DNA of 64,000 nucleotides from Streptomyces halstedii (GTDB taxonomy: Bacteria; Actinomycetota; Actinomycetes; Streptomycetales; Streptomycetaceae): the NCBI GenBank assembly GCA_000720535.1, contig JOAZ01000024.1, positions 1 to 64,000 on the forward strand, given 5' to 3'. How positions within the stretch are numbered: position 1 is the stretch's first letter; the number at the start of each line of letters is the position of its first letter. Below the pieces are notes generated by a model that searched no databases, had not been told where the DNA came from, and worked only from the letters and a program-made list of their open reading frames with translations. Positions 1 to 64,000 of this stretch are shown one piece after another. Position numbers and translations under genes: made by a program.

Positions 1-93
1 ATCCACGGTCGAGTACCCACACCCTCACGAACAGTCGAATCGTCACACCGGTTACGCCCCACCAGCCAACGTCACCAAGATCGTGTTACGAGC

Positions 94-296
94 TCTAAGG
101 GCTGTCCCGTAGTCCGTGGTGGATCAGCGCGCGGCGTCAGATGGTGGGGCACCTCCTACGCCGTTCAGGCTGTGGGGGAGCATCGCGAGGCGGAGGGGGC
201 GTCCGCGTACTGGATGTATTCGGGCGTTCCGACAACGCGGCGAGGTGCCGTAGCTGTCGTCGTGCGCCCGCCAGGGATGACGGGACAGCCCTCAGG
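94..296. repeat. MITE-like intergenic repeat with imperfect terminal inverted repeats
   Basis: The left end reads CTAAGGGCTGTCCCGTAGTC. The right end, read on the other strand, gives CTGAGGGCTGTCCCGTCATC, so about 200 bp are bounded by 20-bp imperfect inverted repeats. No transposase is encoded. Its reverse-strand translation resembles short noncoding repeats that I recall as common between Streptomyces genes. A third copy of the end sequence lies at 771-812. It is probably a non-autonomous element mobilised in trans; no target duplication is clear. Confidence 0.6.
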
Positions 297-372
297 CCTG
301 CTCAGCACCGGGCGGCCAGAGGAGCGAGACCTCCGACTGACAGGCGGATTCCTCTTGAGCACGCAGCCAGGG

Positions 373-768
373 CTACACGAGCAGAGGTGCGACAAATGGC
401 CCCAGTAGGAAGAACACGTCAGGCAGGGTGACATAGACCATCCTCGCCCCGCCCCCGCCTGCCCCCTCGGCAGGAAGCGTCTCTCGCGTCTCCGCCAGCC
501 ACCCGGTAATCGCCTTGCGCGCGGCACGTGCAGACCGGCCACCTATCAGACTCGGCGCAAACGACCAGACACCGTGCCCACCGCTGGGCAGCTCGATCAT
601 CAGCCCATTGCTTACGCATGCGACCGAATGGATTTCGCGGATCGGAATGGAAGCGACGACCAAGGGGCCCACATCCCGCACGATGCCGCCCCGGTCAAGG
701 ATCACTCTGCACCGGATACCGACCCGGGTGACAGGATCGCCCCCGCTCAACACGACCACATGGTGCAC
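373..768 (-). CDS. PH-like domain membrane protein, probably 5'-truncated
   Basis: A 131-residue protein with a beta-rich PH-like stretch (about residues 15-95) followed by a glycine-rich linker and one C-terminal membrane segment (about 108-131). It parallels the neighbouring 186-residue protein at 860-1420 in layout but lacks that protein's two N-terminal membrane helices. The GTG start lies only a few bases from a copy of the mobile-repeat end at 771-812, and the frame stays open into that repeat. This suggests the repeat replaced the original 5' end. No Shine-Dalgarno sequence is evident, so expression is doubtful. Function unknown. Confidence 0.5.
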   Translation of the reverse strand: MHHVVVLSGGDPVTRVGIRCRVILDRGGIVRDVGPLVVASIPIREIHSVACVSNGLMIELPSGGHGVWSFAPSLIGGRSARAARKAITGWLAETRETLPAEGAGGGGARMVYVTLPDVFFLLGPFVAPLLV

Positions 769-770
769 GC

Positions 771-812
771 ACCTAAGGGCTGCCCCGTAATCCCTGGCGG
801 GCGTCGTGCAGT
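771..812. repeat. Solo end of the MITE-like repeat
   Basis: CTAAGGGCTGCCCCGTAATC, followed by CCTGGCGGGCGTCG, matches the right end of the repeat at 94-296 read on the opposite strand. No matching second end is visible nearby, so this looks like a partial copy. It sits at the 5' edge of the PH-like gene ending at 768. Confidence 0.55.
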
Positions 813-859
813 TCCACCCGCCTGGGCCGGAGTCGGCTTCGTGGGCCGCATGAGGTGCT

Positions 860-1420
860 TCAACCAGTCAGGGCCCCCGCCACCAAGCCGACTGTCGTGA
901 CCAGAAGAGCCAGGAGGAGTGAAAGATCGGACCACCGACAGCGGGTCCATCTCTTCTCGTACTTCACGCTCACACTTTTTGCCGGCACTGGGGCATTCAC
1001 CCATGCGGCGATCTCTCTCTCCACTTTCGCCACGGTGCCCACAAATCCGTCGATTATCGAGCCGCCGAAGGCAAACGAGTCAATCGTACCGCTTTCCTCG
1101 GAGGTGACTTGCAAGGATCCGCTGGAATCTTTGAGAGCGCGAAGCGGCGAGGAACGCGGAAGCGTATATGTTCGCAAGGGATTCACCACTGTGAGCGAGT
1201 CATGCGACAATCTCACCTCGGAGGAAACAACCCTACCTACGAACCCATAGAACACGAGGAGAACAGGTATACCCTTCCACCCCTCGCCGAACCCATGTTT
1301 CGAGCTCACCTTGATAACCGCTAGTACCATTCCCGCCCCCAGGGACGAAAACATGATCCAAGAAGCATATCTCCAGGATTTCCTGCGCAGTCGGACGACT
1401 GACTTTGCCAACTGGCTCAT
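860..1420 (-). CDS. PH-like domain membrane protein
   Basis: A 186-residue protein. Two hydrophobic helices lie near the N-terminus (about residues 17-38 and 50-66), followed by a beta-strand-rich PH-like region (about 68-145) and a third membrane helix at the C-terminus (about 165-185). This bPH-type layout is common in actinobacterial membrane proteins of unknown role. Its DNA is visibly less GC-rich than the rest of the window and uses codons such as TTT, AAA and TCT, a sign of recent transfer. The shorter gene at 373-768 looks like a truncated relative. ATG start; the Shine-Dalgarno sequence is weak. Confidence 0.65.
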   Translation of the reverse strand: MSQLAKSVVRLRRKSWRYASWIMFSSLGAGMVLAVIKVSSKHGFGEGWKGIPVLLVFYGFVGRVVSSEVRLSHDSLTVVNPLRTYTLPRSSPLRALKDSSGSLQVTSEESGTIDSFAFGGSIIDGFVGTVAKVEREIAAWVNAPVPAKSVSVKYEKRWTRCRWSDLSLLLALLVTTVGLVAGALTG

Positions 1421-1529
1421 TCGGACCTTTTCTCGCTTCTCTGTCAGTAGTCTCTGTCGGCCAGAAAGCCGGCCCCTCCGGCACCGCAGAAGCCCAGGTG
1501 CAACGGGCTAGTCAGAGTGCGTGTGACAT

Positions 1530-1593
1530 AACAGGGCCTCTGGTCATCGGCGCGGCGATCTCACTCAGCACACCGGTGACCAGAGGCCCTGTT
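1530..1593 (-). terminator. Long stem-loop after the TetR gene
   Basis: AACAGGGCCTCTGGTCA (1530-1546) is perfectly complementary to TGACCAGAGGCCCTGTT (1577-1593), giving a 17-bp stem with a 30-nt loop. It lies 18 bp past the stop of the minus-strand TetR gene, so it can serve as its terminator. It also separates the conserved chromosome from the low-GC patch. No T-run follows, as is usual in Streptomyces. Confidence 0.7.
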
Positions 1594-1611
1594 GGCGGGG
1601 AGGCGCCGCCG

Positions 1612-2235
1612 TCAGGGCCGCAACGCCCGGAGCAGCAGGTCCGCCAGGTGGTCGGCGACCTCCTGGCGGCTGAGGGGGCCGCCCGGCCGGTACCAGGTGG
1701 ACAGGTGGTGGACCGAGCCGAAGTGGTAGTCGACGACCAGGTCGGCGGGGGTGGCGGTGGAGAAGACGCCGGTCCGCTGACCTTCCTCGATCAGGGCGCG
1801 GAAGCGCTCGTGGTAGCGGCGGCGCTCCAGGCGGACCTGTTTGTTCTTCTCCGGGCTCAGGTGGTGCATCGAGCGGAAGAAGATGGCGGCGTCGTCGAGG
1901 TTGTCGATGGTGGTGACCACCACGTCCGCGGCCGCGTCGCGCAGCCGCCGCTCGATCGGCGCGTCGGCGTTCGCGTAGGCGTCGAGGCGTTCCTGCTGGA
2001 GGCGCAGCACCCGGGCGTAGACCTCCTGGAGGAGGTCTTCCTTGGAGCCGAAGTAGTGGTAGAGGGCCCCTTTGGTGACGCCCGCCGCCTCCACGATCTC
2101 CTGGACCGAGGTGCGGTCGTACCCCTGCTCCGCGAAGAGCCGGGTGGCGGCGGCCAGCAGCCTCTGGGGCACCGGTGTCCCGTCCCCTTCCATTCCCTTG
2201 GCCACTGTCGCCACCTGCCCTCTCGTGCTGTCCAT
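1612..2235 (-). CDS. TetR/AcrR family transcriptional regulator
   Basis: A 207-residue one-component repressor. The N-terminal helix-turn-helix (about residues 20-66) shows the classic GVTKGALYHYF recognition-helix pattern, and the C-terminal ligand domain is all helical. It lies directly downstream of the SDR gene and is probably co-transcribed with it. A palindrome before the SDR gene (3143-3160) is the likely operator. I chose the ATG at 2235; an in-frame GTG overlapping the SDR stop (about 2347) would add a 37-residue tail without known homology. The neighbouring dehydrogenase suggests a lipid-like or acyl-CoA ligand, which is inference. Confidence 0.88.
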   Translation of the reverse strand: MDSTRGQVATVAKGMEGDGTPVPQRLLAAATRLFAEQGYDRTSVQEIVEAAGVTKGALYHYFGSKEDLLQEVYARVLRLQQERLDAYANADAPIERRLRDAAADVVVTTIDNLDDAAIFFRSMHHLSPEKNKQVRLERRRYHERFRALIEEGQRTGVFSTATPADLVVDYHFGSVHHLSTWYRPGGPLSRQEVADHLADLLLRALRP

Positions 2236-2345
2236 GGACTTCCTCGCGTACGCCGTCCACCGGAGGGAACGCGGTTCCCGCCCGAGGATCTTCCCACTCG
2301 CCGCCCTGGGCGGGTCCGCCAGGATCTCCACCGGGACCGGCCCGG

Positions 2346-3110
2346 TCACGTGCCGTTCGCCTCCCAGGTGCGCTGGAGGTGGTTCATGCCGCCGATCCAC
2401 CGGTCGGGGTCCTTGGCCCGCGCCTGGTAGTAGCCGGCGACCTCGGGGTGCGGCAGGACCAGGAAGCGGTCCCGTTCCATGGCGTCGAACAGGGCGTCGG
2501 CGACGGCCTCGGGTTCGATCGCGGTGGGGGCGAGGACCAGGTCTCCGGCGGTCCCGGCCGCCGTGAGCATGTCCGTACGCACGCCCTGCGGGCAGATCGC
2601 GTGGACCTTGATCCCCCGGTGCCGGTAGGTGAGGGAGAGCCATTCGGCGAAGGCCACCGCGCCGTGCTTGGTGACGCTGTACGGGGCGGCCCCGATCATC
2701 GTCAGCAGTCCGGCCGCGGAGGCCGTGGAGACGAAGCGGCCGCTGCCGCGCTCCAGCCAGTCGGGCAGCAGCGCCCTGGCGGCCCGGACGTGTGCCATCA
2801 CGTTGACGTCCCAGGCCGCGGCCCACACGTCCTCGTCCGCGAACGCGTCACCGCCCGCGGCGAGGCCCGCGTTGGCGCAGTAGACGTCCACCGTGCCGCC
2901 GAGCGCGTCGCGGGCCGCGTCCACGCTCCCGGAGGCGTCACCGGCCACGACGATGCCGCCGATCTCGTCGGCGAGCCCCTTGACCCGGTCGGCGTCGAGG
3001 TCGTTGACGACGACCCGGGCACCCTCCGCGGCGAATCTGCGGGCCAGCGCGGCGCCGATGCCGCCTCCGGCCCCGGTCACCACGACACCCGCGCCTCGCA
3101 CCGTGCTCAT
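2346..3110 (-). CDS. Short-chain dehydrogenase/reductase
   Basis: A 254-residue classical SDR oxidoreductase. It shows the NAD(P)-binding TGAGGGIG motif near residue 12, an acidic residue after beta-2 (NDLDAD) that favours NAD(H), the NAG motif near residue 79, a catalytic serine in STASAAG and the YSVTK active-site pair. The substrate cannot be read from the sequence. It is the first gene of a probable two-gene operon with the TetR regulator behind it and carries a TetR-type palindrome in its leader, so it is likely induced by its substrate. Confidence 0.9.
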   Translation of the reverse strand: MSTVRGAGVVVTGAGGGIGAALARRFAAEGARVVVNDLDADRVKGLADEIGGIVVAGDASGSVDAARDALGGTVDVYCANAGLAAGGDAFADEDVWAAAWDVNVMAHVRAARALLPDWLERGSGRFVSTASAAGLLTMIGAAPYSVTKHGAVAFAEWLSLTYRHRGIKVHAICPQGVRTDMLTAAGTAGDLVLAPTAIEPEAVADALFDAMERDRFLVLPHPEVAGYYQARAKDPDRWIGGMNHLQRTWEANGT

Positions 3111-3142
3111 CCACTGCCGCCTCTCTCCGCCGTCCCCGGCAG

Positions 3143-3160
3143 ACTAACCAGTCGGTATGT
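3143..3160 (-). promoter_or_regulatory. Probable TetR operator before the SDR-TetR operon
   Basis: ACTAACCAGTCGGTATGT is an imperfect palindrome with ACC/GGT half-sites around a 4-bp centre. It starts 32 bp upstream of the SDR start. This half-site layout is common for TetR repressors of fatty-acid-type genes; assignment to the TetR at 1612-2235 is by proximity. Confidence 0.5.
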
Positions 3161-3280
3161 GGTCGCGGAAGAGGTCGGCGGCAGGAGGGGGAATCCGCCC
3201 CGGCCGGTGCGTTCCCTGGAGCCCACGGCCGCGCTAGCGTGCGTGACCATGACACTCAGCGCGATCATGGAGGTAGCGGA

Positions 3281-4552
3281 ATGACCCTGTCCAGGCGTGG
3301 TTTGCTGGCCGCCGGCGGTGCGGTGGGAGCGCTCGCGGCCACCGCGGCCGGGTCCGGGACGGCCGCCGCCGCCCCGGACCGGGGGCACGGTTCCGGGCGC
3401 GGTGGCGTCCGTACCGGCTTCGCCCGGCTGGCCGCCGACGGCTACCGGCTTCTGGCGGGGCAGAAGGTCGGCGTGGTCACCAACCCGACCGGGGTCACCA
3501 CCGACGTACGGCACATCGTGGACGTGATGCACCCGGACCGCCGGGTGGACCTGACCGCGGTCTTCGGGCCCGAGCACGGCTTCCGGGGCACCGCGCAGGC
3601 GGGCGGCTCGGAAGGCAGGTACGACGACCCTGCGACCGGACTCCCGGTCTATGACACGTATCTGAAGAGCGGTCAGGAGCTGGCGGACGTCTTCACCGCT
3701 TCCGGCGTGGACACGGTCGTCTTCGACATCCAGGACGCCGGGGCCCGCTTCTACACGTACATCTGGACGCTGTACGACTGCATGGAGGCGGCGGCGCTCG
3801 CGGGCAAGCGGTTCGTCGTCCTGGACCGGCCGAACCCGGTGACCGGGCGGGCCGCGCTGGGGCCGGTGCTCGATCCGGCGTTCGGTACGTTCGTGGGGCG
3901 CCGGGAGATCGCCCAGGCGCACGGGATGACCGTCGCCGAACTGGCGCTGCTGTTCAACAAGGAGTTCCTGGCGGCGCGGCCGGTGGAGCTGGACGTCGTG
4001 ACGATGTCCGGCTGGCGGCGCTCCGACTTCTTCGACACCACGGGGCTGCCGTGGGTGCCGCCGAGCCCGAACATGCCGACGCCGGAGACGGCGCTGGTCT
4101 ACCCGGGCACCTGCCTGTTCGAGGGCACGAACCTCTCCGAGGGGCGCGGCACCACCCGGCCCTTCGAGCTGCTGGGCGCGGAGGGGATCGACCACCGGTG
4201 GGCGGCGGCCGCGAACGCGCAGCGGCTGCCCGGGGTGGCCTTCCGCGAGGCGTACTTCGCGCCGGTGTTCTCCAAGTTCGAGGGGAAGACGGTGGGCGGG
4301 GTGCAGCTGCACGTCCACGACCGGGAGGTCTTCGACCCGATCCGTACCGGGATCGCGCTGCTGGTGACGGCGAAGCGGACGTGGAGCGGATTCGCGTGGC
4401 GCCCGGACAACTGGATCGACAAGCTCACGGGCAACACCCGGGTCCGCACGATGATCGACGCGGGCGCGGACACCGACGAGGTGGTGGGGGCGTGGGCCGC
4501 CGACCTGGCCGCGTTCCGCAGGGTGCGCCGGGAGTACCTGCTGTACCGGTGA
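3281..4552 (+). CDS. namZ: Secreted exo-beta-N-acetylmuramidase, NamZ/DUF1343 family
   Basis: A 423-residue protein of the NamZ (DUF1343) family, which removes MurNAc from the non-reducing ends of peptidoglycan fragments. A twin-arginine-type signal (SRRGLLAAGG, then an Ala-rich stretch to about residue 34) indicates export. Family motifs include VTNPTGV, FGPEHGFRG, VFDIQDAGARFYTY, a DRPNP turn and the FEGTNLSEGRGTTRPFE block. Length is normal for the family. The ATG is preceded by a good GGAGGT site. In Streptomyces it probably recycles wall fragments; the symbol is by family resemblance only. Confidence 0.85.
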   Translation: MTLSRRGLLAAGGAVGALAATAAGSGTAAAAPDRGHGSGRGGVRTGFARLAADGYRLLAGQKVGVVTNPTGVTTDVRHIVDVMHPDRRVDLTAVFGPEHGFRGTAQAGGSEGRYDDPATGLPVYDTYLKSGQELADVFTASGVDTVVFDIQDAGARFYTYIWTLYDCMEAAALAGKRFVVLDRPNPVTGRAALGPVLDPAFGTFVGRREIAQAHGMTVAELALLFNKEFLAARPVELDVVTMSGWRRSDFFDTTGLPWVPPSPNMPTPETALVYPGTCLFEGTNLSEGRGTTRPFELLGAEGIDHRWAAAANAQRLPGVAFREAYFAPVFSKFEGKTVGGVQLHVHDREVFDPIRTGIALLVTAKRTWSGFAWRPDNWIDKLTGNTRVRTMIDAGADTDEVVGAWAADLAAFRRVRREYLLYR

Positions 4553-4605
4553 CGGGTACGGGGGCGGCGGGCGGCGGGCGGCGGGCGGCGGGTGGGCACC
4601 AACGC

Positions 4606-5085
4606 TCAGCGGGTCAGGTCCAGTTCGCCGAGGTGTTCGCCGTCCCCGGTCAGCCCGCGCCGCCGGTAGCCGAGGCGCAGGTAGAACTCCTCCGGGCCGC
4701 CCTCACCCGGGTGCCAGGTGACGGTCGAGAGGGTGCCGCCGCGCCTGCGGATCTCCTCGTTCACCGCCCCGACCGCGAACCGGCCGTATCCCCGGCCCTG
4801 TTCGCCGGCGGCCACGGCGAGCCGCCAGAGTCCCGAGCGGAGCGGGGCGCCGGGGGTGCGGGCGTCGTGGTCGAAGGCGGCACCGAAGAAGGCCATCACG
4901 AAGCCCACGACCCGCTCGCCGTCGCGGATCAGCCGGGGCCAGGCGATGCCGGGGTGCACATAGGCCTCGGCCAGCGACTGGGCGACCGGGGCCACGAACC
5001 GCTGCTGTTCGGGGGCGACTTCCAGGGCGCAGGCGGCGAGGACGTTGTCGGGGGTGAGCGCCTCCAGGCGCGCCGTCGCGGTCAT
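4606..5085 (-). CDS. GNAT family N-acetyltransferase
   Basis: A 159-residue single-domain acetyltransferase. The acetyl-CoA pyrophosphate loop appears as EQGRGYGRFAVGAV (about residues 94-107), followed by the FYLRLGYRRRG segment typical of GNAT C-termini. The N-terminal half resembles the polyamine acetyltransferase group (SpeG/BltD-like), but the substrate is not certain. It converges on the NamZ-family gene. The 53-bp gap holds a 7-bp GGCGGGC tandem repeat that may form a G-rich structure. Confidence 0.85.
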   Translation of the reverse strand: MTATARLEALTPDNVLAACALEVAPEQQRFVAPVAQSLAEAYVHPGIAWPRLIRDGERVVGFVMAFFGAAFDHDARTPGAPLRSGLWRLAVAAGEQGRGYGRFAVGAVNEEIRRRGGTLSTVTWHPGEGGPEEFYLRLGYRRRGLTGDGEHLGELDLTR

Positions 5086-5169
5086 GGCCGGACCCTATCC
5101 GCGGCCTGACGGCCCGGCCACCGGATATCCCCTGCTCAGCGGGGGCGCCGGTGGCCGGACCGTTGGTGG

Positions 5170-7998
5170 TCACCGGTGGGAGGGGAACTCCACGACCTGC
5201 TGGTAGGTCGGGCGGTTCTGCCAGTGGATCGTCTTGTGCCCGATCCCGCCCAGGGGGCGGTGCACGATGGCGTCACCGCACCACTGCTCACCGGCCTTGC
5301 AGCTGTCGTCGCCCGGGTAGACCGTCGTCGCCGGGGTGGCGGCCGCCTTCTTCAGGGTGGTCAGCAGCGCGTCGCGGCAGGCGCTCAGGTCGCCGTTGCC
5401 GCAGTACGTCTTCGCCAGCGGCCCCTTGACGTCCTGGCCGAGCACCTGGCGCAGGTCCTTGTCGGCGAAGCCCCACCAGCCGTACTGGAAGGCGGAGCCG
5501 CTGTGCGCCCCGCTCGGCCCGTGGCTGGCGGCCGGGGACTCGTCGGTGGCCAGGCTCGCGGTGAACGCCGTGTAGAGGTCGTCCCCGAGACCGGGCCGGA
5601 ACTCCGCCTCGATCAGCGCGGGCCACCAGGCGTCCATGATCCGGACCGCGTCCGCGTGGGTGTACGTGTGCGAGCCCTGGGACGTCTCCTTGCGCTGCGA
5701 GCCGGCCGCCCGCCACGAATCCAGCTGCTGGACCACGGTGTTGAGGGCCGGATCGGTGACGGGCTGGGAGCGGATCACCTTGAGGAGTTCGGGGAGCAGC
5801 TGCTCACCGCGCAGATCGGTGACGGCCGCCTCGGCCATGGCACGGGTGAGGGAGGCGCGGGTCACGCCGCCGTCCTTGACCAGTGCGGACACCCGCTGGT
5901 CGAGCAGGTCCCCCCGGTGCACGGCGCCGAAGCCGAACACGGCACCGGCGTAGTCCTTGGCCTGCCGGTTGTTCCAGGAGATGTAGTAGTCCTGGCCGGT
6001 GGACCGCGGGTGCTCGGCGAACGGGGTGTAGTCGGTGGTGTTAGCCGCCGGGTCGAAGCCCCGCCACTCGTACGCCCTCTCGGCCTTGACCGGCAGGGCC
6101 GGGTCCACGCCCGGCGCCCGTACCGGGTTCATCCCGCTGTTGTAGTAGGCCGCGGTGCGCGAGTCCGCGTAGAACCAGTTGAAGGCGTAGTCGATGTGGC
6201 TCGCCGCCTGCTGGAAGGAGGCCGCGTCCGTGACGTACTCCGGGTCGTTGAGCAGTTGGAAGCCGATGATCGAGTCGGCCTCGTGCCGGTAGGTGGAGCG
6301 CAGCGAGGTGTACGCGACGGGCTTGCCGTCCACCGTGGCGCGGTGGGTGACGACGCCGTAGTCGGTCCGCCACACCTGCATCCGGTACGAGCCCTTGGCG
6401 GTGGAGTCGGCGACCGTGGGCTTCCAGGAGTTGGTGCGTTCCATCTTCTCCATCGCGGTGCAGGTGTCGCGGGAGAGGTAGTGGGCGGAGTCCTTGGTGG
6501 GCGCGGAGCCGTCCGGTTCGCAGAGCTCGATCGCGTAGGTGTCGGTGATGTCCTGGGCGGCGGAGGTGGCGCTCCAGGCGTAGTCCTGGCCGCGGCCCAT
6601 CTGGATGTACATGCCGACGCCCGCGAAGGAGACGCCCCGGGCGCTGATGCCCGGCCCCTGGATCTCCTGAAGCATCATCAGCTGGGGGGCGAAGTAGCCG
6701 GTCTGCGGGCCGAAGACGGCGATGGGGTGCCCGCTCGCGGTGTGCTCACCGGACACCACGAGGGCGTTGGACATGCCGCGCTTGCCCGCGCCGTCGCCGG
6801 TACCCGGCAGCGAGCCCTCCGGGATGACCCCGTCGTCGTAGAGCCCCTGGGCCGGGGCGAGGCGGGCCGGGGCGTCGACCGGTGCCTTCTTGTTCGTGCC
6901 CGCCGCCCCGGTGCGGTCGTGGATCAGCTGTTCGGGGGTGACGGAGCCCGGGTCCGGGAGGGCCGTGCCGCGCGCCTGGTCGGGCTTGCCCGCGTACGGG
7001 AACGAGGTGCCGTCGTGGATCGTGAGGACGGCCTCCGGGTCGTTGCGCTGGCGGAAGGACTCCCAGACCCGGGTGCCCTCCTGGACGCCGTACTTCTCCT
7101 GGGCGGCCAGCAGGGAGAGTGCCGCCTGCACCTCCCCGCCGCCTCCCCCGCCGAACTGCCCGCCGACGACCGTGGCGATGGCGATCAGGTCGGTCAGCTC
7201 GAACGGCTGGATCTCGCCCACGTTGGTGATGGAGTCGATCTTGCCGGTGAGGACGTACTCGCCCGGGAAGTAGCGGCCCTTCTTGGACTTCTCCCGGTAG
7301 GAGTTGATGCCGTCCACATAGGCCTGCGCGTCGGCCATGGCCTGTTCGCCGCGGGCGCCCTCGCTGCTGCGGATGAACTCGACCTGGGCCTTCAGGTCCG
7401 CCTCGGTGTACGGGGCCTGCGGCCAGAACTGCTGCTCCAGACCCTGGTTGGCGAGGGCCCCGCCGGCGAACGAGGTCAGCTGGCCGCGTCCGATGTGGCG
7501 GAAGAGGTCCATCAGCCACAGCCGGTCCTGGCCGGCCGCGAACCCGGCGCCGAACTCGGTGCCGTAGCGGGTGGTGCCCTTGATGTGGGGGACGCCGGTC
7601 TTCTTGTCCCGGGTGATCGTGACGTCCTCGCGGGGCGAGGTGACGGACTCGACCTGGTTCGCGGGGACCCCGAACGAGGCGTCGTTGAAGAAGTCGGTGA
7701 GCTTCTGGTCGGTGAGGCCCGTATGCCCCGCGACCAGGCCGTTGTAACGGTCGAGCTGGTCGTCGCTGTGGGCGGGGTGGGTGCCGAACGCCTTGTTGCC
7801 GAGGATCTCGACGAGGGTGGCGTTGCCGTTCTCGCCGGGCGGCAGGATGTCGGCGCACTGCCCCTGGCAGTGGTCGGTGACGGCGGCGGTCACGGGCTGT
7901 GCCGCGCCGGCCTGCGGGACCGAGGCGAGCAGGGACGTACCGAGGGCGAGGACGGCCGCGACTGTGGCGGCTCTGAGCGTGCGGGTGCGTGGGGGCAT
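5170..7998 (-). CDS. Secreted penicillin acylase family (S45) amidase
   Basis: A 942-residue Ntn-hydrolase precursor. A Sec signal (RTLRAATVAAVLALGTSL, cleaved near AGAAQP) is followed by an alpha-chain region, a spacer, and the new N-terminal nucleophile in GMSNALVVSGEHTASG (about residue 408), where autocleavage would free the beta chain. The family hydrolyses amide-linked acyl groups in beta-lactams, acyl-homoserine lactones, aculeacin or capsaicin. The length suits the aculeacin/AHL acylase branch, but the substrate is unknown. I chose the ATG at 7998 because GGAGGAG precedes it; an upstream in-frame start lacks signal-peptide logic. Confidence 0.88.
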   Translation of the reverse strand: MPPRTRTLRAATVAAVLALGTSLLASVPQAGAAQPVTAAVTDHCQGQCADILPPGENGNATLVEILGNKAFGTHPAHSDDQLDRYNGLVAGHTGLTDQKLTDFFNDASFGVPANQVESVTSPREDVTITRDKKTGVPHIKGTTRYGTEFGAGFAAGQDRLWLMDLFRHIGRGQLTSFAGGALANQGLEQQFWPQAPYTEADLKAQVEFIRSSEGARGEQAMADAQAYVDGINSYREKSKKGRYFPGEYVLTGKIDSITNVGEIQPFELTDLIAIATVVGGQFGGGGGGEVQAALSLLAAQEKYGVQEGTRVWESFRQRNDPEAVLTIHDGTSFPYAGKPDQARGTALPDPGSVTPEQLIHDRTGAAGTNKKAPVDAPARLAPAQGLYDDGVIPEGSLPGTGDGAGKRGMSNALVVSGEHTASGHPIAVFGPQTGYFAPQLMMLQEIQGPGISARGVSFAGVGMYIQMGRGQDYAWSATSAAQDITDTYAIELCEPDGSAPTKDSAHYLSRDTCTAMEKMERTNSWKPTVADSTAKGSYRMQVWRTDYGVVTHRATVDGKPVAYTSLRSTYRHEADSIIGFQLLNDPEYVTDAASFQQAASHIDYAFNWFYADSRTAAYYNSGMNPVRAPGVDPALPVKAERAYEWRGFDPAANTTDYTPFAEHPRSTGQDYYISWNNRQAKDYAGAVFGFGAVHRGDLLDQRVSALVKDGGVTRASLTRAMAEAAVTDLRGEQLLPELLKVIRSQPVTDPALNTVVQQLDSWRAAGSQRKETSQGSHTYTHADAVRIMDAWWPALIEAEFRPGLGDDLYTAFTASLATDESPAASHGPSGAHSGSAFQYGWWGFADKDLRQVLGQDVKGPLAKTYCGNGDLSACRDALLTTLKKAAATPATTVYPGDDSCKAGEQWCGDAIVHRPLGGIGHKTIHWQNRPTYQQVVEFPSHR

Positions 7999-8220
7999 GC
8001 GTGCTCCTCCGGGTGGCCGATGCGCACGGAGGTTACCGGCGGTACGCCCCCTCGGTAAGGTGAACATCAGTCACTTCTTCCGAATCGGCACACCCGATCA
8101 CACGGCCCTTCCCGGAACGTCTCAGGAACCGGACACGTTTCACCTTTCGATGGAGCCGAATCGGGCACTCGTACGTCCATCCCTTGACGCCGAAGTACGA
8201 GCGACGGAGGTGGCAGTGCC

Positions 8221-8832
8221 ATGGCCGGTTTCCGGAGTCTTGCGAGACAGGTCCGCGATCCACGGGGCGATCTGGCTTTGCGGCGGTATTCGCTGCGCAA
8301 ATGCCTGGAGCGGTTCGCCCCCTACGGTCACCGCGCGACCTGGGATCATCTGTGTGCGCGGCACGGCATCGGGCCGGAGGACCGGGCACCCGATCCGGAG
8401 CGCCTGATCGGGGCGCTGGAGGAGCTGGAGGAGGCGCGGGCCGTCTGGCTCGCGTACGAGGAGGGGTTCGCCGCGCGGCGGCGGCGGGAGAAGCACGACG
8501 GGCTGCGACGGCCCGGCACGTTCGACGACTGGCACCGGCGGACCTGGGGCGGCCGGGACATCGCGCCCTGCGACGACCCCGGGGTCCATCCGAGCGCACC
8601 GCTCGCCGAGGTGCTGGACCGGCTGATCGCCGCCCTCGGCGGCGAGCCGGGGGCGGCCTGCCCGGTCTGCGCGGAGACGGACATCGTCTGGCGGCGGGAC
8701 CTCGAACGGGAACCGTGGTTCGGCCCGGTCTGCACGGGGTGCGGCATCGTGGTCCCCCGGCCGGTGCTCACCGCGGGTGCGCTGGCACGGGCCAGGAGCG
8801 CCCCGGCCGGCGGTCTGGCGTCGGCGGCGTGA
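8221..8832 (+). CDS. Conserved hypothetical protein with a zinc-ribbon-like motif
   Basis: A 203-residue soluble protein of unknown function. The N-terminal two thirds are helical and charged (EELEEARAVWLAYEEGFAARRRREK). The C-terminal part carries CPVC (about residue 142) and CTGC (about 167), a four-cysteine knuckle spacing that could bind zinc. It is divergent from the acylase gene. The 222-bp gap between them holds no convincing consensus promoter. I do not recognise a named family. Confidence 0.65.
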   Translation: MAGFRSLARQVRDPRGDLALRRYSLRKCLERFAPYGHRATWDHLCARHGIGPEDRAPDPERLIGALEELEEARAVWLAYEEGFAARRRREKHDGLRRPGTFDDWHRRTWGGRDIAPCDDPGVHPSAPLAEVLDRLIAALGGEPGAACPVCAETDIVWRRDLEREPWFGPVCTGCGIVVPRPVLTAGALARARSAPAGGLASAA

Positions 8833-8898
8833 GCGGTCCCGCACGGGTGGGACGGGACACGGCACGGCGGGCGGCGCGCCCGCGTGAGCCGCTGCGGG

Positions 8899-9372
8899 CT
8901 ACGAGCACTCCCGAGCGGGACGCTCGGGCATCAGGCGCGAGCCCGCCATCGACTCGCCCGAGATGTCGTCGGGGTTGGACAGCACGCAGTTCTCCAGGGA
9001 CAGGCAGCCGCAGCCGATGCAGTCCGTGAGGTGGTCCCGCAGCCGCCCGAGCTGCCTGATCCGGTCGTCCAGCTCGGAGCGCCACGCCCGGGAGAGCCGC
9101 GCCCAGTCGTCCCGGTTCGGGGTGCGCTCCTCGGGCAGTTCGGCGAGCGCCTCCCGGATGGTGGCGAGCGGTATGCCGACCCGTTGCGCCGCGCGGACGA
9201 ACGCGACCCGGCGCAGCGCGTCCCTGGTGTAACGGCGCTGGTTGCCGCTGGTGCGGCGGCTGGTGATCAGGCCCTTGGACTCGTAGAAGTGCAGGGCCGA
9301 GACGGCGGCCCCGCTGCGCGCGGAGAGCTGGCCGACCGTGAGTTCATGGAGCGTCTGAGGGATCTGAGGCAC
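8899..9372 (-). CDS. soxR: Redox-sensitive MerR-family activator SoxR
   Basis: A 157-residue MerR protein. The winged helix-turn-helix (TVGQLSARSGAAVSALHFYE) is followed by a dimerisation helix and the CIGCGCLSLENC loop (about residues 122-133) that holds the [2Fe-2S] cluster sensing redox-active compounds. In Streptomyces SoxR responds to self-made quinones and phenazine-like metabolites and turns on a small set of exporter and reductase genes. No exporter lies beside it, so it acts elsewhere. The C-terminal tail beyond the cluster is of the actinobacterial type. Confidence 0.95.
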   Translation of the reverse strand: MPQIPQTLHELTVGQLSARSGAAVSALHFYESKGLITSRRTSGNQRRYTRDALRRVAFVRAAQRVGIPLATIREALAELPEERTPNRDDWARLSRAWRSELDDRIRQLGRLRDHLTDCIGCGCLSLENCVLSNPDDISGESMAGSRLMPERPARECS

Positions 9373-9440
9373 CCCACCGAGCCTACTGCCCCCCGTTCCG
9401 CCGCCGCCCGCGCTTCTCGTCTCCTCCCACCGGTCCGTCG

Positions 9441-9484
9441 TTGACAGGGCCGCGCGGCCCCCGCATGCTGAGCAAGCGCTTAGA
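9441..9484 (+). promoter_or_regulatory. Promoter with overlapping TetR-type operator for the MaoC gene
   Basis: TTGACA at 9441-9446 and CATGCT at 9464-9469 are 17 bp apart, a good housekeeping promoter. CTGAGCAAGCGCTTAGA at 9468-9484 begins inside the -10 element and covers the likely transcription start. The same 17 bases occur at 10881-10897 before the neighbouring TetR gene, so binding there would repress both. Confidence 0.7.
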
Positions 9485-9554
9485 CAGTTCCGGGGAGAAG
9501 CGCCCGGACGGGAGCGCCCGACGACGCGGGCACGGGACGGCAGGGAGCGGGAAC

Positions 9555-10016
9555 ATGGCAGAGCCGAGGATCTTCACGTCCGCACAGGAGCTGCGGGACG
9601 CGGTGGGCCAGGAGCTGGGGCACAGCGACTGGCTGGAGATCGAACAGCGGCGGATCGACGGGTTCGCGGAGGCCACCGGCGACCACCAGTGGATCCACGT
9701 GGACCCCGAACGCGCCGCCGCCGGTCCCTTCGGTACGACGATCGCGCACGGCTATCTCACGCTCTCGCTGCTGCCGGTACTGGTCCCGCAGGTCCTCCAG
9801 GTCGAGGGCGCGAAGATGGGCATCAACTACGGGACCAACAAGGTGCGTTTCCCCTCGACGGTGCCGGTCGGCTCGCGGCTGCGCGCCACCGCGGTGCTCA
9901 AGGGCGTCGAGGAGGCGGGCGGCGGGGTGCAGGTGACCGCCCTCGTCACGGTCGAGCGCGAGGGCGGCGACAAGCCGGCCTGCGTGGCCGAGTCGGTCTC
10001 GCGCTACTACTTCTGA
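9555..10016 (+). CDS. MaoC-family (R)-specific enoyl-CoA hydratase/dehydratase
   Basis: A 153-residue hot-dog fold protein. The hydratase-2 motif is clear: DGFAEATGDHQWIHVDPERA carries the catalytic Asp and His, and GTTIAHGYLTLSL completes the substrate tunnel. Such single-domain MaoC proteins hydrate enoyl-CoA or enoyl-ACP in fatty-acid-like pathways. I chose the ATG at 9555, preceded by GGGAGCGGG; an upstream frame opens inside the promoter. It shares an operator sequence with the TetR at 10210-10833, which faces it tail to tail, so the two form a small regulon. Confidence 0.9.
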   Translation: MAEPRIFTSAQELRDAVGQELGHSDWLEIEQRRIDGFAEATGDHQWIHVDPERAAAGPFGTTIAHGYLTLSLLPVLVPQVLQVEGAKMGINYGTNKVRFPSTVPVGSRLRATAVLKGVEEAGGGVQVTALVTVEREGGDKPACVAESVSRYYF

Positions 10017-10017
10017 G

Positions 10018-10200
10018 CCGCCTCCGGGCGCTCGCGAGCGGCTTCCGGGGCGCGTCCGGGCCCGCGGGCGGCTCCCGGGGCGCGTCCGGGCGCTCGCGGT
10101 CCGCTTCCGAGTCGTTTCCGGGCCGCTTCCGGGCCGCTTCTGAGCCGTTCCCGGACCGTTTCCGGGCCGCGCGAACGCGCGCCGGGCGCGAACGCGCGAG
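10018..10200. repeat. Degenerate tandem repeat between the MaoC and TetR genes
   Basis: The whole gap is made of imperfect units of about 11 bp around CCGCTTCCGGG, ending in two copies of GCGCGAACGCGCG. It lies between two convergent gene ends and holds no gene. Slippage-prone low-complexity DNA is the simplest view. It could also act as a terminator through alternating GC stems. Confidence 0.55.
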
Positions 10201-10209
10201 CAGCGGTCG

Positions 10210-10833
10210 CTACCTCTGCGCGCCGACCATGCGCAGCACCAGGTCGGCGTAGAGCGCGCCGACCTCGTCGGGCGTCCGGCTGCCCTGGGCGTTGAACCAG
10301 CGCGCCACGTCGATGCAGAGCGACAGCACCGCCAGCGTGGTGCCCGGCACGTCGGGGACCTCGAACTCCCCCGCCCGTACGCCCTCGCTGATGATCCCCC
10401 GCACCACCGCGTCGGTCTTCCGGCGCAGGCCGACGATCTCGGCGCGGTGCTCGTCGCCGAGTGCCTCCAGCTCGTACTGCACGACCCGTGCCGTGGTGTG
10501 GCGCTCGGCGTGCCAGCGGACGAAGGAGCGTACGGCGTCGGCGAGCCGGTCGGCCGCCGTGCCGTCCCCGCTCGCCGCCGCCTCCAGCAGACGCAGGGCC
10601 CGGTCGTGGCCGATCCTGCTGATCCGGTGGAGCAGCTCTTCCTTCGTCTTGTAGTGGATGTACAGCGCGGCGGGGCTCATCCCGGCCCGGCCGGCGATGT
10701 CACGGGTGGTGGTCGCGTGGTAGCCGCGCTCGGCGAAGGCCTCGACGGCGGCCACGAGCAGCCGCCGGGCCGCCTCCGGTGTGACCTCGCTCCACGGCGT
10801 GTCCTCGCCGCCGGTCTCCTCCGCCGCGCTCAT
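10210..10833 (-). CDS. TetR/AcrR family regulator of acyl-CoA-type genes
   Basis: A 207-residue repressor. The helix-turn-helix sits at about residues 35-72 with the recognition segment GMSPAALYIHYKTKEELL; the rest is the helical ligand domain. The ATG at 10833 was chosen because upstream starts run into the operator region. A 17-bp sequence 48 bp upstream of this start is identical to one at the MaoC promoter, so autoregulation plus control of the MaoC gene is likely. The ligand may be an acyl-CoA; this is inference from the target. Confidence 0.88.
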   Translation of the reverse strand: MSAAEETGGEDTPWSEVTPEAARRLLVAAVEAFAERGYHATTTRDIAGRAGMSPAALYIHYKTKEELLHRISRIGHDRALRLLEAAASGDGTAADRLADAVRSFVRWHAERHTTARVVQYELEALGDEHRAEIVGLRRKTDAVVRGIISEGVRAGEFEVPDVPGTTLAVLSLCIDVARWFNAQGSRTPDEVGALYADLVLRMVGAQR

Positions 10834-10880
10834 CGCCACAGATCCCTTTCCCCTCGCAGGACGAACACCATACCCCGAAC

Positions 10881-10897
10881 CTGAGCAAGCGCTTAGA
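10881..10897 (-). promoter_or_regulatory. Operator shared with the MaoC promoter
   Basis: CTGAGCAAGCGCTTAGA is centred on the palindrome AAGCGCTT and is identical over 17 bases to 9468-9484. It lies between the divergent starts of the TetR gene and nothing else; the YiaA/B gene behind it points the same way and ends at 10919. Confidence 0.7.
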
Positions 10898-10918
10898 GGC
10901 GTCCGGGGTACGTGGTCG

Positions 10919-11209
10919 TCAGATCTTCTGGAAGGGATCGTGCTCGGCGAGGATCTTCTCCAGCCGGGCCTGGTCGACCCGGCTGACGATCCTGCCCTCC
11001 TCCTGCCGGTCCCTGACGATCTTGGCCAGGGTGAAGCACGAGGTGACGAGGTAGAGGACGCCGACGGCGAGGAAGGCCCGCACCCAGGCGTCGGCGTCGA
11101 GGAAGAAGATGCCGAGGGCCACCGCGCCGAGGGCCACCCCGAAGGAGAGGACGGCCTGACCGTAGAAGGCCGCGGTGCTCTGCTGCTTGACCGATGTTGT
11201 CTCACTCAT
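10919..11209 (-). CDS. YiaA/YiaB two-helix inner membrane protein
   Basis: A 96-residue protein with two hydrophobic helices (about residues 15-36 and 42-62) and a charged C-terminal tail (KIVRDRQEEGRIVSRVDQARLEKILAEH is its helical part, in two stretches). This matches the small YiaA/YiaB family of unknown function. It follows the acyl-CoA dehydrogenase gene on the same strand but is upstream of it in transcription only with respect to the TetR gene. ATG at 11209; upstream in-frame residues do not look coding. Confidence 0.75.
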   Translation of the reverse strand: MSETTSVKQQSTAAFYGQAVLSFGVALGAVALGIFFLDADAWVRAFLAVGVLYLVTSCFTLAKIVRDRQEEGRIVSRVDQARLEKILAEHDPFQKI

Positions 11210-11320
11210 GGCGCACAGCATCCGGCGCGGTGGCGTGCGGCACATCCGCCGGAGTACTCAGCCGGTACTCAACAGGCCGGGTGCTCGGCCCACTCGGAAG
11301 GCGGGGCACTCCGCCCGCCC

Positions 11321-12472
11321 TCAGAAGGCGGAGACGCCCGTCAGCGCGCGGCCGATGATCAGCTTCTGGATCTGGCTGGTGCCCTCGTAGAGGGTCATCA
11401 CGCGGGCGTCCCTGACGAGCTTGCCGACCGGGTACTCGTCGATGTAGCCGTACCCGCCGAACACCTGAAGGGCGTTGTTGGCGGCGCGGACGGCGGCCTC
11501 GGAGGCGAAGAGCTTCGCGGTGGAGGCGGCGGTCGCGAAGTCCTGGCCCCGGTCGACGAGATCGGCCACGCGCCAGGTCAGCATGCGGGCCGCGTCCACG
11601 TCCACGGAGATGTCGCTGATGAGTTCCTGGACGAGCTGGTAGCCCGCGATCGGCTGCCCGAACTGCTCGCGCTCGCCCGCGTACCGCACGGCGGCGTCCA
11701 GGGCCGCCTGGGCGATGCCGACGCAGCCGGCCGCGACCGACATGCGCCCCTTGGCCAGGGCCGACATGGCGAGGGAGAAACCCTTGCCCTCGGGCCCCAG
11801 GAGCGTGGCGGCCGGGACGCGGACGTCTTCCAGCACCAGTTCCGCGGTGGCCTGGCCGCGCAGTCCGAGCTTGCCGTGCACGGTGCGCCGGGTCAGGCCG
11901 GGGGTGTCGGCCGGCACCAGGAAGGCGGAGACGCCCCGGTGGCCGGGGACGTCCCCGGTGCGGGCGAAGAGCAGGACGACATCGGCCCAGGTGCCGTTGG
12001 TGATGAACATCTTGGAGCCGTTGATCACGTAGTCGTCGCCGTCGCGCACCGCCCTCGTGCTCAGGTTCCCGGCGTCGGAGCCGGTCCCGGGCTCGGTCAG
12101 GGCGAAGCAGCCGACGGCCTCGCCCGCGGTGAGCCGGGGCAGCCACCGCCGCTTCTGCTCCTCGTCCCCCCAGGACGCGATGGTCTTCGCGACCAGGCCG
12201 AGCGAGACGGACACGATGCCGCGCACCGAGGAGTCTCCGCGCCCCAGCTCCTCGGTCACCAGGCAGTACGCCAGGTGGTCGCCGCCGGAGCCGCCGTACT
12301 CCTCCGGGATCGTGAGTCCGAGGAAGCCCAGCGCGCCCAGCTTCTTCACGATCGACTTGTCGACACTCTCGGCACGGTCCCAGGCGACGACGTGCGGGGT
12401 GATCTCCCGTGCGACGAAGTCCTCGGCGAGCTCGCGTACGGCTTCCTGCTCCTCGCTCAGCTCCAGGTTCAT
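11321..12472 (-). CDS. Acyl-CoA dehydrogenase
   Basis: A 383-residue FAD-dependent dehydrogenase that oxidises an acyl-CoA to the trans-2-enoyl-CoA and passes electrons to ETF. Family signatures are complete: CFALTEPGTGSDAGN (FAD/substrate loop), KMFITNGTWAD, the dimer helix QVFGGYGYIDEYPV, and LYEGTSQIQKLIIGRAL with the catalytic glutamate. I chose MNLELSEEQ (ATG 12472). It is divergent from a TetR gene, with one palindromic operator (12492-12508) lying 19 bp before this start, so repression is very likely. Chain-length specificity cannot be read. Confidence 0.92.
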   Translation of the reverse strand: MNLELSEEQEAVRELAEDFVAREITPHVVAWDRAESVDKSIVKKLGALGFLGLTIPEEYGGSGGDHLAYCLVTEELGRGDSSVRGIVSVSLGLVAKTIASWGDEEQKRRWLPRLTAGEAVGCFALTEPGTGSDAGNLSTRAVRDGDDYVINGSKMFITNGTWADVVLLFARTGDVPGHRGVSAFLVPADTPGLTRRTVHGKLGLRGQATAELVLEDVRVPAATLLGPEGKGFSLAMSALAKGRMSVAAGCVGIAQAALDAAVRYAGEREQFGQPIAGYQLVQELISDISVDVDAARMLTWRVADLVDRGQDFATAASTAKLFASEAAVRAANNALQVFGGYGYIDEYPVGKLVRDARVMTLYEGTSQIQKLIIGRALTGVSAF

Positions 12473-12491
12473 CCTGCGACACCCCACTTTT

Positions 12492-12508
12492 AATTAGCAC
12501 TGCTAGTT
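12492..12508. promoter_or_regulatory. Palindromic TetR operator between acyl-CoA dehydrogenase and TetR genes
   Basis: AATTAGCACTGCTAGTT is a near-perfect palindrome in a strikingly AT-rich spot. It sits within 30 bp of both divergent starts. Read on the other strand it aligns base for base with 18899-18915 and 62865-62881. Confidence 0.75.
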
Positions 12509-12537
12509 TTCTCTGCGCAGGCCCTACTATGTGCCGC

Positions 12538-13212
12538 ATGGCCCGACCGCGCAAGCCCCTCCTCAGCAGAGACCGCATCGTCGAGGCGGCGGGCGCGCTC
12601 GTGGACGCCGAGGGACTGGAGGCCGTCTCCACCCGCAGGCTGGCCGCCGAGCTGGGGGTCAGCGGGCCCTCGCTGTACAACCACTTCCGCAACAAGGAAG
12701 AGATCCTGGACGCGGTCGCCGACGCCGTCTCGGCCCAGGTCGATCTGTCGATGTTCCAGGAGGGGGACGCCCGCGACTGGCCCGCCGCGCTGCGCGACTG
12801 GGCCCTCTCCTACCGGGCCGCGCTCGCCGCGCACCCGCACATCGTCCCGGTGCTCGCCCAGGGCCCCGGCCGCCGGCCGGCCGGACTGCGGGTCGCCGAC
12901 GCGGTGTTCGGCGCGATGGTCCGGGCCGGCTGGCCGCCCGCCCAGGCCACCTACATCGGGGCGCTGATGCGCTACTTCGTCACCGGCTCGGCGCTCGGCT
13001 CCTTCGCGCGCGGCTTCGTGGACGACGAGACGGCGTACGACCCGGCCGACTACCCGCACCTGGGGCAGGCCCATCTGCTGGCCGAGCGGCGCCAGCAGGT
13101 GGACGAGGGCGCCTTCGAGACCGGGCTGCGGGCCCTGCTGGACGGACTGGTGCTCCAGTACGAGCAGACGGTCACCGGCCGAAAGGCTCCGCGCACACCG
13201 TCAGGGGCGTGA
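12538..13212 (+). CDS. TetR/AcrR family regulator, likely controller of the AACTAGC regulon
   Basis: A 224-residue regulator. The helix-turn-helix (LLSRDRIVEAAGALVDAEG, then GVSGPSLYNHFRNKEEIL) spans about residues 8-55, followed by a helical C-terminal domain of the type found in regulators with ArgR-like TetR_C folds. ATG 12538 begins MARPRK; an ATG three codons earlier is possible, and the short leader suggests leaderless or near-leaderless mRNA. The operator in the shared intergenic region also occurs before a second acyl-CoA dehydrogenase and an aldehyde dehydrogenase, so this protein may control catabolic oxidation genes across the window. Confidence 0.88.
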   Translation: MARPRKPLLSRDRIVEAAGALVDAEGLEAVSTRRLAAELGVSGPSLYNHFRNKEEILDAVADAVSAQVDLSMFQEGDARDWPAALRDWALSYRAALAAHPHIVPVLAQGPGRRPAGLRVADAVFGAMVRAGWPPAQATYIGALMRYFVTGSALGSFARGFVDDETAYDPADYPHLGQAHLLAERRQQVDEGAFETGLRALLDGLVLQYEQTVTGRKAPRTPSGA

Positions 13213-13328
13213 CCGGCGCTCCACGCGCGCCTTAGGACGCCCGCACGCCCCGGCCCCGGGCCGCCCCTGCCACGGGCGCGCGGCACAGTTCGGCGTCCGC
13301 CGAAGAGTGCCTGCCGCATCCTGGACGC

Positions 13329-14054
13329 ATGGCCCGTACGACACCGAGCGAACCGGCGGCGGCCCGGCTCGCCGCCCTGGCCGCCCTGCTGGCCGACGAG
13401 ACCCGCGCCGCCTTCTGCCTCGCCCTGCTGGACGGCCGCGCCTGGACCGCGGGCGAGCTGGCCCGCGGCGCGGGGGTGGCTCCCTCCACCGCCAGCGAGC
13501 ACCTGGGGAAGCTGGTGGCGGGCGGGCTGCTGGCCGAGGAACGCCAGGGCCGGCACCGCTATCTGCGGCTCGCCGGAGGGCGGGCGGCCCAGTTGGTGGA
13601 GGAGCTGGCCGCGTACGCCGCTCCCGGCGGGGCGCCGCCCGCCCGCTCGCTGCGCGCGGCGAGCACGGCCCACGCGCTGGCCCGGGGACGTACCTGCTAC
13701 GACCACCTCGCGGGCCGGCTCGGCATCCGGATCACCGAGGCGATGACGACGCGCGGACTCCTGCGCCAGGACACCGGGTTCGCGCTCACCGAGGACGGGC
13801 TGGCGTGGTTCGGCGCGCTCGGTGTCCCGCTGGACACGGCGTCCCGGCGGCCCCTGGCACGGGGCTGTCTGGACTGGACCGAGCGGCGGCCGCATCTGGC
13901 GGGTGCCGCGGGCGCCGCCCTGTGCCGGCACGCGATGGAGGCCGGATGGTGCGAGCGGGTCGGCACGGGGCGGGCGGTGCGGGCGACCCCGGAGGGGCTT
14001 CGGGCCCTCACCGCGCGTCTGGGCATCGATCCCGCGTCGATCGACGGACGCTGA
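13329..14054 (+). CDS. ArsR-type winged helix regulator
   Basis: A 241-residue protein. An ArsR-like winged helix occupies about residues 15-90 (ELARGAGVAPSTASEHLGKLVAGGLL is the DNA-binding helix pair and wing, in two stretches). The C-terminal half contains CLDWTERRPHLAGAAGAALC and other conserved segments of the longer ArsR family seen beside exporters. No arsenic-type cysteine pair is present in the helix. It lies 70 bp before and parallel to the EamA exporter gene, with a 26-bp-period direct repeat at the junction that may be its binding site. Confidence 0.85.
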   Translation: MARTTPSEPAAARLAALAALLADETRAAFCLALLDGRAWTAGELARGAGVAPSTASEHLGKLVAGGLLAEERQGRHRYLRLAGGRAAQLVEELAAYAAPGGAPPARSLRAASTAHALARGRTCYDHLAGRLGIRITEAMTTRGLLRQDTGFALTEDGLAWFGALGVPLDTASRRPLARGCLDWTERRPHLAGAAGAALCRHAMEAGWCERVGTGRAVRATPEGLRALTARLGIDPASIDGR

Positions 14055-14081
14055 CGGTGCCGTCGATTGACGGACACCGAC
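14036..14081 (+). promoter_or_regulatory. Direct repeat before the EamA gene
   Basis: GTCGATCGACGGACGCTGAC (14036-14055) and GTCGATTGACGGACACCGAC (14062-14081) match at 17 of 20 positions with a 26-bp period. The second copy is also part of ATTG-N11-CAAT. It overlaps the ArsR-type stop and lies 44 bp before the exporter start. A regulator site is likely. Confidence 0.5.
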
Positions 14082-14124
14082 AATTCGGTGGGGGCCGAAG
14101 CCTCGCGGCCGTAGCGTCGGCGCC

Positions 14125-15114
14125 ATGACGACGACACCGACCGCGGCCCCCTCGCCGGGCCGCGACTGGCGCGCCCCCGCCGCCGCCTGCACCACGGTGG
14201 TCCTGTGGGCCTCCGCCTTCGTATCCATCCGCAGCGCGGGCGAGGCCTACTCGCCGGGGGCGCTGGCCCTGGGGCGGCTGCTCGCGGGCACGCTGACGCT
14301 CGGGGCGATCCTGCTGGTACGCCGCGAAGGGCTGCCGCCGCGGGCCGCGTGGCCCGGCATCGTGCGCTCGGGGCTGCTCTGGTTCGGGCTGTACATGGTG
14401 GTCCTCAACTGGGGTGAGCAGGAGGTGGACGCGGGCACCGCCGCGATGGTCGTGAACATCGGCCCGATCCTGATCGCCCTGCTGGGGGCCGGACTGCTGG
14501 GCGAGGGGCTGCCGCGCCGGCTGCTCGCGGGGATGGCGGTGTCGTTCGCGGGCGCGGCCGTGGTCGGGCTGTCCATGTCGGGGGACGGTGGCTCGTCGGT
14601 CCTCGGGGTGCTGCTCTGCCTGGTGGCGGCGGTGGCGTACGCGGGCGGGGTGGTGAGCCAGAAGCCGGCGCTGCGGCACGGTTCGGCGCTCCAGGTCACC
14701 ACGTTCGGCTGCCTGATCGGTACGGTCGCCTGCCTGCCGTTCGCCGGGGTGCTGGTGTCACAGGCGGCGCACGCCCCGCTGTCCGCGACGCTGAACATGG
14801 TCTACCTCGGCGTGTTCCCCACCGCGCTGGCGTTCACCACCTGGGCCTATGCCCTGGCCCGCACCACCGCGGGCCGGATGGGCGCGACCACGTACGCGGT
14901 TCCGGCGCTGGTGGTGCTCATGTCGTGGCTGCTGCTGGACGAGGTGCCCGCGCCACTGACGGTCGGCGGCGGGCTGATCTGCCTCGCGGGGGTGGCGCTC
15001 TCGCGGACCCGGCCGCGGAGACGGCCGCCGGGGCCCGAGGGGGCCGATCGGCCCTCCGGAGGGGGCCGCAGGGCCCTTATGCCCGTCGCGCCGAAGCCGA
15101 AGGCTGGGGGCTGA
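14125..15114 (+). CDS. EamA/DMT family transporter
   Basis: A 329-residue membrane protein with ten predicted helices in two EamA repeats, beginning TTVVLWASAFVSIRSAGEAY (the conserved WASxFxxxR start of the first repeat) and repeating near residue 165 onward. Such drug/metabolite transporters export amino acids, nucleosides or small toxins. The C-terminal tail (about residues 293-329) is basic and Pro/Gly-rich. It probably forms a unit with the ArsR-type gene upstream; the substrate is unknown. Confidence 0.9.
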   Translation: MTTTPTAAPSPGRDWRAPAAACTTVVLWASAFVSIRSAGEAYSPGALALGRLLAGTLTLGAILLVRREGLPPRAAWPGIVRSGLLWFGLYMVVLNWGEQEVDAGTAAMVVNIGPILIALLGAGLLGEGLPRRLLAGMAVSFAGAAVVGLSMSGDGGSSVLGVLLCLVAAVAYAGGVVSQKPALRHGSALQVTTFGCLIGTVACLPFAGVLVSQAAHAPLSATLNMVYLGVFPTALAFTTWAYALARTTAGRMGATTYAVPALVVLMSWLLLDEVPAPLTVGGGLICLAGVALSRTRPRRRPPGPEGADRPSGGGRRALMPVAPKPKAGG

Positions 15115-15175
15115 GCCGTATTCGGAGCGGGCGGCAGGGCCCGTCGCCGGACCAGCCGCAGGAGGCCAGCGAGTC

Positions 15176-16153
15176 ATGCCGCACCCCGCCCACGTCCTCG
15201 ACGCGCAGGAACAGAGCACTCTGGTGACCGCCGCGGCCGCGGCGCCCTCGGTGCTGAACACCCAGCCCTGGTCGTTCACCGCCGGGCCGCGCGGGATCGA
15301 GGTGCACGCCGATCCGGGCCGCGCCCCGGCGGCGACGGCCTCCGCCGCCCGTGACGTCCATCTCTCGTGCGGGGCCGCCGTGTTCAACGCCCGGGTGGCC
15401 CTCGCCCGGCTGGGCCGGGGGGCGCGGACCGACGTGCTGCCCGACGCCGGTGACCCGCTGCTGGTCGCACGGGTCACCGTGGCCGACGAGCCACCGGATC
15501 CGGAACTGGAGGCGCTCCACCACTGTGTGGGCCGGCGCCGCACGAACCGCTACCCCTTCCGGCCCCAGGCCGTCCCCGCGGGCCTGATGCTCCTGCTGTA
15601 CGACGCGGCGGCGTGGGAGGGGGCGACGCTGCGCGCGCTGGACGAGGAGCCGGAGTACCAGCGGGTGCTGACGCTGATCCGGAAGGCGACCTGGACGGAG
15701 GACGAGCGTGCCCGGGAGGACCGCGCCGCCCTGCTGGGCGCCGGGTCCGGGCAGCCGGTCCTCCCGGTCGAGAACCTGGGGCCGGTGCCGCGCGGCCTGT
15801 CCGACGGCCCGGCGGTACGGGACCTGGCGGATGGGCTCGACCTGCCCGGACGCGGCACGGCCGCCTTCGAGCAGCACCCGACCCTCGCGATCCTGGAGAC
15901 CGACGACGACGACCCCGTCTCCTGGGTCGCGGCGGGCCAGGCGCTGGAGCGGGTGCTGCTGGAGGCCACCGGGCGCGGTGTCGCGGCCTCGTTCGCCAAC
16001 CAGCCGCTGGAGGACGCGGAGCTGCGGGACGACGTCTCCAGCAGCGCCGCGCACTTCGGACATCCGCAGATGGTGCTGCGGCTCGGCTACCCGCTGACCG
16101 TGCCGCCCGCCGCCCCGCGCCGGCCGGAGGCGGACGTCCTGCGCCGGGCCTGA
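15176..16153 (+). CDS. Acg-family nitroreductase-like FMN protein
   Basis: A 325-residue protein of the Acg/nitroreductase-like group known from dormancy regulons in mycobacteria. The N-terminal AAAAAPSVLNTQPWSF segment matches the FMN-binding start, GRRRTNRYPF is the mid-domain conserved block, and the AGQALERVLLEAT helix is typical of the second half. Two tandem nitroreductase-like halves account for the length. Its role may be FMN storage or stress reduction; no enzymatic substrate is established for the family. It runs parallel to the EamA gene, 61 bp apart. Confidence 0.85.
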   Translation: MPHPAHVLDAQEQSTLVTAAAAAPSVLNTQPWSFTAGPRGIEVHADPGRAPAATASAARDVHLSCGAAVFNARVALARLGRGARTDVLPDAGDPLLVARVTVADEPPDPELEALHHCVGRRRTNRYPFRPQAVPAGLMLLLYDAAAWEGATLRALDEEPEYQRVLTLIRKATWTEDERAREDRAALLGAGSGQPVLPVENLGPVPRGLSDGPAVRDLADGLDLPGRGTAAFEQHPTLAILETDDDDPVSWVAAGQALERVLLEATGRGVAASFANQPLEDAELRDDVSSSAAHFGHPQMVLRLGYPLTVPPAAPRRPEADVLRRA

Positions 16154-16221
16154 CCCTGACAGAGGTCACCGTGCGGCGGCGGGCCGGCCGCGCGCCGCCC
16201 CGGCGCCGGACGGGGCGGCCC

Positions 16222-17301
16222 TCAGAAGACGACCAGGGCGCGTCCGCCCCGGCCCGCCACCATGTTCCCGAACGCGGCCGGGATGCCGTCCAGGCCGATG
16301 CGTTCGGTGACCATCATGGAGAGGTCGAACCGTCCGGCCCTGATGTGCTCGGCGAGTACGGGCAGGTCGCGGGCCGGGTCGCTGTTGCCGTACACACAGC
16401 CGGTGAGCGAGCGGCCCCAGTGGAAGATCTCCAGTGCGTTGAAGCCCACCACCTGGTCCTTGCCGCCGATCCCGACGACCGTGGTGCGTCCGCCCCGGCG
16501 GGTGGACTCCCAGGCCCCGCGGATGGTGGCGGGGCGCCCCACGCATTCCACGGCGACGTCCGCGCCCTGACCTGCCGTCAGCTTGCGGACGGCGCGGGGG
16601 GTGGTGTCGGAGGCGACGAGGTAGTCGGTGGCCCCGGCCCGGCGGGCCAGCTCCTCCTTCTCCGGTGACACGTCCACGGCGACGATCGTGGACGCCCCCG
16701 CGATGCGCGCGGCCTGGAGCACGGCGAGGCCGACCCCGCCGATGCCGAACACGACGACGCTCTCGCCCTCGCGGACCCGCGCGGAGTGGTGGACCGCCCC
16801 GTATCCGGTCAGCACCGCGCAGCCGAGCAGCGCGGCGTCCGTGAGCGGGACGCCGGCCGGGGCGGGCAGCACGCAGTTGGCGGCGACGACGGTCTCCTGG
16901 GCGAACGCGGCGACGTTCAGCCCGGGGTGGAGCTCGGTGCCGTCCGCCGTACGGGCGTGGATGTTCGCCGCGCCCTTGAGCGCGTCGGCGCAGAGCCAGA
17001 CCTCGCCGATCCGGCAGTGGAAGCACGCCCCGCACGAGGGCGCCCAGTTGAGGACCACGGCGTCGCCGGGACCGATGTGGGTGACGCCCTCACCGACGGC
17101 CAGCACCGTCCCGGCGCCCTCGTGGCCGAGGACGGCGGGCACGGGCAGCCGCATGGTGCCGTCGGACAGGGACAGGTCGGAGTGGCAGACCCCGGCGGCG
17201 GCGAGGGAGACGCTCACCTGGCCGGGGCCGGGCTCGGGCAGTTCGATGTCGGTGATCTCCAGCGGAGCTCCGACGGCGGGCAGTACGGCGGCGCGGACCA
17301 C
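16222..17301 (-). CDS. Zinc-dependent alcohol dehydrogenase (MDR family)
   Basis: A 359-residue NAD-dependent alcohol dehydrogenase. Catalytic zinc ligands appear as CHSD near residue 39 and GHEGAG near residue 60. The structural zinc site is CGACFHCRIGEVWLC (about residues 89-103), and the Rossmann loop is GIGGVGLAVLQAA (about 180). The set resembles mycothiol-independent class III-like enzymes from actinobacteria. It follows the aldehyde dehydrogenase gene by 126 bp on the same strand, so the pair can oxidise an alcohol through its aldehyde to the acid. Substrate unknown. Confidence 0.92.
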   Translation of the reverse strand: MVRAAVLPAVGAPLEITDIELPEPGPGQVSVSLAAAGVCHSDLSLSDGTMRLPVPAVLGHEGAGTVLAVGEGVTHIGPGDAVVLNWAPSCGACFHCRIGEVWLCADALKGAANIHARTADGTELHPGLNVAAFAQETVVAANCVLPAPAGVPLTDAALLGCAVLTGYGAVHHSARVREGESVVVFGIGGVGLAVLQAARIAGASTIVAVDVSPEKEELARRAGATDYLVASDTTPRAVRKLTAGQGADVAVECVGRPATIRGAWESTRRGGRTTVVGIGGKDQVVGFNALEIFHWGRSLTGCVYGNSDPARDLPVLAEHIRAGRFDLSMMVTERIGLDGIPAAFGNMVAGRGGRALVVF

Positions 17302-17427
17302 GAACAGACTCCTCGGTGGACGGGATCGGTGGATCGGCGGGGCGGGGCGGAGCCTCCCGGACGGCTCGTACGGGGCCTGGCAGGCCCGGACGGGCCGTAC
17401 GGGCTGGGACGACGGCCCCGGAACCGC

Positions 17428-18822
17428 TCAGAGCTGGAGGGACTTGGTCTGGAGGTACTCGGCGAGGCCGTGCGGCCCGAGTTCGCGCCCCACCCCCGAC
17501 CGCTTGTACCCGCCGAACGGGGCGAGCGGGTTGAAGCGGCCGCCGTTGATGTCCACCTGGCCGGTGTCCATGCGGCGGGCGAAGGCCACGGCCTCGGCGT
17601 CGTCGGCCGCCCAGACCGCGCCCGCCAGTCCGTACACGGTGCCGTTGGCGATCCGGAGGGCGTCCTCGACGTCCTCGTACCGCAGCACGCACAGCACCGG
17701 GCCGAAGATCTCCTCCTGGGCGACGGTCATGTCGGGTGTGACGTCCGCGAAGAGGGTGGGGCTGACGTAGTACCCCCGCTCCATGGGCGCCTCGGGGCCT
17801 CCGACGACGAGGCGGGCACCCTCCTCGACGCCCTTCTCGATGTAACCCCGCACCCGTGCACGCTGTTTGGCGTTGACGACCGGTCCGATGCGCTCGCCCG
17901 GTACGTACTTGGCGAAGGCCGCGGCCGCCAGGGCGACCGCCTCCTCGTACCGTTCGGCGTCGACCAGCATGCGGGTCCACGCGCTGCACGTCTGGCCGGA
18001 GTTGGCCATCACGTTGGCGACGCCGACGTTGACGGCCCTGGCGAGGTCGGCGCCGGGCAGGATGACGTTGGCGGACTTGCCGCCGAGTTCGAGGGCGACG
18101 CGCTTGACCGCCGCCGACGCGACGGCGCCGATCCGTGCGCCGACGGCCGTGGAGCCGGTGAAGGAGACCAGATCGACGCCCTCGTGCTCGGCGAGGGCCT
18201 GACCGGCGACCGGGCCGAGGCCGGTGACCAGGTTGAACACCCCGGCCGGCAACCCCGCCTCGTGGACGGCCTCGGCGAAGAGCTGGGCGGTGAGCGGGGT
18301 GTCCTCGGCGGGCTTGAGGACGACGGCGCAGCCCGCGGCCAGCGCGGGGGCCACCTTGGCGACGATCTGGTGGAGCGGGTAGTTCCAGGGGGTGATCGCG
18401 CCGACGACGCCGATGGGCTCGTGCAGGACGGTGGAGTTGCCCAGCGTCTCCTCGAAGGCGTAGGAGGCGGCCAGTTCGGCGTACGAGCCCGCCACCGCCA
18501 CGGGCAGAGCGGCGTGCACCGACCGGGAGAGCGGCAGCGGGGAGCCCAGCTCGGCGGTGACCGTCTCGGCGATCTCGTCCTGGCGGGCCGCCAGCACGTC
18601 GCGCAGGGCGGCGATCCGCGCGGCGCGCTCGGCGGGCGGGGTGGCCGCCCAGCCCGGCAGCGCGGCCCGTGCGGCGCGTACGGCGTCGTCCACGTCCCCG
18701 GCACCACCGGCCGGGACGTGCCCGACGACCTGTTCGTCCGCCGGGTTCACCACCGTGATCGTGTCCCGGCCGCGTGCGGGCCGCCACTCCCCGCCGATGT
18801 ACATGCCGTCGTGTGCCTTCAT
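17428..18822 (-). CDS. Aldehyde dehydrogenase family protein
   Basis: A 464-residue NAD(P)-dependent aldehyde dehydrogenase. Visible motifs are the substrate-loop GVVGAITPWNYPLHQ, the cofactor FTGSTAVG, the general base in ALELGGKSANVIL, the catalytic cysteine in NSGQTCSAWTRML, and the C-terminal PFGGYKRSGVGRELG. Length is slightly short of the usual 480-500. A palindrome at 18899-18915 lies 76 bp upstream and belongs to the AACTAGC operator set, so it is likely repressed by the TetR at 12538-13212 together with the alcohol dehydrogenase downstream. Confidence 0.93.
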   Translation of the reverse strand: MKAHDGMYIGGEWRPARGRDTITVVNPADEQVVGHVPAGGAGDVDDAVRAARAALPGWAATPPAERAARIAALRDVLAARQDEIAETVTAELGSPLPLSRSVHAALPVAVAGSYAELAASYAFEETLGNSTVLHEPIGVVGAITPWNYPLHQIVAKVAPALAAGCAVVLKPAEDTPLTAQLFAEAVHEAGLPAGVFNLVTGLGPVAGQALAEHEGVDLVSFTGSTAVGARIGAVASAAVKRVALELGGKSANVILPGADLARAVNVGVANVMANSGQTCSAWTRMLVDAERYEEAVALAAAAFAKYVPGERIGPVVNAKQRARVRGYIEKGVEEGARLVVGGPEAPMERGYYVSPTLFADVTPDMTVAQEEIFGPVLCVLRYEDVEDALRIANGTVYGLAGAVWAADDAEAVAFARRMDTGQVDINGGRFNPLAPFGGYKRSGVGRELGPHGLAEYLQTKSLQL

Positions 18823-18898
18823 GGCCGTTCCTCCCGGGTTTCGCCGTGCCCGCCGCCGCGGTCGTGCGCCGTACGGGCGGTTCCGGCCCGCCGCCCCA

Positions 18899-18915
18899 AA
18901 CTAGCGCCGTTAGTT
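18899..18915 (-). promoter_or_regulatory. AACTAGC-type TetR operator before the aldehyde dehydrogenase operon
   Basis: AACTAGCGCCGTTAGTT is palindromic except at its centre, and stands out as AT-rich ends in GC-rich DNA. It matches 12492-12508 and 62865-62881 in length and in the AACTAGC...TA(G/A)TT frame. Confidence 0.7.
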
Positions 18916-18973
18916 TTTCGGCGCCAGGAAACGGCCGGAGACACGGGTCACGCCTGCCCCGGGAGCGGAGCGG

Positions 18974-20314
18974 TCATCCGTCGAGTCCGGGAACGTCCCT
19001 CGGTAGCGGACAGATACGGCGCCCGGAGTGGTCGAAGACGTACAGGTGCGCGAGGTCCACGAGGAGCGGCACCTGCCCTCCGGTCCGTACGCGCAGGTCG
19101 GGGCCGGTCCGCACGACGAGGTCGCTCGACGTCACGGCCGGCCGGTCGGGTCCGCGCACGGCGTACGGTTCCGTGTCGGCGGCCGGCTTGTCGAGTACGG
19201 CGACGGATCCGCCGGCGCGCTGCCTGAGGCGTTCGAACACGCCCCCGCTCCCGCCCGGTCTGCGCCGGCGCGGGGCCTGCCGGGGCCGGGCCGACTCCAG
19301 CTCGGGTACGACCGCGGGCCGCGAACCGGTGTCGAGGTGCACGAGCGCCTCGTGCCCCTGGTACTCGGCGTGCTCCACGACGCCGCTGAGCGCCACCTCT
19401 CCGGGGCGCGCCTGGCTGGGCGGGGCGATCCGGACCGCCTCGGAGCGCAGTCCCACGATGATCGGACGTCCCTGCTGGATGCGGAGCAACTGGTGGTCGG
19501 GGCTGAGCGGTTCGGGCAGCGCGAGGCGCTGGCGGCCGAGGTCGATCGACATCGGCCCGTCGAGCGGGGCGTGTACGACGGCCTGGAGCAGGTTGATTCT
19601 CGGGGTGCCGATGAAGGCGGCGACGAACACGTTCTCCGGCAGCGCGTAGACCTCACGCGGCGTGCTGACCTGCTGGAGGATCCCGCCCCGCATGACGGCG
19701 ACCCGGTCACCGAGCGACATGGCCTCGGACTGGTCGTGGGTGACGTACACGGTGGTGACGCCCAGTTCGGCGGTGAGCTGGCCGATCTCGGCCCGCAGAT
19801 GGTTGCGCAGTTTCGCGTCGAGGTTGGAGAGCGGTTCGTCCATCAGGAAGGCGGAGGGGTGGCGCGAGATGGCCCGGCCCATCGCGACCCGCTGGCGCTC
19901 GCCGCCGGAGAGCTGGCCGGGGTAGCGGTCCAGCAGGCTCTCGATGCCCAGCATCCGGGCGGTGGACTCGACGCGCTCGGTGCTGTCCTGGCGGGGGTTC
20001 TCCAGCTTCAGGGGGAAGCCGATGTTGGCCCGGGTGGTCATGTTCGGGTAGAGCGCGAAGTTCTGGAAGACCATGGCCATGCCGCGCTCGCGCGGGGAGA
20101 GGTGGTTCGCCGGTTCGCCGTCGAGCAGCAACTCTCCTTCGGTGATCTCCTCCAGGCCCGCGATCATGCGGAGCACGGTGGACTTCCCGCAGCCGGAGGG
20201 GCCGAGCAGCACCAGGAACTCGCCGGGGGCGACGGCGAGGGAGAACCGGTCGACGGCGCGCGACGCCCGTCCGTACGTCTTGCCGACACTGCGCAGGGTG
20301 ATGGCACGAGTCAT
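18974..20314 (-). CDS. Orphan sugar-type ABC transporter ATPase (MsiK/UgpC-like) with extended C-terminus
   Basis: A 446-residue ATP-binding subunit. Walker A is GPSGCGKST (about residue 38), the Q-loop VFQNFALYP, the signature LSGGERQRVAMGRA, Walker B AFLMDEPLSNLDAKLR and the switch THDQSEA. A C-terminal MalK-type OB domain follows. It is about 70 residues longer than usual, with an Arg/Pro/Gly-rich insertion at about residues 325-390. No permease or binding-protein gene is nearby, so it may energise several sugar importers encoded elsewhere, as MsiK does. Confidence 0.88.
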   Translation of the reverse strand: MTRAITLRSVGKTYGRASRAVDRFSLAVAPGEFLVLLGPSGCGKSTVLRMIAGLEEITEGELLLDGEPANHLSPRERGMAMVFQNFALYPNMTTRANIGFPLKLENPRQDSTERVESTARMLGIESLLDRYPGQLSGGERQRVAMGRAISRHPSAFLMDEPLSNLDAKLRNHLRAEIGQLTAELGVTTVYVTHDQSEAMSLGDRVAVMRGGILQQVSTPREVYALPENVFVAAFIGTPRINLLQAVVHAPLDGPMSIDLGRQRLALPEPLSPDHQLLRIQQGRPIIVGLRSEAVRIAPPSQARPGEVALSGVVEHAEYQGHEALVHLDTGSRPAVVPELESARPRQAPRRRRPGGSGGVFERLRQRAGGSVAVLDKPAADTEPYAVRGPDRPAVTSSDLVVRTGPDLRVRTGGQVPLLVDLAHLYVFDHSGRRICPLPRDVPGLDG

Positions 20315-20515
20315 GTTTCCGCCGGGGAAGGAGGGAGGGCTGCACGTGGGGAGCGGCTGCGTGGCCTGAAGTTAACCCACCGGGCGGGGTGTGGGAATGA
20401 CTCGTGCGGAAGTTGTGTGTTTCCGGTCCTGGTGGGCGTCGTGGGGCGGGCGGGGCGTCCCGGGCACACGGGCCGGACACCTGGCGGTCCGGACGGGCCC
20501 GGGGGCGCGGGCCCT

Positions 20516-21187
20516 TCAGTCGAAGGTCCGGGCGAGGTAGGCCTGGAGCAGGGTCCGGGTCTCGGCGATCAGCGCGGCATCGCCCGAGGGGTCGGTACGG
20601 AAGGCGAGTTGGAGCAGGGCGTCGGCGGCCTCCACGCAGACGAGGAGGGTGCGCAGGAGCCGGGGGTCGGGCTCGTCCCCCGTGTCACGGCCCTCTCCCC
20701 CGTCGCCGCTTCCCTCCTTCAGGGCGGGGCCGAGGTGTCCGGCCAGCAGGGCCGCCAGCCGGCCGGCGACCCGCAGATTGGCGTCGGGGGCGCCTTCGGC
20801 CGGCGCGGGCGGACCGAAGTCGACCAGGGTGAAGCCCGGGACGGTCCGCTTCATCGCCAGGTACTCGTCCAGGACGGCGTCGATCGCCGCCCGCCACTCC
20901 CGCTCCGGGACGGCGTCGAGGCGGCCGGCGATCCGCTCGGCGTAGAGGTCCAGGTTGCGCTCGGCCAAGGCGTCCACCAGGGCCCGCTTGTTGGGGAAGA
21001 ACCGGTAGACCGAGCCGATCGGCACCCCGGCGCGGTCGGCCACCGCGCGGGTGGAGAGCTGCTCGTAGCCGGTCTCGTCGAGCAGTCCGGCGCCGGCGTC
21101 GAGGATCCGGGCCAGACGCTCGGCGCTGCGCTGCTGGACGGGGGCCCGCCGGAGGTTCGCATGGGGATGAGGAGGCACGCACACCAT
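20516..21187 (-). CDS. TetR/AcrR family transcriptional regulator
   Basis: A 223-residue regulator. The helix-turn-helix spans about residues 22-66 and ends GVPIGSVYRFFPNKRALVDA; the ligand domain contains a Gly/Asp-rich loop (EGSGDGGEGRDTGDEPD). ATG at 21187 gives a short basic N-terminus; longer versions have low-complexity extensions. It is divergent from hmgA, with a 296-bp gap holding four copies of a CCGGTGGCCGG-type repeat, so regulation of hmgA or of itself through these repeats is possible. Confidence 0.85.
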   Translation of the reverse strand: MVCVPPHPHANLRRAPVQQRSAERLARILDAGAGLLDETGYEQLSTRAVADRAGVPIGSVYRFFPNKRALVDALAERNLDLYAERIAGRLDAVPEREWRAAIDAVLDEYLAMKRTVPGFTLVDFGPPAPAEGAPDANLRVAGRLAALLAGHLGPALKEGSGDGGEGRDTGDEPDPRLLRTLLVCVEAADALLQLAFRTDPSGDAALIAETRTLLQAYLARTFD

Positions 21188-21232
21188 GATGCCGTGGTCT
21201 CGCCGGCCGGTTCCGCACGGGCCGGTCGGCCA

Positions 21233-21336
21233 CCGTGGCCGGTTCGTTCCACGGGGCCCGTTCCGCTCCGGTGGCCGGATTGACAGGGCGCGGTCTCGGC
21301 CCCGGTGGCCGGATCCGGTCGGCCCGGTGGCCGGTT
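21233..21336. repeat. Four direct repeats in the TetR-hmgA gap
   Basis: Near-identical copies of C(C)GGTGGCCGG(A/T)T start at about 21233, 21268, 21302 and 21324. GGCC centres make each partly palindromic. They lie 0.15-0.25 kb before hmgA and just after the start of the TetR gene, so they may be regulator sites or simply GC-rich slippage products. Confidence 0.4.
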
Positions 21337-21386
21337 CCTCCTCCCGCTCCCCCGCCCGGCGCACCCGGCCGCCCCGGCGTGTGCCG

Positions 21387-21415
21387 TTGACGGGCCGCCC
21401 CCCGATTCCTACGGT
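21387..21415 (+). promoter_or_regulatory. Housekeeping-type promoter for hmgA
   Basis: TTGACG (21387-21392) and TACGGT (21410-21415) are 17 bp apart and fit the Streptomyces vegetative consensus. They lie about 70 bp before the hmgA ATG. Confidence 0.6.
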
Positions 21416-21483
21416 TGTCCATAGGATTCCTCGTCGGGGGGTCCGGCCCAGTCACGGGATTCCTTCTCCACCGGGAGCGCAAG

Positions 21484-22803
21484 ATGAGCGGCATCGAGCA
21501 GGCGAGGAAAGCGGCCGAGGGCCTCGCGTACAGCGCCGGATTCGGCAACGAGCACAGCTCCGAGGCGGTCCGGGGCGCCCTGCCGCACGGCCGCAACTCC
21601 CCGCAGCGCGCCCCGCTCGGGCTGTACGCGGAGCAGCTGAGCGGTTCGGCGTTCACCGAGCCACGCGCCCGCAACCGCCGCTCCTGGCTCTACCGGATCC
21701 GCCCGTCCGCCGCGCATCCGGCGTTCACCCGCGTCGGCAACGGCACGCTGCGCACGGCCCCGTTCACCGAGTCGGTCACCGACCCCAACCGGCTGCGCTG
21801 GGACCCGCTGCCCGACCCGGCGCCGGGCACGGACTTCCTGGCCGGGCTGTGGACGCTCGGCGGCAACGGCGACGCCACGCAGCGCACCGGCATGGCCATC
21901 CACCTGTACAGCGCCGACTCCTCCATGACCGACCGGGTGTTCAGCGACTCCGACGGCGAGCTGCTGATCGTCCCCGAGCGGGGCGGGCTGCTGCTCCGCA
22001 CCGAGCTGGGTCTGCTGCGCGCCGAGCCCGGCCATGTGGCGCTGATCCCGCGCGGTGTCCGCTTCCGGGTCGAGCTCCTGGACGCCACCGCCCGGGGGTA
22101 CGTCTGCGAGAACTACGGGCAGCCCTTCGTCCTCCCCGACCTCGGCCCGATCGGCGCCAACGGCCTGGCCAACGCACGGGACTTCCTGGCGCCGCTGGCC
22201 GCGTACGAGGACCGCGAGGGCCCCGTCGAGGTGGTCAACAAGTTCTGCGGGAACCTCTGGTCGGCGACGTACGACCACTCACCGCTGGACGTCGTCGCCT
22301 GGCACGGCAACCACACCCCGTACGTCTACGACCTGCGCCGCTTCAACGTCATCGGCACCATCAGCTACGACCACCCGGACCCGTCGATCTTCACCGTGCT
22401 GACCTCGCCGTCCGACACCCCGGGGCTGGCCGGTGTCGACTTCGTCGTCTTCGCGCCCCGCTGGCTGGTCGGCGAGGACACCTTCCGCCCGCCGTACTTC
22501 CACCGCAACGTGATGAGCGAGTACATGGGCCTGATCGAGGGCGCGTACGACGCGAAGGCCGGCGGGTTCGTGCCCGGCGGCGGGTCGCTGCACAACATGA
22601 TGTCGGCCCACGGCCCGGACCGTGAGACCTTCGAGCGGGCCAGCGCGGCCGAGCTGAAGCCGCAGAAGATCGACGACGGGCTGGCCTTCATGTTCGAGAC
22701 CCGCTGGCCGGTCACGGCGACCGCGCAGGCCGCCGGTGCCGACCATCTCCAGCGGGGGTACGACGACGTGTGGCAGGGTCTCAGCCGCGACTTCCGGCCG
22801 TGA
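21484..22803 (+). CDS. hmgA: Homogentisate 1,2-dioxygenase
   Basis: A 439-residue Fe(II) dioxygenase that opens the ring of homogentisate to maleylacetoacetate in tyrosine and phenylalanine catabolism. Recognisable family segments are [13 protein letters not shown] at the start, [13 protein letters not shown], the [21 protein letters not shown] block, and the metal-site region [18 protein letters not shown] followed by [10 protein letters not shown]. Length is typical. ATG 21484 (MSGIEQA) has GGGAGCGC ahead; an upstream in-frame ATG precedes the ribosome site. Other catabolic genes of the pathway are not in the window. Confidence 0.96.
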
Positions 22804-22845
22804 GACCCCTCGGCCGCCCATCGATCGGAGAGGCCCGGTGACCGG

Positions 22846-23622
22846 ATGGACCAGGTGAACGAGGGACGCCCCACGCCCGCCTTCGCCCCTGACTCCCTGG
22901 TGCTCAACCGGAAACTGCCGCTGTGGTACCAGGTCTCGCAGTCCTTGCGGGCCTCCGTGCTCGGCCGCCCCCGGGACGCCCCCTCGCGGCTGCCGACCGA
23001 GGAGAAGCTCGCCGTGCACTACGGCGTCAGCGTGCTGACCATGCGTCAGGCCCTCAAGGAGCTGGAGTCGGAGGGCCTGATCAGCAGGCACCGCAGGCGC
23101 GGGACGTTCATCGAGCCGCGCGCCCGGCGGGTCTCACCGGTCCGGCTGCTGGGTTCGATCGACGCGATCGTCGCCCAGCAGTCGGGCGAGCGGACCACCG
23201 TGCTCGACCACGGCCCGGCCCCGGTGCCGGGAGAGCTGGCCGAGTTCTTCCCCGACTGCGCCGAGGTGATGAGTTACCGGCGGCTGCGCTGCGACGAGGC
23301 GACCGGTGAACCCACCAACTGGGCGGAGAACGCCGTGCGCCGCGAGCTCGCGGACCGTATCGACGTGACCGACCTGGTGCGGTGGCCGATGACGAAGGTG
23401 CTGCGTGACGGCGTCGGCGTACGGATCTCCCGGATCACGGACACCGTGGAGGCCCGGCTCGCCGACCCGGTCACGGCCGAGCTGCTCCAGGTGCCGCTGC
23501 TCAGCCCGATCCTGCACTACACGGGGGTGGCGTACGACGACGACGGCCGGGTGGTGGATGTGGCGCGCATCCGCTACCGGGGCGACCGCTTCTCGTTCTC
23601 CGTGACGGTGGACGCGCACTGA
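22846..23622 (+). CDS. GntR family regulator with UTRA ligand domain
   Basis: A 258-residue HutC-type GntR regulator. The winged helix (about residues 25-88) shows LPTEEKLAVHYGVSVLTMRQ and the wing SRHRRRGTFIEP. The rest is a UTRA effector domain, with a typical end YRGDRFSFSVTVD. It follows hmgA by 42 bp on the same strand and is likely co-transcribed, so it may sense an aromatic or carboxylic intermediate. The direct target is unknown. Confidence 0.88.
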   Translation: MDQVNEGRPTPAFAPDSLVLNRKLPLWYQVSQSLRASVLGRPRDAPSRLPTEEKLAVHYGVSVLTMRQALKELESEGLISRHRRRGTFIEPRARRVSPVRLLGSIDAIVAQQSGERTTVLDHGPAPVPGELAEFFPDCAEVMSYRRLRCDEATGEPTNWAENAVRRELADRIDVTDLVRWPMTKVLRDGVGVRISRITDTVEARLADPVTAELLQVPLLSPILHYTGVAYDDDGRVVDVARIRYRGDRFSFSVTVDAH

Positions 23623-23718
23623 CCGGTGCGCGTACCGGCCGTCTCCCGCCGGTCCGGGCGCCCTCGTTACGATGCCGGGGGGCCGGCAAGGGGGCGACGC
23701 GACGGGGAGGACCGCACG

Positions 23719-24948
23719 GTGGCAGCACGGGAGGCGACCGGAGCCGGCGGGGGCACGGGGCCTCTGCCGCTGGACGACCTGATGCCCTGGTCCGTACGCC
23801 CGCTGCGGACGGGGCGCCCGTGGGTGACGGCGCCCGACGCGGCGTCCCTGCGGGCCCGTTGGGACCGGCTGGTCCGGGCCGAGGGCGCCGAGCGGGAGCG
23901 GCTGTTCCGGCCCGGCCGTGCGCGTACGCCGTGGACGGGGGCCGCCGCGCTGCCGGGCCGGTCCACCGGGACGGGCGCGTTCGCCCGGGACCCCGGCCCG
24001 TACCCCGAACCGGTGCGGATCCTGCACGGCCCGTTCGACGAGCAGTGGCTGATCCCCGACCACCGGCTGCTCGACGCGGCCCGGCCCGAGCTGTGGCGGG
24101 TCGCCGACGCCCACCAGGTCTTCGCCGTGGAACACGGGTACGTGCCCGGCGCGGCCGGACCCGCCCTGTCGGCGACGGCGCTGCTGCCCGACGGCCACTC
24201 CCCGGGGGGCCGTCCGGGCCGAATCCGGCCGCTCTACCGGCGGCCGGGCGGCCGGGAGCCCAATCTCGCGCCCGGCCTGCCGGAGCTGCTGGGCGCCCGG
24301 TACGGCGCTCCCGTCACCGCCGAGGCGGTCCTGGCCTGGGTCCTGGCCGCCGCCCGTCCCTCCCCGGCCGGCCCGCTCGTACGGCTCCCCGCCGACCGCG
24401 CGCTGTGGGCGGACGGGGTGGAGCTGGGCGGGGAGCTGCTGCGGACGCACCTGCGCGGGGCGCGCGGCGGGGAGCGGCCGAGGCTCCCGGGCGGGCGACG
24501 GCCCTATGTGCGGGCCACGATCCCGCCCCGGCCGGCCGGGCTGGGCTACGACCTGGCCACCGGGACGCTCACCCTGGACGAGGGCCGTGTCTCGCCCGTG
24601 CCCGCCGGGGCCTGGGAGTTCCGGGTGGGCGGTGTGCGGATGCTGGAGCTCTGGTTCGGGCGCCGCGCGGTGTGGGACGGGGCGGAGGGGCTGGCGGCGC
24701 TGCGCCCGCACGCCTGGCCCCAGGAGTGGACCTCGGATCTGCTGGAGCTGATCACCGTACTCGCGCTGCTCGATGAGCTGACATCCCGTCAGCGGGCCTT
24801 GTGGGAGCGGCTCGACGGGTCGGCCGTGCTGGACGGGGAGGAGCTGCGGACGGCCGGGGTCCTTCCGGCCCCGGCCGCCGCCCGGCGGCCCGCCTCGGTG
24901 CTGGACCACCGGGAGGAAGGCCCCGAGGGGCAGTTCGCGCTGCTCTGA
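23719..24948 (+). CDS. Stand-alone ISP-type restriction-modification C-terminal domain protein
   Basis: A 409-residue protein. The segments EQWLIPDHRLLDAARPELWR, GRPGRIRPLYRRPGGREPNL and the AVLAWVLAAARP helix resemble, from memory, actinobacterial proteins named type ISP restriction/modification enzyme, which share the specificity-domain region of LlaBIII-like enzymes. No methylase motif (NPPY, FxGxG), helicase or nuclease motif is present. It is therefore a domesticated or orphan domain rather than a working restriction enzyme. GTG at 23719 follows GGGGAGGA; an earlier ATG would add 31 residues without a ribosome site. Confidence 0.65.
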   Translation: MAAREATGAGGGTGPLPLDDLMPWSVRPLRTGRPWVTAPDAASLRARWDRLVRAEGAERERLFRPGRARTPWTGAAALPGRSTGTGAFARDPGPYPEPVRILHGPFDEQWLIPDHRLLDAARPELWRVADAHQVFAVEHGYVPGAAGPALSATALLPDGHSPGGRPGRIRPLYRRPGGREPNLAPGLPELLGARYGAPVTAEAVLAWVLAAARPSPAGPLVRLPADRALWADGVELGGELLRTHLRGARGGERPRLPGGRRPYVRATIPPRPAGLGYDLATGTLTLDEGRVSPVPAGAWEFRVGGVRMLELWFGRRAVWDGAEGLAALRPHAWPQEWTSDLLELITVLALLDELTSRQRALWERLDGSAVLDGEELRTAGVLPAPAAARRPASVLDHREEGPEGQFALL

Positions 24949-24949
24949 G

Positions 24950-25127
24950 CGGTTCCGTCTTCTCGCCGAACCGGGCGTCGAAGGAATCCAGGCAGCTCAG
25001 CGTGTATCCGAGGTAGGCCATCGCATGGGGGCTGAATCCGTGGACCGGCGACATCAGCGCGGGCATCCAGGTGTGCCGGTGCGTCATCGCGCGCGCCTGG
25101 TGGGCGAGTGCCAGGATGTCGGCGCGC
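24950..25127 (-). pseudogene. TetR regulator remnant (C-terminal domain piece)
   Basis: The minus strand encodes ADILALAHQARAMTHRHTWM, then a proline-rich segment and MAYLGYTLSCLDSFDARFGEK. This matches the middle of the ligand domain of exporter-linked TetR regulators. The DNA-binding part is missing on one side and the C-terminus on the other, where it meets the end of the ISP-type gene. It is a relic of a divergent TetR-ABC exporter locus. Confidence 0.65.
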
Positions 25128-25172
25128 GCCGACCGCCCCGCCCGCACCTACTCGGGCGGTATGCGGCGCCGC
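25128..25172 (+). pseudogene. ABC exporter ATPase remnant (signature motif only)
   Basis: Only about 15 codons survive, reading ADRPARTYSGGMRRR. TYSGGMRRR is the signature motif of DrrA-type drug-export ATPases. It is wedged between the TetR relic and the permease relic, in the order expected of an intact regulator-ATPase-permease locus. Confidence 0.65.
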
Positions 25173-25551
25173 CGGAGCCCTGGGCGCGTTCGGGCTGCCG
25201 CTGCTCTTCCGGTTCGCCACCTCCTGGGTGGGCTACTGGCTCGGTCTGCTGATCCGTGACGAGGAGGCCGCGGGCCAGGTCGGCAGCGCGACGTTCGTCC
25301 TGCCGCTGCTCTCCAGCGCGTACATCCCCACCGGGGGCATGCCGGGCCCGGTGCGGACGGTGGCCGAGCGGAACCCGATCAGCGCGCTGGCCGCGGCCAC
25401 CCGCGAGCTGTTCGGCAACGCGGCCCCGGCCGCCGACGCCGCGTGGCCGTCGGCGCATCCGGTGGCCGGCACACTGGCCTGGGCGGCGGTCCTGCTCGCG
25501 GTGTGCGTCCCGCTGACGGTCCGGCGGTACGCGCGCGACGGCAAGGGGTGA
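25165..25551 (+). pseudogene. ABC-2 type permease remnant (C-terminal half)
   Basis: About 125 codons remain: GLPLLFRFATSWVGYWLGLL, EEAAGQVGSATFVLPLLSSA, YIPTGGMPGPVRTVAERNPI and SALAAATRELFGN, ending in a final membrane helix and a basic tail. These are the conserved C-terminal features of DrrB-type permeases. The N-terminal helices and any start signal are missing. It is a different frame from the ATPase fragment before it, so it cannot be read through. Confidence 0.75.
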
Positions 25552-25863
25552 CGGAAGGGCCCCGCGGCCGGGGCGAGGAGTCAGTCGCGGCCGGTAGCCC
25601 CCGGGCGGCCCCGTCCACGGCCGGTGGACCACCGGAGGGACGTGGCGTCGCGCGTGGGGACGTCGTGGGCGCCGCGTCCGCCGATCACGCCGCCGGACGG
25701 GGCGAGGACGCCGAGGGGTGCCGTACCGGCGCCGGGTGAGCACACCGGCGCGATACCGCGGGCCCTGGGGATGGCGGGCGAGCGGACAGCGGCACTGCGC
25801 CGGGGCGGGATGATCCGGGGTACGGCCCTGAGCGGTGGGCCGGACCTGTGTGGACGCCGTCGG
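25552..25863. other. Intergenic stretch with no supported gene
   Basis: About 310 bp of GC-rich DNA between the permease relic and a small gene. Frames are open by composition only; a minus-strand frame stopping near 25577 could be another decayed fragment, but no motif can be recognised. Confidence 0.5.
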
Positions 25864-26127
25864 TCAGCGGCGGCTGCCGAACAGCGAGCGCCGCAGCCGA
25901 CGCAGCGGGGCGAAGAGCGAGACGCGCCCGCTCCTGCTCCTGCGGCTGTGCGCGGCGTCGCGCGAGGTCAGCTCCAGCATCAGCAGCGTCGCCTCCGCGG
26001 ACTCGCGCCGCGGCACGGCGGGGCCGCCCAGCACCGCGAGATGGCGGTCGAGCCGCGAACTGGTCGCACTGCTCCCACATGTGATGGCAGGCACACGTGG
26101 CCTGCTGCGCACCGTTATCTGTTCCAT
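25864..26127 (-). CDS. Small basic conserved hypothetical protein
   Basis: An 87-residue protein, ATG at 26127 (MEQITVRSRPRVPAITCGSS). The middle contains SRLDRHLAVLGGPAVPRRES and the C-terminus is strongly basic (LRRLRRSLFGSRR). No membrane segment or catalytic motif is seen. I recall similar small proteins in other Streptomyces, but without function. It is divergent from the AAA ATPase gene, sharing a 260-bp region that contains AT-rich promoter-like stretches. Confidence 0.55.
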   Translation of the reverse strand: MEQITVRSRPRVPAITCGSSATSSRLDRHLAVLGGPAVPRRESAEATLLMLELTSRDAAHSRRSRSGRVSLFAPLRRLRRSLFGSRR

Positions 26128-26390
26128 GTCACTCCCCACCCGTACGAGGGCACCCGGCCCCGGGCAGGACAACCCTATCGTCCCGGGCTGACACTCGTGT
26201 ATCCCGGCCGTCCGATTGCACACGGGTATACGGAGGTTGACGTCGCGTTACCGCTTCCGACCGGTTCCGGATCATCCCGGTCCGCACGGTGCCGGCCGGG
26301 CGTCCCCGGAGCGCGCGGACCCGCGCGGCGGAGCCTTCGGCGGGGCGGCTTCGTGAAACCTGGGTGCGCCGCGTGCCACCGTGCCGGATC

Positions 26391-27494
26391 ATGGGCGCCA
26401 TGCCAGCCTCTCCCGAGTCCGCTCTGCCGATCCGGCTCAATGTCGACGACAGCGACGCGCCGTCCGACGTCGTGGACGCGCTGTTCCTCGGCCGTTTCGC
26501 GACGGGCGAGCAGCCGTACTCGCACAGTTCCTCCCTCGACCGGGTGAAGGCGGGGGCCAGCCTGCTGCCCGCGGAGGCCACGGTGCTGCGCGCCGCCCGC
26601 GACGACGACCGCAGCGCGACCCTGGCCGAGGGCGAGGGGTGGACCCTGCTGGTCTCGCGGTGGAACCGGGGCGCGGACGTGACCGTCACCGCCACCACCC
26701 CCGAACTGGCCGAAAAGGTGCTGTCCGAGGCGACCGCCGGGGCCCAGGACGAACCGGAACCGCAGCCGGAGAACGTGACGATGGGCTTCTGGTACGTCTC
26801 CCCCCGCCGCGGCCCGCACCGGACGACCCGGCAGATCGCCGCGGGCACCTGGGACGAGGTCCGGAACAACTACACGGCGCCGGTGGCCGACGCGATGGAC
26901 CGGCTGATGAAGGTCACCCCGGACGACATCGCCGGCCGGCTGCTCCTGCTGCACGGCCCTCCGGGCACCGGCAAGACCTCCGCGCTGCGCACGCTGGCCC
27001 GGTCCTGGCGGGACTGGTGCCAGGTGGACTGTGTACTGGACCCCGAGCGCCTCTTCAACGACGTCGGCTATCTGATGGACATCGCCATCGGGGAGGACGA
27101 GGGCTCGGCGAAGGGCCGCTGGCGGCTGCTGCTCCTGGAGGACTGCGACGAGCTGATCCGCGGCGAGGCCAAGCACACCGCGGGCCAGGCGCTGTCCCGG
27201 CTGCTGAACCTGACGGACGGTCTGCTGGGCCAGGGCCGCAACGTGCTGGTGGGGGTGACGACCAACGAGGACCTGGAGCGGCTGCACCCCGCGGTCGTCA
27301 GGCCGGGCCGCTGCCTGGCCCGGATCGAGGTCGGCCCGCTGACCCGCGCCGAATCGGTGTCCTGGCTGGGCGCGGAGGAGGGGCTCGGCCGCGAGGGCGC
27401 GACCCTGGCCGAACTGTTCGCGCTGCGCCGTGGCAGCGGTCCCGCGTCCGTGCCGAAGCAGGACGCGGGGGCGGACGCCGGCCTCTACCTCTGA
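26391..27494 (+). CDS. AAA family ATPase with DUF5925-like N-terminus
   Basis: A 367-residue protein. The N-terminal half (about residues 1-165) is a distinct domain that I associate with DUF5925 proteins of Streptomyces. The C-terminal half is a single AAA module with Walker A GPPGTGKTSALRTL (about residue 188), Walker B RLLLLEDCDEL, sensor 1 VGVTTNEDL and the arginine-finger-like HPAVVRPGRCLARIE. It resembles the classical AAA (FtsH/BCS1-like) group. Partner and substrate are unknown. An ATG three codons downstream (26400) is equally possible; no clear ribosome site exists. Confidence 0.82.
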   Translation: MGAMPASPESALPIRLNVDDSDAPSDVVDALFLGRFATGEQPYSHSSSLDRVKAGASLLPAEATVLRAARDDDRSATLAEGEGWTLLVSRWNRGADVTVTATTPELAEKVLSEATAGAQDEPEPQPENVTMGFWYVSPRRGPHRTTRQIAAGTWDEVRNNYTAPVADAMDRLMKVTPDDIAGRLLLLHGPPGTGKTSALRTLARSWRDWCQVDCVLDPERLFNDVGYLMDIAIGEDEGSAKGRWRLLLLEDCDELIRGEAKHTAGQALSRLLNLTDGLLGQGRNVLVGVTTNEDLERLHPAVVRPGRCLARIEVGPLTRAESVSWLGAEEGLGREGATLAELFALRRGSGPASVPKQDAGADAGLYL

Positions 27495-27618
27495 CCGGAT
27501 CGCTCCCTCTCCGGCCAGGCCGTTCCCCTCCCCACTCGGGCCGGGCCTTTCCCTCCTCCGGCCAGGCTCTTCGCCTTCCGGTCCGGTCTTTCCCCTCTGA
27601 GGCCCGGCCCCCGGGGCG

Positions 27619-27993
27619 TCATCCCCCGTAGGCCGCCCGGACCGCGTCCTCGGCCCGAGACAGCGCCTCGGCCCGCGACAGGCCGAGGCGTCTGGCCTGC
27701 TCGGCGTAGTCCTGGGCGGCAGTGGCCGCCTTGCGCTCCGCCGCGCCGCCCGCGGCGGCGACGAACGTCCCGTGGCGGCCCCGGGTCTCGATCACCCCGT
27801 CGGCCTCCAGCGCGCGGTAGGCCTTGGCCACCGTGTTGGCGGCGAGGCCCAGTTCCTCGGCGAGGCCGCGTACCGTCGGCAGCCGGAAGCCGACGGGCAG
27901 GGCGCCGGAGCGGGCCTGTTCGGAGAGCTGGGCGCGCAGTTGCTCGTAGGGCGCGATGGCGGAGTCCGGGTCAAGGGCGATCGTCAGGGTCAC
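27619..27993 (-). CDS. Small GntR family regulator (YtrA type)
   Basis: A 124-residue regulator. The winged helix (about residues 10-78) contains PYEQLRAQLSEQARSG, LPTVRGLAEELGLAANTVAK and the wing IETRGRHGTFV; only a short helical tail follows, as in YtrA-type regulators that usually control ABC transporters. GTG at 27993 begins VTLTIALDPDS. No transporter adjoins it. The gene downstream of its 3' side is the AAA ATPase, convergent, with a CT-rich degenerate repeat between. Confidence 0.85.
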   Translation of the reverse strand: MTLTIALDPDSAIAPYEQLRAQLSEQARSGALPVGFRLPTVRGLAEELGLAANTVAKAYRALEADGVIETRGRHGTFVAAAGGAAERKAATAAQDYAEQARRLGLSRAEALSRAEDAVRAAYGG

Positions 27994-28062
27994 GGCCCGA
28001 TTCTCCCCCACCACCGGAAATTCGGAGGCGCCCGCCCCGGCCGTCCGCGTAGCGTCCGCCCC

Positions 28063-28983
28063 ATGACGGTGACGGTACGAGACTTCCGGCCCACCGACGC
28101 CGAGGCCTGGGTACGGGTGCGGCGCGCCGCCCTTCCGTACATGGTGACGACGCCCGGCCAGGTCCTGTACGACCTGGCATGCGCGCACTCCGGGCGGCGG
28201 TACCGGCTGCTGGTCGCGGAGGAGGACGGCGAGGTGACGGGGACCGCGCAGGTGGGCCTCTCCCACGACAGCCCGGTGCCCGGTCAGGGGTTCTGCAACG
28301 TGTACACCGACCCGGAGCGGCTGGGCCGGGGAGCGGGCTCGCTGCTGGTGGCCACGGCCGAGGAGTATCTGGCCGGGGCCGGGGCGAGGAGCGTCCACAC
28401 CTGGGTGCCGGACGAGCCGGCCGACCGCGCGTTCGCCGGGAAGCGCGGCTACGAGCCGCGCCGCCCGGCGCACTTCCTCCACCTCGACCTGGCCGGCGGC
28501 ACACTGCCGCCGCTCCGGGACGCGCCGCCCGGGGTGGAGCTGCGCAGCGCGGCGGACTTCGCGGACGATCCCCGTCCGCTGTTCGAGGCGGACGCGGAGG
28601 CCACCGCCGACGAGCCGAGCGACACCCCGGCCGAACTCACGGACTACGACGACTGGCTGGCCACCACCTGGCACCGGCCCGGCTTCGACCGCGCGCTCAC
28701 CTCGGTCGTGCTGGTGGACGGGGAGGTCGCCGCGTTCAGCGCGGCCACGACGGACGGCCTGACCCGCTACGGGACGGCGATGACCGGCACCCGCCGGGCC
28801 TTCCGCGGCCGGGGCCTGGCCAAGCTCGCGAAGAACGACTCGCTCCACCGGGCGCGGGCCGCCGGATACACGGACGCGTACACCGGCAACGACGCCGGGA
28901 ACGGCCCGATGCTGGCGGTCAACACCTGGTTCGGTTACACCGTCTGCGCCACGGAGGTACGTCATGTCCGCGCCCTCGTCTGA
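28063..28983 (+). CDS. Tandem GNAT acetyltransferase
   Basis: A 306-residue protein with two GNAT folds. The first contains GTAQVGLSHDS and the acetyl-CoA loop ERLGRGAGSLLVATAEEYL (about residues 86-104). The second contains VVLVDGEVAAFSAATTDG and AFRGRGLAKLAKNDSLHRAR (about 246-265), followed by NTWFGYTVC. Two-domain GNATs in Streptomyces include mycothiol synthase-like enzymes, but this one is too divergent to assign. It overlaps the DUF402 gene by 20 bp, so the two are translationally coupled. Confidence 0.9.
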   Translation: MTVTVRDFRPTDAEAWVRVRRAALPYMVTTPGQVLYDLACAHSGRRYRLLVAEEDGEVTGTAQVGLSHDSPVPGQGFCNVYTDPERLGRGAGSLLVATAEEYLAGAGARSVHTWVPDEPADRAFAGKRGYEPRRPAHFLHLDLAGGTLPPLRDAPPGVELRSAADFADDPRPLFEADAEATADEPSDTPAELTDYDDWLATTWHRPGFDRALTSVVLVDGEVAAFSAATTDGLTRYGTAMTGTRRAFRGRGLAKLAKNDSLHRARAAGYTDAYTGNDAGNGPMLAVNTWFGYTVCATEVRHVRALV

Positions 28984-29518
28984 CCCCGCGAGCCCCCTGC
29001 CCGTGGCCCCGGCCGAGAGCCTGCCCGCGGCGGCCCCGGCCGGAGGGGGCCTGACCGTGGCCCTGGTCAAGGCCGGCCGCACCAAGATCCGGTATCCGGC
29101 CGAGACGGTACGGGACGACGGGTCCCGCGTCACCGTCCGGGCACCGTGGGCGGCCCCCGGGGTGCGGGACTTCGGCTTCGTGCGGTTCGAGCCGGGTGAC
29201 GTGTTCACCGAGCACTACTGGCGCGACCGGTGGTTCGCCATGAAGGAGGTCCGCACCGGCGAGGGCGCGCTGAAGGGCTGGTACTGCGACATCACCCGGC
29301 CCGCCGTCCTGGAGGGCTCCGAGCTGCTGGTCGAGGATCTGGACCTCGACCTGTGGGTGTCGGCGGACGGCTCGTCGGTCCTGCGCCTGGACGAGGACGA
29401 GTTCGCGGAGAGCGGCCTGGCGGACCGGGACCCGGAGGCCGCCGGGGCCGCGGTGCGGGCGCTGGACGAGCTGGAGCGGCTGGCCCGGACCGAGGGCCTG
29501 GCGGGGCTGCTCGGCTGA
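28964..29518 (+). CDS. DUF402 domain protein
   Basis: A 184-residue protein. The first 30 residues are Pro/Ala-rich. The DUF402 core follows: DVFTEHYWRDRWFAMKEVR, the metal- or phosphate-site-like GWYCDITRP segment, and ELLVEDLDLDLWVSADG. Members include nucleoside-phosphate phosphatases and RNase-associated domains, so hydrolysis of a phosphorylated compound is plausible but unproven. Its start lies inside the acetyltransferase gene. Confidence 0.85.
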   Translation: MSAPSSDPASPLPVAPAESLPAAAPAGGGLTVALVKAGRTKIRYPAETVRDDGSRVTVRAPWAAPGVRDFGFVRFEPGDVFTEHYWRDRWFAMKEVRTGEGALKGWYCDITRPAVLEGSELLVEDLDLDLWVSADGSSVLRLDEDEFAESGLADRDPEAAGAAVRALDELERLARTEGLAGLLG

Positions 29519-29537
29519 GACGCGCACCCTTCCTTAC

Positions 29538-29576
29538 ATGTGCATTATGCACATCGTAGGTATGATGCATAAGCAT
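29538..29576 (+). promoter_or_regulatory. Promoter region with two TGCATTATGCA-type palindromes before the SDR gene
   Basis: ATGTGCATTATGCACAT (29538-29554) is a perfect 17-bp palindrome. A related imperfect copy, ATGATGCATAAGCAT, follows at 29562-29576. A TATGAT -10-like hexamer (29561-29566) lies between and overlaps them. Such AT-rich palindromes stand out in this genome and would let a dimeric repressor cover both promoter elements. Confidence 0.65.
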
Positions 29577-29633
29577 GGCGTCGTGCGGGGGAACGGAGCG
29601 CCACCACGTACGAAACGAAGGAACTGCGCTGAC

Positions 29634-30377
29634 ATGACTCTGGAAAACAAGGTAGCGGTCGTCACCGGCGGTGCGTCCGGCATCGGGGAGGCCGTCACCC
29701 GGCTCTTCGTCGAACGCGGCGCCCGGGTCGTCGTCGTCGACCTCCAGCAGGAGGCCGGGGACGCGGTCGTCGCCGGTCTCGGGGACGCCGTGGCGTTCAT
29801 CCGGGGCGACGTCTCCGACCGCGCGGTCGCCGACCGGGCGGTCGCCACGGCCGTGGAGCGCTTCGGCGCCCTCGACGTCCTGGTGAACAACGCCAGCGCC
29901 TCCCGGGTGCGGCCCTTCGTGGAGCAGACCGAGGACGACTGGAGCCTCGCCCTGGACACCGGCCTCTTCGCCACCCGCAACTTCATGCTCGCCGCCTACC
30001 CGGAGCTGCGGAAGGCGCGGGGCGCGGTCGTCAACTTCGCCTCGGGCGCGGGCATCGACGGCCAGCCCAACCAGGCCTCGTACGCGGCGGCCAAGGAGGC
30101 CATCCGCGGCCTCAGCCGGGTCGTCGCCAACGAGTGGGCCGCGGACCAGATCCGGGTCAACGTCGTCTCGCCGATGGCGAAGACCGCGGGTGTCGCGCAG
30201 TGGGCCGAGGCCAACCCCGAGCAGTACGCGCTCTCCGCCGCCAAGGTCCCGCTGGGCCGCTTCGGGGACCCGCTGAAGGACGTCGCTCCGGTCATCGCCT
30301 TCCTGGCGAGCGACGACGCCCGCTACATCACGGGCCAGACCCTGATGGCCGACGGCGGGGCGATCAAGCTCCGCTGA
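29634..30377 (+). CDS. Short-chain dehydrogenase/reductase
   Basis: A 247-residue classical SDR. TGGASGIG (about residue 12), the NAD-type acidic residue in VVVDLQQ, NNAS near residue 86, the serine in NFASGAG and YAAAK complete the active site, and TGQTLMADGG is the typical C-terminal motif. It resembles 3-oxoacyl-ACP reductase-like enzymes, substrate unknown. ATG 29634 was chosen (MTLENKVAV) after GAAGGAA. The double palindrome upstream implies tight control by a regulator that is not evident nearby. Confidence 0.9.
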   Translation: MTLENKVAVVTGGASGIGEAVTRLFVERGARVVVVDLQQEAGDAVVAGLGDAVAFIRGDVSDRAVADRAVATAVERFGALDVLVNNASASRVRPFVEQTEDDWSLALDTGLFATRNFMLAAYPELRKARGAVVNFASGAGIDGQPNQASYAAAKEAIRGLSRVVANEWAADQIRVNVVSPMAKTAGVAQWAEANPEQYALSAAKVPLGRFGDPLKDVAPVIAFLASDDARYITGQTLMADGGAIKLR

Positions 30378-30425
30378 ACCGCCGACGCCGGGCGTCGCGG
30401 GCCAGGCGGGACTTTCGAAACACGC

Positions 30426-31904
30426 CTAGAGGGCCACCAGCTCCACCTCGTACCCGGCGGCGTTCGCCAGGTACGCGGCGTAGTGGCCGTCGCCTCCGGC
30501 GTACGGGTGGCGGTCGGGGAAGAGGAGGCGCCAGCCGTGGCCGGGGGCGCGGGCCACCAGGGCGTCGAGCGCGGCCCGGTCCCCCGCGTGGAACGCCAGG
30601 TGGTTGACTCCGGGGCGCAGCCGGTCGTGCGTGCCGCCGGACCCGTCCGGTGAGCAGACGACGGCCACATAGCCGTCGCCCCGCCGCCAGCTGCGGCCGT
30701 GCGCCCAGCGCTGGTACGGGACATGGCCCAGTTCGCCGAGCAGCCAGCCCCACTCCGCCTCCGCCTCCGCCAGGTCGGGCACCCACAGCTCGATGTGGTG
30801 CACCCGGCCCGTGGGGACGGCGGACAGCGGCAGCGGTACCGCGCGCCGGGGGCCGTCCGGGGTGTGGGCGACGGTGTCGCCGTCCTCGTGCCAGTGGAGG
30901 ACGAAGCGCTCCTCGGCGCGGTACGCCTCCAGTCCGGCGCGGCAGTAGGCGATCATGTCGTCCGGAAGGGCGTCCAGCCGGTACCAGCCGATCTCCGAGC
31001 ACTTCTCCGGCTCGGCGTTGCGGGGCGGGCGCTCCGGGTCGTACTCCGCCTCGAAGAACCAGCCCGTCCGGGGGCTGCCCCCGGGGCCCCGGTGCTGCAT
31101 GACCAACGCCACCCGGAGCTCCTCGGGGCGGAGTGCGACCCCGGTCTCCTCGGCCGCCTCCCGGATCATGGCCTCCCGGACGTCCTCGCCGTCCTCAGCG
31201 TGGCCGGAGGGCGCGTGGAGCAGGCCGTCCGCGTATCCGGTGCCCGCCCGGCGGGCGAGCAGCACCTCGGGGCCGCGCCGCAGGAGGAGGTGGACGTCCA
31301 CCACCTCGGCGTGCCGGTGCGGCGGTTCGGCGCGGGCCACCAGGGCGTACCGCTCGTCGTCGACCTCCCTGCCCCAGAGCCGGGCGTCCCCGGAGAGCGG
31401 CTCGTGGTGGACGCGCTCGGTGAACGGGGCGAGCAGGGCGGTGAGCCGGGCCGCCGACAGGCCCTCGCCGCCCCACACCCCCTCGATCAGCACCAGCCGG
31501 CCGCCGGGCCGCAGCAGGGAGAACCAGTGCCGCAGGGCGGCTTCGGGGTCGGGCAGCAGCCACACCACGTGCCGGGCCAGGACCACGTCGAACCGCCGGG
31601 GTCCCACCGGGGGGTGTCCGGCGTCCCCCACGAGCACCTCGGTGCCGGTCCCGGCCAGCTTGGTCCGCGCCTGCCCGGCCATGCGCGGCGACCGGTCGAC
31701 GGCGGTGACCCGGTGCCCCTGGCCGGCGACGAGGAGGGCGAGGCTGCCGGTGCCGCATCCGAGGTCGAGCACCTCGGAGCGTGCGGCGGGCAGCCAGCCC
31801 TCCATCCGCCGCGCCCAGGCGGCGCGGACGGCGGGGTCGAGAAGTCCGTGGTCGGGCTCGTCGTCGAAGGAGTCGGCGGCGGCGTCCCAGTCGGTCGTGG
31901 TCAT
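30426..31904 (-). CDS. Three-domain fusion: SAM methyltransferase, Nudix hydrolase, VOC/glyoxalase
   Basis: A 492-residue single-frame protein. Residues about 1-200 are a class I methyltransferase (LDLGCGTGSLALLVAGQGH, DVVLARHVVWLLPDPEAAL). Residues about 205-345 are a Nudix hydrolase with a complete box (GHAEDGEDVREAMIREAAEE followed by TGV). Residues about 365-492 are a VOC-fold domain (HHIELWVPDLAEAEAEWGWL, NHLAFHAGDR and GYEVELV, holding the H/E metal ligands). Each part usually stands alone. The fusion suggests channelled repair or detoxification, but no substrate can be named. ATG 31904 begins MTTTDWDAAA. Confidence 0.88.
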   Translation of the reverse strand: MTTTDWDAAADSFDDEPDHGLLDPAVRAAWARRMEGWLPAARSEVLDLGCGTGSLALLVAGQGHRVTAVDRSPRMAGQARTKLAGTGTEVLVGDAGHPPVGPRRFDVVLARHVVWLLPDPEAALRHWFSLLRPGGRLVLIEGVWGGEGLSAARLTALLAPFTERVHHEPLSGDARLWGREVDDERYALVARAEPPHRHAEVVDVHLLLRRGPEVLLARRAGTGYADGLLHAPSGHAEDGEDVREAMIREAAEETGVALRPEELRVALVMQHRGPGGSPRTGWFFEAEYDPERPPRNAEPEKCSEIGWYRLDALPDDMIAYCRAGLEAYRAEERFVLHWHEDGDTVAHTPDGPRRAVPLPLSAVPTGRVHHIELWVPDLAEAEAEWGWLLGELGHVPYQRWAHGRSWRRGDGYVAVVCSPDGSGGTHDRLRPGVNHLAFHAGDRAALDALVARAPGHGWRLLFPDRHPYAGGDGHYAAYLANAAGYEVELVAL

Positions 31905-32019
31905 ACCGCCGATCTTCTCAGCCGCCACCGACAGCGCCGCCGTCCCCGTCACGCCCGAACGCCCGCCCGTACGCGGACGGGCGGGCACGCGTGGCACCGT
32001 CCCGGGGTTGCCCGGACGG

Positions 32020-32574
32020 TCAGGACTGCTTGATCGCGGAGACGTCGAACTCCAGCACGACCTTGTCGCCGACGAGGACGCCGCCGCCTTCCAGCGGGGC
32101 GTTCCAGGTGACGCCGTAGTCCTTGCGGCTGATCTCCACGGATCCCTCGAAGCCGGCCCGGGTGTTGCCCATCGGGTCGGTGGCGCTGCCCTGGAAGGAG
32201 AACGGGATGGTCACGGAACGAGTGGTGCCCTTGATGGTCAGGTCGCCGGCGACCTCGACCTTGTCGTTCTCCAGCACCCGCACCCCGGTGGAGGAGAAGG
32301 TGATGTCGGGGTGGGCGGGCGCGTCCAGGAAGTCGTTGGTGCGCAGGTGCTCGTCGCGCTGCTCGTTGCCGGTGTCGATGCTGGCCGCCTTGATGGTGAC
32401 GGTCACCGAGGACCGTTCGGGCTCGGCGCCGTCGATCTGCGCGGTGCCTTCGAACTCCCGGAACGAGCCGCGGACCTTGGTGACCATCGCGTGGCGGGCC
32501 ACGAAGCCGATCTGGGTGTGGGCCGGGTCCAGCGCGTAGGTCCCGGTCAGTTCGGCGCGGGGAACGGTCGTCAT
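32020..32574 (-). CDS. YceI family lipid-binding protein
   Basis: A 184-residue lipocalin-like barrel. YceI proteins bind isoprenoid or fatty-acid chains. Visible motifs are YALDPAHTQIGFVARHAMVT at the start, the central HPDITFSSTG, LTIKGTTRSVTIPF and the ending VVLEFDVSAIKQ. There is no signal peptide, as is common for actinobacterial members. ATG 32574 has GGAGG at 5-bp spacing; a GTG one codon earlier is an alternative. It stands alone between the triple-fusion gene and the esterase gene. Confidence 0.92.
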   Translation of the reverse strand: MTTVPRAELTGTYALDPAHTQIGFVARHAMVTKVRGSFREFEGTAQIDGAEPERSSVTVTIKAASIDTGNEQRDEHLRTNDFLDAPAHPDITFSSTGVRVLENDKVEVAGDLTIKGTTRSVTIPFSFQGSATDPMGNTRAGFEGSVEISRKDYGVTWNAPLEGGGVLVGDKVVLEFDVSAIKQS

Positions 32575-32692
32575 CACTACCTCCGCTAGGAACGGTCGGC
32601 GGCTGAGGCCTCCGCCTCGTCACCCGCCCACGGTAGGCGCCCGCGCCGCCCGCCGCCTCCCGGGCCCGCCGGCCGGCGCGGGCCCGTGACCG

Positions 32693-32728
32693 CCGGGGCC
32701 CCGCGCTCCTGACCGCGCGGGGCCCCGG
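32693..32728 (-). terminator. Stem-loop terminator after the esterase gene
   Basis: CCGGGGCCCCGCGC (32693-32706) pairs perfectly with GCGCGGGGCCCCGG (32715-32728), giving a 14-bp stem with an 8-nt loop. It begins 16 bp past the esterase stop. Confidence 0.8.
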
Positions 32729-32743
32729 TCCTTCCTCAACCGA

Positions 32744-33640
32744 TCACGAGAGGCAGGTGGTCGGGGTGGCGTGCGCCGGGTCGAGGGCGTTGGCGACCTC
32801 GTGGAAGGCCACCCGGTCGATCGTCCCGATCGCGACGTGCTCGGACAAGGAGAGCGGGCACAGGTCCTGGAGCAGGACGTTGCGTACGTCCGGCCCGTCC
32901 AGGTACTGCGTGCGGTACGGGGTGACGACCTCGTCGTACCGGGTGGCGATCACCGTGTAGCGGACGCCGGGCACGGTGTCCCCGCCGGCCGTGAGCCCGG
33001 TGATGAACCGCGACCCGGCGACCTGGTCGGCGAGCCCCGGGGTCTTCTCGGTGATGAGGTGTCCGAGCCCCGGGAAGTACGGCAGCAGCCCGGTGAGGCC
33101 GAGCAGGGTGGTGCCGTGGTTGTCGGGGGCGATCCCGACGAGGGCGTTCACCTTGGCGGCACCGCCGAGGAACTTCAGGTAGTAGTGGGGCATCATCCCG
33201 CCCTGCGAGTGGCCCACGAGGTCGGCCTCGGGGGCTCCGGTGGCGGCGAGCACCCGGTCGACGTAGACGGCGAGCTGCCCGGCCGACGCGTCGATGGGGC
33301 CGAGGCCGCCGATGTGCGGGAGGCCGGGGAGCTGCCCGTAGTCGAGCGAGAAGACGCAGTAGCCCCGGTTGACGAGGTAGGGGGCGAGGACCAGCCAGTT
33401 GTCGACGGAGTTGGCGAAGGTCCCGTGGACCAGGACGACGGGGCGGGGGTGGGCCGTGGAGGGCTTGCAGGAGAAGTCGTTCCAGCCACGGGAGGTGGCG
33501 GCCTGCGCGGAGGTGGGGGCGGATGCGGTGGGGGCGGCCGTCGCGGTCGCCGCCGTGGGGACGACGAGCGCGAGGGCCGCGAGCAGCAGTGCGGCGAAGG
33601 GGGTTCGGCGTGCGCGCGGGGCACGGGTCCAGGGCAGCAT
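32744..33640 (-). CDS. Secreted lipase/esterase (alpha/beta hydrolase)
   Basis: A 298-residue protein. A Sec signal (RRTPFAALLLAALALVVPTA) ends near AAPTAS. The mature part shows the oxyanion segment PVVLVHGTFAN, the nucleophile elbow LVGHSQGGMMPHYYLKFL (Ser about residue 154), an aspartate in TRYDEVVTPY and a C-terminal histidine in SLSEHVAIG or FHEVAN. Four cysteines may form two disulfides. It resembles the secreted lipase/esterase family of Streptomyces with true lipase activity toward short to long esters. Two direct-repeat pairs lie upstream and may be its control region. Confidence 0.92.
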   Translation of the reverse strand: MLPWTRAPRARRTPFAALLLAALALVVPTAATATAAPTASAPTSAQAATSRGWNDFSCKPSTAHPRPVVLVHGTFANSVDNWLVLAPYLVNRGYCVFSLDYGQLPGLPHIGGLGPIDASAGQLAVYVDRVLAATGAPEADLVGHSQGGMMPHYYLKFLGGAAKVNALVGIAPDNHGTTLLGLTGLLPYFPGLGHLITEKTPGLADQVAGSRFITGLTAGGDTVPGVRYTVIATRYDEVVTPYRTQYLDGPDVRNVLLQDLCPLSLSEHVAIGTIDRVAFHEVANALDPAHATPTTCLS

Positions 33641-33715
33641 CGGGTGGTCTCCTTGCGGCTCAAGGGGTGCGATGTCGGTGCGCCCTGCGGTCCGGACCAC
33701 AAGTGGGGGATTGTT

Positions 33716-33792
33716 CTACGTGCTCAGGATTTCCTACGTGCTCATGTCAAGTTACGCATGGGTAGCCCGGCACGGGAAGTTACGCGTCGGTA
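33716..33792 (-). promoter_or_regulatory. Two pairs of direct repeats upstream of the esterase gene
   Basis: CTACGTGCTCA occurs at 33716-33726 and 33734-33744 (18-bp period). AAGTTACGCATGGGTA (33749-33764) and AAGTTACGCGTCGGTA (33777-33792) repeat with a 28-bp period, and each contains a TTAC-N5-GGTA imperfect palindrome. They lie 75-150 bp before the esterase start in unusually AT-rich DNA. A TetR- or FadR-type operator pair is plausible. Confidence 0.5.
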
Positions 33793-33812
33793 AAAAAACG
33801 GGGCGCGTGTGC

Positions 33813-34811
33813 TCAGGCCGCCAGCCGCCCCGGTTTCACGGCCTGCGGGCCGAACTTCGCCCGCACCTGGTCGGACACCGCCTCGATCCGCCGGGCCCGC
33901 TCGTCCACCGGGTCGAAGGAGAGCTGGTGGGCGGCCCGTTCCGCGTCGTGCAGCCCCTCCGCCCGCAACGCGAACCCCCGCACCCGCGCCCGTTGCAGCG
34001 CGAACGAGTCCTGGACCCGGTACACCAGCGCGGTGAGCGCCGCCGAGTGGGCGGTGGGTTCGGGGAGCGTACGGCTGCGGGTCAGCGTCGTGCAGCCGCT
34101 CCGGCCGGCGTACCGCACGGTGACCGCGAGCGAGCGGCAGACCTGCCCGTCGGCGCGCAGCCTGGCCCCCAGCTCCTCGGTGAGCGAGAGGAGCGCGCGG
34201 CGGTGCCGCTCGGGGTCCAGTTCGTCGCGGGGGAAGGAGCGTTCGGCGCCGATGGACCGGGCGGCGGCGTTCGGGACGACCCGGGTGCGGTCGATGCCGT
34301 TGGCCCGTTCCCACAGGTCGCGGCCGGTCCGTACCCCGGTGATCCGCTGGAGGGTGGCGAGCGGAGCGGCGGCGATCCGGCCGACGGAGTCGAGCCCGTA
34401 TCCGCACAGGGTGCGCGCGGTCGCCGGGCCGACGCCGTCCAGCGCCGCGGCGGGCTTGGCCGCGAGGAAGCCGGCCGTCTCGTCCTCGGGCACCGTGAAG
34501 GTGGTCCCGGGTGCCGCCTGGCGTGCCGCCATCCGGGCCAGCATGGGATTGACAGCCGCCCCGATCGCGCAGTCCACGCCGTGCAGGGCGAGCGCGCGGA
34601 CCCGGATCACCGAGGCGAGTCCCGCCACGTCCTGCCCGAAGTAGCGCAGTGCCCCGCCGACATCGGCGAGCGCTCCGTCGGGCGGCGCGGCCTCGACGAC
34701 CGGGGTGAACGCGCCGAGGAGCGCGAGCAGGCCCTCGTAGGCCGCGCTGTCCGGCGGGCCGCCGCCGATCCGCCGGAACCGCAGGCACAGGACGGCCGGT
34801 TGCCCGCTCAT
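33813..34811 (-). CDS. imuB: ImuB-like inactive Y-family DNA polymerase
   Basis: A 332-residue Y-family polymerase homologue. The helix-hairpin-helix region FLAAKPAAALDGVGPATART (about residues 125-145) and the little-finger part are recognisable. The catalytic DExD and SIDE acidic motifs of active Y polymerases are not seen, as expected of ImuB, which bridges the beta clamp and DnaE2 in translesion synthesis. It follows dnaE2 with an ATGA overlap, so it is translationally coupled. A C-terminal clamp-binding motif is not obvious. Confidence 0.82.
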   Translation of the reverse strand: MSGQPAVLCLRFRRIGGGPPDSAAYEGLLALLGAFTPVVEAAPPDGALADVGGALRYFGQDVAGLASVIRVRALALHGVDCAIGAAVNPMLARMAARQAAPGTTFTVPEDETAGFLAAKPAAALDGVGPATARTLCGYGLDSVGRIAAAPLATLQRITGVRTGRDLWERANGIDRTRVVPNAAARSIGAERSFPRDELDPERHRRALLSLTEELGARLRADGQVCRSLAVTVRYAGRSGCTTLTRSRTLPEPTAHSAALTALVYRVQDSFALQRARVRGFALRAEGLHDAERAAHQLSFDPVDERARRIEAVSDQVRAKFGPQAVKPGRLAA

Positions 34812-37800
34812 CCCGCGCTCCCCGGGCTCTGGTGCCACAACTTCCGCCCGGTGGGCGCCCCTTCACCGGCGGGCTGGAGGTCGGACCAGGGGTTCATCTC
34901 GTAACCGGTCGGCAGCTGGATCCGCCGGCCGCCGTCGGCCGGCGCCGCCTCCTCCTCGGTCCCGGGCACCTCCGCCAGCCGTGCCGCGACCGCGTCGAGC
35001 CCGCCCTCGCGCCGCAGTTCGGCCAGCTCCGCCAGGTTCCAGGCCGCCGCCCCCACCACGCTCATGCTGCGCGGGCCGCGCCGCTGGACCACCCCGCGCA
35101 CCAGCAGCAGCCAGGAGTGGAAGACGGTGTGGGCGCAGGCGGCGTGACTGTCGTCGAAGAAGGCCAGGTCCACCAGGCCCGTCCCGTCGTCCAGGGTGGT
35201 GAAGATGACCCGGCGCCCGGAGCGGACGGGCGGGGTCTGGGTGGCCGCCTTGGCGCCCGCGACCAGCACGGTCTCGCCGTGCGCGGCCTCCCGCAGCCGT
35301 TGGGCCGAGACCGCTCCCAGCTCCTCCAGGAAGGCGTGGTGATCACCCATCAGGTGGCGGGAGACGTCCATGCTGAGGACGCCGAGTTCGGCGCTGAGGC
35401 GTTCGGCGTCGTTGAGGTCGGGCAGTCCGACGGTGCCCGTGCGGTGCCCGTCGCCGAGCGGGAGCTGGGCGCCGTCGCCCCGGGCCCCGGCGCCGCGCTG
35501 GGCACGGTGCAGTTCGGACAGGTGCAGCAGCAGGTCCCGGCGGTTGGCGCCGAAGGCGTCCAGCGCGCCGACCTGGGCGAGGCGTTCGGCGGCCGGCCTG
35601 CCGGGCCGGGCCCGCTGCCAGAAGTCGAGCAGCGAGGAGTAGGGCTGCCCGGCCTCGATCCGGGCGACCTCGGCCTCGCTGATGCCGTGGACGTCCGCGA
35701 GGGCCAGCCGCAGCCCCCACGCGCCACGCTCAGACACCAGTTCGATTCGATGGGTGGCCGCCGACCGGTTGACGTCCAGCGGCAGCACCGGCACCCCGCG
35801 CCGCCGCGCGTCCGCGAGCAGCAGCCGCTTGGGGTACATCCCCGGGTCGTGGGTGAGCAGCCCGGCGTAGAAGGCCGCCGGGTGGTGCGCCTTGAGCCAG
35901 GCCGACTGGTACGTCGGTACGGCGAAGGCGACCGCGTGCGCCTTGCAGAAGCCGTAGCTGCCGAACGCCTCGACGATCTCCCAGGCACGGTCGACCACCT
36001 CGGGCGCATACCCCCGCTCCGCCGCCCGGAGCGCGAACCAGACCTTGATCCGGCCCTGCGACTCGGGGTCGGACAGCCCGCGCCGCACCCGGTCGGCCTC
36101 GCCCCGGCCGCAGCCGGTCATGATGTCGACCATCTCGATGATCTGCTCGTGGAAGACGACCACGCCGTAGGTGTCGCGCAGCGGTCCCTCCAGGTCGGGG
36201 TGCGGGTAGCGGACGGGCGCGCGGCCGTGCCGGGCCTCGATGAACGGCCGCACCATGTCGGCGGCGACGGGACCGGGGCGGAACAGCGAGATGTCGACCA
36301 CCAGGTCGTGGAAGGTGGCGGGCTGGAGCCTGCCGACCAGGTCGCGCTGGCCCGGTGACTCGATCTGGAAGCAGCCCAGCGTCTCGGCGCTCCTGATCAG
36401 CCGGTACGTCTCCGGGTCGTCCGGCGGCACGGCGTCCAGGTCGAGCTCCTGCCCCGAGGCCCGCTTCAGCTCGGTGACCGCGTGCGCCATCGCCGACTGC
36501 ATCCGTACGCCGAGCACGTCGAGCTTGAGCAGCCCGAGGTGTTCCACGTCGTCCTTGTCGAACTGCGCCATCGGGAAGCCCTCGCCGCTGGTGGGCACGA
36601 CGGGCGTACGCCGCAGCAGCGAGGCGTCCGAGAGCAGCACCCCGCACGGGTGCATGGCGATACCGCGCGGCAGCGCGTCCAGCGCCTCCACCAGCTCCCA
36701 GAGCCGGCCGTACCGCTCCTTCCGCCCGGCCACCTCGCGCAGTTCGGGCAGCTCCTCCATCGCGGCGCGGGCGTCCCTGGCCCGGATGTGCGGGAAGGCC
36801 TTGGCGAGCCGGTCGGTCTCGGCGGGGTCCATGGAGAGCGCGGCGCCGACGTCCCGGATGGCGTGGCGCACCCGGTAGGTCTCGGGCATGGAGACGGTGG
36901 CGACCCGCTCGGCGCCGAAGCGCCCGATGATCGCGCGGTAGACGTCGAGGCGGCGGGCCGACTCCACGTCGATGTCGATGTCGGGCAGCACGAAGCGCCG
37001 TTTGGACAGGAACCGCTCCATGAGCAGCCCGTGTTCGACGGGGTCGGCGTGCGCGATGCCCAGCAGGTGGTTGACCAGGGACCCGGCGCCGGAACCGCGC
37101 GCGGCGACCCGGACGCCCATCCCCTTCACGTCGTCCACCACCTGAGCGACCGTCAGGAAGTAGGAGGCGAAGCCGTGGTGGGCGATGATGTCCAGCTCGT
37201 GGTGCATCCGCTCCCAGTGGTCGCGCCTGCCGTCCAGACCGCGCAGCACCATGCCGGCGGCGGCGCGGGAGGCCAGCACCCGCTGCGCGGTACGCCGCCC
37301 GGCGCCGACGAGGTGCGGTTCGGGGAAGTGGACGCTGCCCAGCCCCAGGTCGTCCGCGGGGTCGACGCGGCAGGCGTCGGCGGTGTGCCGGGTCTCGGCC
37401 AGCAGCCGCTCCCCCGCGCCCGGACCGAGGCCCGCGGCCGAGGTGACCCGCTCGGCGGTCTCCCGCATCGCGTGGGCGTCCTTGAGCCAGCGCTCCCCGC
37501 TGTCGAGGGGGGAGCGGCGCGGGTCGACGGGAACGAGCCTGCGGGCGGAGTCGAGTACGTCGGCGACCGGGCCCTGCCCCGGGTCGGCGTACCGGACGGC
37601 GTTGGTCAGCACGGCCCGCACCCCCTGGTCGGCGGCGAAGCCGACGGTACGGGCGGCGAGCCGCAGCGATCCGGGGCCGGTGCCCGCGCGGCCGTGGTGG
37701 ACCGCTTCGAGGCGCAGGGCGTCACCGTAGAGCTCCCGCCAGGGGGCGAGCAGCGCGGCGGCCCGGTCGGGGCGTCCGGCGGCGAGGGCCGCGCCGACGT

Positions 37801-38269
37801 CGGAGGCGGGGCCGAGCAGCACGGTGAGCCCTTCGGCGGGCAGCGCGGCCCGGCCGACCAGGAGCTGTCCGGTGCCGGCGCCGCCCGTGTCCGGGGCGTG
37901 CGCCGCGGTGACCAGCCGGCACAGTTCGGCCCAGGCGGGTGCGCCGTCCCGGGCGAGGAAGGTGACCCGGGGCGCGGATTCGTCGACGAAGGCACCGCCG
38001 CGGACCGGGGCCCGCAGCCGGTGCGTCAGCCCGGCCCCGCCCTCTCCCGTACGCGGCGCCACCGCGAGTTCCGCCCCGAAGAGCGGCCGGATCCCGGCGC
38101 TCTCGCAGGCCCGTGCGAAGCGGACCGCGCCCGTGAGGCCGTCGCGGTCGGTCAGCGCGAGGGCGTCCATCCCTCGCTCGGCGGCGCGCTCGGCCAGCCG
38201 CTCCGGATGGGAGGCGCCGTACCGCAGGGAGAACCCGGAGGCGGTATGCAGATGCGTGAAGCCTGACAC
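34808..38269 (-). CDS. dnaE2: Error-prone DNA polymerase III alpha subunit DnaE2
   Basis: A 1153-residue C-family polymerase. The PHP domain starts FTHLHTASGFSLRYGASHPE. The polymerase palm carries VAARGSGAGSLVNHLLGIAH and FVLPDIDIDVESARR with the catalytic aspartates, then FGAERVATVSM. The C-terminal OB fold is near residues 1000-1100. DnaE2 makes mutagenic bypass synthesis after damage. GTG 38269 was chosen because AGGAGG precedes it by 6 bp. A LexA-type box lies 63 bp upstream, so the operon belongs to the SOS response. Gene order is dnaE2 then imuB; no imuA' is present. Confidence 0.93.
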   Translation of the reverse strand: MSGFTHLHTASGFSLRYGASHPERLAERAAERGMDALALTDRDGLTGAVRFARACESAGIRPLFGAELAVAPRTGEGGAGLTHRLRAPVRGGAFVDESAPRVTFLARDGAPAWAELCRLVTAAHAPDTGGAGTGQLLVGRAALPAEGLTVLLGPASDVGAALAAGRPDRAAALLAPWRELYGDALRLEAVHHGRAGTGPGSLRLAARTVGFAADQGVRAVLTNAVRYADPGQGPVADVLDSARRLVPVDPRRSPLDSGERWLKDAHAMRETAERVTSAAGLGPGAGERLLAETRHTADACRVDPADDLGLGSVHFPEPHLVGAGRRTAQRVLASRAAAGMVLRGLDGRRDHWERMHHELDIIAHHGFASYFLTVAQVVDDVKGMGVRVAARGSGAGSLVNHLLGIAHADPVEHGLLMERFLSKRRFVLPDIDIDVESARRLDVYRAIIGRFGAERVATVSMPETYRVRHAIRDVGAALSMDPAETDRLAKAFPHIRARDARAAMEELPELREVAGRKERYGRLWELVEALDALPRGIAMHPCGVLLSDASLLRRTPVVPTSGEGFPMAQFDKDDVEHLGLLKLDVLGVRMQSAMAHAVTELKRASGQELDLDAVPPDDPETYRLIRSAETLGCFQIESPGQRDLVGRLQPATFHDLVVDISLFRPGPVAADMVRPFIEARHGRAPVRYPHPDLEGPLRDTYGVVVFHEQIIEMVDIMTGCGRGEADRVRRGLSDPESQGRIKVWFALRAAERGYAPEVVDRAWEIVEAFGSYGFCKAHAVAFAVPTYQSAWLKAHHPAAFYAGLLTHDPGMYPKRLLLADARRRGVPVLPLDVNRSAATHRIELVSERGAWGLRLALADVHGISEAEVARIEAGQPYSSLLDFWQRARPGRPAAERLAQVGALDAFGANRRDLLLHLSELHRAQRGAGARGDGAQLPLGDGHRTGTVGLPDLNDAERLSAELGVLSMDVSRHLMGDHHAFLEELGAVSAQRLREAAHGETVLVAGAKAATQTPPVRSGRRVIFTTLDDGTGLVDLAFFDDSHAACAHTVFHSWLLLVRGVVQRRGPRSMSVVGAAAWNLAELAELRREGGLDAVAARLAEVPGTEEEAAPADGGRRIQLPTGYEMNPWSDLQPAGEGAPTGRKLWHQSPGSAG

Positions 38270-38331
38270 CCGCACCTCCTGGACCGTTCCGTATAGCGCC
38301 ACCCCCCTCGCTCTCCACCCTAAACCAAGTT

Positions 38332-38347
38332 TCGAACATTCGTACGA
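38332..38347 (-). promoter_or_regulatory. LexA (SOS) box before dnaE2-imuB
   Basis: TCGAACATTCGTACGA matches the actinobacterial SOS box TCGAAC-N4-GTTCGA with one mismatch. It lies 63 bp before the dnaE2 start in a short AT-rich stretch, between dnaE2 and the divergent membrane-protein gene. Confidence 0.8.
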
Positions 38348-38451
38348 TAGCCGAAGCGGGGCGCACCCCCGTCCCCCCTCCGGCCGCCGCCCCTCCGCCA
38401 TTCGGCTCTGCCCCGACTGCACGGACCGTGGGGCGCCCGGACCGTGGGGGC

Positions 38452-39498
38452 ATGACTTTCGCCGGGGAAGTGAAGAACGCCGTCACCGTGCGGGCCGCCC
38501 TGCTCGTCGTCGGGGTCCTGGCGCTCCAGCTGCTGTTCATCGCGTCGTACGTCGGGGCGCTGCACCGTCCCGACGCGACGGACGTCCCCTTCGGCGTCGT
38601 CGCCCCGCGGCAGACGTCCCAGCAGCTCGTCACCCGGCTGGACGACCTCCCGGGCGGCCCGCTGGACCCCCGCGCGGTCTCCGACGCGGCCGAGGCGCAG
38701 AAGAAGGTCATGAACCGTGACCTGGACGGCGTCCTGATCGTCGACCCCCAGGGCACGACGGACACCCTGCTCGTCGCCTCGGGCGGCGGCACCGTCCTGG
38801 CGAACACCCTGGTCAAGATCATCGAACGGGCGGAGGCACCGCAGCACCGCACGGTACGGACCGTGGACGTGGCCCCGGCCTCCCCGGACGACTTCAACGG
38901 GCTCTCGTCGTTCTACCTGGTGGTGGGCTGGTGCGTCGGCGGCTACCTCTGTGCCTCGATCCTGGCCATCAGCGCCGGGGCCAAGCCCGCCAACCGGCAG
39001 CGCGCGCTGATCCGCACCGGGGTCATGGCGCTGTACTCGATCGCGGGCGGGATCGGCGGCGCGATCGTCATCGGACCGATCCTCGGCGCGCTTCCGGGCA
39101 GCCTGTGGGGGCTGGCGGGGCTGGGCGCCCTGATCGTCTTCGCGGTCGGCATGATCACGCTCGCCCTGGAGGCGCTCACCGGCATCGTCGGCATCGGGCT
39201 GGCCGTCCTGATCATCGTGGTCGCGGGCAACCCGAGCGCGGGCGGCGCCTTCCCCCTGCCGATGCTGCCCGAGTTCTGGCGGGCGATCGGCCCCGCCCTG
39301 CCACCCGGCGCGGGCACCTGGACGGCCCGCTCGATCGCCTACTTCCGGGGCAACGCGGTCACCGGCCCGCTTCTGGTGCTCTCCGCCTGGGCGGTCGTCG
39401 GCACCGCCCTCACCCTGCTGCTGTCACTGCGGCGCGGGCCTGACGGGGAAGGCCCCTGGGCGGCCACGGCCGTCGACACCTCCGAGCCGCTGCGCTGA
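38452..39498 (+). CDS. Export-type multi-pass membrane protein (ABC-2/YhgE-like)
   Basis: A 348-residue protein. One N-terminal helix (about residues 14-36) is followed by an extracellular-type domain of about 130 residues and then five or six helices (about 150-340), the layout of YhgE/Pip and DUF3533 proteins related to ABC-2 permeases. The motif DVPFGVVAPRQTSQQLVTRL marks the first part of the external domain. It may export small molecules or wall material without its own ATPase gene nearby. ATG 38452. It is divergent from dnaE2 and shares the LexA-box region. Confidence 0.8.
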   Translation: MTFAGEVKNAVTVRAALLVVGVLALQLLFIASYVGALHRPDATDVPFGVVAPRQTSQQLVTRLDDLPGGPLDPRAVSDAAEAQKKVMNRDLDGVLIVDPQGTTDTLLVASGGGTVLANTLVKIIERAEAPQHRTVRTVDVAPASPDDFNGLSSFYLVVGWCVGGYLCASILAISAGAKPANRQRALIRTGVMALYSIAGGIGGAIVIGPILGALPGSLWGLAGLGALIVFAVGMITLALEALTGIVGIGLAVLIIVVAGNPSAGGAFPLPMLPEFWRAIGPALPPGAGTWTARSIAYFRGNAVTGPLLVLSAWAVVGTALTLLLSLRRGPDGEGPWAATAVDTSEPLR

Positions 39499-39623
39499 GA
39501 GGCCGGGAGCGGAGAGCGGGGCCGGAAGGCGGGGCCGGAGGCCGGGAACGGGGGGAAACCCGACGCACCGGCCTGGGGCCTGCCGGATGGTCCACGCGGT
39601 ACGCCCGTCCCTACGGTCGGCCC

Positions 39624-40805
39624 ATGCCACTCATCCGTCGTACACCCGCCCGCCTCGCGGCGACCGCCTGCGCCGCCGCCCTGCTCGCGGCGCTCGTCCC
39701 CGCCGGGGCGACCGCCACGGCCGTCGCCCGCCCCACCCCGCTGCAACGCGACGCCGACGCGTTACGCGACGCCGGGGTCACCGGGGTGTCGGCCCGGCTG
39801 GACACGTCCCGCGCGGTCCGCACCGTACGCAGCGGGGTCGGTGACCTGCGCACCGGGCGGCCCGTGCCCCGGGACGGGTACGTGCGGATCGGCAGCACCA
39901 CCAAGACGTTCGTCGCGACCGTGCTGCTCCAGCTCACCGGCGAGAAACGGCTGTCGCTCGACGACACGGTGGAACGGTGGCTTCCCGGGGTGGTACGCGG
40001 CCACGGCAACGACGGACGCCGCGTCACCCTGCGCCAGCTCCTCCAGCACACCAGCGGGATACCCGACTACACCGGCGACACCGTCCCCGACCCCACCGCC
40101 GCCGGCTACCGCGAGCACCGGCTGACCACCAACTCCGCCCGGCAGCGCGTCGCGCTGGCCATGCGGCACCGGCCCGACTTCGAGGCCGGGACGGGCTGGC
40201 GGTACTCCAACACCAACTACGTGCTCGCGGGCCTGGTGATCGAGGCGGTCACCGGCCGCACCTGGGAGCAGGAGGTCCGCTCCAGGATCCTGCGGCCCCT
40301 CCGCCTCACCCGCACCCTCGCCCCGGGTGACGATCCGCTGCTGCCACGCCCCCACGCCCGCGACTACCAGCAGTTCGGGCCGGGGGAACCGCTGACGGAC
40401 ACCACCCTCGCCTACCTCCCCTTCGACGGGGACGCCGACGGGGCGTTGATCAGTACGGCGGCGGACACCAACCGGTTCTTCTCCGCGCTCCTGACGGGAG
40501 AGCTGCTCTCCCCGGCACTGCTCGCCGAGATGCGTAAGGGCGTCCCGGTGCCCGAGGAACACGGCGCGCCGCCGGGCACCCGCTACGGCCTCGGCCTCGA
40601 ATGGTCGCCGCTGTCCTGCGGAGGCGGCTACTGGGGGCACAGCGGAAGCGGCTTCGGATACGTGGTGGCGCCCGCCGTCACCGTGGACGGACGAACCGCC
40701 GCCGTCACCGTCACCGCCCACAGCCGGCCCGCGGACCGGACCACCGCCGAGCGTCAGCTCCGGGGCGTCACGGCCCTGATCGACCACGCGCTGTGCGGCA
40801 CCTGA
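39624..40805 (+). CDS. Secreted beta-lactamase-like serine hydrolase with a TTA codon
   Basis: A 393-residue serine beta-lactamase/D-Ala-D-Ala carboxypeptidase-type protein. A Sec signal ends near ATAVARP. The active-site STTK (SxxK, about residue 91), YSN (YxN, about 193) and a C-terminal HSGSGFG in place of KTG define the class C/R61-like fold. Codon 47 is TTA (39762-39764), the rare leucine codon read by the developmentally regulated bldA tRNA, so translation is probably delayed to differentiation. The natural substrate may be peptidoglycan stem peptides. Confidence 0.88.
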   Translation: MPLIRRTPARLAATACAAALLAALVPAGATATAVARPTPLQRDADALRDAGVTGVSARLDTSRAVRTVRSGVGDLRTGRPVPRDGYVRIGSTTKTFVATVLLQLTGEKRLSLDDTVERWLPGVVRGHGNDGRRVTLRQLLQHTSGIPDYTGDTVPDPTAAGYREHRLTTNSARQRVALAMRHRPDFEAGTGWRYSNTNYVLAGLVIEAVTGRTWEQEVRSRILRPLRLTRTLAPGDDPLLPRPHARDYQQFGPGEPLTDTTLAYLPFDGDADGALISTAADTNRFFSALLTGELLSPALLAEMRKGVPVPEEHGAPPGTRYGLGLEWSPLSCGGGYWGHSGSGFGYVVAPAVTVDGRTAAVTVTAHSRPADRTTAERQLRGVTALIDHALCGT

Positions 40806-41024
40806 CGCCGGTGCCCACTCAACGGGCGGTCGCTGTACTGCCCTTGTTCCTCCGGCGCGCGTACGGCGACCAGGCCGTGCACGGCCCGGCGCCCGGCGGA
40901 CCGATACCTGACAAACGTCATCCCTTCCTGTGCGCAAGGTCGTTCCTGGGAAGGATGGATGACCGGTGTGACGCGCAGAGGATGGGGAGCTCTGCCACGC
41001 ACACCTGAGGAGACGGGATCCCCC

Positions 41025-42353
41025 ATGCGCGACACCCGACCGAACCCTCGCTCCGACCGCCGCAGAGCGCGTCTGGCCGCCGTCGCGTCGGCGGCCCTGT
41101 TGTCGCTCCTGGCCGGCGCGTCTCCGGCCGGGGCCGCCGCCGCCCCGCCGTCGGCCACCGCCACCGCGTCCGCCGCCTCGACCGCCACCCCCCTCGACCG
41201 GAAGGCACTGCGCGCCTCCCTCGAAGCGTTCCACCAGGCGGGCATGTACGGGGCCTACTCCTCGGTCAGGGACGGCTCCGAGCGGTGGCGCGGAGCGGTC
41301 GGCGTCGCCGACATCGACACCGGCCGGCCGATGCGCCCGGACTACGAGCACCGCGTCGGCAGCATCACCAAGACCTTCACCTCGGTGGCCGTCCTCCAGC
41401 AGGTGGCCGAGGGCCGGATCGGCCTCGACGCCCCGATCGGCGACTACCTTCCGGACCTGGTACCGGGCGAGCGGGGCCGGGAGGTGACGGTGCGGATGCT
41501 GCTCAACCACACGAGCGGCATCGCGGACTACATACTGCCCGCCTTCCCCGGGCTGGTGACGGACCCGGGACAGGCCCTGGACGAAGGCCGCTTCCGCGAG
41601 CTGGTCCCCGAAGAGCTGGTCCGCCTCGGCCTGGCCGCCGAGCCGCCGGCACCGCGTGGCACACACGCGTACGCGAACACCAACTACCTCATCGCCGGTC
41701 TGCTGCTGGAGAAGGTCACGGGCCAGGACCCGGAGGCGTACATCACCGAGAACGTCATCCGCAGGGCCGGACTGCGGCACACGTACTTCCCGCGCTCCGC
41801 CCGCATCCCGGGTCCGCACGCCAGGATGTACGAGTCGTTCTACGGAACCATCGACCCGGCGCGCGACTACAGCGTCTACGACATGTCGTGGGCCGGGACG
41901 GCCGGGGCGATGGTCTCCACGACGGACGACCTCAACGACTTCTACCGCCGGCTCCTCGGCGGGAAGCTGCTCGGCGCGGCGGAGCTGCGGGAGATGAAGA
42001 CGACGGTCCCCGCCTACGAGCCCGCTCCGGGGCAGGAGGTGGCGATGCGGTACGGCCTCGGCCTGTACACGCTCAAGATGCCCGGCGGCGACTGGTACTG
42101 GGGCCACGACGGTGGCGTGTTCGGGGCCGGGACCTGGGCGCTGTCCACGGAGGACGGGCGCCGCCAGGCCGCGATCGGCTACAACCTGATGAAGTACGAG
42201 CGGTTCGGCGAAGACGGGACACCGCTGCCGGACCCGATCGGCTCCGCGCTGTTCGGTTACATGGACGGAGCGCTGAGCGGCGCCCCCGCCGAGCGGGCCC
42301 CCGGCGCGTCGCCGGTGCCTCAGCGTCTGGTCGCACCCGAGCAGCTGCGGTGA
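41025..42353 (+). CDS. Secreted beta-lactamase-like serine hydrolase (second copy type)
   Basis: A 442-residue protein of the same family as the gene before it. An Ala-rich signal peptide follows a basic N-terminus and ends near AGAAAAP. The SITK motif (about residue 116), YAN (YxN, about 222) and HDGGVFG near residue 365 form the active site. It probably acts as a D-alanyl-D-alanine peptidase or esterase at the cell surface. ATG 41025 has GAGGAGACGGG ahead. A 219-bp gap separates it from the first hydrolase, so it has its own promoter. A strong terminator follows. Confidence 0.88.
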   Translation: MRDTRPNPRSDRRRARLAAVASAALLSLLAGASPAGAAAAPPSATATASAASTATPLDRKALRASLEAFHQAGMYGAYSSVRDGSERWRGAVGVADIDTGRPMRPDYEHRVGSITKTFTSVAVLQQVAEGRIGLDAPIGDYLPDLVPGERGREVTVRMLLNHTSGIADYILPAFPGLVTDPGQALDEGRFRELVPEELVRLGLAAEPPAPRGTHAYANTNYLIAGLLLEKVTGQDPEAYITENVIRRAGLRHTYFPRSARIPGPHARMYESFYGTIDPARDYSVYDMSWAGTAGAMVSTTDDLNDFYRRLLGGKLLGAAELREMKTTVPAYEPAPGQEVAMRYGLGLYTLKMPGGDWYWGHDGGVFGAGTWALSTEDGRRQAAIGYNLMKYERFGEDGTPLPDPIGSALFGYMDGALSGAPAERAPGASPVPQRLVAPEQLR

Positions 42354-42360
42354 GGGCGGG

Positions 42361-42388
42361 CGGCCCCCGTACTGCCGTACGGGGGCCG
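42361..42388 (+). terminator. Terminator after the second serine hydrolase
   Basis: CGGCCCCCGTAC and GTACGGGGGCCG form a perfect 12-bp stem with a TGCC loop, 8 bp after the hydrolase stop. Confidence 0.85.
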
Positions 42389-42403
42389 CGTGGACACCGC
42401 CGA

Positions 42404-42434
42404 TGAGCCGCTCCCCCACGAGGGGAGCGGCTCA
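42404..42434 (-). terminator. Terminator after sprD
   Basis: TGAGCCGCTCCCC (42404-42416) and GGGGAGCGGCTCA (42422-42434) form a perfect 13-bp stem with a 5-nt loop, 35 bp past the sprD stop. With the preceding stem-loop it insulates the convergent genes. Confidence 0.85.
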
Positions 42435-42468
42435 CAGACCTGCCCGGAACCGAGGGCGACCTCGGAGG

Positions 42469-43554
42469 TCAGCCGATCTCGGCCCCGTACGCCGCCAGCG
42501 CCTCCGGCACCGGCTGGAAGAAGGTCGTGCCTCCCGCCGAGCAGTCACCGCTGCCGCCCGAGGTCAGGCCGATGGCCGTGTCGCCCGAGAAGAGCGAGCC
42601 GCCGCTGTCGCCGGGCTCGGCGCAGACCGTCGTCTGGATGAGCCCGTTGACGATGTCGCCGTTGCCGTAGTTGACCGTGGCGTTCAGGGCGGTGACCTGG
42701 CCGTCGTGGACCTGGGTGGTCGAGCCGCTGCGGGTCACCGTCATGCCGACCGTGGCCTCGCCCGCCTTGGTGATGGCCTGGCTGGAGCCGTTGTAGAGGT
42801 CCACCGCGCTGGGGTGCGCCACGCTCGCGGTGTACTTGACCAGGCCGTAGTCGTTGCCCGGGAAGCTGGAGCCCGCGTTGCTGCCGATCTCCGAGCCGGT
42901 CTGCGTGTCGGACCAGCTGGTGATGGCGTCGGTGCAGTGACCGGCCGTCAGGAAGTACGGCTCGCCGCCCTTGACCACGTTGAAGCCCAGCGAGCAGCGG
43001 CCGCCGTTGCCCCAGATGGCGTCGCCGCCCGCGATGAGCGGTGTGAACTCTCCTGCGGAGCGCACGAGTTCGGCCTTCGCCCCGAGCCCGTCGACGACCT
43101 TGCCGAGCTTGTCCAGGGCCGCGCCGTCCACCGTGCTGTCCGCGGTGACGACGACCTTGTTGCTGACCGGGTCGACCGCCCAGGAGGTGCCGGGGAGGGA
43201 GGCGCGCTCGCTCAGGGTCTGCCGGGCGGCCGTCAGGTCGGCGGTCGAGTTCTGTACGACCCTGGCCGTGCCGCCCGCCTGGCGCACCTGCTCGGCGGCG
43301 GCCTGGTCGAGGACGTTCACGACGAGGTGCTTCGTCCCGGCGTCGTAGTACGCGCCCGCCGCGTCGGCGCCCAGGCTCTTGTCGAGGGTGGTGGCGAGAT
43401 TTCCGGCCGCCTGCGCCGTCAGCGTCCGGGCGGTGAACGCGGGTACGTCATCGCTGGCGTTCGCAGTCTGGAAGGTGGCTCCCGCGGCGACCAGGGCGAC
43501 GACCGCCGAACCCGCGAGGGCCGCACGCTTCCCGGATATGCGTCGCTGCTTCAA
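42469..43554 (-). CDS. sprD: Streptogrisin D-type secreted serine protease
   Basis: A 361-residue preproprotease of the chymotrypsin-like S1 family. A Sec signal ends near QTANAS and an alpha-lytic-type prodomain (about residues 35-165) chaperones folding. The mature enzyme starts near [20 protein letters not shown] (about 174). His (FLTAGHCTD), Asp ([11 protein letters not shown]) and Ser ([13 protein letters not shown]) form the triad, with four cysteines in two disulfides. Mature sequence is closest, from memory, to streptogrisin D. A decayed homologue lies at 55805-55945. Confidence 0.93.
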
Positions 43555-44013
43555 CTTCTACCTCCTGTGGGGGGCCGCGTACGGGCAAGTGGGGTGCTCG
43601 TACACGGAGGATGTGACGCCCACTATTCCGATGCGGCGGAGCCCACACAAGGTCGCCTTCTGGACGCACACATGACAACAACACCGCGCACGCACCCTGT
43701 TCACACGGCGAGGTCGGAGGGTGCCGATTCCACATCGCGAACGCCGCGCGCGGGCCCGAACCGGTGGTACGCGGGCATTCGGCCTGTCCTGAACTCGCCC
43801 TCCGCAGTCCGGATGCTGGGGTCGCGCATCCGGATACGGGGCGCGCGCGGTGCGGTGGGGGGGCGCCAAAGGCCACGGGCCGCACACCGGTTCCTTCCGT
43901 CCGGGGAGTCCCGGTGACGCCCTTGATGGTTCATCATCGGAAAGACGGAACAGGCAGTACGAACCGGGTAGTTGGGCCCGGACCGGGCGGGGTGGCCGAG
44001 CGGAGGAGGCGGA
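43555..44013. other. Long divergent promoter region of sprD and the hydrolase gene
   Basis: About 460 bp without a supported gene. The part near sprD (43600-43720) is less GC-rich and holds likely promoter elements. Frames here show no motif. No large stem-loop or repeat is evident. Confidence 0.5.
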
Positions 44014-44898
44014 GTGCGCAGTCGTGTGCGCGTGGCGGACGGGCGGCATCTGATGGTGGAGCGTCAGGGGGATCCGCACGGCAGACCCGTCTTCCTCCTG
44101 CACGGCACGCCGGGCAGCCGGCTCGGCCCCGCCCCGCGCGGCATGGTGCTCTACCAGCGCAAGACCCAGCTCATCGCCTACGACCGTCCCGGCTACGGCG
44201 GTTCCGACCGGCTGGCCGGCCGGCGGGTGGTGGATGTCGTCGAGGACATCCGGGCGATCGCCGACTCGCTCGGGCTCGACCGGTTCGCCGTGGTGGGCCG
44301 CTCGGGCGGTGCTCCGCACGCGCTGGCCTGCGCCGCGATGATGCCGGACCGGGTCACCCGCACGGCCGCGCTGGTGGGCCTGGCCCCCTGGGACGCGGTG
44401 GGTCTGGACTGGTTCGAGGGCATGGCCGCGTCCAACGTGCTCGCGTACTCCACCGCCGCCGCCGATCCGGACGGGCTCGCGGAGTCCTTCATCAGCCGTT
44501 CGGCGGAGATCCGGCAGGACCCGGTCCGGCTCCTGGACGACCTGCGCCGGGAGCTGACCGACTCCGACCGGGTGGTGGTCAACGACGCGGGCATCCGCAC
44601 GCTGCTGCTGGCCAACTACCGTGAGGGGCTGCGCACATCGGCGTACGGCTGGATCGACGACGCCATCGCGTTCTCCCGGCCGTGGGGGTTCGACCCGGCG
44701 GACATCACCGGGCCGGTGATGCTGTGGCACGGCGAGAAGGACGTGTTCACACCGGTCGGCCACTCGCGCTGGCTGGCCGGACAGATTCCGGGCGCCACCG
44801 CCGTACTGGAGCCGGCGGCCGCACACTTCGACGCGCTCTCGGTGCTGCCCGAGGTGCTCAACTGGCTGCTGGACGACCGCCCGGCCCCGGTGGGCTGA
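44014..44898 (+). CDS. Alpha/beta hydrolase
   Basis: A 294-residue cytosolic hydrolase. The oxyanion-hole HGTPGSRLGP, the nucleophile elbow VVGRSGGAPHALA (Ser about residue 97), the acid in LWHGEKDVFTPVGHSRWL and the final histidine in AAAHFDAL form the triad. It resembles proline iminopeptidase/haloalkane-dehalogenase-like members. The substrate is unknown. GTG 44014 was chosen because GGAGGAGG precedes it by about 6 bp. It ends at a bidirectional terminator shared with fxsT and is probably unrelated to the fxs genes. Confidence 0.88.
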   Translation: MRSRVRVADGRHLMVERQGDPHGRPVFLLHGTPGSRLGPAPRGMVLYQRKTQLIAYDRPGYGGSDRLAGRRVVDVVEDIRAIADSLGLDRFAVVGRSGGAPHALACAAMMPDRVTRTAALVGLAPWDAVGLDWFEGMAASNVLAYSTAAADPDGLAESFISRSAEIRQDPVRLLDDLRRELTDSDRVVVNDAGIRTLLLANYREGLRTSAYGWIDDAIAFSRPWGFDPADITGPVMLWHGEKDVFTPVGHSRWLAGQIPGATAVLEPAAAHFDALSVLPEVLNWLLDDRPAPVG

Positions 44899-44980
44899 CC
44901 ACGACGGAGCTGACCGGACCGGCCCGCACGGCGGGGCTCACCTGACCGGCCGGCCACGGCGCGGCCCCCGGACCGGCATG

Positions 44981-45019
44981 CCACGGTGGGGGCCCCTTTC
45001 ACCGGGGCCCCCACCGTGG
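44981..45019. terminator. Bidirectional terminator between the hydrolase gene and fxsT
   Basis: CCACGGTGGGGGCCCC (44981-44996) pairs perfectly with GGGGCCCCCACCGTGG (45004-45019), a 16-bp stem with a 7-nt loop, 8 bp past the fxsT stop. Confidence 0.85.
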
Positions 45020-45027
45020 TCACGGCG

Positions 45028-48000
45028 TCACACCGACATCGGTTCCAGCTCCCGCCGGAACCGCCGCTCGGTCCGCGCTATCCGGGTCAGCGGGTGCTCG
45101 TCCCCCAGTTGCCGGGCCAGCTCGTCACCCGTCTCCGCCCGCAGCCGCCGCGCCTCGTCCGGCCGGCCCAGCGCGTCCAGCGTCACGGCGAGGTTGGACG
45201 TCATGGCCAGGGTCTCCGGGTGGTGTGCTCCCAGTACCTCCCGGAGCTGCCCGGCCACCGTGCGCTCCGTCTCCAGCACGATCTCCAGCCGCCCGGTGTC
45301 GGCCGTCGCGTTCGCCAGGTTCATCACGCAGAACAGGGTGTTGGGGTGCTCCCTGCCGAACGTCTCCCGCATCAGGGCGACCACCCGCTTCAGCAGCCGC
45401 TCCGCCTCCTCGGGCGCGTCGGACCCCGAGAGGTAGACACCGAGGTTGTTCTGCGCCGCCAGGGTGTACGGATGCCTCTCCCCCGGCACCTTCATGTACT
45501 GGTCGACCACCTCCTGCGCGGTCGTCCTGGCCTCGGCCGCCTCACCCGCCGCGAACAGGTCGGCCGCCATGTTGAGGTCGCAGGCCAGGGACTCCGGGTT
45601 GGCCGCGGTGTACTTGGCCCGGTACCTGGCCCGGGTCGCCACCGTCAGCCTGCGGGCGTCCTCCAGCTGCCCGGCCCGCCGCAACGACACCGCGAGGCTC
45701 TTGGCGGCGCTCAGGGTGGTGGGATAGGTCCGCCCGAGGGTCGCCTTGAGACTCTCGTACGTACGGCTGAGCAGACCGACCGAGTCCTCGTACCGTCCGA
45801 CCTCCCGCAGGTCGCGGGCGAGGTTCAGGGCGGAGGACAGGCTGTGCGGATGCTCCTGGCCCAGCACCTCCGACCTCAGGTCGTAGCAGTCCTGGTCGAT
45901 CTCGCGGGCCCGCGCGTACTGCCCGACGCTCCGCAGGTTCAGCGCCAGGTTGTTGGCCGCCGCCAGGGTCCGGGCGTGCCGCTCGTGGAAGATCTGGTTG
46001 AAGCCGTCGTGCGCCTCGGTGGCCAGCTCGATCGCCCGCCCGTAGTCCCCGAGCAGGCCCAGGTCGATGGCCAGGCTGCTGGTGGTCATGTAGGTGTGCG
46101 GGTGCTCCGGCCCCAGCACCTCCCGCTGGGTCCGCAGCGTGAACTCGTCGAGCTCCTTGGCCTCCACGTACCGCCCGCGGGTGCGGAGGATGTTGGAGAG
46201 GTGGAAGCAGAGGTAGAGGTACTGGATGTCCCGCTCCCCCAGCATCTCCAGCCAGGTCTCGCGCAGTTCGTCGCCCAGCGTGGCGGCGGTCCTGATGTCA
46301 CCGCGCTTCCAGAGGTAGCGCACCCGGTCTATCAGCAGCCTGCGGGTCTCGTGGTCCCGGCAGTTGCGGGCGTCGGACGGCCCGAGGTGCGGCCAGATGG
46401 CCGCGAAGCGCGGCCAGGTGTCCGGGTTGTCGATCGGTTCGGTGTCGTCCGGCCGGGCGCCCGCCAGGATGCGGTGGACGACGTGCCGGGCCTCGGCCTG
46501 CTCCTCCTCGCTGAGCTGGGCCCTGATCACCGCCTGCACCAGGCGGTGCACCTGGATGGAGTTGGACACCTGGTCGACCTTGGCGAGGGCGAAGCGGCCG
46601 ATCTCCCGGATGACCCGGCCCAGCACCAGCTTCTCCTGGAGGGAGGCGTCGTACGGCTTGAGTGCCTCGATCATCTCCTTGCTGTAGAGGAGGTTCGCGG
46701 AGATCGGCTCGGGGGCGAAGAAGGCGCAGAGCTGGAGCAGCCGCACGGCCGCGGGCGAGCGCTCCTCAAGGCGTTCGATCGAGATGTTCCAGGTGGCCGC
46801 GACCGGCTGCGGGTAGCCCGCCGGCTGGTTGAGGGCGAGCACCTCGGGCGCCTGCCGGGCCAGTTGCTCCAGATAGGTGTCGATGGGGGTGGCGGTCTCC
46901 GCGATCCAGGCCGCCGCCTGCTCGACGGCCAGCGGCAGGTCACCGACGGCCGTGGCCACCTGGGCCGCGTCCCGCTCGCTGAGCCCCGGGGCCCGGCGCT
47001 GGAGGTGCTCGACGGACTCCTCCCGGAGGAAGACGTCCACCGGCAGCGCGTCGCCGTGCTGGGACCAGGCCTGGTTCCTGGACGTGACCAGGATGTGCCC
47101 GGAGCCGCCCTGCGGGAAGTAGCGGCGGAGCCGTTCCGGGTCGTCCGCGTTGTCGAAGACCAGCAGCCAGCGGTCCGACGGCACACCGCGGCGCAGCAGG
47201 TCCACGGCCTCCTTCGAGGCGGCGGCCATGTCGTCGCCGCCCTGGGCCCCGAGCCGTACGGCGAGTTCGGCGAGCCCCGCGATCACGTCGTCGGTCTGCT
47301 CGGACGAGATCCACCACACCAGGTCGTAGTCGGCCATGAAGCGGTGGACGTACTCCAGGGCCACCTGGGTCTTGCCGACGCCGCCGAGCCCGTAGAGGGT
47401 CTGCGGCTGCGGCAGCACGACGGCCATCCCGCCGCCGAGCTGGTCGCGCATCCGCTCCAGGACGAGGGAGCGGCCGGTGAAACCGGGGTTGCGGGGCGGT
47501 GCGTTCCAGATCCTCGGCACCGTGCCGGGGAAGCGCGGGCCGGGTGCCACCCCGTCGCCGAGCTGGACCGGCCGGTCCACGGCGCGCATCAGGGCGGTGG
47601 TGGCGTGGACCTCGTCCAGCCGGAACAGGTCCACCGGGTTGCGGTCGATGTACGGGGCCGAGAGGCGCACGTCGCTGATCCTGAGCGGCAGCAGCCGGCG
47701 CCGCCCGCCGCCGGGGTCCTCGGCCACCGCCCTGTCCCACAGGCCCACGGCCCGCTGGGACTTGAGGTAGGCGCTGGACAGCAGGACGACCGTACGGGCC
47801 GCGGTCTCCGGGGTGGGGCGCGCGGGGGGCTCGGGTCCGGGGTCGGCGGAGGCGTCCCGGGGGACGACCCGGAATCCGGCCCGGGTGAGGACCGACTCGA
47901 TCCAGTCCGCCCACATGCGGTTCTCCGCCACGTAGCTGAGGAAGAGGTCGGCGGGCAGCGCCGGCCTGCGCCGGGTGAAGGCGTCGCGGACGCGCAGCCG

Positions 48001-48963
48001 TACCTCCTCGCTCATCTGCGCCATCGCCGTGACCTCCTGGTCGGTGATCACGGCGGTGAGGCGTTCGAAGGCGGAGAGCAGCGAGTTGCTGAGCCCGGCC
48101 TCGTCGCCGAAGGTGGCGAGGGTCTCCTCGTACGCGTAGTAGGGACGGTAGGGGATCTCCACCGCGCCCCAGTAGGCGGTGAGTTCGTCGCCGGAGAGGT
48201 CGCGGGGCAGCCGGTCGAACTTCAGCCGGGCCAGGGCGCGGCCGGCGTCCGCCTTCTCCTTCTCGCCCTCGTCGATGCGCATCGGGACGGGGAAGATGGA
48301 GATGGGCCTGCCCGTGTAGCGCTCGGCGATCTGCCGGGCGACGGAGGCCGCGCCGTCGATGGACTGGTCGCTCAGGGTGAAGCAGTCCACCAGCACGTCG
48401 GGGAGGTGGACGGTGCAGATGTCGGCGATGTCGCTGAGACCGGTGCGGCTGTCGATGAGGACGTAGTCGTAGTGGGTCTTCATGTCGTCGCGCAGGGCGT
48501 CGAAGAAGTGGCCGCCGCCGAGCCGGTCGTAGAAGTTGTCCCAGTCGAAGGTGGAGACGGTCGCGGAGTACTCGCGGTTCTGCCGTCCGGCGGAGACGAA
48601 GTCGAGGGTGCCGCCGCGCGGGAACTCCCAGCCGAGCGCCTCGGGGTCGAGCGAGACCGCGTGCGGCTGGACGCGCGCGTAGTCGCGGTGCCAGTCGCCG
48701 GCGCGCTGGGCGGGGTTGGTCGCGGCCCAGGCGTACTCGGTGATCAGGTCGATGACCCCGGTGGTGGCGCCGAGTGTCGAGGGGTCGAGGAAGGGGTGGA
48801 AGAACCGGTGGAGCCCGGGGGCTTCCAGGTCCCAGTCGACGGCCAGCACCCGCTTGCCGTTGGCGGCCAGGATCCAGGCGGTGTTGGCGAGGGCCATGGT
48901 GCGCCCCGTGCCGCCCTTGTACGAGTAGAAGGTGACGATGCGCCCGTCACGCCCGGCTGTCAT
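45028..48963 (-). CDS. fxsT: FxsT: ParA-like, TIR, NB-ARC and TPR protein of the FxSxx-COOH system
   Basis: A 1311-residue protein of the FxSxx-COOH system tetratricopeptide family. Residues about 8-300 are a ParA/MinD-like P-loop domain (FYSYKGGTGRTMALANTAWI; YDYVLIDSRTGLSDIADIC). Residues about 335-450 are a TIR-like domain (DLFLSYVAENRMWADWIESV) whose usual catalytic glutamate position reads AVGLW. Residues about 480-770 are an NB-ARC STAND ATPase (LYGLGGVGKTQVALEYVHRF; WLLVFDNADD). About 890-1311 are TPR repeats with the recurring EHPxT pattern. STAND proteins oligomerise on sensing a trigger. It overlaps fxsC by ATGA, so the two are coupled. Confidence 0.92.
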   Translation of the reverse strand: MTAGRDGRIVTFYSYKGGTGRTMALANTAWILAANGKRVLAVDWDLEAPGLHRFFHPFLDPSTLGATTGVIDLITEYAWAATNPAQRAGDWHRDYARVQPHAVSLDPEALGWEFPRGGTLDFVSAGRQNREYSATVSTFDWDNFYDRLGGGHFFDALRDDMKTHYDYVLIDSRTGLSDIADICTVHLPDVLVDCFTLSDQSIDGAASVARQIAERYTGRPISIFPVPMRIDEGEKEKADAGRALARLKFDRLPRDLSGDELTAYWGAVEIPYRPYYAYEETLATFGDEAGLSNSLLSAFERLTAVITDQEVTAMAQMSEEVRLRVRDAFTRRRPALPADLFLSYVAENRMWADWIESVLTRAGFRVVPRDASADPGPEPPARPTPETAARTVVLLSSAYLKSQRAVGLWDRAVAEDPGGGRRRLLPLRISDVRLSAPYIDRNPVDLFRLDEVHATTALMRAVDRPVQLGDGVAPGPRFPGTVPRIWNAPPRNPGFTGRSLVLERMRDQLGGGMAVVLPQPQTLYGLGGVGKTQVALEYVHRFMADYDLVWWISSEQTDDVIAGLAELAVRLGAQGGDDMAAASKEAVDLLRRGVPSDRWLLVFDNADDPERLRRYFPQGGSGHILVTSRNQAWSQHGDALPVDVFLREESVEHLQRRAPGLSERDAAQVATAVGDLPLAVEQAAAWIAETATPIDTYLEQLARQAPEVLALNQPAGYPQPVAATWNISIERLEERSPAAVRLLQLCAFFAPEPISANLLYSKEMIEALKPYDASLQEKLVLGRVIREIGRFALAKVDQVSNSIQVHRLVQAVIRAQLSEEEQAEARHVVHRILAGARPDDTEPIDNPDTWPRFAAIWPHLGPSDARNCRDHETRRLLIDRVRYLWKRGDIRTAATLGDELRETWLEMLGERDIQYLYLCFHLSNILRTRGRYVEAKELDEFTLRTQREVLGPEHPHTYMTTSSLAIDLGLLGDYGRAIELATEAHDGFNQIFHERHARTLAAANNLALNLRSVGQYARAREIDQDCYDLRSEVLGQEHPHSLSSALNLARDLREVGRYEDSVGLLSRTYESLKATLGRTYPTTLSAAKSLAVSLRRAGQLEDARRLTVATRARYRAKYTAANPESLACDLNMAADLFAAGEAAEARTTAQEVVDQYMKVPGERHPYTLAAQNNLGVYLSGSDAPEEAERLLKRVVALMRETFGREHPNTLFCVMNLANATADTGRLEIVLETERTVAGQLREVLGAHHPETLAMTSNLAVTLDALGRPDEARRLRAETGDELARQLGDEHPLTRIARTERRFRRELEPMSV

Positions 48964-50279
48964 ACGTCCTCCGCATCCGTCGCAGGGTCGTGCCTGTCGG
49001 ATATGAACTGTGTGGGGCCCATCGGTCCCGTCGGGCCCGTCAGCCGTGTCCGTTCGCCGTGCCGTCCGCCCGTCGAGGGGGGATACGCCGTCGCGTGCCG
49101 CAGATACTGCTGGGCGGCCACCTCGACCACCCGCGGGAGGACCTGGCCGAAGGCCTCCATGGTCGGTACCCCCTTGGCGGCGGCGCGGCAGAAGGCCCGG
49201 CCCTGCCGCATCTTGACCGGCATCGTCCGTTCGAGCATCTCGGTCAGTTCGGTCTCGGCCGCCCGGCTCTGGTGGTCGTCGCGGCACCACGGCACGACCA
49301 TGGTCACCCAGGGCCGGTTCTCCTGGTCGAAGGCGGCGAGCCTGCGTCTCAGTTCCTCGTCCCGCAGGGCCCAGCGGTCCACCAGGAGTATCTCCGGTGT
49401 GCTGGGAGCCTGTTTGCCCTCCCGCTGCCCGGTGTCCTCGTCGAACGAGGTGATGACGGCCTGGTAGTTGAGTGAGCGGACCAGGTCCCCGGTGACGTAG
49501 GCCAGTGGTCTGGCGGCGACCGGGTGGTAGGGGTTCCAGTCCTGCGGATGGTCGCCGTAGTAGTCGGTGGCGCGCCCTTCGGGCAGGTCGTGGCGGGTGG
49601 GCGCGGCGACGGTGATCCGCATCCGGCGGGCAGCGCCCGCCCCGCCGCCCGGTGTCCCGAAGGCGCTGGGGGCGAGCCGGTAGTCCACCGGCCTGCCGGT
49701 GTCGATCTGCACGGTGTCCGCGACGCTGACGATGCGTTTGGCCAGTTCGTAGACCGCCTGCTCGTATTCCTGGGCGAAGAGCCTGAGTTTGATCAGGCCG
49801 TAGAGACCGTCACTGACGTACCGTTTCCCGAAGTCGCGGTGATTGAATTGCAGCCGCTCGGCCGGTCCCGGCAGTTGGCGGGGCGGGACCGGGACCCAGA
49901 GGGCCGGGACGATGGCCTCGGCGGGCTGATTCGAACGGGCCCGGTGGTGGATGGCCCGTTGCTCGAACGCGTACCATTCCTTTCCGCACATCTCACTGGC
50001 GAAATAGCGCGGCGAGAACAGGGGTACGAACACCCGGCAGGTGGCGAGAACTCCGCCCAGCCGTTCGGACCATCCCTCGCCCGAGCGAATCTCCCTGTCC
50101 ATGAATCCCGCGGATGCGCTCGCGGGCAGATCGGTCATCGCCATCACATGACCGCAAAGATCTTGGAAAAGCCGCTCGACCCACATATCGGGGTCCGTTC
50201 CACCGCCGTACCCCGGTGTATGCGCGTAACTCAGAAAGAAGTACGGCCGATGGTCCCGCTGCTGCCTTGACGCGTGCAC
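48960..50279 (-). CDS. fxsC: FxsC: TIR-like protein of the FxSxx-COOH system
   Basis: A 439-residue protein. The N-terminal TIR domain begins PYFFLSYAHTPGYGG and contains SPRYFASEMCGKEWYAFEQR, in which the CGKE glutamate sits where TIR NADases keep their catalytic acid. The remaining two thirds are a conserved alpha/beta domain of unknown fold with a WVTMVVPWCRDDHQSRAAE motif. It lies between fxsB and fxsT. I chose GTG 50279 (VHASRQQRDHRPYFF) after GGACGGGGG; in-frame GTG codons up to 50312 are possible but lack a ribosome site. Confidence 0.9.
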   Translation of the reverse strand: MHASRQQRDHRPYFFLSYAHTPGYGGGTDPDMWVERLFQDLCGHVMAMTDLPASASAGFMDREIRSGEGWSERLGGVLATCRVFVPLFSPRYFASEMCGKEWYAFEQRAIHHRARSNQPAEAIVPALWVPVPPRQLPGPAERLQFNHRDFGKRYVSDGLYGLIKLRLFAQEYEQAVYELAKRIVSVADTVQIDTGRPVDYRLAPSAFGTPGGGAGAARRMRITVAAPTRHDLPEGRATDYYGDHPQDWNPYHPVAARPLAYVTGDLVRSLNYQAVITSFDEDTGQREGKQAPSTPEILLVDRWALRDEELRRRLAAFDQENRPWVTMVVPWCRDDHQSRAAETELTEMLERTMPVKMRQGRAFCRAAAKGVPTMEAFGQVLPRVVEVAAQQYLRHATAYPPSTGGRHGERTRLTGPTGPMGPTQFISDRHDPATDAEDV

Positions 50280-50349
50280 ACGACCCCCGTCCTGTGTGAG
50301 CACTCGCACCACGGAGTGAAAAGAAAGATGCGAGCGAATTCATCATCAC

Positions 50350-50366
50350 GGAGCAGACTGTGCTCC
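50350..50366 (-). other. Small stem-loop in the fxsB-fxsC gap
   Basis: GGAGCA and TGCTCC can pair around GACTG. It lies in the 184-bp gap between the fxsB stop and the fxsC start, which also holds two CGGTCAT(T/C)C repeats. The gap is long for an operon, so fxsC-fxsT may have their own promoter here; the stem is too short to call a terminator. Confidence 0.35.
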
Positions 50367-50463
50367 ACCCCCCTGCCGTTCGGTCATTCACCGTTGCTTT
50401 TCGGTCATCCGTTCCCGGATGCGGCCCGCGGCGTCGCCGGCCGGTCCCCGTCCCGGTGTCGTG

Positions 50464-52710
50464 CTACCCGGACGCCCCCCGCGCACCGCCGGCGGTCTCC
50501 TTCCGGAGCCGTGCCAGCACGCGCGCCCCGTCGACGGTCAGTTCGGCCGCCGACTCGATCGAGGCGAGCGCCCGGGGGACGCCGTCCAGGAGCCTCGGTT
50601 CCAGGAGCCCCGCACCCACCCGCTCGAACGTCTCCGCGAACAGGCGGGAGAACGGAACAGCCTCCGGCCCGCCCCAGGGCAGGCGATGCTCCCACGCCCC
50701 GTCCGACGCGTACAGGTCCGTGACACCGGCGAGTGCCCGGAACGTGGCGCGTCTGTGTCCGCGCAGCAGCGCGAGCGCCAGTTCCCCCGCCCCGTCCTCG
50801 TCGCCGAGGCCCAGCGCCCCGTGGCCGTGCCGTCCGGCCCGGGTCGGGCCCGAGACGAGCGGGGTGACGGTGGTCAGGGCCCGCGCCGCCTCGGCCGCCT
50901 GCCCGGGAACGGCCGCGCGCAGCAGTGCCCACGCTGCGGACAGCCGCGCGTCCCAGGTCCTGACCCCGGCCGGGGTCAGGCGCGCGGCCACGGGCCCGTC
51001 GAAGCAGTCGCGCCGGGGATCCAGGTCGTCGAGTACGAGGACGGGCGCGCCGTCGCCGCCCACCCGGCGCAGCGGGAGCCAGCCGGGGCGGTCCGCCGGG
51101 CCCGTCGCGATCAGCCGCTCCGCACCCGCGCCCCGGTCCTCCGGCCGGACCAGGAGGCCCTCGTCCGTGTCCCGGACCAGGACAGGGCCCCGCCACCCGG
51201 TCCGGACCTCGCCGAGCGTGGGGAGGAAGAACCCGCCGCCGTCCTCGGTGGGCACCGGGACCGTCAGCCCGAGACGGCCGCGCACGGAGGCCGCGGCCAC
51301 CGAGGCGGCCAGGTGGCGGGCGGCCCGGTCCGTCACACCGCGGTCGCCCGAGCCGGCCGCCCGCGAGGCGTCCAGGAGCCAGGTGCGGGCGTAGGGACCG
51401 GCCAGGACCTCGTCCAGGGCCTCCGCCCCCCGCTCGGTCCGCTCGGCCTCGTTCGCCAGCTCCCAGGCCGCGTCCCATCCCGTGTGGCCGTGCCCGCCGA
51501 GCTCGTCCTGGAGCAGGGCGAGCAGATGCCGGTTCAGCTCCAGCTCGGCCGCGGTGAGCGCGTCGGGACCGGCGACGGCCGGTGACCCGAGGGAGGCCGC
51601 CGCGCGCTCCTCGACGCCGCGTACCAGCGCCGCCAGGTCGTCGCAGTAGACGGACGGGTTGTCGAAGCCGTCGCCCGTGCGGTAGCGGTGTGTGTAGAGC
51701 CCGCCCCCGCACGAGCGCACGACGGGGCAGGTACGGCAGGTCTCGCTGACACCGGCGAGGCCGAGCTGCCGGGCTCGGACGCCGGGGTGGGCGGCCACCT
51801 CGTCGAAGGTGTTGCGGAAGACGTCGAAGCCGGTGGCCGCCGCGCCGTCGTAGGCGCTCTTGAGCGAGTCCACCTGTTCGAGCTGTCCGTCGGTCTCGAT
51901 GACGACCAGGTCCGTGGGGGCCAGTCCGAGGGACTCGGTGAGGGAGGGGCCGCCGCTCAGGGTGGAGAGGACCGACGAGAAGAGCCGCACGGGCACCGGC
52001 CGCCCCCGCTCCGTCCAGCGGTCGAAGACCGCGAGGAGCCAGTCGGCGTAGGCGGTGGCCGAGCCGTCGGGCCGCGGGGGCGGTTCGTCCCAGGTGGCGT
52101 GCGGCAGGAGGAAGTCCACCGCGGGCGGGTCGAGTGCGACGAGGGCGTCGAAGACGGCGGCGGGGTCGTTGCGGACGTCGATGGTGCACAGCAGCCCGAG
52201 GTTCAGGTGCCGGTAGCGGTCCTGGCGCAGCAGGTCGACGGCCCTGAGGACGAGGGGATGACTGGTGCGCCCGTCGGCGAAGAGGCGGTGCCGGTCGTTG
52301 GCCGCGCGGTCGCCGTCGAGGGAGATGCCGACCCTGACGCCGAACTCGTCGAAGAGGTCGAGATAGCGGGGGCTGAGCTGGACGCCGTTGGTGTGGATCC
52401 TGAGGTCCAGCTCAGCGATACCGTTCAGTGCCGACGAGAGTTCCTCGCAGACACGGCGCAGGCGGGCGGGGCCGGCCAGGAGCGGCTCGCCTCCGTGCAG
52501 GATCACTGACACCGATTCGAGCGTGTGCTCCGAGGCGTGTTCGGCCAATCGCCGAGCCGCCCATGAAATCGCTTCGTCAGAGATGGACTTGGGTCGGGTG
52601 CGCCAGCTCTGGTCCGCGTGTTCATAGATGTAGCAGTGGTCGCACGCGAGATCGCACCTGCTGTGCACTTTCAGCACAATCTCGCGAAAGGGGACCAGGG
52701 GTCCTGTCAT
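50464..52710 (-). CDS. fxsB: FxsB: radical SAM/SPASM peptide maturase of the FxSxx-COOH system
   Basis: A 748-residue maturase. Residues about 10-240 form a radical SAM core with CDLACDHC (C19, C23, C26) binding the SAM 4Fe-4S cluster and ILHGGEPLL following. A SPASM-like cysteine cluster lies at about 315-355 (ETCRTCPVVRSCGGGLYTHR, then YCDDL). This family forms C-C cyclophane links between an aromatic ring and a nearby residue in FxSxx peptides. The C-terminal 370 residues resemble the HExxH-type peptide hydroxylase domain, but the metal motif has degenerated to LRGHRRAT (about 650). The precursor gene lies 30 bp upstream. Confidence 0.93.
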   Translation of the reverse strand: MTGPLVPFREIVLKVHSRCDLACDHCYIYEHADQSWRTRPKSISDEAISWAARRLAEHASEHTLESVSVILHGGEPLLAGPARLRRVCEELSSALNGIAELDLRIHTNGVQLSPRYLDLFDEFGVRVGISLDGDRAANDRHRLFADGRTSHPLVLRAVDLLRQDRYRHLNLGLLCTIDVRNDPAAVFDALVALDPPAVDFLLPHATWDEPPPRPDGSATAYADWLLAVFDRWTERGRPVPVRLFSSVLSTLSGGPSLTESLGLAPTDLVVIETDGQLEQVDSLKSAYDGAAATGFDVFRNTFDEVAAHPGVRARQLGLAGVSETCRTCPVVRSCGGGLYTHRYRTGDGFDNPSVYCDDLAALVRGVEERAAASLGSPAVAGPDALTAAELELNRHLLALLQDELGGHGHTGWDAAWELANEAERTERGAEALDEVLAGPYARTWLLDASRAAGSGDRGVTDRAARHLAASVAAASVRGRLGLTVPVPTEDGGGFFLPTLGEVRTGWRGPVLVRDTDEGLLVRPEDRGAGAERLIATGPADRPGWLPLRRVGGDGAPVLVLDDLDPRRDCFDGPVAARLTPAGVRTWDARLSAAWALLRAAVPGQAAEAARALTTVTPLVSGPTRAGRHGHGALGLGDEDGAGELALALLRGHRRATFRALAGVTDLYASDGAWEHRLPWGGPEAVPFSRLFAETFERVGAGLLEPRLLDGVPRALASIESAAELTVDGARVLARLRKETAGGARGASG

Positions 52711-52740
52711 TCCCCCAGTCTAGCCATCTCGGCGCCGAAC

Positions 52741-52908
52741 TCAGAGTGCCGAACTGAAGGTCGAACTCTGGACAGGCCGACGCGCGGAGGTACCGATGAC
52801 GCGACCGGTCTTCCTGGTGGTCTCGGCACCCTGGGTGTCGATCTTGGCGAGTGGCACGCGGCTCTTCTTCGCGACGGCGAAGGAGGGGGAGGTTTCGTAG
52901 GTCTTCAC
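52741..52908 (-). CDS. fxsA: FxsA: FxSxx-COOH RiPP precursor peptide
   Basis: A 55-residue precursor starting VKTYETSPSFAVAKKSR and ending RRPVQSSTFSSAL. The last five residues, F-S-S-A-L, fit the F-x-S-x-x-COOH rule that names the family; the Phe and second Ser are the expected cyclophane partners. The leader is basic and flexible. There is no signal peptide, so the product probably acts inside the cell or needs a dedicated exporter, and no transporter or protease gene adjoins. GTG 52908 is preceded by AAGGA. A 10-bp inverted repeat sits in its 5' region. Confidence 0.92.
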   Translation of the reverse strand: MKTYETSPSFAVAKKSRVPLAKIDTQGAETTRKTGRVIGTSARRPVQSSTFSSAL

Positions 52909-52930
52909 GGCCGTCCTTGAGGGTTTGTTT

Positions 52931-52977
52931 CCGGACACTGGGTTCACCACCGGAATCTGCGTATTCACAGTGTCCGG
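52931..52977 (-). repeat. Perfect inverted repeat in the fxsA leader
   Basis: CCGGACACTG (52931-52940) and CAGTGTCCGG (52968-52977) are perfect complements 27 nt apart, beginning 23 bp upstream of the fxsA start. It could fold in the leader RNA or be a paired regulator site. It is the only such structure in the gap before fxsA. Confidence 0.7.
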
Positions 52978-53136
52978 CGGCCTGACTTTACTCCCCCGGC
53001 AGCCCCTCGCACATGCCACGGTGGTATGAATTCACGGGTTCGAGCCGCATTGCGGGGAAAGGAATCCCCGCGTGGTTGGCCCGGCCGGGTGACGGCGAAT
53101 AGGCGGGCCGGGCGGGAACCGCGGCCGGTTCGCCTC

Positions 53137-53844
53137 TCACTCGACGGGGCCGTGCGCGGTGCCTTTCGCCCCCTTCAGCAAGTCGCCCGTCCGCTCGTGG
53201 CTGTCACCGGCGATGTCCGTCACCCGCACCCGCAGGTAGAACGCCTCCACGCGTTCCACGAACCTCTGGGAGAACGCCCCCACCAGCACGGTCTCGTAGC
53301 TTCCGGTGGCGACCAGCGGGAAACCCGGGCCGAGTTCGGGCATCTGGAAGTCCTCGGCGACCACCAGGCCCGCTCCGGTCAGTTCGCGCACGGCGGCCGG
53401 GACGTCGATCCAGGCGGAATCGGCCCGGCCGGCTCCCGCGAGGACCACCCGGCAGTCGCAGGACTCGACGGCCGCGATGTGCTGACCGCCGTTCAGTATG
53501 CCCACCCGCCAGGCCGGTACGCCCCCTCTGAGGTGCCCCTTCTCCCATGCCGCCCGCCAGCCCAGGTAGGGCCGCACGGTACGGGCGTACTGCGCGCGGG
53601 CCAGGACCGCTCCGACCGCGACCGCCAGCAGACTGCCCAGCGCCTCCGGGTCGAGCACCTGGAGCCGCCACGGCCACTGCGCCCGGGTGTCCGGGGCGAT
53701 GTTGGCACGGACGGCTTCCCAGAGCAGGACGAGGACCAGCAGTCCGAGCATCACCAGCGGCGCGGTGAACAGCAGCGGGCTCCTGCGGATCCTGCGCTGG
53801 GCGAACGTCAGCGGCTCCGCACCGCCCGGACCTGCGTCGACCAC
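53137..53844 (-). CDS. Hypothetical two-helix membrane protein upstream of fxsA
   Basis: A 235-residue protein. Two membrane helices lie near the N-terminus (about residues 20-42 and 61-78). A C-terminal domain of about 140 residues follows, with predicted strands and the segments AWRVGILNGGQHIAAVESCD, PAAVRELTGAGLVVAEDFQM and ETVLVGAFSQRFVERVEAFY. GTG 53844 follows GGGGAGGAC. It points toward fxsA with a 228-bp gap and is divergent from the DUF4231 gene. I do not recognise the family. The 2TM layout suggests a membrane sensor or effector of the neighbouring conflict genes, which is inference. Confidence 0.65.
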   Translation of the reverse strand: MVDAGPGGAEPLTFAQRRIRRSPLLFTAPLVMLGLLVLVLLWEAVRANIAPDTRAQWPWRLQVLDPEALGSLLAVAVGAVLARAQYARTVRPYLGWRAAWEKGHLRGGVPAWRVGILNGGQHIAAVESCDCRVVLAGAGRADSAWIDVPAAVRELTGAGLVVAEDFQMPELGPGFPLVATGSYETVLVGAFSQRFVERVEAFYLRVRVTDIAGDSHERTGDLLKGAKGTAHGPVE

Positions 53845-54162
53845 GCGTCCTCCCCCCGTCGTGAGGGTGCGCCGCCGCGACCGTCTCCGGCACAACTCGC
53901 CCTCGTTACAACACAGTTGTGCGACTCTGCCACAGCTGTCGGCGTCGCGCGAGTGCTTCCGGGGGCCGGATCCGTGGGGGCGGGCCCGAGGCGCCATTGC
54001 CGCCGCCGGGACGGCGCCTCTACTCTCGTGGGTCCGGCAGGTCTCTCCCGCGCCCCTTCCTGTCCCGGGCGCCGCGCGCCCGGGAGACGGCACCGCGGGG
54101 CCATGGCCGACCGCGCGGCGGACCGGCGAGGCGCGCCCGCCACAACTTCAAACGGGGTGAAC
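53845..54162. promoter_or_regulatory. Divergent promoter region with inverted repeats
   Basis: This 318-bp gap separates the membrane-protein gene and the DUF4231 gene. ACAACACAGTTGT (53907-53919) is an inverted repeat, and ACAGCTGT (53931-53938) is a perfect 8-bp palindrome flanked by GCC/CGGC. The AT-rich part between them is the likely control region. No gene is supported. Confidence 0.45.
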
Positions 54163-55092
54163 ATGACGGCGATTCCCGGGCCGCTGCGGTCCATGGTGTT
54201 CCGGAACGACGACCTGCCCACACTCTTCCACCACACCGACGCCGTGGCCGTCGCCAGGCAGCGGGAGGCGGTCAACACCACCCGCTGCCAGCTGGCGCTG
54301 CTCGTCCTGGGTACCGTGCCCGCCGCCCTGCCCTGGCACGTCCGGGTCGGTGACTCGGTGCGGCTCCTGGACTGCGTGGCGGTGGCGGCGTATCTGGGTG
54401 TCCTGATCACGACGTACGCCGCGGCCCGCCGCAAAGCGAAGTCGCATTGGCAACTCAACCGCTCCGCCGCCGAGTTCATCAAGTCCAACTGCTGGCGGTA
54501 CGCGGTGCACGGCTCCCCCTTCGACACCGGCACCCTCCACCCGGAGGCGGTGTTCGCCAACCGTCTCGAAGAGGGGTTGCAGGAGTTGCGGAAGGTGGGG
54601 TGGCGCGACCCCCGGGAGGAGATGGACGACGAGGGCGGCGGGCTCATCACCGCGTCCATGCGGGAGTTACGGGACAAGGCGTTCACCGTACGCAAGGAGA
54701 CGTACATCCGGGACCGGCTCATCGAGCAGAGGCGCTGGTACCGCAGGCGGCAGCAGGTGTCGCGGAAGGGGGCGCAGGTCTGGTCGGGCACCGTCGCCGC
54801 GCTGACCCTGCCGGCGCTGGTGCTCGCCGTGCTCCAGAGCCTCGGCACGGCCGGTTCCTTCGCGCTGACCGGGTCGCTGTCCGCGGCCGCCGCGGCCTGC
54901 CTCGCCTGGAACGAGACGCGCCGCCACCACCCGCTGGTGTCGGCGCACTCGCTGGTGGAGGAGGACCTGGAGAACATGCAGGCCGCGATGGAGACCACGC
55001 TGACCGAGCGGCAGTGGGCCGCCGCGGTCTTCGAGACCGAGCGCATCGTCAGTCCCGAGCACACGGACTGGCTGGCCCGGCACCGGATATGA
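54163..55092 (+). CDS. DUF4231 (SLATT-like) membrane protein with a TTA codon
   Basis: A 309-residue protein with four hydrophobic helices in two pairs: about residues 44-60 and 72-88, and about 208-225 and 232-248. The C-terminal pair lies in the DUF4231 domain, related to SLATT 2TM effectors that are predicted to open membranes in conflict systems. A charged helical segment with many Arg and Glu residues links the pairs. Codon 169 is TTA (54667-54669), so bldA controls its translation. It is convergent with the SLOG gene, 48 bp apart. No enzymatic motif is seen. Confidence 0.82.
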   Translation: MTAIPGPLRSMVFRNDDLPTLFHHTDAVAVARQREAVNTTRCQLALLVLGTVPAALPWHVRVGDSVRLLDCVAVAAYLGVLITTYAAARRKAKSHWQLNRSAAEFIKSNCWRYAVHGSPFDTGTLHPEAVFANRLEEGLQELRKVGWRDPREEMDDEGGGLITASMRELRDKAFTVRKETYIRDRLIEQRRWYRRRQQVSRKGAQVWSGTVAALTLPALVLAVLQSLGTAGSFALTGSLSAAAAACLAWNETRRHHPLVSAHSLVEEDLENMQAAMETTLTERQWAAAVFETERIVSPEHTDWLARHRI

Positions 55093-55140
55093 CCACCGAC
55101 GGGCCCAACCAGCGTGCTCAGAAAGGCATATGACAGCCTG

Positions 55141-55620
55141 TCAGTTCCGCGTCACACCGTCACGCCAGATGACCGTGACCGGGCGCCCCAGCGTCCTGGC
55201 GTACGTCACGATGTCCCCGGTGCCGCCCAGGCCCCGGGCGGGCAGGCCGTCCCAGACCGCCAGGAGCCGGTCGCAGTGGTCGGCGATGTACGTCCCTGCG
55301 GCGTAGTAGGCCTCGTCGGTGGAGTGCGGGAAGTCCAGGCGGACCTCACGGACCGCGCGGGCCTTCAGCTTCCGGTAGCGGGCGAGATCCGCCTCGTCGT
55401 CGAAGCCGTCCTCGTAGTCACCGCTGGGGATCACCGCGGTCAGCTCCGCCCCGTGGGCCAGGGCGAGGTCGGCGAAGAGCTGGTCCGCGCCGACGGCCAG
55501 GCTGGAGAGCGCCTCCAGGGAGCCTTCGAGCCCGCGCAGCGCGCTCCGTATCCCCTCCAGCACATGGGCGCGCGCCTCCTCGGGGATGGAACGGTGACCG
55601 GTCACTCCGATGCGTTTCAC
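55141..55620 (-). CDS. SLOG-fold nucleotide-binding protein
   Basis: A 159-residue protein. KRIGVTGHRSIPEEARAHVL at the start, SSLAVGADQLFADLALAHGA in the middle (the glycine-rich nucleotide loop), AVIPSGDYEDGF and the ending GGTGDIVTYARTLGRPVTVI match the SLOG/LOG superfamily of Rossmann-like proteins. SLOG proteins bind or process nucleotide-derived signals and are often linked to SLATT membrane effectors in predicted immune systems. Here the partner is probably the DUF4231 gene that faces it. Length fits single-domain members. Confidence 0.85.
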   Translation of the reverse strand: MKRIGVTGHRSIPEEARAHVLEGIRSALRGLEGSLEALSSLAVGADQLFADLALAHGAELTAVIPSGDYEDGFDDEADLARYRKLKARAVREVRLDFPHSTDEAYYAAGTYIADHCDRLLAVWDGLPARGLGGTGDIVTYARTLGRPVTVIWRDGVTRN

Positions 55621-55749
55621 GGATCTGGAACCCCCTGGGTGTCTGCCGGGGGCCCGGGTGAACTCCCCCGGACAGGCACGGTGTCCGCCCCCGGCCTACC
55701 TCTGCGACCGACCGTCCCCACATCCTCTCAAAAGCCGCGGGCCGAGCGG

Positions 55750-55778
55750 GAGCCCCCACCGGGGACCGGCGGGGGCTC
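55750..55778 (-). terminator. Relic terminator after the streptogrisin fragment
   Basis: GAGCCCCC (55750-55757) and GGGGGCTC (55771-55778) enclose an inner CCGG/CCGG stem, giving an interrupted hairpin. It lies 27 bp beyond the stop of the protease relic and probably belonged to the intact gene. Confidence 0.7.
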
Positions 55779-55804
55779 GCGGGAGTGCGGTGGTGCTCGA
55801 CGGG

Positions 55805-55945
55805 TCAGTACAGGGCGACGCCGTACGCGCTCAGCGCCTCCGTCACGGGCTGGAGGAAGGTGGTGCCGCCCGAGGAGCGGTCGCCGCTGCCGCCCGGGGT
55901 GAGCCCCACGGGCCGGGAGCCCGAGCCAGCGGGTCGCCGGGGTCC
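55805..55945 (-). pseudogene. Streptogrisin protease remnant (C-terminal end)
   Basis: The minus strand encodes [20 protein letters not shown] followed by [13 protein letters not shown] and a stop. This matches the end of streptogrisins A, B and D, including [10 protein letters not shown] and [18 protein letters not shown]. The disulfide cysteine has become arginine. Upstream, PGD survives, but the catalytic Ser-Gly-Gly is lost and the frame is shifted or partly deleted. The rest of the gene is gone, replaced by the DUF1684 gene 16 bp away. Confidence 0.85.
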
Positions 55946-55960
55946 CCGCGCCGGGCCTGA

Positions 55961-56767
55961 TCAGGCGTCGACGCGGTTGCGCTCCCCCGCCGGGACCGCG
56001 GCCGGCAGGGTGTTGCCCGGCGGGGGGAAGGGGCAGATGAAGTGGTCGGCGAAGGCGCAGGGCGGCAGCAGCGCCCGGTTGAAGTCGACCACCACCCGGC
56101 CGTCGGCGTCCGGGGCGGCCGGGCGCAGGAAGCGGAAACGGTAGCTGCTCCTGCCGCTGGTGGCGTCCGCGAAGACCGCCCAGAGGGAGCCGTCGGGCTC
56201 CACCGCCACCTGGAGCGTGTGCGCGGCGCCGTCCAGGGTGAAGGCGATCTCGCCGCCGAGTCCGAGCCCCCGTTCGCGCCCGTCGGCGTTCTCGACGCGG
56301 ACGCTCCGGTCGCCGTCGTACGGGCGGAAGACGCCGTCCAGGGACCAGCGCGGGTCGTACGGGGTGGCGTCGATGGTCCGGAAGGCGTGCCGGGCGGGTG
56401 AGGCCGGGTCGAAGTCCCGTACCGCCCAGAGACCTTCACGGCGCAGGACGACCAGCCGCCGGTCGCCCCGCGCCGCCCGCGAGGCGTCGATCGGGCCCCG
56501 GTCGGCGGCCAGCCGCGCCTCCCCGGAGAACGGCTCGCCGTCGAGGGTCAGCCCGTCCTCGGGGGCGGCGGTGAGCACCACGGCGTCGCCGTCCTCCCGC
56601 CACCGTCCGGGGACGTCCGGGATCCGGCCGTCCGGGTGGTCGAGGAGCCAGTGGGTGCCGGTGAGGGAGAGGGGTCCGTGCGGTGCCGCCACCGCGACGA
56701 CGCGTGCCTCGTGCCAGCGCCTCCATGCGGCGGGGCCCCGGCCGTCGTGTTCTGCGTCCGTGCTCAT
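55961..56767 (-). CDS. DUF1684 family protein
   Basis: A 268-residue protein. Family segments are visible: DGRIPDVPGRWREDGDAVVL, RHAFRTIDATPYDPRWSLDG, and the end VVDFNRALLPPCAFADHFIC followed by PFPPPGN. The fold is predicted to be beta-rich and cytosolic. The family's function is unknown; members often sit beside flavin-dependent monooxygenases, as here. It is 4 bp from the LLM monooxygenase gene ending at 56772, so the three genes form an operon. Confidence 0.88.
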   Translation of the reverse strand: MSTDAEHDGRGPAAWRRWHEARVVAVAAPHGPLSLTGTHWLLDHPDGRIPDVPGRWREDGDAVVLTAAPEDGLTLDGEPFSGEARLAADRGPIDASRAARGDRRLVVLRREGLWAVRDFDPASPARHAFRTIDATPYDPRWSLDGVFRPYDGDRSVRVENADGRERGLGLGGEIAFTLDGAAHTLQVAVEPDGSLWAVFADATSGRSSYRFRFLRPAAPDADGRVVVDFNRALLPPCAFADHFICPFPPPGNTLPAAVPAGERNRVDA

Positions 56768-56771
56768 GCGG

Positions 56772-58064
56772 TCAACCCTTCCACACCGGCTCCGCGTGGC
56801 CGAGGTGCGACCTCAACGTGGTTCCGGTGTACGCGGAGCGGAAGGACCCGCGTTCCTGGAGGAGGGGCACGACCCGGTCGACGAAGTCGTCGAGGCCGCC
56901 CGGGGTGAGGTGGGGTACGAGGACGAAGCCGTCGGCCGCTTCGGCGGTGACGAAGGTTTCCAGCGCGGTGGCGACCGTCTCCGGGGAGCCGACGAGGGAC
57001 TGCCGGGTGGTGGCCTCGACGACCGTCCGGCGGACGGCGAGCCCCGTGGCCTCGGACGACGCCCGCCGGGTGTCCGCCGCCCTCAGCGGGTCGGCGGTCC
57101 TGGCCCTGCCCCGCACCAGGTCCGGTTCCGGGCCGGGGCCGACGCCGGGCGGGGGCCCCTCGGGATCGTACGGGGAGAGGTCGCGGCCCCGGACCTGTTC
57201 CGGGGCCGGCAGGGCGTTCCGCGGGGAGACCTGGAGGCGGCGGAGCGCGGCGGCGTTCTCCTGGGCCTCCGCGTCCGTGTCACCGAGGACGACGGTGACC
57301 CCCGCCATGACCGTCAGGTCGTCGGGCCGCCTGCCGTAGGCGGCCAGCCGCGCCTTGACGTCGGCGTAGAGGGCCTGGCCGTCCTCCAGGGTGCGGTGCC
57401 GGGTGAGGACGACGTCGGCGGCCGAGGCGGCGAACTCCCGTCCCTCGTCGGAGTCACCGGAGTGGAGGACGACCGGGTGCCCCTGCGGGGAGCGGGGGAC
57501 GGTGAACTCCCCGGAGATGTCGAAGTGCTGCCCGGTGTGCGCGAAGGGGCGCGGGGTCCCCTCGGGTGTCCAGGAGTCCCACAGTTCCCTGGCGGTGGCG
57601 ACGAACTCGGCGGCCCGCGTGTACCGTTCGGCGCGGTCCAGGTGGCCGCCGCGGCGGACGTCCTCCCCGGTGGGGGCGTCGGGGGAGGTCACCACGTGCC
57701 AGGCGGCGCGCCCGCCGCTGAGGTGGTCGAGCGTGGCGAGGCGGCGGGCGAGTTCATAGGGCTCGTTGTCCGTGGCGTCGACCGTCGCGGCGAGGCCGAG
57801 CCGGTCGGTGACGGCGGCCAGGGCACCCAGCAGGGTGAGGGGTTCGGGGCGGCCGGCCACGCCCAGGTCGTGGGTCCGGCCGTGGTGTTCGCGCGGGCGC
57901 GGCCCTTCCCCCGCCAGGAAGAGGAAGTCGAACTTCCCGCGTTCGGCGGTCCGGGCGAGGTGTGCGAAGGAGGAGAAGTCGATCTGGCCGCCGGAGCGGT
58001 GGCCGCCCCGCACGGTGGTGCTGTCGGCGCCCGGGAAGCGGACGGCGAGGCGCATCTGCTTCAT
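56772..58064 (-). CDS. LLM-class flavin-dependent monooxygenase (NtaA/SnaA/DszA type)
   Basis: A 430-residue FMNH2-dependent monooxygenase. It starts MKQMRLAVRFPGAD and has the substrate-pocket pattern HRSGGQIDFSSFAHLARTAE, the loop EPYELARRLATLDHLSGGRA and AWHVVTSPDAPTGEDV, all usual in the NtaA/SnaA/SoxA/DszA subfamily. It needs reduced FMN from a separate reductase, which is not in the window. Such enzymes open C-S or C-N bonds of sulfonates or chelators. It overlaps the second LLM gene by ATGA at 58061-58064. Confidence 0.9.
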   Translation of the reverse strand: MKQMRLAVRFPGADSTTVRGGHRSGGQIDFSSFAHLARTAERGKFDFLFLAGEGPRPREHHGRTHDLGVAGRPEPLTLLGALAAVTDRLGLAATVDATDNEPYELARRLATLDHLSGGRAAWHVVTSPDAPTGEDVRRGGHLDRAERYTRAAEFVATARELWDSWTPEGTPRPFAHTGQHFDISGEFTVPRSPQGHPVVLHSGDSDEGREFAASAADVVLTRHRTLEDGQALYADVKARLAAYGRRPDDLTVMAGVTVVLGDTDAEAQENAAALRRLQVSPRNALPAPEQVRGRDLSPYDPEGPPPGVGPGPEPDLVRGRARTADPLRAADTRRASSEATGLAVRRTVVEATTRQSLVGSPETVATALETFVTAEAADGFVLVPHLTPGGLDDFVDRVVPLLQERGSFRSAYTGTTLRSHLGHAEPVWKG

Positions 58065-59161
58065 GAGGCGGCCCCCGCCCCGCGTGGCGCGTACCGGTTG
58101 GCCGGGCGGGCCAGTCCGAGGTGCTCGCGGAGTGTGCCGCCGGGATAGAAGGTGCGGAAGAGGCCGCGGTGCTGGAGGAGTGCCACGGTGCCGTTGACGA
58201 TCCTTTCGAGGTCGCGTCCGGGGGTGAGGGGGGTGAGGTGGAAGCCGTCGACCGCCCCGGCCCGGTACCAGTGGGTGACGAGTTCGGCGAGGTCGACGGG
58301 GCCGCCGCGGAAGTAGGTGCCGTGCCCGGCGAGTGGCGGGCCGCTCTCCGGCCCCGGTCCGGGTGCGGTCTCGGCGTCCCCGAGGTCGACGGTGAGCGCG
58401 ACCAGGACCCGCAGCCCGTCGGGGTCCCGCCCGTGGGCGCCGGCCGCCCGGCGCAGCTCGTCGCGGAGGGCCGCCGCCCGCTCGGGCGAGGAGGCGCGTA
58501 CGTACACGACGTCGGCGTGCCGGGCGGCGGCCCGCGCGGCCGGGCCGGTGGTGGCGTCGAAGACGGTGACGGGTCTGCCCTGCGGGGGCCGGGGCACACG
58601 GGCGGGGCCCTTGACGGAGAAGGTGGTGCCCTTGACGGAGAAGGTGGTGCCCTCGAAGTCGACGGGGTGCGGTGCGTCGCGGCCGGTGGAGGGGTCGCGG
58701 CCGGTGGAGGGGCCGCGGATCCCCGCGCCGTCCTCCCAGCCGTCCCAGAGCCGGGCGGACACGTCCGCGGTCTCGCCGGCCTCCTGCCAGAGCGCGGGGG
58801 CGGGCGCGGCGGGCCGTCGGCCGAACAGCCGGGCCTCCGCCTCGGTGGTGGACACGTCGGCGTGCCAGCCGGCCCGGCCCCGGCTCATCCAGTCGAGAGT
58901 GGCGACGGCGGACGAGACGTGGAACGGCTCGGTGTGCGTGGTGGTGACGGTCGGCACGAGGCCGATCCGGGTGGTCTCGGGGGCGACCCGGGCGAGCACG
59001 GCCATGGCGTCGGGGCCGGGCCGGGCGAAGGAGTCCCTGAAGGTGACGAAGTCCAGCGTGCCCCGCTCGGCGAGCCGGGCGAGCGCGATGTGGGAGGCGG
59101 CGTCGTAGCGGGGCGGGCCGCCGATCTCGGCGGCCAGATGGAGGGACCTGGTCGTGGGCAT
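58061..59161 (-). CDS. LLM-class flavin-dependent oxidoreductase with internal tandem duplications
   Basis: A 366-residue protein of the same superfamily as the next gene. HIALARLAERGTLDFVTFRD, the FHVSSAVATLDWMSRGRAGW block and VSTTEAEARLFGR are seen. The region near residues 150-185 contains two perfect in-frame tandem duplications: GTTFSVK twice (58608-58649) and PSTGRD twice (58676-58711). These lie in a surface loop of the TIM barrel and should be tolerated. ATG 59161 was chosen (MPTTRSLHL). First gene of the operon with the other LLM and DUF1684 genes. Confidence 0.88.
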   Translation of the reverse strand: MPTTRSLHLAAEIGGPPRYDAASHIALARLAERGTLDFVTFRDSFARPGPDAMAVLARVAPETTRIGLVPTVTTTHTEPFHVSSAVATLDWMSRGRAGWHADVSTTEAEARLFGRRPAAPAPALWQEAGETADVSARLWDGWEDGAGIRGPSTGRDPSTGRDAPHPVDFEGTTFSVKGTTFSVKGPARVPRPPQGRPVTVFDATTGPAARAAARHADVVYVRASSPERAAALRDELRRAAGAHGRDPDGLRVLVALTVDLGDAETAPGPGPESGPPLAGHGTYFRGGPVDLAELVTHWYRAGAVDGFHLTPLTPGRDLERIVNGTVALLQHRGLFRTFYPGGTLREHLGLARPANRYAPRGAGAAS

Positions 59162-59355
59162 GCGAGGGCTCCGTGGATGCAGAGATCGGACACGGGACGC
59201 GCCTGCGCGTGGAACACGACGTGGACCGGGCCCCTCAGCGCCGGTCCGTTCCTGAGAAAACCGCTGACCGGGGCCCGTTGTCAAGCATGTCCATACTGTG
59301 AGCGGGCCGTCCCGGCATGGTTGACGTGCCGTCCGATGCCTGTTCCACTGAGGCC

Positions 59356-59427
59356 ATGTACGCGCAGCAGTGGCTGGTCACCCGATCGCACATCGACTTC
59401 GGTCGCGTGTGGTCCTGTTCCTGTTGA
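59356..59427 (+). CDS. Orphan sulfur-type leader peptide
   Basis: The 23-codon frame MYAQQWLVTRSHIDFGRVWS followed by CSC and a stop matches the actinobacterial putative leader peptide family (SRxHIDLxRVxSxxC). These usually sit directly upstream of sulfur-uptake or cysteine operons and respond to cysteine. Here it lies 195 bp upstream of the LLM operon but on the opposite strand. No gene follows on its own strand before the convergent DUF5685 gene. The operon it once served may be lost or inverted. Confidence 0.75.
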   Translation: MYAQQWLVTRSHIDFGRVWSCSC

Positions 59428-59610
59428 CCTGGCCCCCGCGTCTTCCTGAGCCTGTCCCGCTCGCGCCGCCGCCGGCGCCGGAGCGGCTCCTCCCGCGTGC
59501 CTTCGCGTCCACGACATCTCCGCGCACCGCCCCCCCCTCACGCTCCTCCCCTCGTAGGACCGCTGTTCCCGCCCGTGGCTCCGTGCGCCCATCCGCCGGA
59601 GCTCGCGGGT

Positions 59611-60810
59611 TCAGCAGTCGCACCCGCAGTCGCAGCCTCCGTCGCCGCAGCAGCTACAGCAGTTGCCACAGCAGTCGCACCCTTCGCAGCAGCCCTCGCA
59701 GCAGTCGCTCTTGTGGCAGAGCCCTTCGCGCCGCTGCCCGCTCCAGGGGTCATGGAAGGTACCGGCACAGCACAACTGGCAGGTGCAGGCCAGCCCGGCC
59801 CAGACCAGGCAGCCGGCGATCAGACCGCGGCGGCCACGGGGCGGCTCGGGCGGGAGCGGGGGTCCGGGCGGGCCTCCGGGTCCCGGCGCGTACGGGTTGC
59901 CGGGCGGCGGGCCGAAGCTTCCGGCCGGCCGCTCTTCGGTGCCGTGCGCGCACCCGGTGGAGCCGAACGCCCGGTCCACCGACCGCCGCAGTTCGTGCAC
60001 CAGCAGCACATGGGCCAGCGTGCCGTCGGTGAACTCGGCGTCCGCCAGCGCGAGGCGCACCCCGCGCAGCGCGTCGTCGCAGAGCCGGCGGGCCTCGGCG
60101 AGCGGGGTACCGGTGGCGGTGAGCGGGTTCCAGGCACCCGACGCGGCGTCAGTTCCCTGGTCCTCGACGGCGTCCAGCAGATGCGCGAGCCGTCCGAAGA
60201 GCCGTCCGGCCTCGGCGAGCGGCGCCGCGTTGCCCGGTCTGCCGGCGAGAACGGCGGTGTGCGCGAACGCCGCCGCGGTCGCCGTCTCGGTGGGCTCGGT
60301 GACGGTCAGCAGGCTGCTGCCGGGTCCGGCCAGCGACTCGACGCCGGTCTGCCGGTCGACGGCGTCCACGAGGACCGCGGTGTCGAAGCCCAGCTCGGCG
60401 CCCGTACGCGCTCCGGCCCTGTCCCAGCCGGCGGCGACCCGGCGGGCGGCGGCGGCCACCGGGCGGCGTTTCAACAGCCCGTCCCGGTCCGCCACGTGGT
60501 CGCGTACCTTCGCCGAGGCCAGCACCAGCGAGACGGCGGCCGCGAGCCGGGCGCCCTCGCCCCGGGCGACCGGGGCCGTACGCATCGCGCGCAGCGGGCA
60601 GGGCCCCGCGGTGCGCCTGCGGTCGGCCGTACGCTCGACCTGAGCCTCCGTCAGAACCGAGACGATGAGGCCGTCGTAGTTCGTGACGACCCGGGCGAAC
60701 TGCCCGTGATCGGCGCGGAGCGCGAGGCAGAGCCCGCAGAGGTGGGCCATCCACTCCGTCCTGAGCCCCTCGGACAGCCGGTGGGCGCAGGGCCTCACTA
60801 TTCCGAACAC
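59611..60810 (-). CDS. DUF5685 family protein with a cysteine-rich C-terminal tail
   Basis: A 399-residue protein. The N-terminal part starts MFGIVRPCAHRL and contains WMAHLCGLCLALRADHGQFA, matching DUF5685 proteins of Streptomyces. The body is helical. A proline/glycine-rich linker (about residues 310-335) leads to one short hydrophobic segment and a tail in which more than 20 of about 65 residues are cysteine (CCEGCCEGCDCCGNCCSCCG and GCDCGCDC). Such a tail could bind zinc or copper. The first CxxC-type pair near residue 26 could be another metal site. Function unknown. Confidence 0.82.
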   Translation of the reverse strand: MFGIVRPCAHRLSEGLRTEWMAHLCGLCLALRADHGQFARVVTNYDGLIVSVLTEAQVERTADRRRTAGPCPLRAMRTAPVARGEGARLAAAVSLVLASAKVRDHVADRDGLLKRRPVAAAARRVAAGWDRAGARTGAELGFDTAVLVDAVDRQTGVESLAGPGSSLLTVTEPTETATAAAFAHTAVLAGRPGNAAPLAEAGRLFGRLAHLLDAVEDQGTDAASGAWNPLTATGTPLAEARRLCDDALRGVRLALADAEFTDGTLAHVLLVHELRRSVDRAFGSTGCAHGTEERPAGSFGPPPGNPYAPGPGGPPGPPLPPEPPRGRRGLIAGCLVWAGLACTCQLCCAGTFHDPWSGQRREGLCHKSDCCEGCCEGCDCCGNCCSCCGDGGCDCGCDC

Positions 60811-61134
60811 GACAATCCCCCGTAAGCCGTTCCCCCGTGCCCCGCGCGCTCGTGCGGGCGCGCGGCGCGCATCGTGCGGCGTGCATCGTATCGAGTGACC
60901 CGTTCACCCGTACGTCCCCCATGTCACCCGTACGGACTGGAGCATCATATTTTCTTTCCGCAAGCCCCCTTATACGGGTAGAAACCTGACGAACCGCCAC
61001 ATGATCTGCACCAGTAGCGTCACGAATCCCCTGCGCGCCGACTATCCCCTTGGCGCACGATCCGCATCATGGACGACCATAGGGATAGGAAAGAGATGCG
61101 GAACACCACAGAACCGCGGTGAGAGGAGGCGTCC
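60811..61134. promoter_or_regulatory. Divergent control region of the DUF5685 and SepF-like genes
   Basis: A 324-bp gap. The central part (60940-61010) is AT-rich for this genome, with ATCATATTTTCTTTCCGCAA and a CTTATACGGG element. It probably carries promoters for both genes. No gene is supported. A good GGAGG ribosome site stands 7 bp before the SepF-like start. Confidence 0.5.
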
Positions 61135-61575
61135 ATGGGATCGGTGCGCAAGGCGAGTGCCTGGCTGGGCCTCGTGGAGGACAACGACGAGCGGTACTAC
61201 GACGACGAGTACTCCGAGGATGCCGATACCGGTACGAACCAGGCGTGGGTGACCGACCCGCGCGTCCAGGTCGCCTCCGGGAAGGCGGAGGACACGGGCC
61301 GGCGGATCGCCACCGTCACCCCGGACAGCTTCCGGGACGCGCGCGCCCTCGGCGAGCTGTTCCGGGACGGCGTCCCGGTGATCGTCAACCTCACGGCCAT
61401 GGACCCCACCGACGCCAAGCGCGTCGTGGACTTCGCCGCCGGGCTGACCTTCGGGCTGCGCGGTTCGATCGAGCGGGTGGCGACCCGGGTCTTCCTGCTG
61501 ACCCCCGCCCACACGCAGGTGGTGAACGGCGAAGCCGCCGGCCGGCCCGCCGACGGCTTCTTCAACCAGAGCTGA
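61135..61575 (+). CDS. sflA: SepF-like cell division protein
   Basis: A 146-residue SepF paralogue. After a short N-terminal helix ([16 protein letters not shown], membrane-binding type) and an acidic tract ([16 protein letters not shown]) comes the SepF fold: [55 protein letters not shown] and [11 protein letters not shown]. SepF anchors FtsZ. In Streptomyces extra copies (SflA, SflB) prevent wrong placing of division proteins in hyphae. The neighbourhood resembles that of S. coelicolor sflA from memory, hence the symbol; a plain sepF with ylmE-type neighbours is excluded here. Confidence 0.85.
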
Positions 61576-61625
61576 GCAGGGCGCTCGCCTCGGGCCTCCC
61601 GCGCGCTTCCCGGATCCGGCGGGAT

Positions 61626-62834
61626 CTAACGGAAGGCGTCGAGGCCGGTGAGCGCCTTGCCCAGCACCAGCTGGTGCATCTCCACGGTGCCCTCGTAGGT
61701 GAGCACCGACTCCAGGTTCGTCGCGTGCCGCATCACCGGGTACTCCAGCGAGATGCCGTTGGCGCCGAGGATCGTGCGCGAGGTACGGCAGATCTCGATC
61801 GCCTCCCGCACGTTGTTGAGCTTCCCGAAACTGACCTGCTCCGGCCGGAGCCGGCCCGCGTCCATGCGCCGCCCCAGGTGGTGGGCGAGCAGGATGCCCT
61901 TGTGCAGTTCCACCGCCATGTCCGCGAGCTTGGCCTGGGTGAGCTGGAAGCCCCCGATCGGCCTGCCGAACTGCTCCCGCGTACGCGCGTAGTCCAGGGC
62001 CGACTCGAAGCTCGCGCGCGCCGCGCCCATGGCGCCCCAGACGATTCCGTACCGGGCGTGGCCGAGGCAGCTGAGCGGTCCGCGCAGTCCGGTGGCCTCC
62101 GGCAGCACGGCGTCGGCGGGCAGCCGCACACCGTCCAGGACCAGTTCGCTGGTGACCGAGGCGCGCAGCGACCACTTGTGCCTGATCTCCGGCGCGGAGA
62201 AGCCGGGGGTGTCCGTCGGTACGACGAAGCCCCGGATGCCCGCTCCCCCGGCCGTCTCGTCGGTCCGCGCCCAGACGACGGCGACCCCGGCGACGGAGCC
62301 GTTGGTGATCCACATCTTGCGGCCGGTGAGGATCCAGTCCGTGCCGTCCCGTTCGGCGCGGGTGCGCATCCCGGCCGGGTCCGAGCCGTGGTCCGGTTCG
62401 GTGAGGCCGAAGCAGCCGATGATCTCGCCGGCCGCCATGCCGGGCAGCCACCGCCGCCGCTGCTCCTCGGAGCCGAAGCGGTGGATGGCGTACATGGCGA
62501 GGGAACCCTGTACGGACACCAGGGAGCGGATCCCGGAGTCGGCGGCCTCCAGCTCCAGGCAGGCCAGCCCGTACTGGACGGCGGTCGCCCCGGCGCAGCC
62601 GTAACCCTGGAGCGGCATGCCGAGTGCGCCGAGCGCGCCGAGTTCGCGGGCCAGCTCGCGGATGCCGGGCAGTTCCCCCTTCTCGTACCACTCGGCGATG
62701 TGCGGCAGGACCCGGTCGGTGGCCCAGGTGCGCACGGTGTCGCGGATCGCGAGGTCCTCGGGGTCGAGGAGATCGTCGATACCGAGGGGGTCGGCCGGGT
62801 CGAACGGGGGGAGTTTCGACGGCTTCACGGACAA
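61626..62834 (-). CDS. Acyl-CoA dehydrogenase, glutaryl-CoA dehydrogenase-like
   Basis: A 402-residue flavoenzyme. SGIRSLVSVQGSLAMYAIHR, GCFGLTEPDHGSDPAGMRTR, KMWITNGSVAGV and the final VLTYEGTVEMHQLVLGKAL with the catalytic glutamate match the glutaryl-CoA dehydrogenase branch, which oxidises and decarboxylates glutaryl-CoA in lysine or tryptophan degradation. Substrate is likely but unproven. TTG 62834 was chosen because GGAGG precedes it by 5 bp; a GTG two codons on is less well placed. An AACTAGC operator 30 bp upstream suggests repression by the TetR at 12538-13212. Confidence 0.88.
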   Translation of the reverse strand: MSVKPSKLPPFDPADPLGIDDLLDPEDLAIRDTVRTWATDRVLPHIAEWYEKGELPGIRELARELGALGALGMPLQGYGCAGATAVQYGLACLELEAADSGIRSLVSVQGSLAMYAIHRFGSEEQRRRWLPGMAAGEIIGCFGLTEPDHGSDPAGMRTRAERDGTDWILTGRKMWITNGSVAGVAVVWARTDETAGGAGIRGFVVPTDTPGFSAPEIRHKWSLRASVTSELVLDGVRLPADAVLPEATGLRGPLSCLGHARYGIVWGAMGAARASFESALDYARTREQFGRPIGGFQLTQAKLADMAVELHKGILLAHHLGRRMDAGRLRPEQVSFGKLNNVREAIEICRTSRTILGANGISLEYPVMRHATNLESVLTYEGTVEMHQLVLGKALTGLDAFR

Positions 62835-62864
62835 GGGGGCCTCCGGCGGCTCGCACGGTCCAGA

Positions 62865-62881
62865 AACTAGCAGTGGTAGTT
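62865..62881 (-). promoter_or_regulatory. AACTAGC-type TetR operator before the glutaryl-CoA dehydrogenase-like gene
   Basis: AACTAGCAGTGGTAGTT differs by two bases from the site at 12492-12508 (read on the opposite strand) and lies 30 bp before the start codon, where it would overlap the promoter. Confidence 0.75.
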
Positions 62882-62905
62882 ATCGCGTCGTGCAGACGTT
62901 ACGGC

Positions 62906-64000
62906 TCAGTGTCCCGCCCGTCCAGAGCCGGTGGCCTCGGCCACCTCGCGCCGCCCGGCGGCCGGACGGCGGCGCCCCGGCGTGCCCTGCGCGGGGAGCG
63001 CGGGGGCGTCGGAGCGGGTCCGGACCGCGCCGGCCCCGTGGGCGGTGGCCCGCTCCGGTGCGGCCGGCGCCGGGGCCGCCTCCCGGTGGTCCTCCGGTTC
63101 CCCGCCGCAGTCCATGGCGCGCGGCAGTCTGAGCGCGGCCAGCGCGCCGAGCAGCAGGAGCCCCGCGCTGACCAGCAAGGTCACATGCAGCCCGCCGACG
63201 AAGGCGTGCCGGGCCGTGGTGCGCAGCGCGTTGCCCGCGGGGCCTCCGAGCTGTCCGGCCACCTGGTAGGCCTCGCCGAGCGAGCGGGAGGCGGCGGAAC
63301 CCGCCGCGGCGGGCACGCCCTCCTTGTGGAGCCCGGCCAGACCGGGCGCGTAGGCGGCGTTCATCACGCTGCCGAGCAGCGCGATCCCCAGGCCCGCGCC
63401 CAGTTGGTAGGAGGTCTCGCCGATCGCGGCCGCACCACCGGCCCGTTCGGCGGGGGCCTCGCTCAGCATCGACTCGTAGGCCCCGAAGAGGGTGGACTGG
63501 AGCCCGAAGCCCAGCAGGACGAACCCGGCGGTGAGCAGGACGGGCCGGTCGTGCTGGCCCATCAGGGTCAGCAGGAGCACCGAGGCGGCCGTGAGCACGA
63601 AGCCCCAGCCGACCATGCGGCGCGGACCGACGCGGCGCAGCGTGTACGAGCCGGTGGCACCGGCCGCCATCGCGGCGAAGGTCAGCGGCAGCAGCCGCAG
63701 GCCGGTCTCCAGCGGGCTGAGGTCCAGGACCAGTTGCAGGTACTGCACCGCGATCAGTTCCAGGCCGACGAGGGCCAGCATGGCCAGCACGATGCAGCCG
63801 ACGGCGGTGGTGAAGGCGGCCCGGGAGAACATCGCGATGTCGATCAGCGGATGGGTACGGCGCCGCTGCCTGCGGACGAAGAGGACGAGCAGCGCGGTGC
63901 CCGCCAGCAGCGGGACCAGCGAGGCGGGGTCGGGCATCCCTCCCCCCGTGCCCAGGCGCTTTATCCCGAGCACGACACCGAGCACCCCGGCCGCGGCCGT
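62906..64000 (-). CDS. MFS exporter of the DHA2 type, 5' part outside the window
   Basis: The last about 360 residues of a 14-helix drug:H+ antiporter. Visible are RRTHPLIDIAMFSRAAFTTA, LDLSPLETGLRLLPLTFAAM, the segment VLLGFGLQSTLFGAYESMLS, and ERAGGAAAIGETSYQLGAGL. The tail after the last helix (about 75 residues) is Ala/Pro/Arg-rich and cytosolic. The frame is open at position 64000, so the start and the first helices lie beyond. It ends 24 bp from the AACTAGC operator but faces it tail first, so co-regulation is unlikely. Confidence 0.85.
   Translation of the reverse strand, partial: TAAAGVLGVVLGIKRLGTGGGMPDPASLVPLLAGTALLVLFVRRQRRRTHPLIDIAMFSRAAFTTAVGCIVLAMLALVGLELIAVQYLQLVLDLSPLETGLRLLPLTFAAMAAGATGSYTLRRVGPRRMVGWGFVLTAASVLLLTLMGQHDRPVLLTAGFVLLGFGLQSTLFGAYESMLSEAPAERAGGAAAIGETSYQLGAGLGIALLGSVMNAAYAPGLAGLHKEGVPAAAGSAASRSLGEAYQVAGQLGGPAGNALRTTARHAFVGGLHVTLLVSAGLLLLGALAALRLPRAMDCGGEPEDHREAAPAPAAPERATAHGAGAVRTRSDAPALPAQGTPGRRRPAAGRREVAEATGSGRAGH

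What the first reader, a model, noticed from the sequence alone, without database searches (positions are those of the whole stretch)
45028..52908. Complete FxSxx-COOH RiPP system pairing a modified peptide with TIR and STAND proteins
A 55-residue precursor ending FSSAL, a radical SAM/SPASM maturase, a TIR protein and a ParA-TIR-NB-ARC-TPR protein follow each other on one strand, with an ATGA overlap between the last two. These names (FxsA, FxsB, FxsC, FxsT) are known as family labels, and related maturases make cyclophanes. The biological role of the whole cassette is, to my knowledge, unestablished. No exporter or leader peptidase is present, so the peptide may act inside the cell. A reasonable model is that the modified peptide gates or is sensed by the STAND protein, which controls the TIR partner, as in plant NLR or bacterial Avs-type immunity.
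Basis: partly seen in the sequence, partly recalled or inferred. Interest (0 to 1): 0.92.

Follow-up and report, generated by a model that had tools for sequence, protein, structure and literature searches.

The report
Cyclophane peptide operon with NLR-like proteins
This Streptomyces-type chromosome carries a known but untested gene set in which an enzyme cross-links a small peptide beside immune-receptor-like proteins, and comparison with relatives points to a further enzyme that travels with it.

Summary
In detail: fxsA, fxsB, fxsC and fxsT (45028-52908, minus strand) each pass an NCBIfam cut-off. The cassette is not new. Kaur et al. 2020 (PMC7159879, section 24) describe such 'standalone peptide-processing systems' and predict a peptide toxin or signal.

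What comparison adds:
(1) An alpha/beta hydrolase (about 44014-44898, +) lies beside the cassette in 16 of 16 cassettes from three families. Its Ser-Asp-His triad is intact in 86 of 86 linked rows.
(2) FxsC's TIR keeps a Glu at the NADase position in 14 of 14 and 37 of 37 rows. FxsT's own TIR does not keep it (weak alignment).
(3) FxsB carries a beta-hydroxylase-type extension whose HExxH is lost here; 8 of 16 cassettes keep it.
(4) All 74 assessable Streptomyces loci have an FxsA with a near-constant core.
(5) FxsC is fused elsewhere to vWA-type and TPR regions.

Best model: an intracellular NLR-like switch in which the cyclophane peptide gates FxsT, and FxsT assembles FxsC. The chemistry is likely; the gating is inferred.

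The parts
52741..52908 (-). fxsA, 55-aa precursor; core F51-S52-S53-A54-L55-COOH
   Evidence: TIGR04268 29 bits, cut-off 28; alignment of 75 rows
50464..52710 (-). fxsB, radical SAM/SPASM maturase, 748 aa
   Evidence: TIGR04269 602 bits, NF040587 385 bits; C19xxxC23xxC26 invariant in 15 aligned rows
50494..51585 (-). FxsB C-terminal extension (residues 376-739), beta-hydroxylase type with the HExxH lost
   Evidence: NF040587 'inactivated beta-hydroxylase extension form'; alignment
48960..50312 (-). fxsC, TIR protein with a second flavodoxin-like domain; start codon uncertain
   Evidence: NF040588, TIGR04276, TIR_2, models
49977..49979 (-). codon of FxsC Glu112, the position that aligns with the TIR NADase Glu
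   Evidence: invariant in 14 of 14 and 37 of 37 rows; aligned with the Glu of 7vu8 and 3h16 (weak E-values)
45028..48963 (-). fxsT: KGGVGR-type ParA-like ATPase (8-212), TIR without a kept Glu (341-450), NB-ARC (522-688), TPR region
44014..44898 (+). alpha/beta hydrolase convergent to fxsT; longest frame begins 43972; proposed further component
   Evidence: Abhydrolase_1; beside 16 of 16 class-wide cassettes and 73 of 74 named loci holding fxsB and fxsT
44981..45019 (.). perfect 16-nt inverted repeat between the two convergent genes, likely a two-way terminator
   Evidence: the function is inference
52985..52990 (-). TAAAGT, -10-like hexamer inside the AGTAAAGT block upstream of fxsA
   Evidence: conserved block in an alignment of 17 upstream stretches; the coordinate was read by hand; the function is inference

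Best explanation
The locus encodes an intracellular, NLR-like switch built round a self-made cyclophane peptide. FxsB cross-links Phe51 to the beta-carbon of Ser53 at the very C-terminus of FxsA (strongly implied by family and published chemistry; not shown for this protein). The fused hydroxylase-like domain is dead here and may only hold the substrate (inferred). The peptide is not exported. Bound through its rigid F-x-S-x-L carboxyl end, it sets the state of FxsT, a STAND ATPase with a TPR sensor (inferred). A change in peptide state, for example when its maturation or turnover is disturbed, lets FxsT oligomerise. FxsT's own TIR, which lacks the conserved Glu, then recruits and aligns FxsC, whose TIR keeps the Glu and supplies the catalytic activity, probably on NAD (inferred). 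The alpha/beta hydrolase beside fxsT is a further component. It probably removes a ligand or product of the pathway or acts with the STAND arm (inferred; its substrate is unknown).
For: Four families over cut-off in one unit. 16 of 16 long-FxsB cassettes in a 296-genome class sample have fxsB, fxsC and fxsT in that order on one strand with a small FxsA frame upstream, 15 ending in FxSxx and one (L097) with an altered tail. FxsA was found in all 74 assessable named loci, with L20, R36, R44 and L55 also constant. FxsC Glu112 is invariant, while none of the FxsT TIR columns 403-413 keeps a Glu. FxsC is fused to SAV_2336-type N-termini in 4 proteins, two of them with FxSxx-type TPR over cut-off, one preceded by an AAA gene. 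FxsC model: TIR structures lead the Foldseek list. Hydrolase: 16 of the 20 best matches in 296 genomes lie at the 16 cassettes; these and 4 unlinked copies form one clade, 98/93; it stays adjacent where dnaE is absent within 17-19 kb, 9 of 9 tested; triad intact in 86 of 86 linked rows, Ser lost in 2 of 4 unlinked. No recurring transporter.
Against: No step has been tested in vivo here. FxsC's match to solved TIRs is weak (E 0.32 and 0.44; no Foldseek hit at E <= 0.001; full-length model pLDDT 57.5). The FxsC-FxsT TIR alignment is weak (hhalign probability 0.6%), and one row (L098) has Glu in the aligned column. Many genomes have FxsT-type proteins without FxsB (83 against 58 of 296 over cut-off), so FxsT need not sense FxsA. 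The hydrolase is not in the operon, also occurs without the cassette (4 of the top 20), and in one genome faces a different NB-ARC-TPR gene with no FxsA, FxsB or FxsC in reach (L192). F51 and S53 were part of the search pattern, so their constancy there is partly built in.
Confidence: 0.45

Rival explanations
1. The peptide is a toxin or an intercellular signal that amplifies a conflict response, as proposed in print. FxsT and FxsC are parallel effectors rather than receptor and output.
For: PMC7159879 section 24 proposes 'peptide toxin or signal'. Kin of FxsT and FxsC are effectors of vWA-MoxR systems: L099 has VMAP, AAA and SAV_2336-NB-ARC-TPR genes in a row, and FxsC fusions exist.
Against: No recurring exporter. 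The core is nearly constant: five tail types in 74 loci, all FxS followed by A/S and L. An intracellular toxin is not excluded.
Confidence: 0.27
2. The cassette is a stable regulatory or developmental device of actinomycetes (AfsR-like STAND control), not immunity.
For: Conserved site near dnaE in many Streptomyces (33 of 80 fetched stretches). AfsR is among the nearest solved structures for the NB-ARC part. No phage record holds FxsC, and 5 plasmid records do. Present in 53 of 150 Streptomyces, thus dispensable.
Against: TIR enzymes and the vWA-MoxR kinship point to conflict systems. Patchy presence and multiple copies in some genomes fit conflict genes too. FxsT has no DNA-binding domain in Pfam.
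Confidence: 0.2
3. The hydrolase is only a positional neighbour inherited with the site.
For: In Streptomyces it also sits near dnaE without the cassette (L193-L195). It is convergent, not in the operon. The wider family is common: 132 of 296 genomes have a match at E <= 1e-20.
Against: Adjacent in 9 of 9 cassettes tested that have no dnaE within 17-19 kb. Also adjacent when on the other side of the cassette (L086; 8 of 76 named loci). Triad kept in 86 of 86 linked rows but Ser lost in 2 of 4 unlinked ones.
Confidence: 0.25

Closest known systems
FxSxx-COOH systems (NCBIfam TIGR04268/TIGR04269/NF040588/TIGR04276/NF040586) and the 'standalone peptide-processing systems' of Kaur et al. 2020, PMC7159879
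   Same: All four families in one strand and order; ParA-like domain fused to an AP-ATPase with TPRs, as section 24 describes.
   Different: Section 24 speaks of a zincin-like metallopeptidase; here its counterpart is fused to FxsB and has lost HExxH. The hydrolase, the acetyltransferase-like gene of some relatives and the TIR split are not in that section.
Triceptide (three-residue cyclophane) maturases such as MscB (passages of PMC11002830)
   Same: Radical SAM/SPASM maturase; MscB joins C4 of Phe to C-beta of Ser, the F-x-S pattern of FxsA.
   Different: Known clusters were studied for chemistry; here STAND and TIR genes are part of the unit. The cross-link is untested for this protein.
vWA-MoxR-VMAP ternary conflict systems
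   Same: FxsT-type NB-ARC-TPR and FxsC occur as effector parts of SAV_2336-type proteins next to VMAP or AAA genes; one such system is in this very genome (L099).
   Different: The window cassette has no VMAP, vWA or MoxR gene among the flanking genes tested.
Fused radical SAM/alphaKG-HExxH proteins (Morishita et al. 2024, seen only as cited in passages of PMC12636437)
   Same: Same two-domain layout of FxsB.
   Different: HExxH lost in the window and in all 74 named loci with fxsB and fxsT; kept in 8 of 16 class-wide cassettes.
Plant TIR-NLRs and bacterial TIR-STAND immunity
   Same: TIR, NB-ARC and a repeat sensor; TIR structures of plant NLRs head the Foldseek list for FxsC.
   Different: TPR rather than LRR sensor, the TIR with the kept Glu is on a separate protein, and a self-made modified peptide lies in the operon.

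Membership tests
FxSxx-COOH system | FxsA with C-terminal F-x-S-x-x | tested here: met
   TIGR04268 29 bits, cut-off 28; ends FSSAL
FxSxx-COOH system | FxsB radical SAM/SPASM maturase adjacent | tested here: met
   TIGR04269 602 bits, cut-off 370; radical SAM and SPASM Cys kept
FxSxx-COOH system | FxsC and FxSxx TPR protein | tested here: met
   NF040588, TIGR04276 and NF040586 over cut-off
FxSxx-COOH system | Phe-Ser cyclophane made on FxsA | not testable with these tools
   needs MS/MS or NMR
alphaKG-HExxH beta-hydroxylase | HExxH metal site in the FxsB extension | tested here: not met
   no HExxH in the window; family named 'inactivated'
TIR NADase | catalytic Glu at the TIR position, FxsC | tested here: met
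   Glu112 in 14 of 14 and 37 of 37 rows; alignment to solved TIRs weak
TIR NADase | NAD cleavage | not testable with these tools
   needs an enzyme assay
TIR NADase | catalytic Glu, TIR of FxsT | tested here: inconclusive
   no Glu in 15 of 16 rows at the aligned column, but the alignment itself is weak
STAND/AP-ATPase (NLR-like) | NB-ARC with P-loop plus repeat sensor | tested here: met
   NB-ARC 33.9 bits over 23.5, TPR_12 151.5 bits; P-loop GLGGVGKTQ
Avs or Thoeris defence | match to the models of these systems | tested here: not met
   PADLOC at E <= 0.1 gives only pVip (FxsB) and PDC-M28B (FxsT)
vWA-MoxR-VMAP ternary system | VMAP, vWA and MoxR genes with the effector | tested here: not met
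   none among the flanking genes tested; such a system is elsewhere in the genome (L099)
alpha/beta hydrolase | Ser-Asp-His triad | tested here: met
   S111, D257, H285 in 86 of 86 linked rows

The most novel reading that the evidence does not exclude
A bacterial NLR pathway whose built-in ligand is a ribosomal cyclophane peptide: the cell makes a cross-linked 'password' at the C-terminus of FxsA, a STAND receptor reads its presence, maturation state or loss, and assembles a separate TIR enzyme (FxsC) through a TIR that has lost its own catalytic Glu, while a dedicated alpha/beta hydrolase resets or erases the signal. It would be a RiPP acting as an intracellular immune signal rather than a secreted compound.
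Probability: 0.25. Interest if true: 0.92.

Novelty: new member of a known kind. Interest (0 to 1): 0.58.

Why it matters
Most RiPPs are studied as secreted compounds. If this one works inside the cell as the input of an NLR-like switch, it joins peptide natural-product chemistry with innate-immune signalling. It also gives a concrete set of tests: one conserved Phe-Ser core, one TIR Glu, one hydrolase triad. The cassette is common enough to test (FxsC in 53 of 150 Streptomyces), and S. griseus and S. anulatus, easily grown strains, carry relatives (L127, L130). The hydrolase link is a prediction that any lab with a Streptomyces knock-out can check.

Tried and rejected
1. Phage or plasmid origin: no phage record and 5 plasmid records match FxsC. 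One plasmid (134,670 bases) has the length of the contig that holds the SAV_2336-TPR-FxsC fusion L218, so some plasmid copies are fusions, not this cassette.

2. SARM1-like 'W+4' Glu in FxsC (my first guess, in note 1): rejected, since E117 is not conserved in the alignment; E112 is.

3. Hydrolase explained by dnaE synteny: rejected for 9 of 9 cassettes tested. Not tested for the remaining cassettes, of which several Streptomyces ones do have dnaE.

4. A link between the acetyltransferase-like gene and the HExxH state: none seen. It is in 5 of 8 cassettes with the motif lost and 3 of 8 with it kept.

5. FxsA 'missing' in 17 of 74 loci: an artefact of my filter. A plain pattern found it in 74 of 74 assessable loci of the 80 (the other 6 lack fxsB or its start in the fetched stretch). 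That pattern itself demanded F-x-S-x-x at the stop.

6. My note 4 says 4 hydrolase hits of 50% identity or more lie off the cassette. The table also has two at 50% (G075, G144), which fall in the outgroup of the tree, and one short 54% match. I use the 20 best by score instead.

Foldseek gave no hit at E <= 0.001 for either model. Whether the second domain of FxsC is another TIR stays open.

8. Six hydrolase rows were dropped by a length filter before the 86 of 86 count. L151 is cut by the contig end; the other five each hold one stop within the aligned part, place not checked, and show the triad motifs.

9. Eight loci with long FxsC frames were fetched as possible fusions. Four proved so; the other four (L220, L223, L224, L225) were not resolved.

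10. One search used a guessed family accession that proved unrelated and was wasted.
Full report
OBSERVATION. Reading the minus strand gives fxsA (55 aa, GTG start, Shine-Dalgarno-like AAGGACGG before it), fxsB (748 aa), fxsC (450 aa) and fxsT (1311 aa) in a row; fxsT overlaps fxsC as ATGA. NCBIfam names all four over cut-off, FxsA by one bit only. FxsT is AAA_KGGVGR (8-212), TIR_2 (341-450), NB-ARC (522-688) and TPR. FxsB has a second half, residues 376-739, that matches NF040587, 'FxsBH, inactivated beta-hydroxylase extension form'.

ALREADY IN PRINT. PMC7159879 (section 24 read whole, other parts as passages) describes FxSxx peptides, a radical SAM-SPASM enzyme and a zincin-like protein coupled to AP-ATPases. 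[quoted passage not shown] Full-text searches for FxSxx-COOH, Fxs names, FxSxx with hydrolase and FxsC with TIR found no other relevant paper among those listed. Subscription papers are not in this library. Cross-linking of Phe C4 to Ser C-beta by MscB is reported in passages of PMC11002830. I recall that MscB's InterPro entry, IPR026335, is the FxsB type, but did not check it. Beta-hydroxylation by fused radical SAM-HExxH proteins is reported in passages of PMC12636437.

CO-OCCURRENCE. In 296 genomes of the class, families over cut-off: FxsC in 26, FxsB in 58, FxsT in 83, FxsA in 35. Of 35 FxsC matches, 31 have FxsB within 20 kb; of 78 FxsB matches, 30 have FxsC. FxsB with a long frame (730 aa or more) together with FxsC and FxsT was picked out in 16 genomes: ten of the window's genus and six of two other families. 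Their stretches show B-C-T in order on one strand, with a small FxsA frame upstream. Fifteen end in FxSxx; L097 ends FQSVQSSLL. FxsC was found in 53 of 150 Streptomyces and in 10 of the 28 in the class sample: common but dispensable.

FXSA. In 80 named Streptomyces loci found with FxsC, FxsA was found in all 74 where the start of fxsB lies in the stretch. Tails: TFNSAL 37, TFSSAL 17, IFNSAL 9, TFNSSL 7, SFNSAL 4. The search pattern required F-x-S-x-x at the stop, so F and S are partly built in. L55, R44, R36 and L20 were not required and are constant in 75 of 75 rows. An 8-base block, AGTAAAGT, lies upstream in an alignment of 17 stretches.

TWO TIRS. FxsC Glu112 is invariant in 14 class-wide rows and 37 Streptomyces rows. 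HMMER puts it opposite the Glu of the WCLMEL motif of a flax TIR (7vu8) and the corresponding Glu of 3h16, at weak E-values of 0.32 and 0.44. The AlphaFold model of FxsC is poor (pLDDT 57.5), yet TIR structures head the Foldseek list, none at E <= 0.001. In FxsT, no column between residues 403 and 413 keeps Glu. At the aligned column 15 of 16 rows lack it, but the alignment is weak. The second domain of FxsC folds well on its own (pLDDT 80) as a flavodoxin-like layer; its best hits are TIRs at E 0.018-0.05, so its nature stays open.

FUSIONS. FxsC, both domains, forms the C-terminus of four longer proteins with a SAV_2336-type N-terminus (L218, L219, L221, L222). In L218 and L219 an FxSxx-type TPR region over cut-off lies between. 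I read the N-terminus as vWA from its DRSSSM motif and context; Pfam did not name it. An AAA gene precedes L222. The window's own genome has a VMAP gene, an AAA gene and a SAV_2336-NB-ARC-TPR gene in a row at L099. FxsC and FxsT-type parts are thus interchangeable outputs of vWA-MoxR-like conflict systems.

FxsB EXTENSION AND AN OPTIONAL GENE. HExxH is kept in 8 of 16 class-wide cassettes and in none of the 74 named loci with fxsB and fxsT, two of them cut short. Between fxsB and fxsC, 8 of 16 cassettes and 20 of 74 named loci have an extra gene like AAC(3). Two members were checked by Pfam (Antibiotic_NAT); they score 131 and 190 bits against the NCBIfam cut-off of 270 for true AAC(3). The window lacks it.

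THE HYDROLASE. A gene at about 44014-44898 (+), Abhydrolase_1, faces fxsT across a perfect 16-nt inverted repeat. It lies beside all 16 class-wide cassettes, 51-100% identical, and beside 73 of 74 named loci that hold fxsB and fxsT; the missing one, L164, ends soon after fxsT. In 15 of 16 and in 68 of 76 it is convergent behind fxsT; otherwise it is on the other side of the cassette. Of the 20 best matches in 296 genomes, 16 are these. Linked copies and the other four form one clade with 98/93 support, apart from 11 outgroup rows. In Streptomyces it is also near dnaE with or without the cassette, but 9 of 9 cassettes tested have no dnaE within 17-19 kb, while G039, the positive control, does. 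The triad is intact in 86 of 86 linked rows; two of four unlinked copies have lost the Ser. One unlinked copy (L192) faces an NB-ARC-TPR gene, hinting that the hydrolase belongs with the STAND arm.

HOW IT MAY WORK. Shown here: gene order, domain content, conservation and linkage. From established family knowledge: cyclophane formation. Inferred: the peptide acts inside the cell; FxsT reads it through the TPR region; FxsT's TIR recruits FxsC; FxsC supplies the TIR activity; the hydrolase resets or limits the pathway. Against a diversifying secreted toxin are the near-constant core and the lack of a recurring transporter. Against mobile defence is the stable site. Neither excludes intracellular abortive defence. 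I put the switch at 0.45, a toxin or signal at 0.27 and non-immune regulation at 0.2; the hydrolase-as-bystander rival (0.25) concerns only that gene.

VERDICT. The finding is real and known as a family. What is new here is comparative: the hydrolase partner, the uneven TIR pair, the decayed hydroxylase and the effector fusions.

Noticed in passing
between fxsB and fxsC in L085, L086, L088, L090, L092, L095, L096, L098 and 20 of 74 named loci; also L107:13672-14442: An AAC(3)/Antibiotic_NAT-like gene, below the NCBIfam cut-off for true AAC(3), sits inside the cassette in about half of the class-wide set and near another FxsB type (L107); absent from the window. It may acylate the peptide.
   Followed up: partly
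L218:9123-13823, L219:5944-10488, L221:8614-11451, L222:8011-10905: FxsC fused to SAV_2336-type N-termini, two with TPRs.
   Followed up: partly
L099 (own genome, contig 23:156000-175990): A VMAP gene (EAD2, VMAP-M0, VMAP-C), an AAA gene and a SAV_2336-NB-ARC-TPR gene in a row: a vWA-MoxR-type conflict system in the same genome.
   Followed up: partly
window 34808-38422 (-): DNA polymerase III alpha-type gene (1204 aa); neighbour of the hydrolase in many Streptomyces with or without the cassette.
   Followed up: partly
L097 and L096: Tandem FxsC-type TIR genes; L097 also has a longer FxsA tail, FQSVQSSLL.
   Followed up: no
L192:9397-12656: Hydrolase of the same clade facing an NB-ARC-TPR gene, without FxsA, FxsB or FxsC matches in the stretch.
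   Followed up: partly
window 40959-42353 (+): Beta-lactamase-family (serine hydrolase) gene, Pfam PF00144, near the hydrolase.
   Followed up: no
FxsA residues 53-55: The S-x-hydrophobic-COOH end resembles a class I PDZ ligand (recalled motif, not searched); it could hint at a carboxyl-end reader or protease.
   Followed up: no
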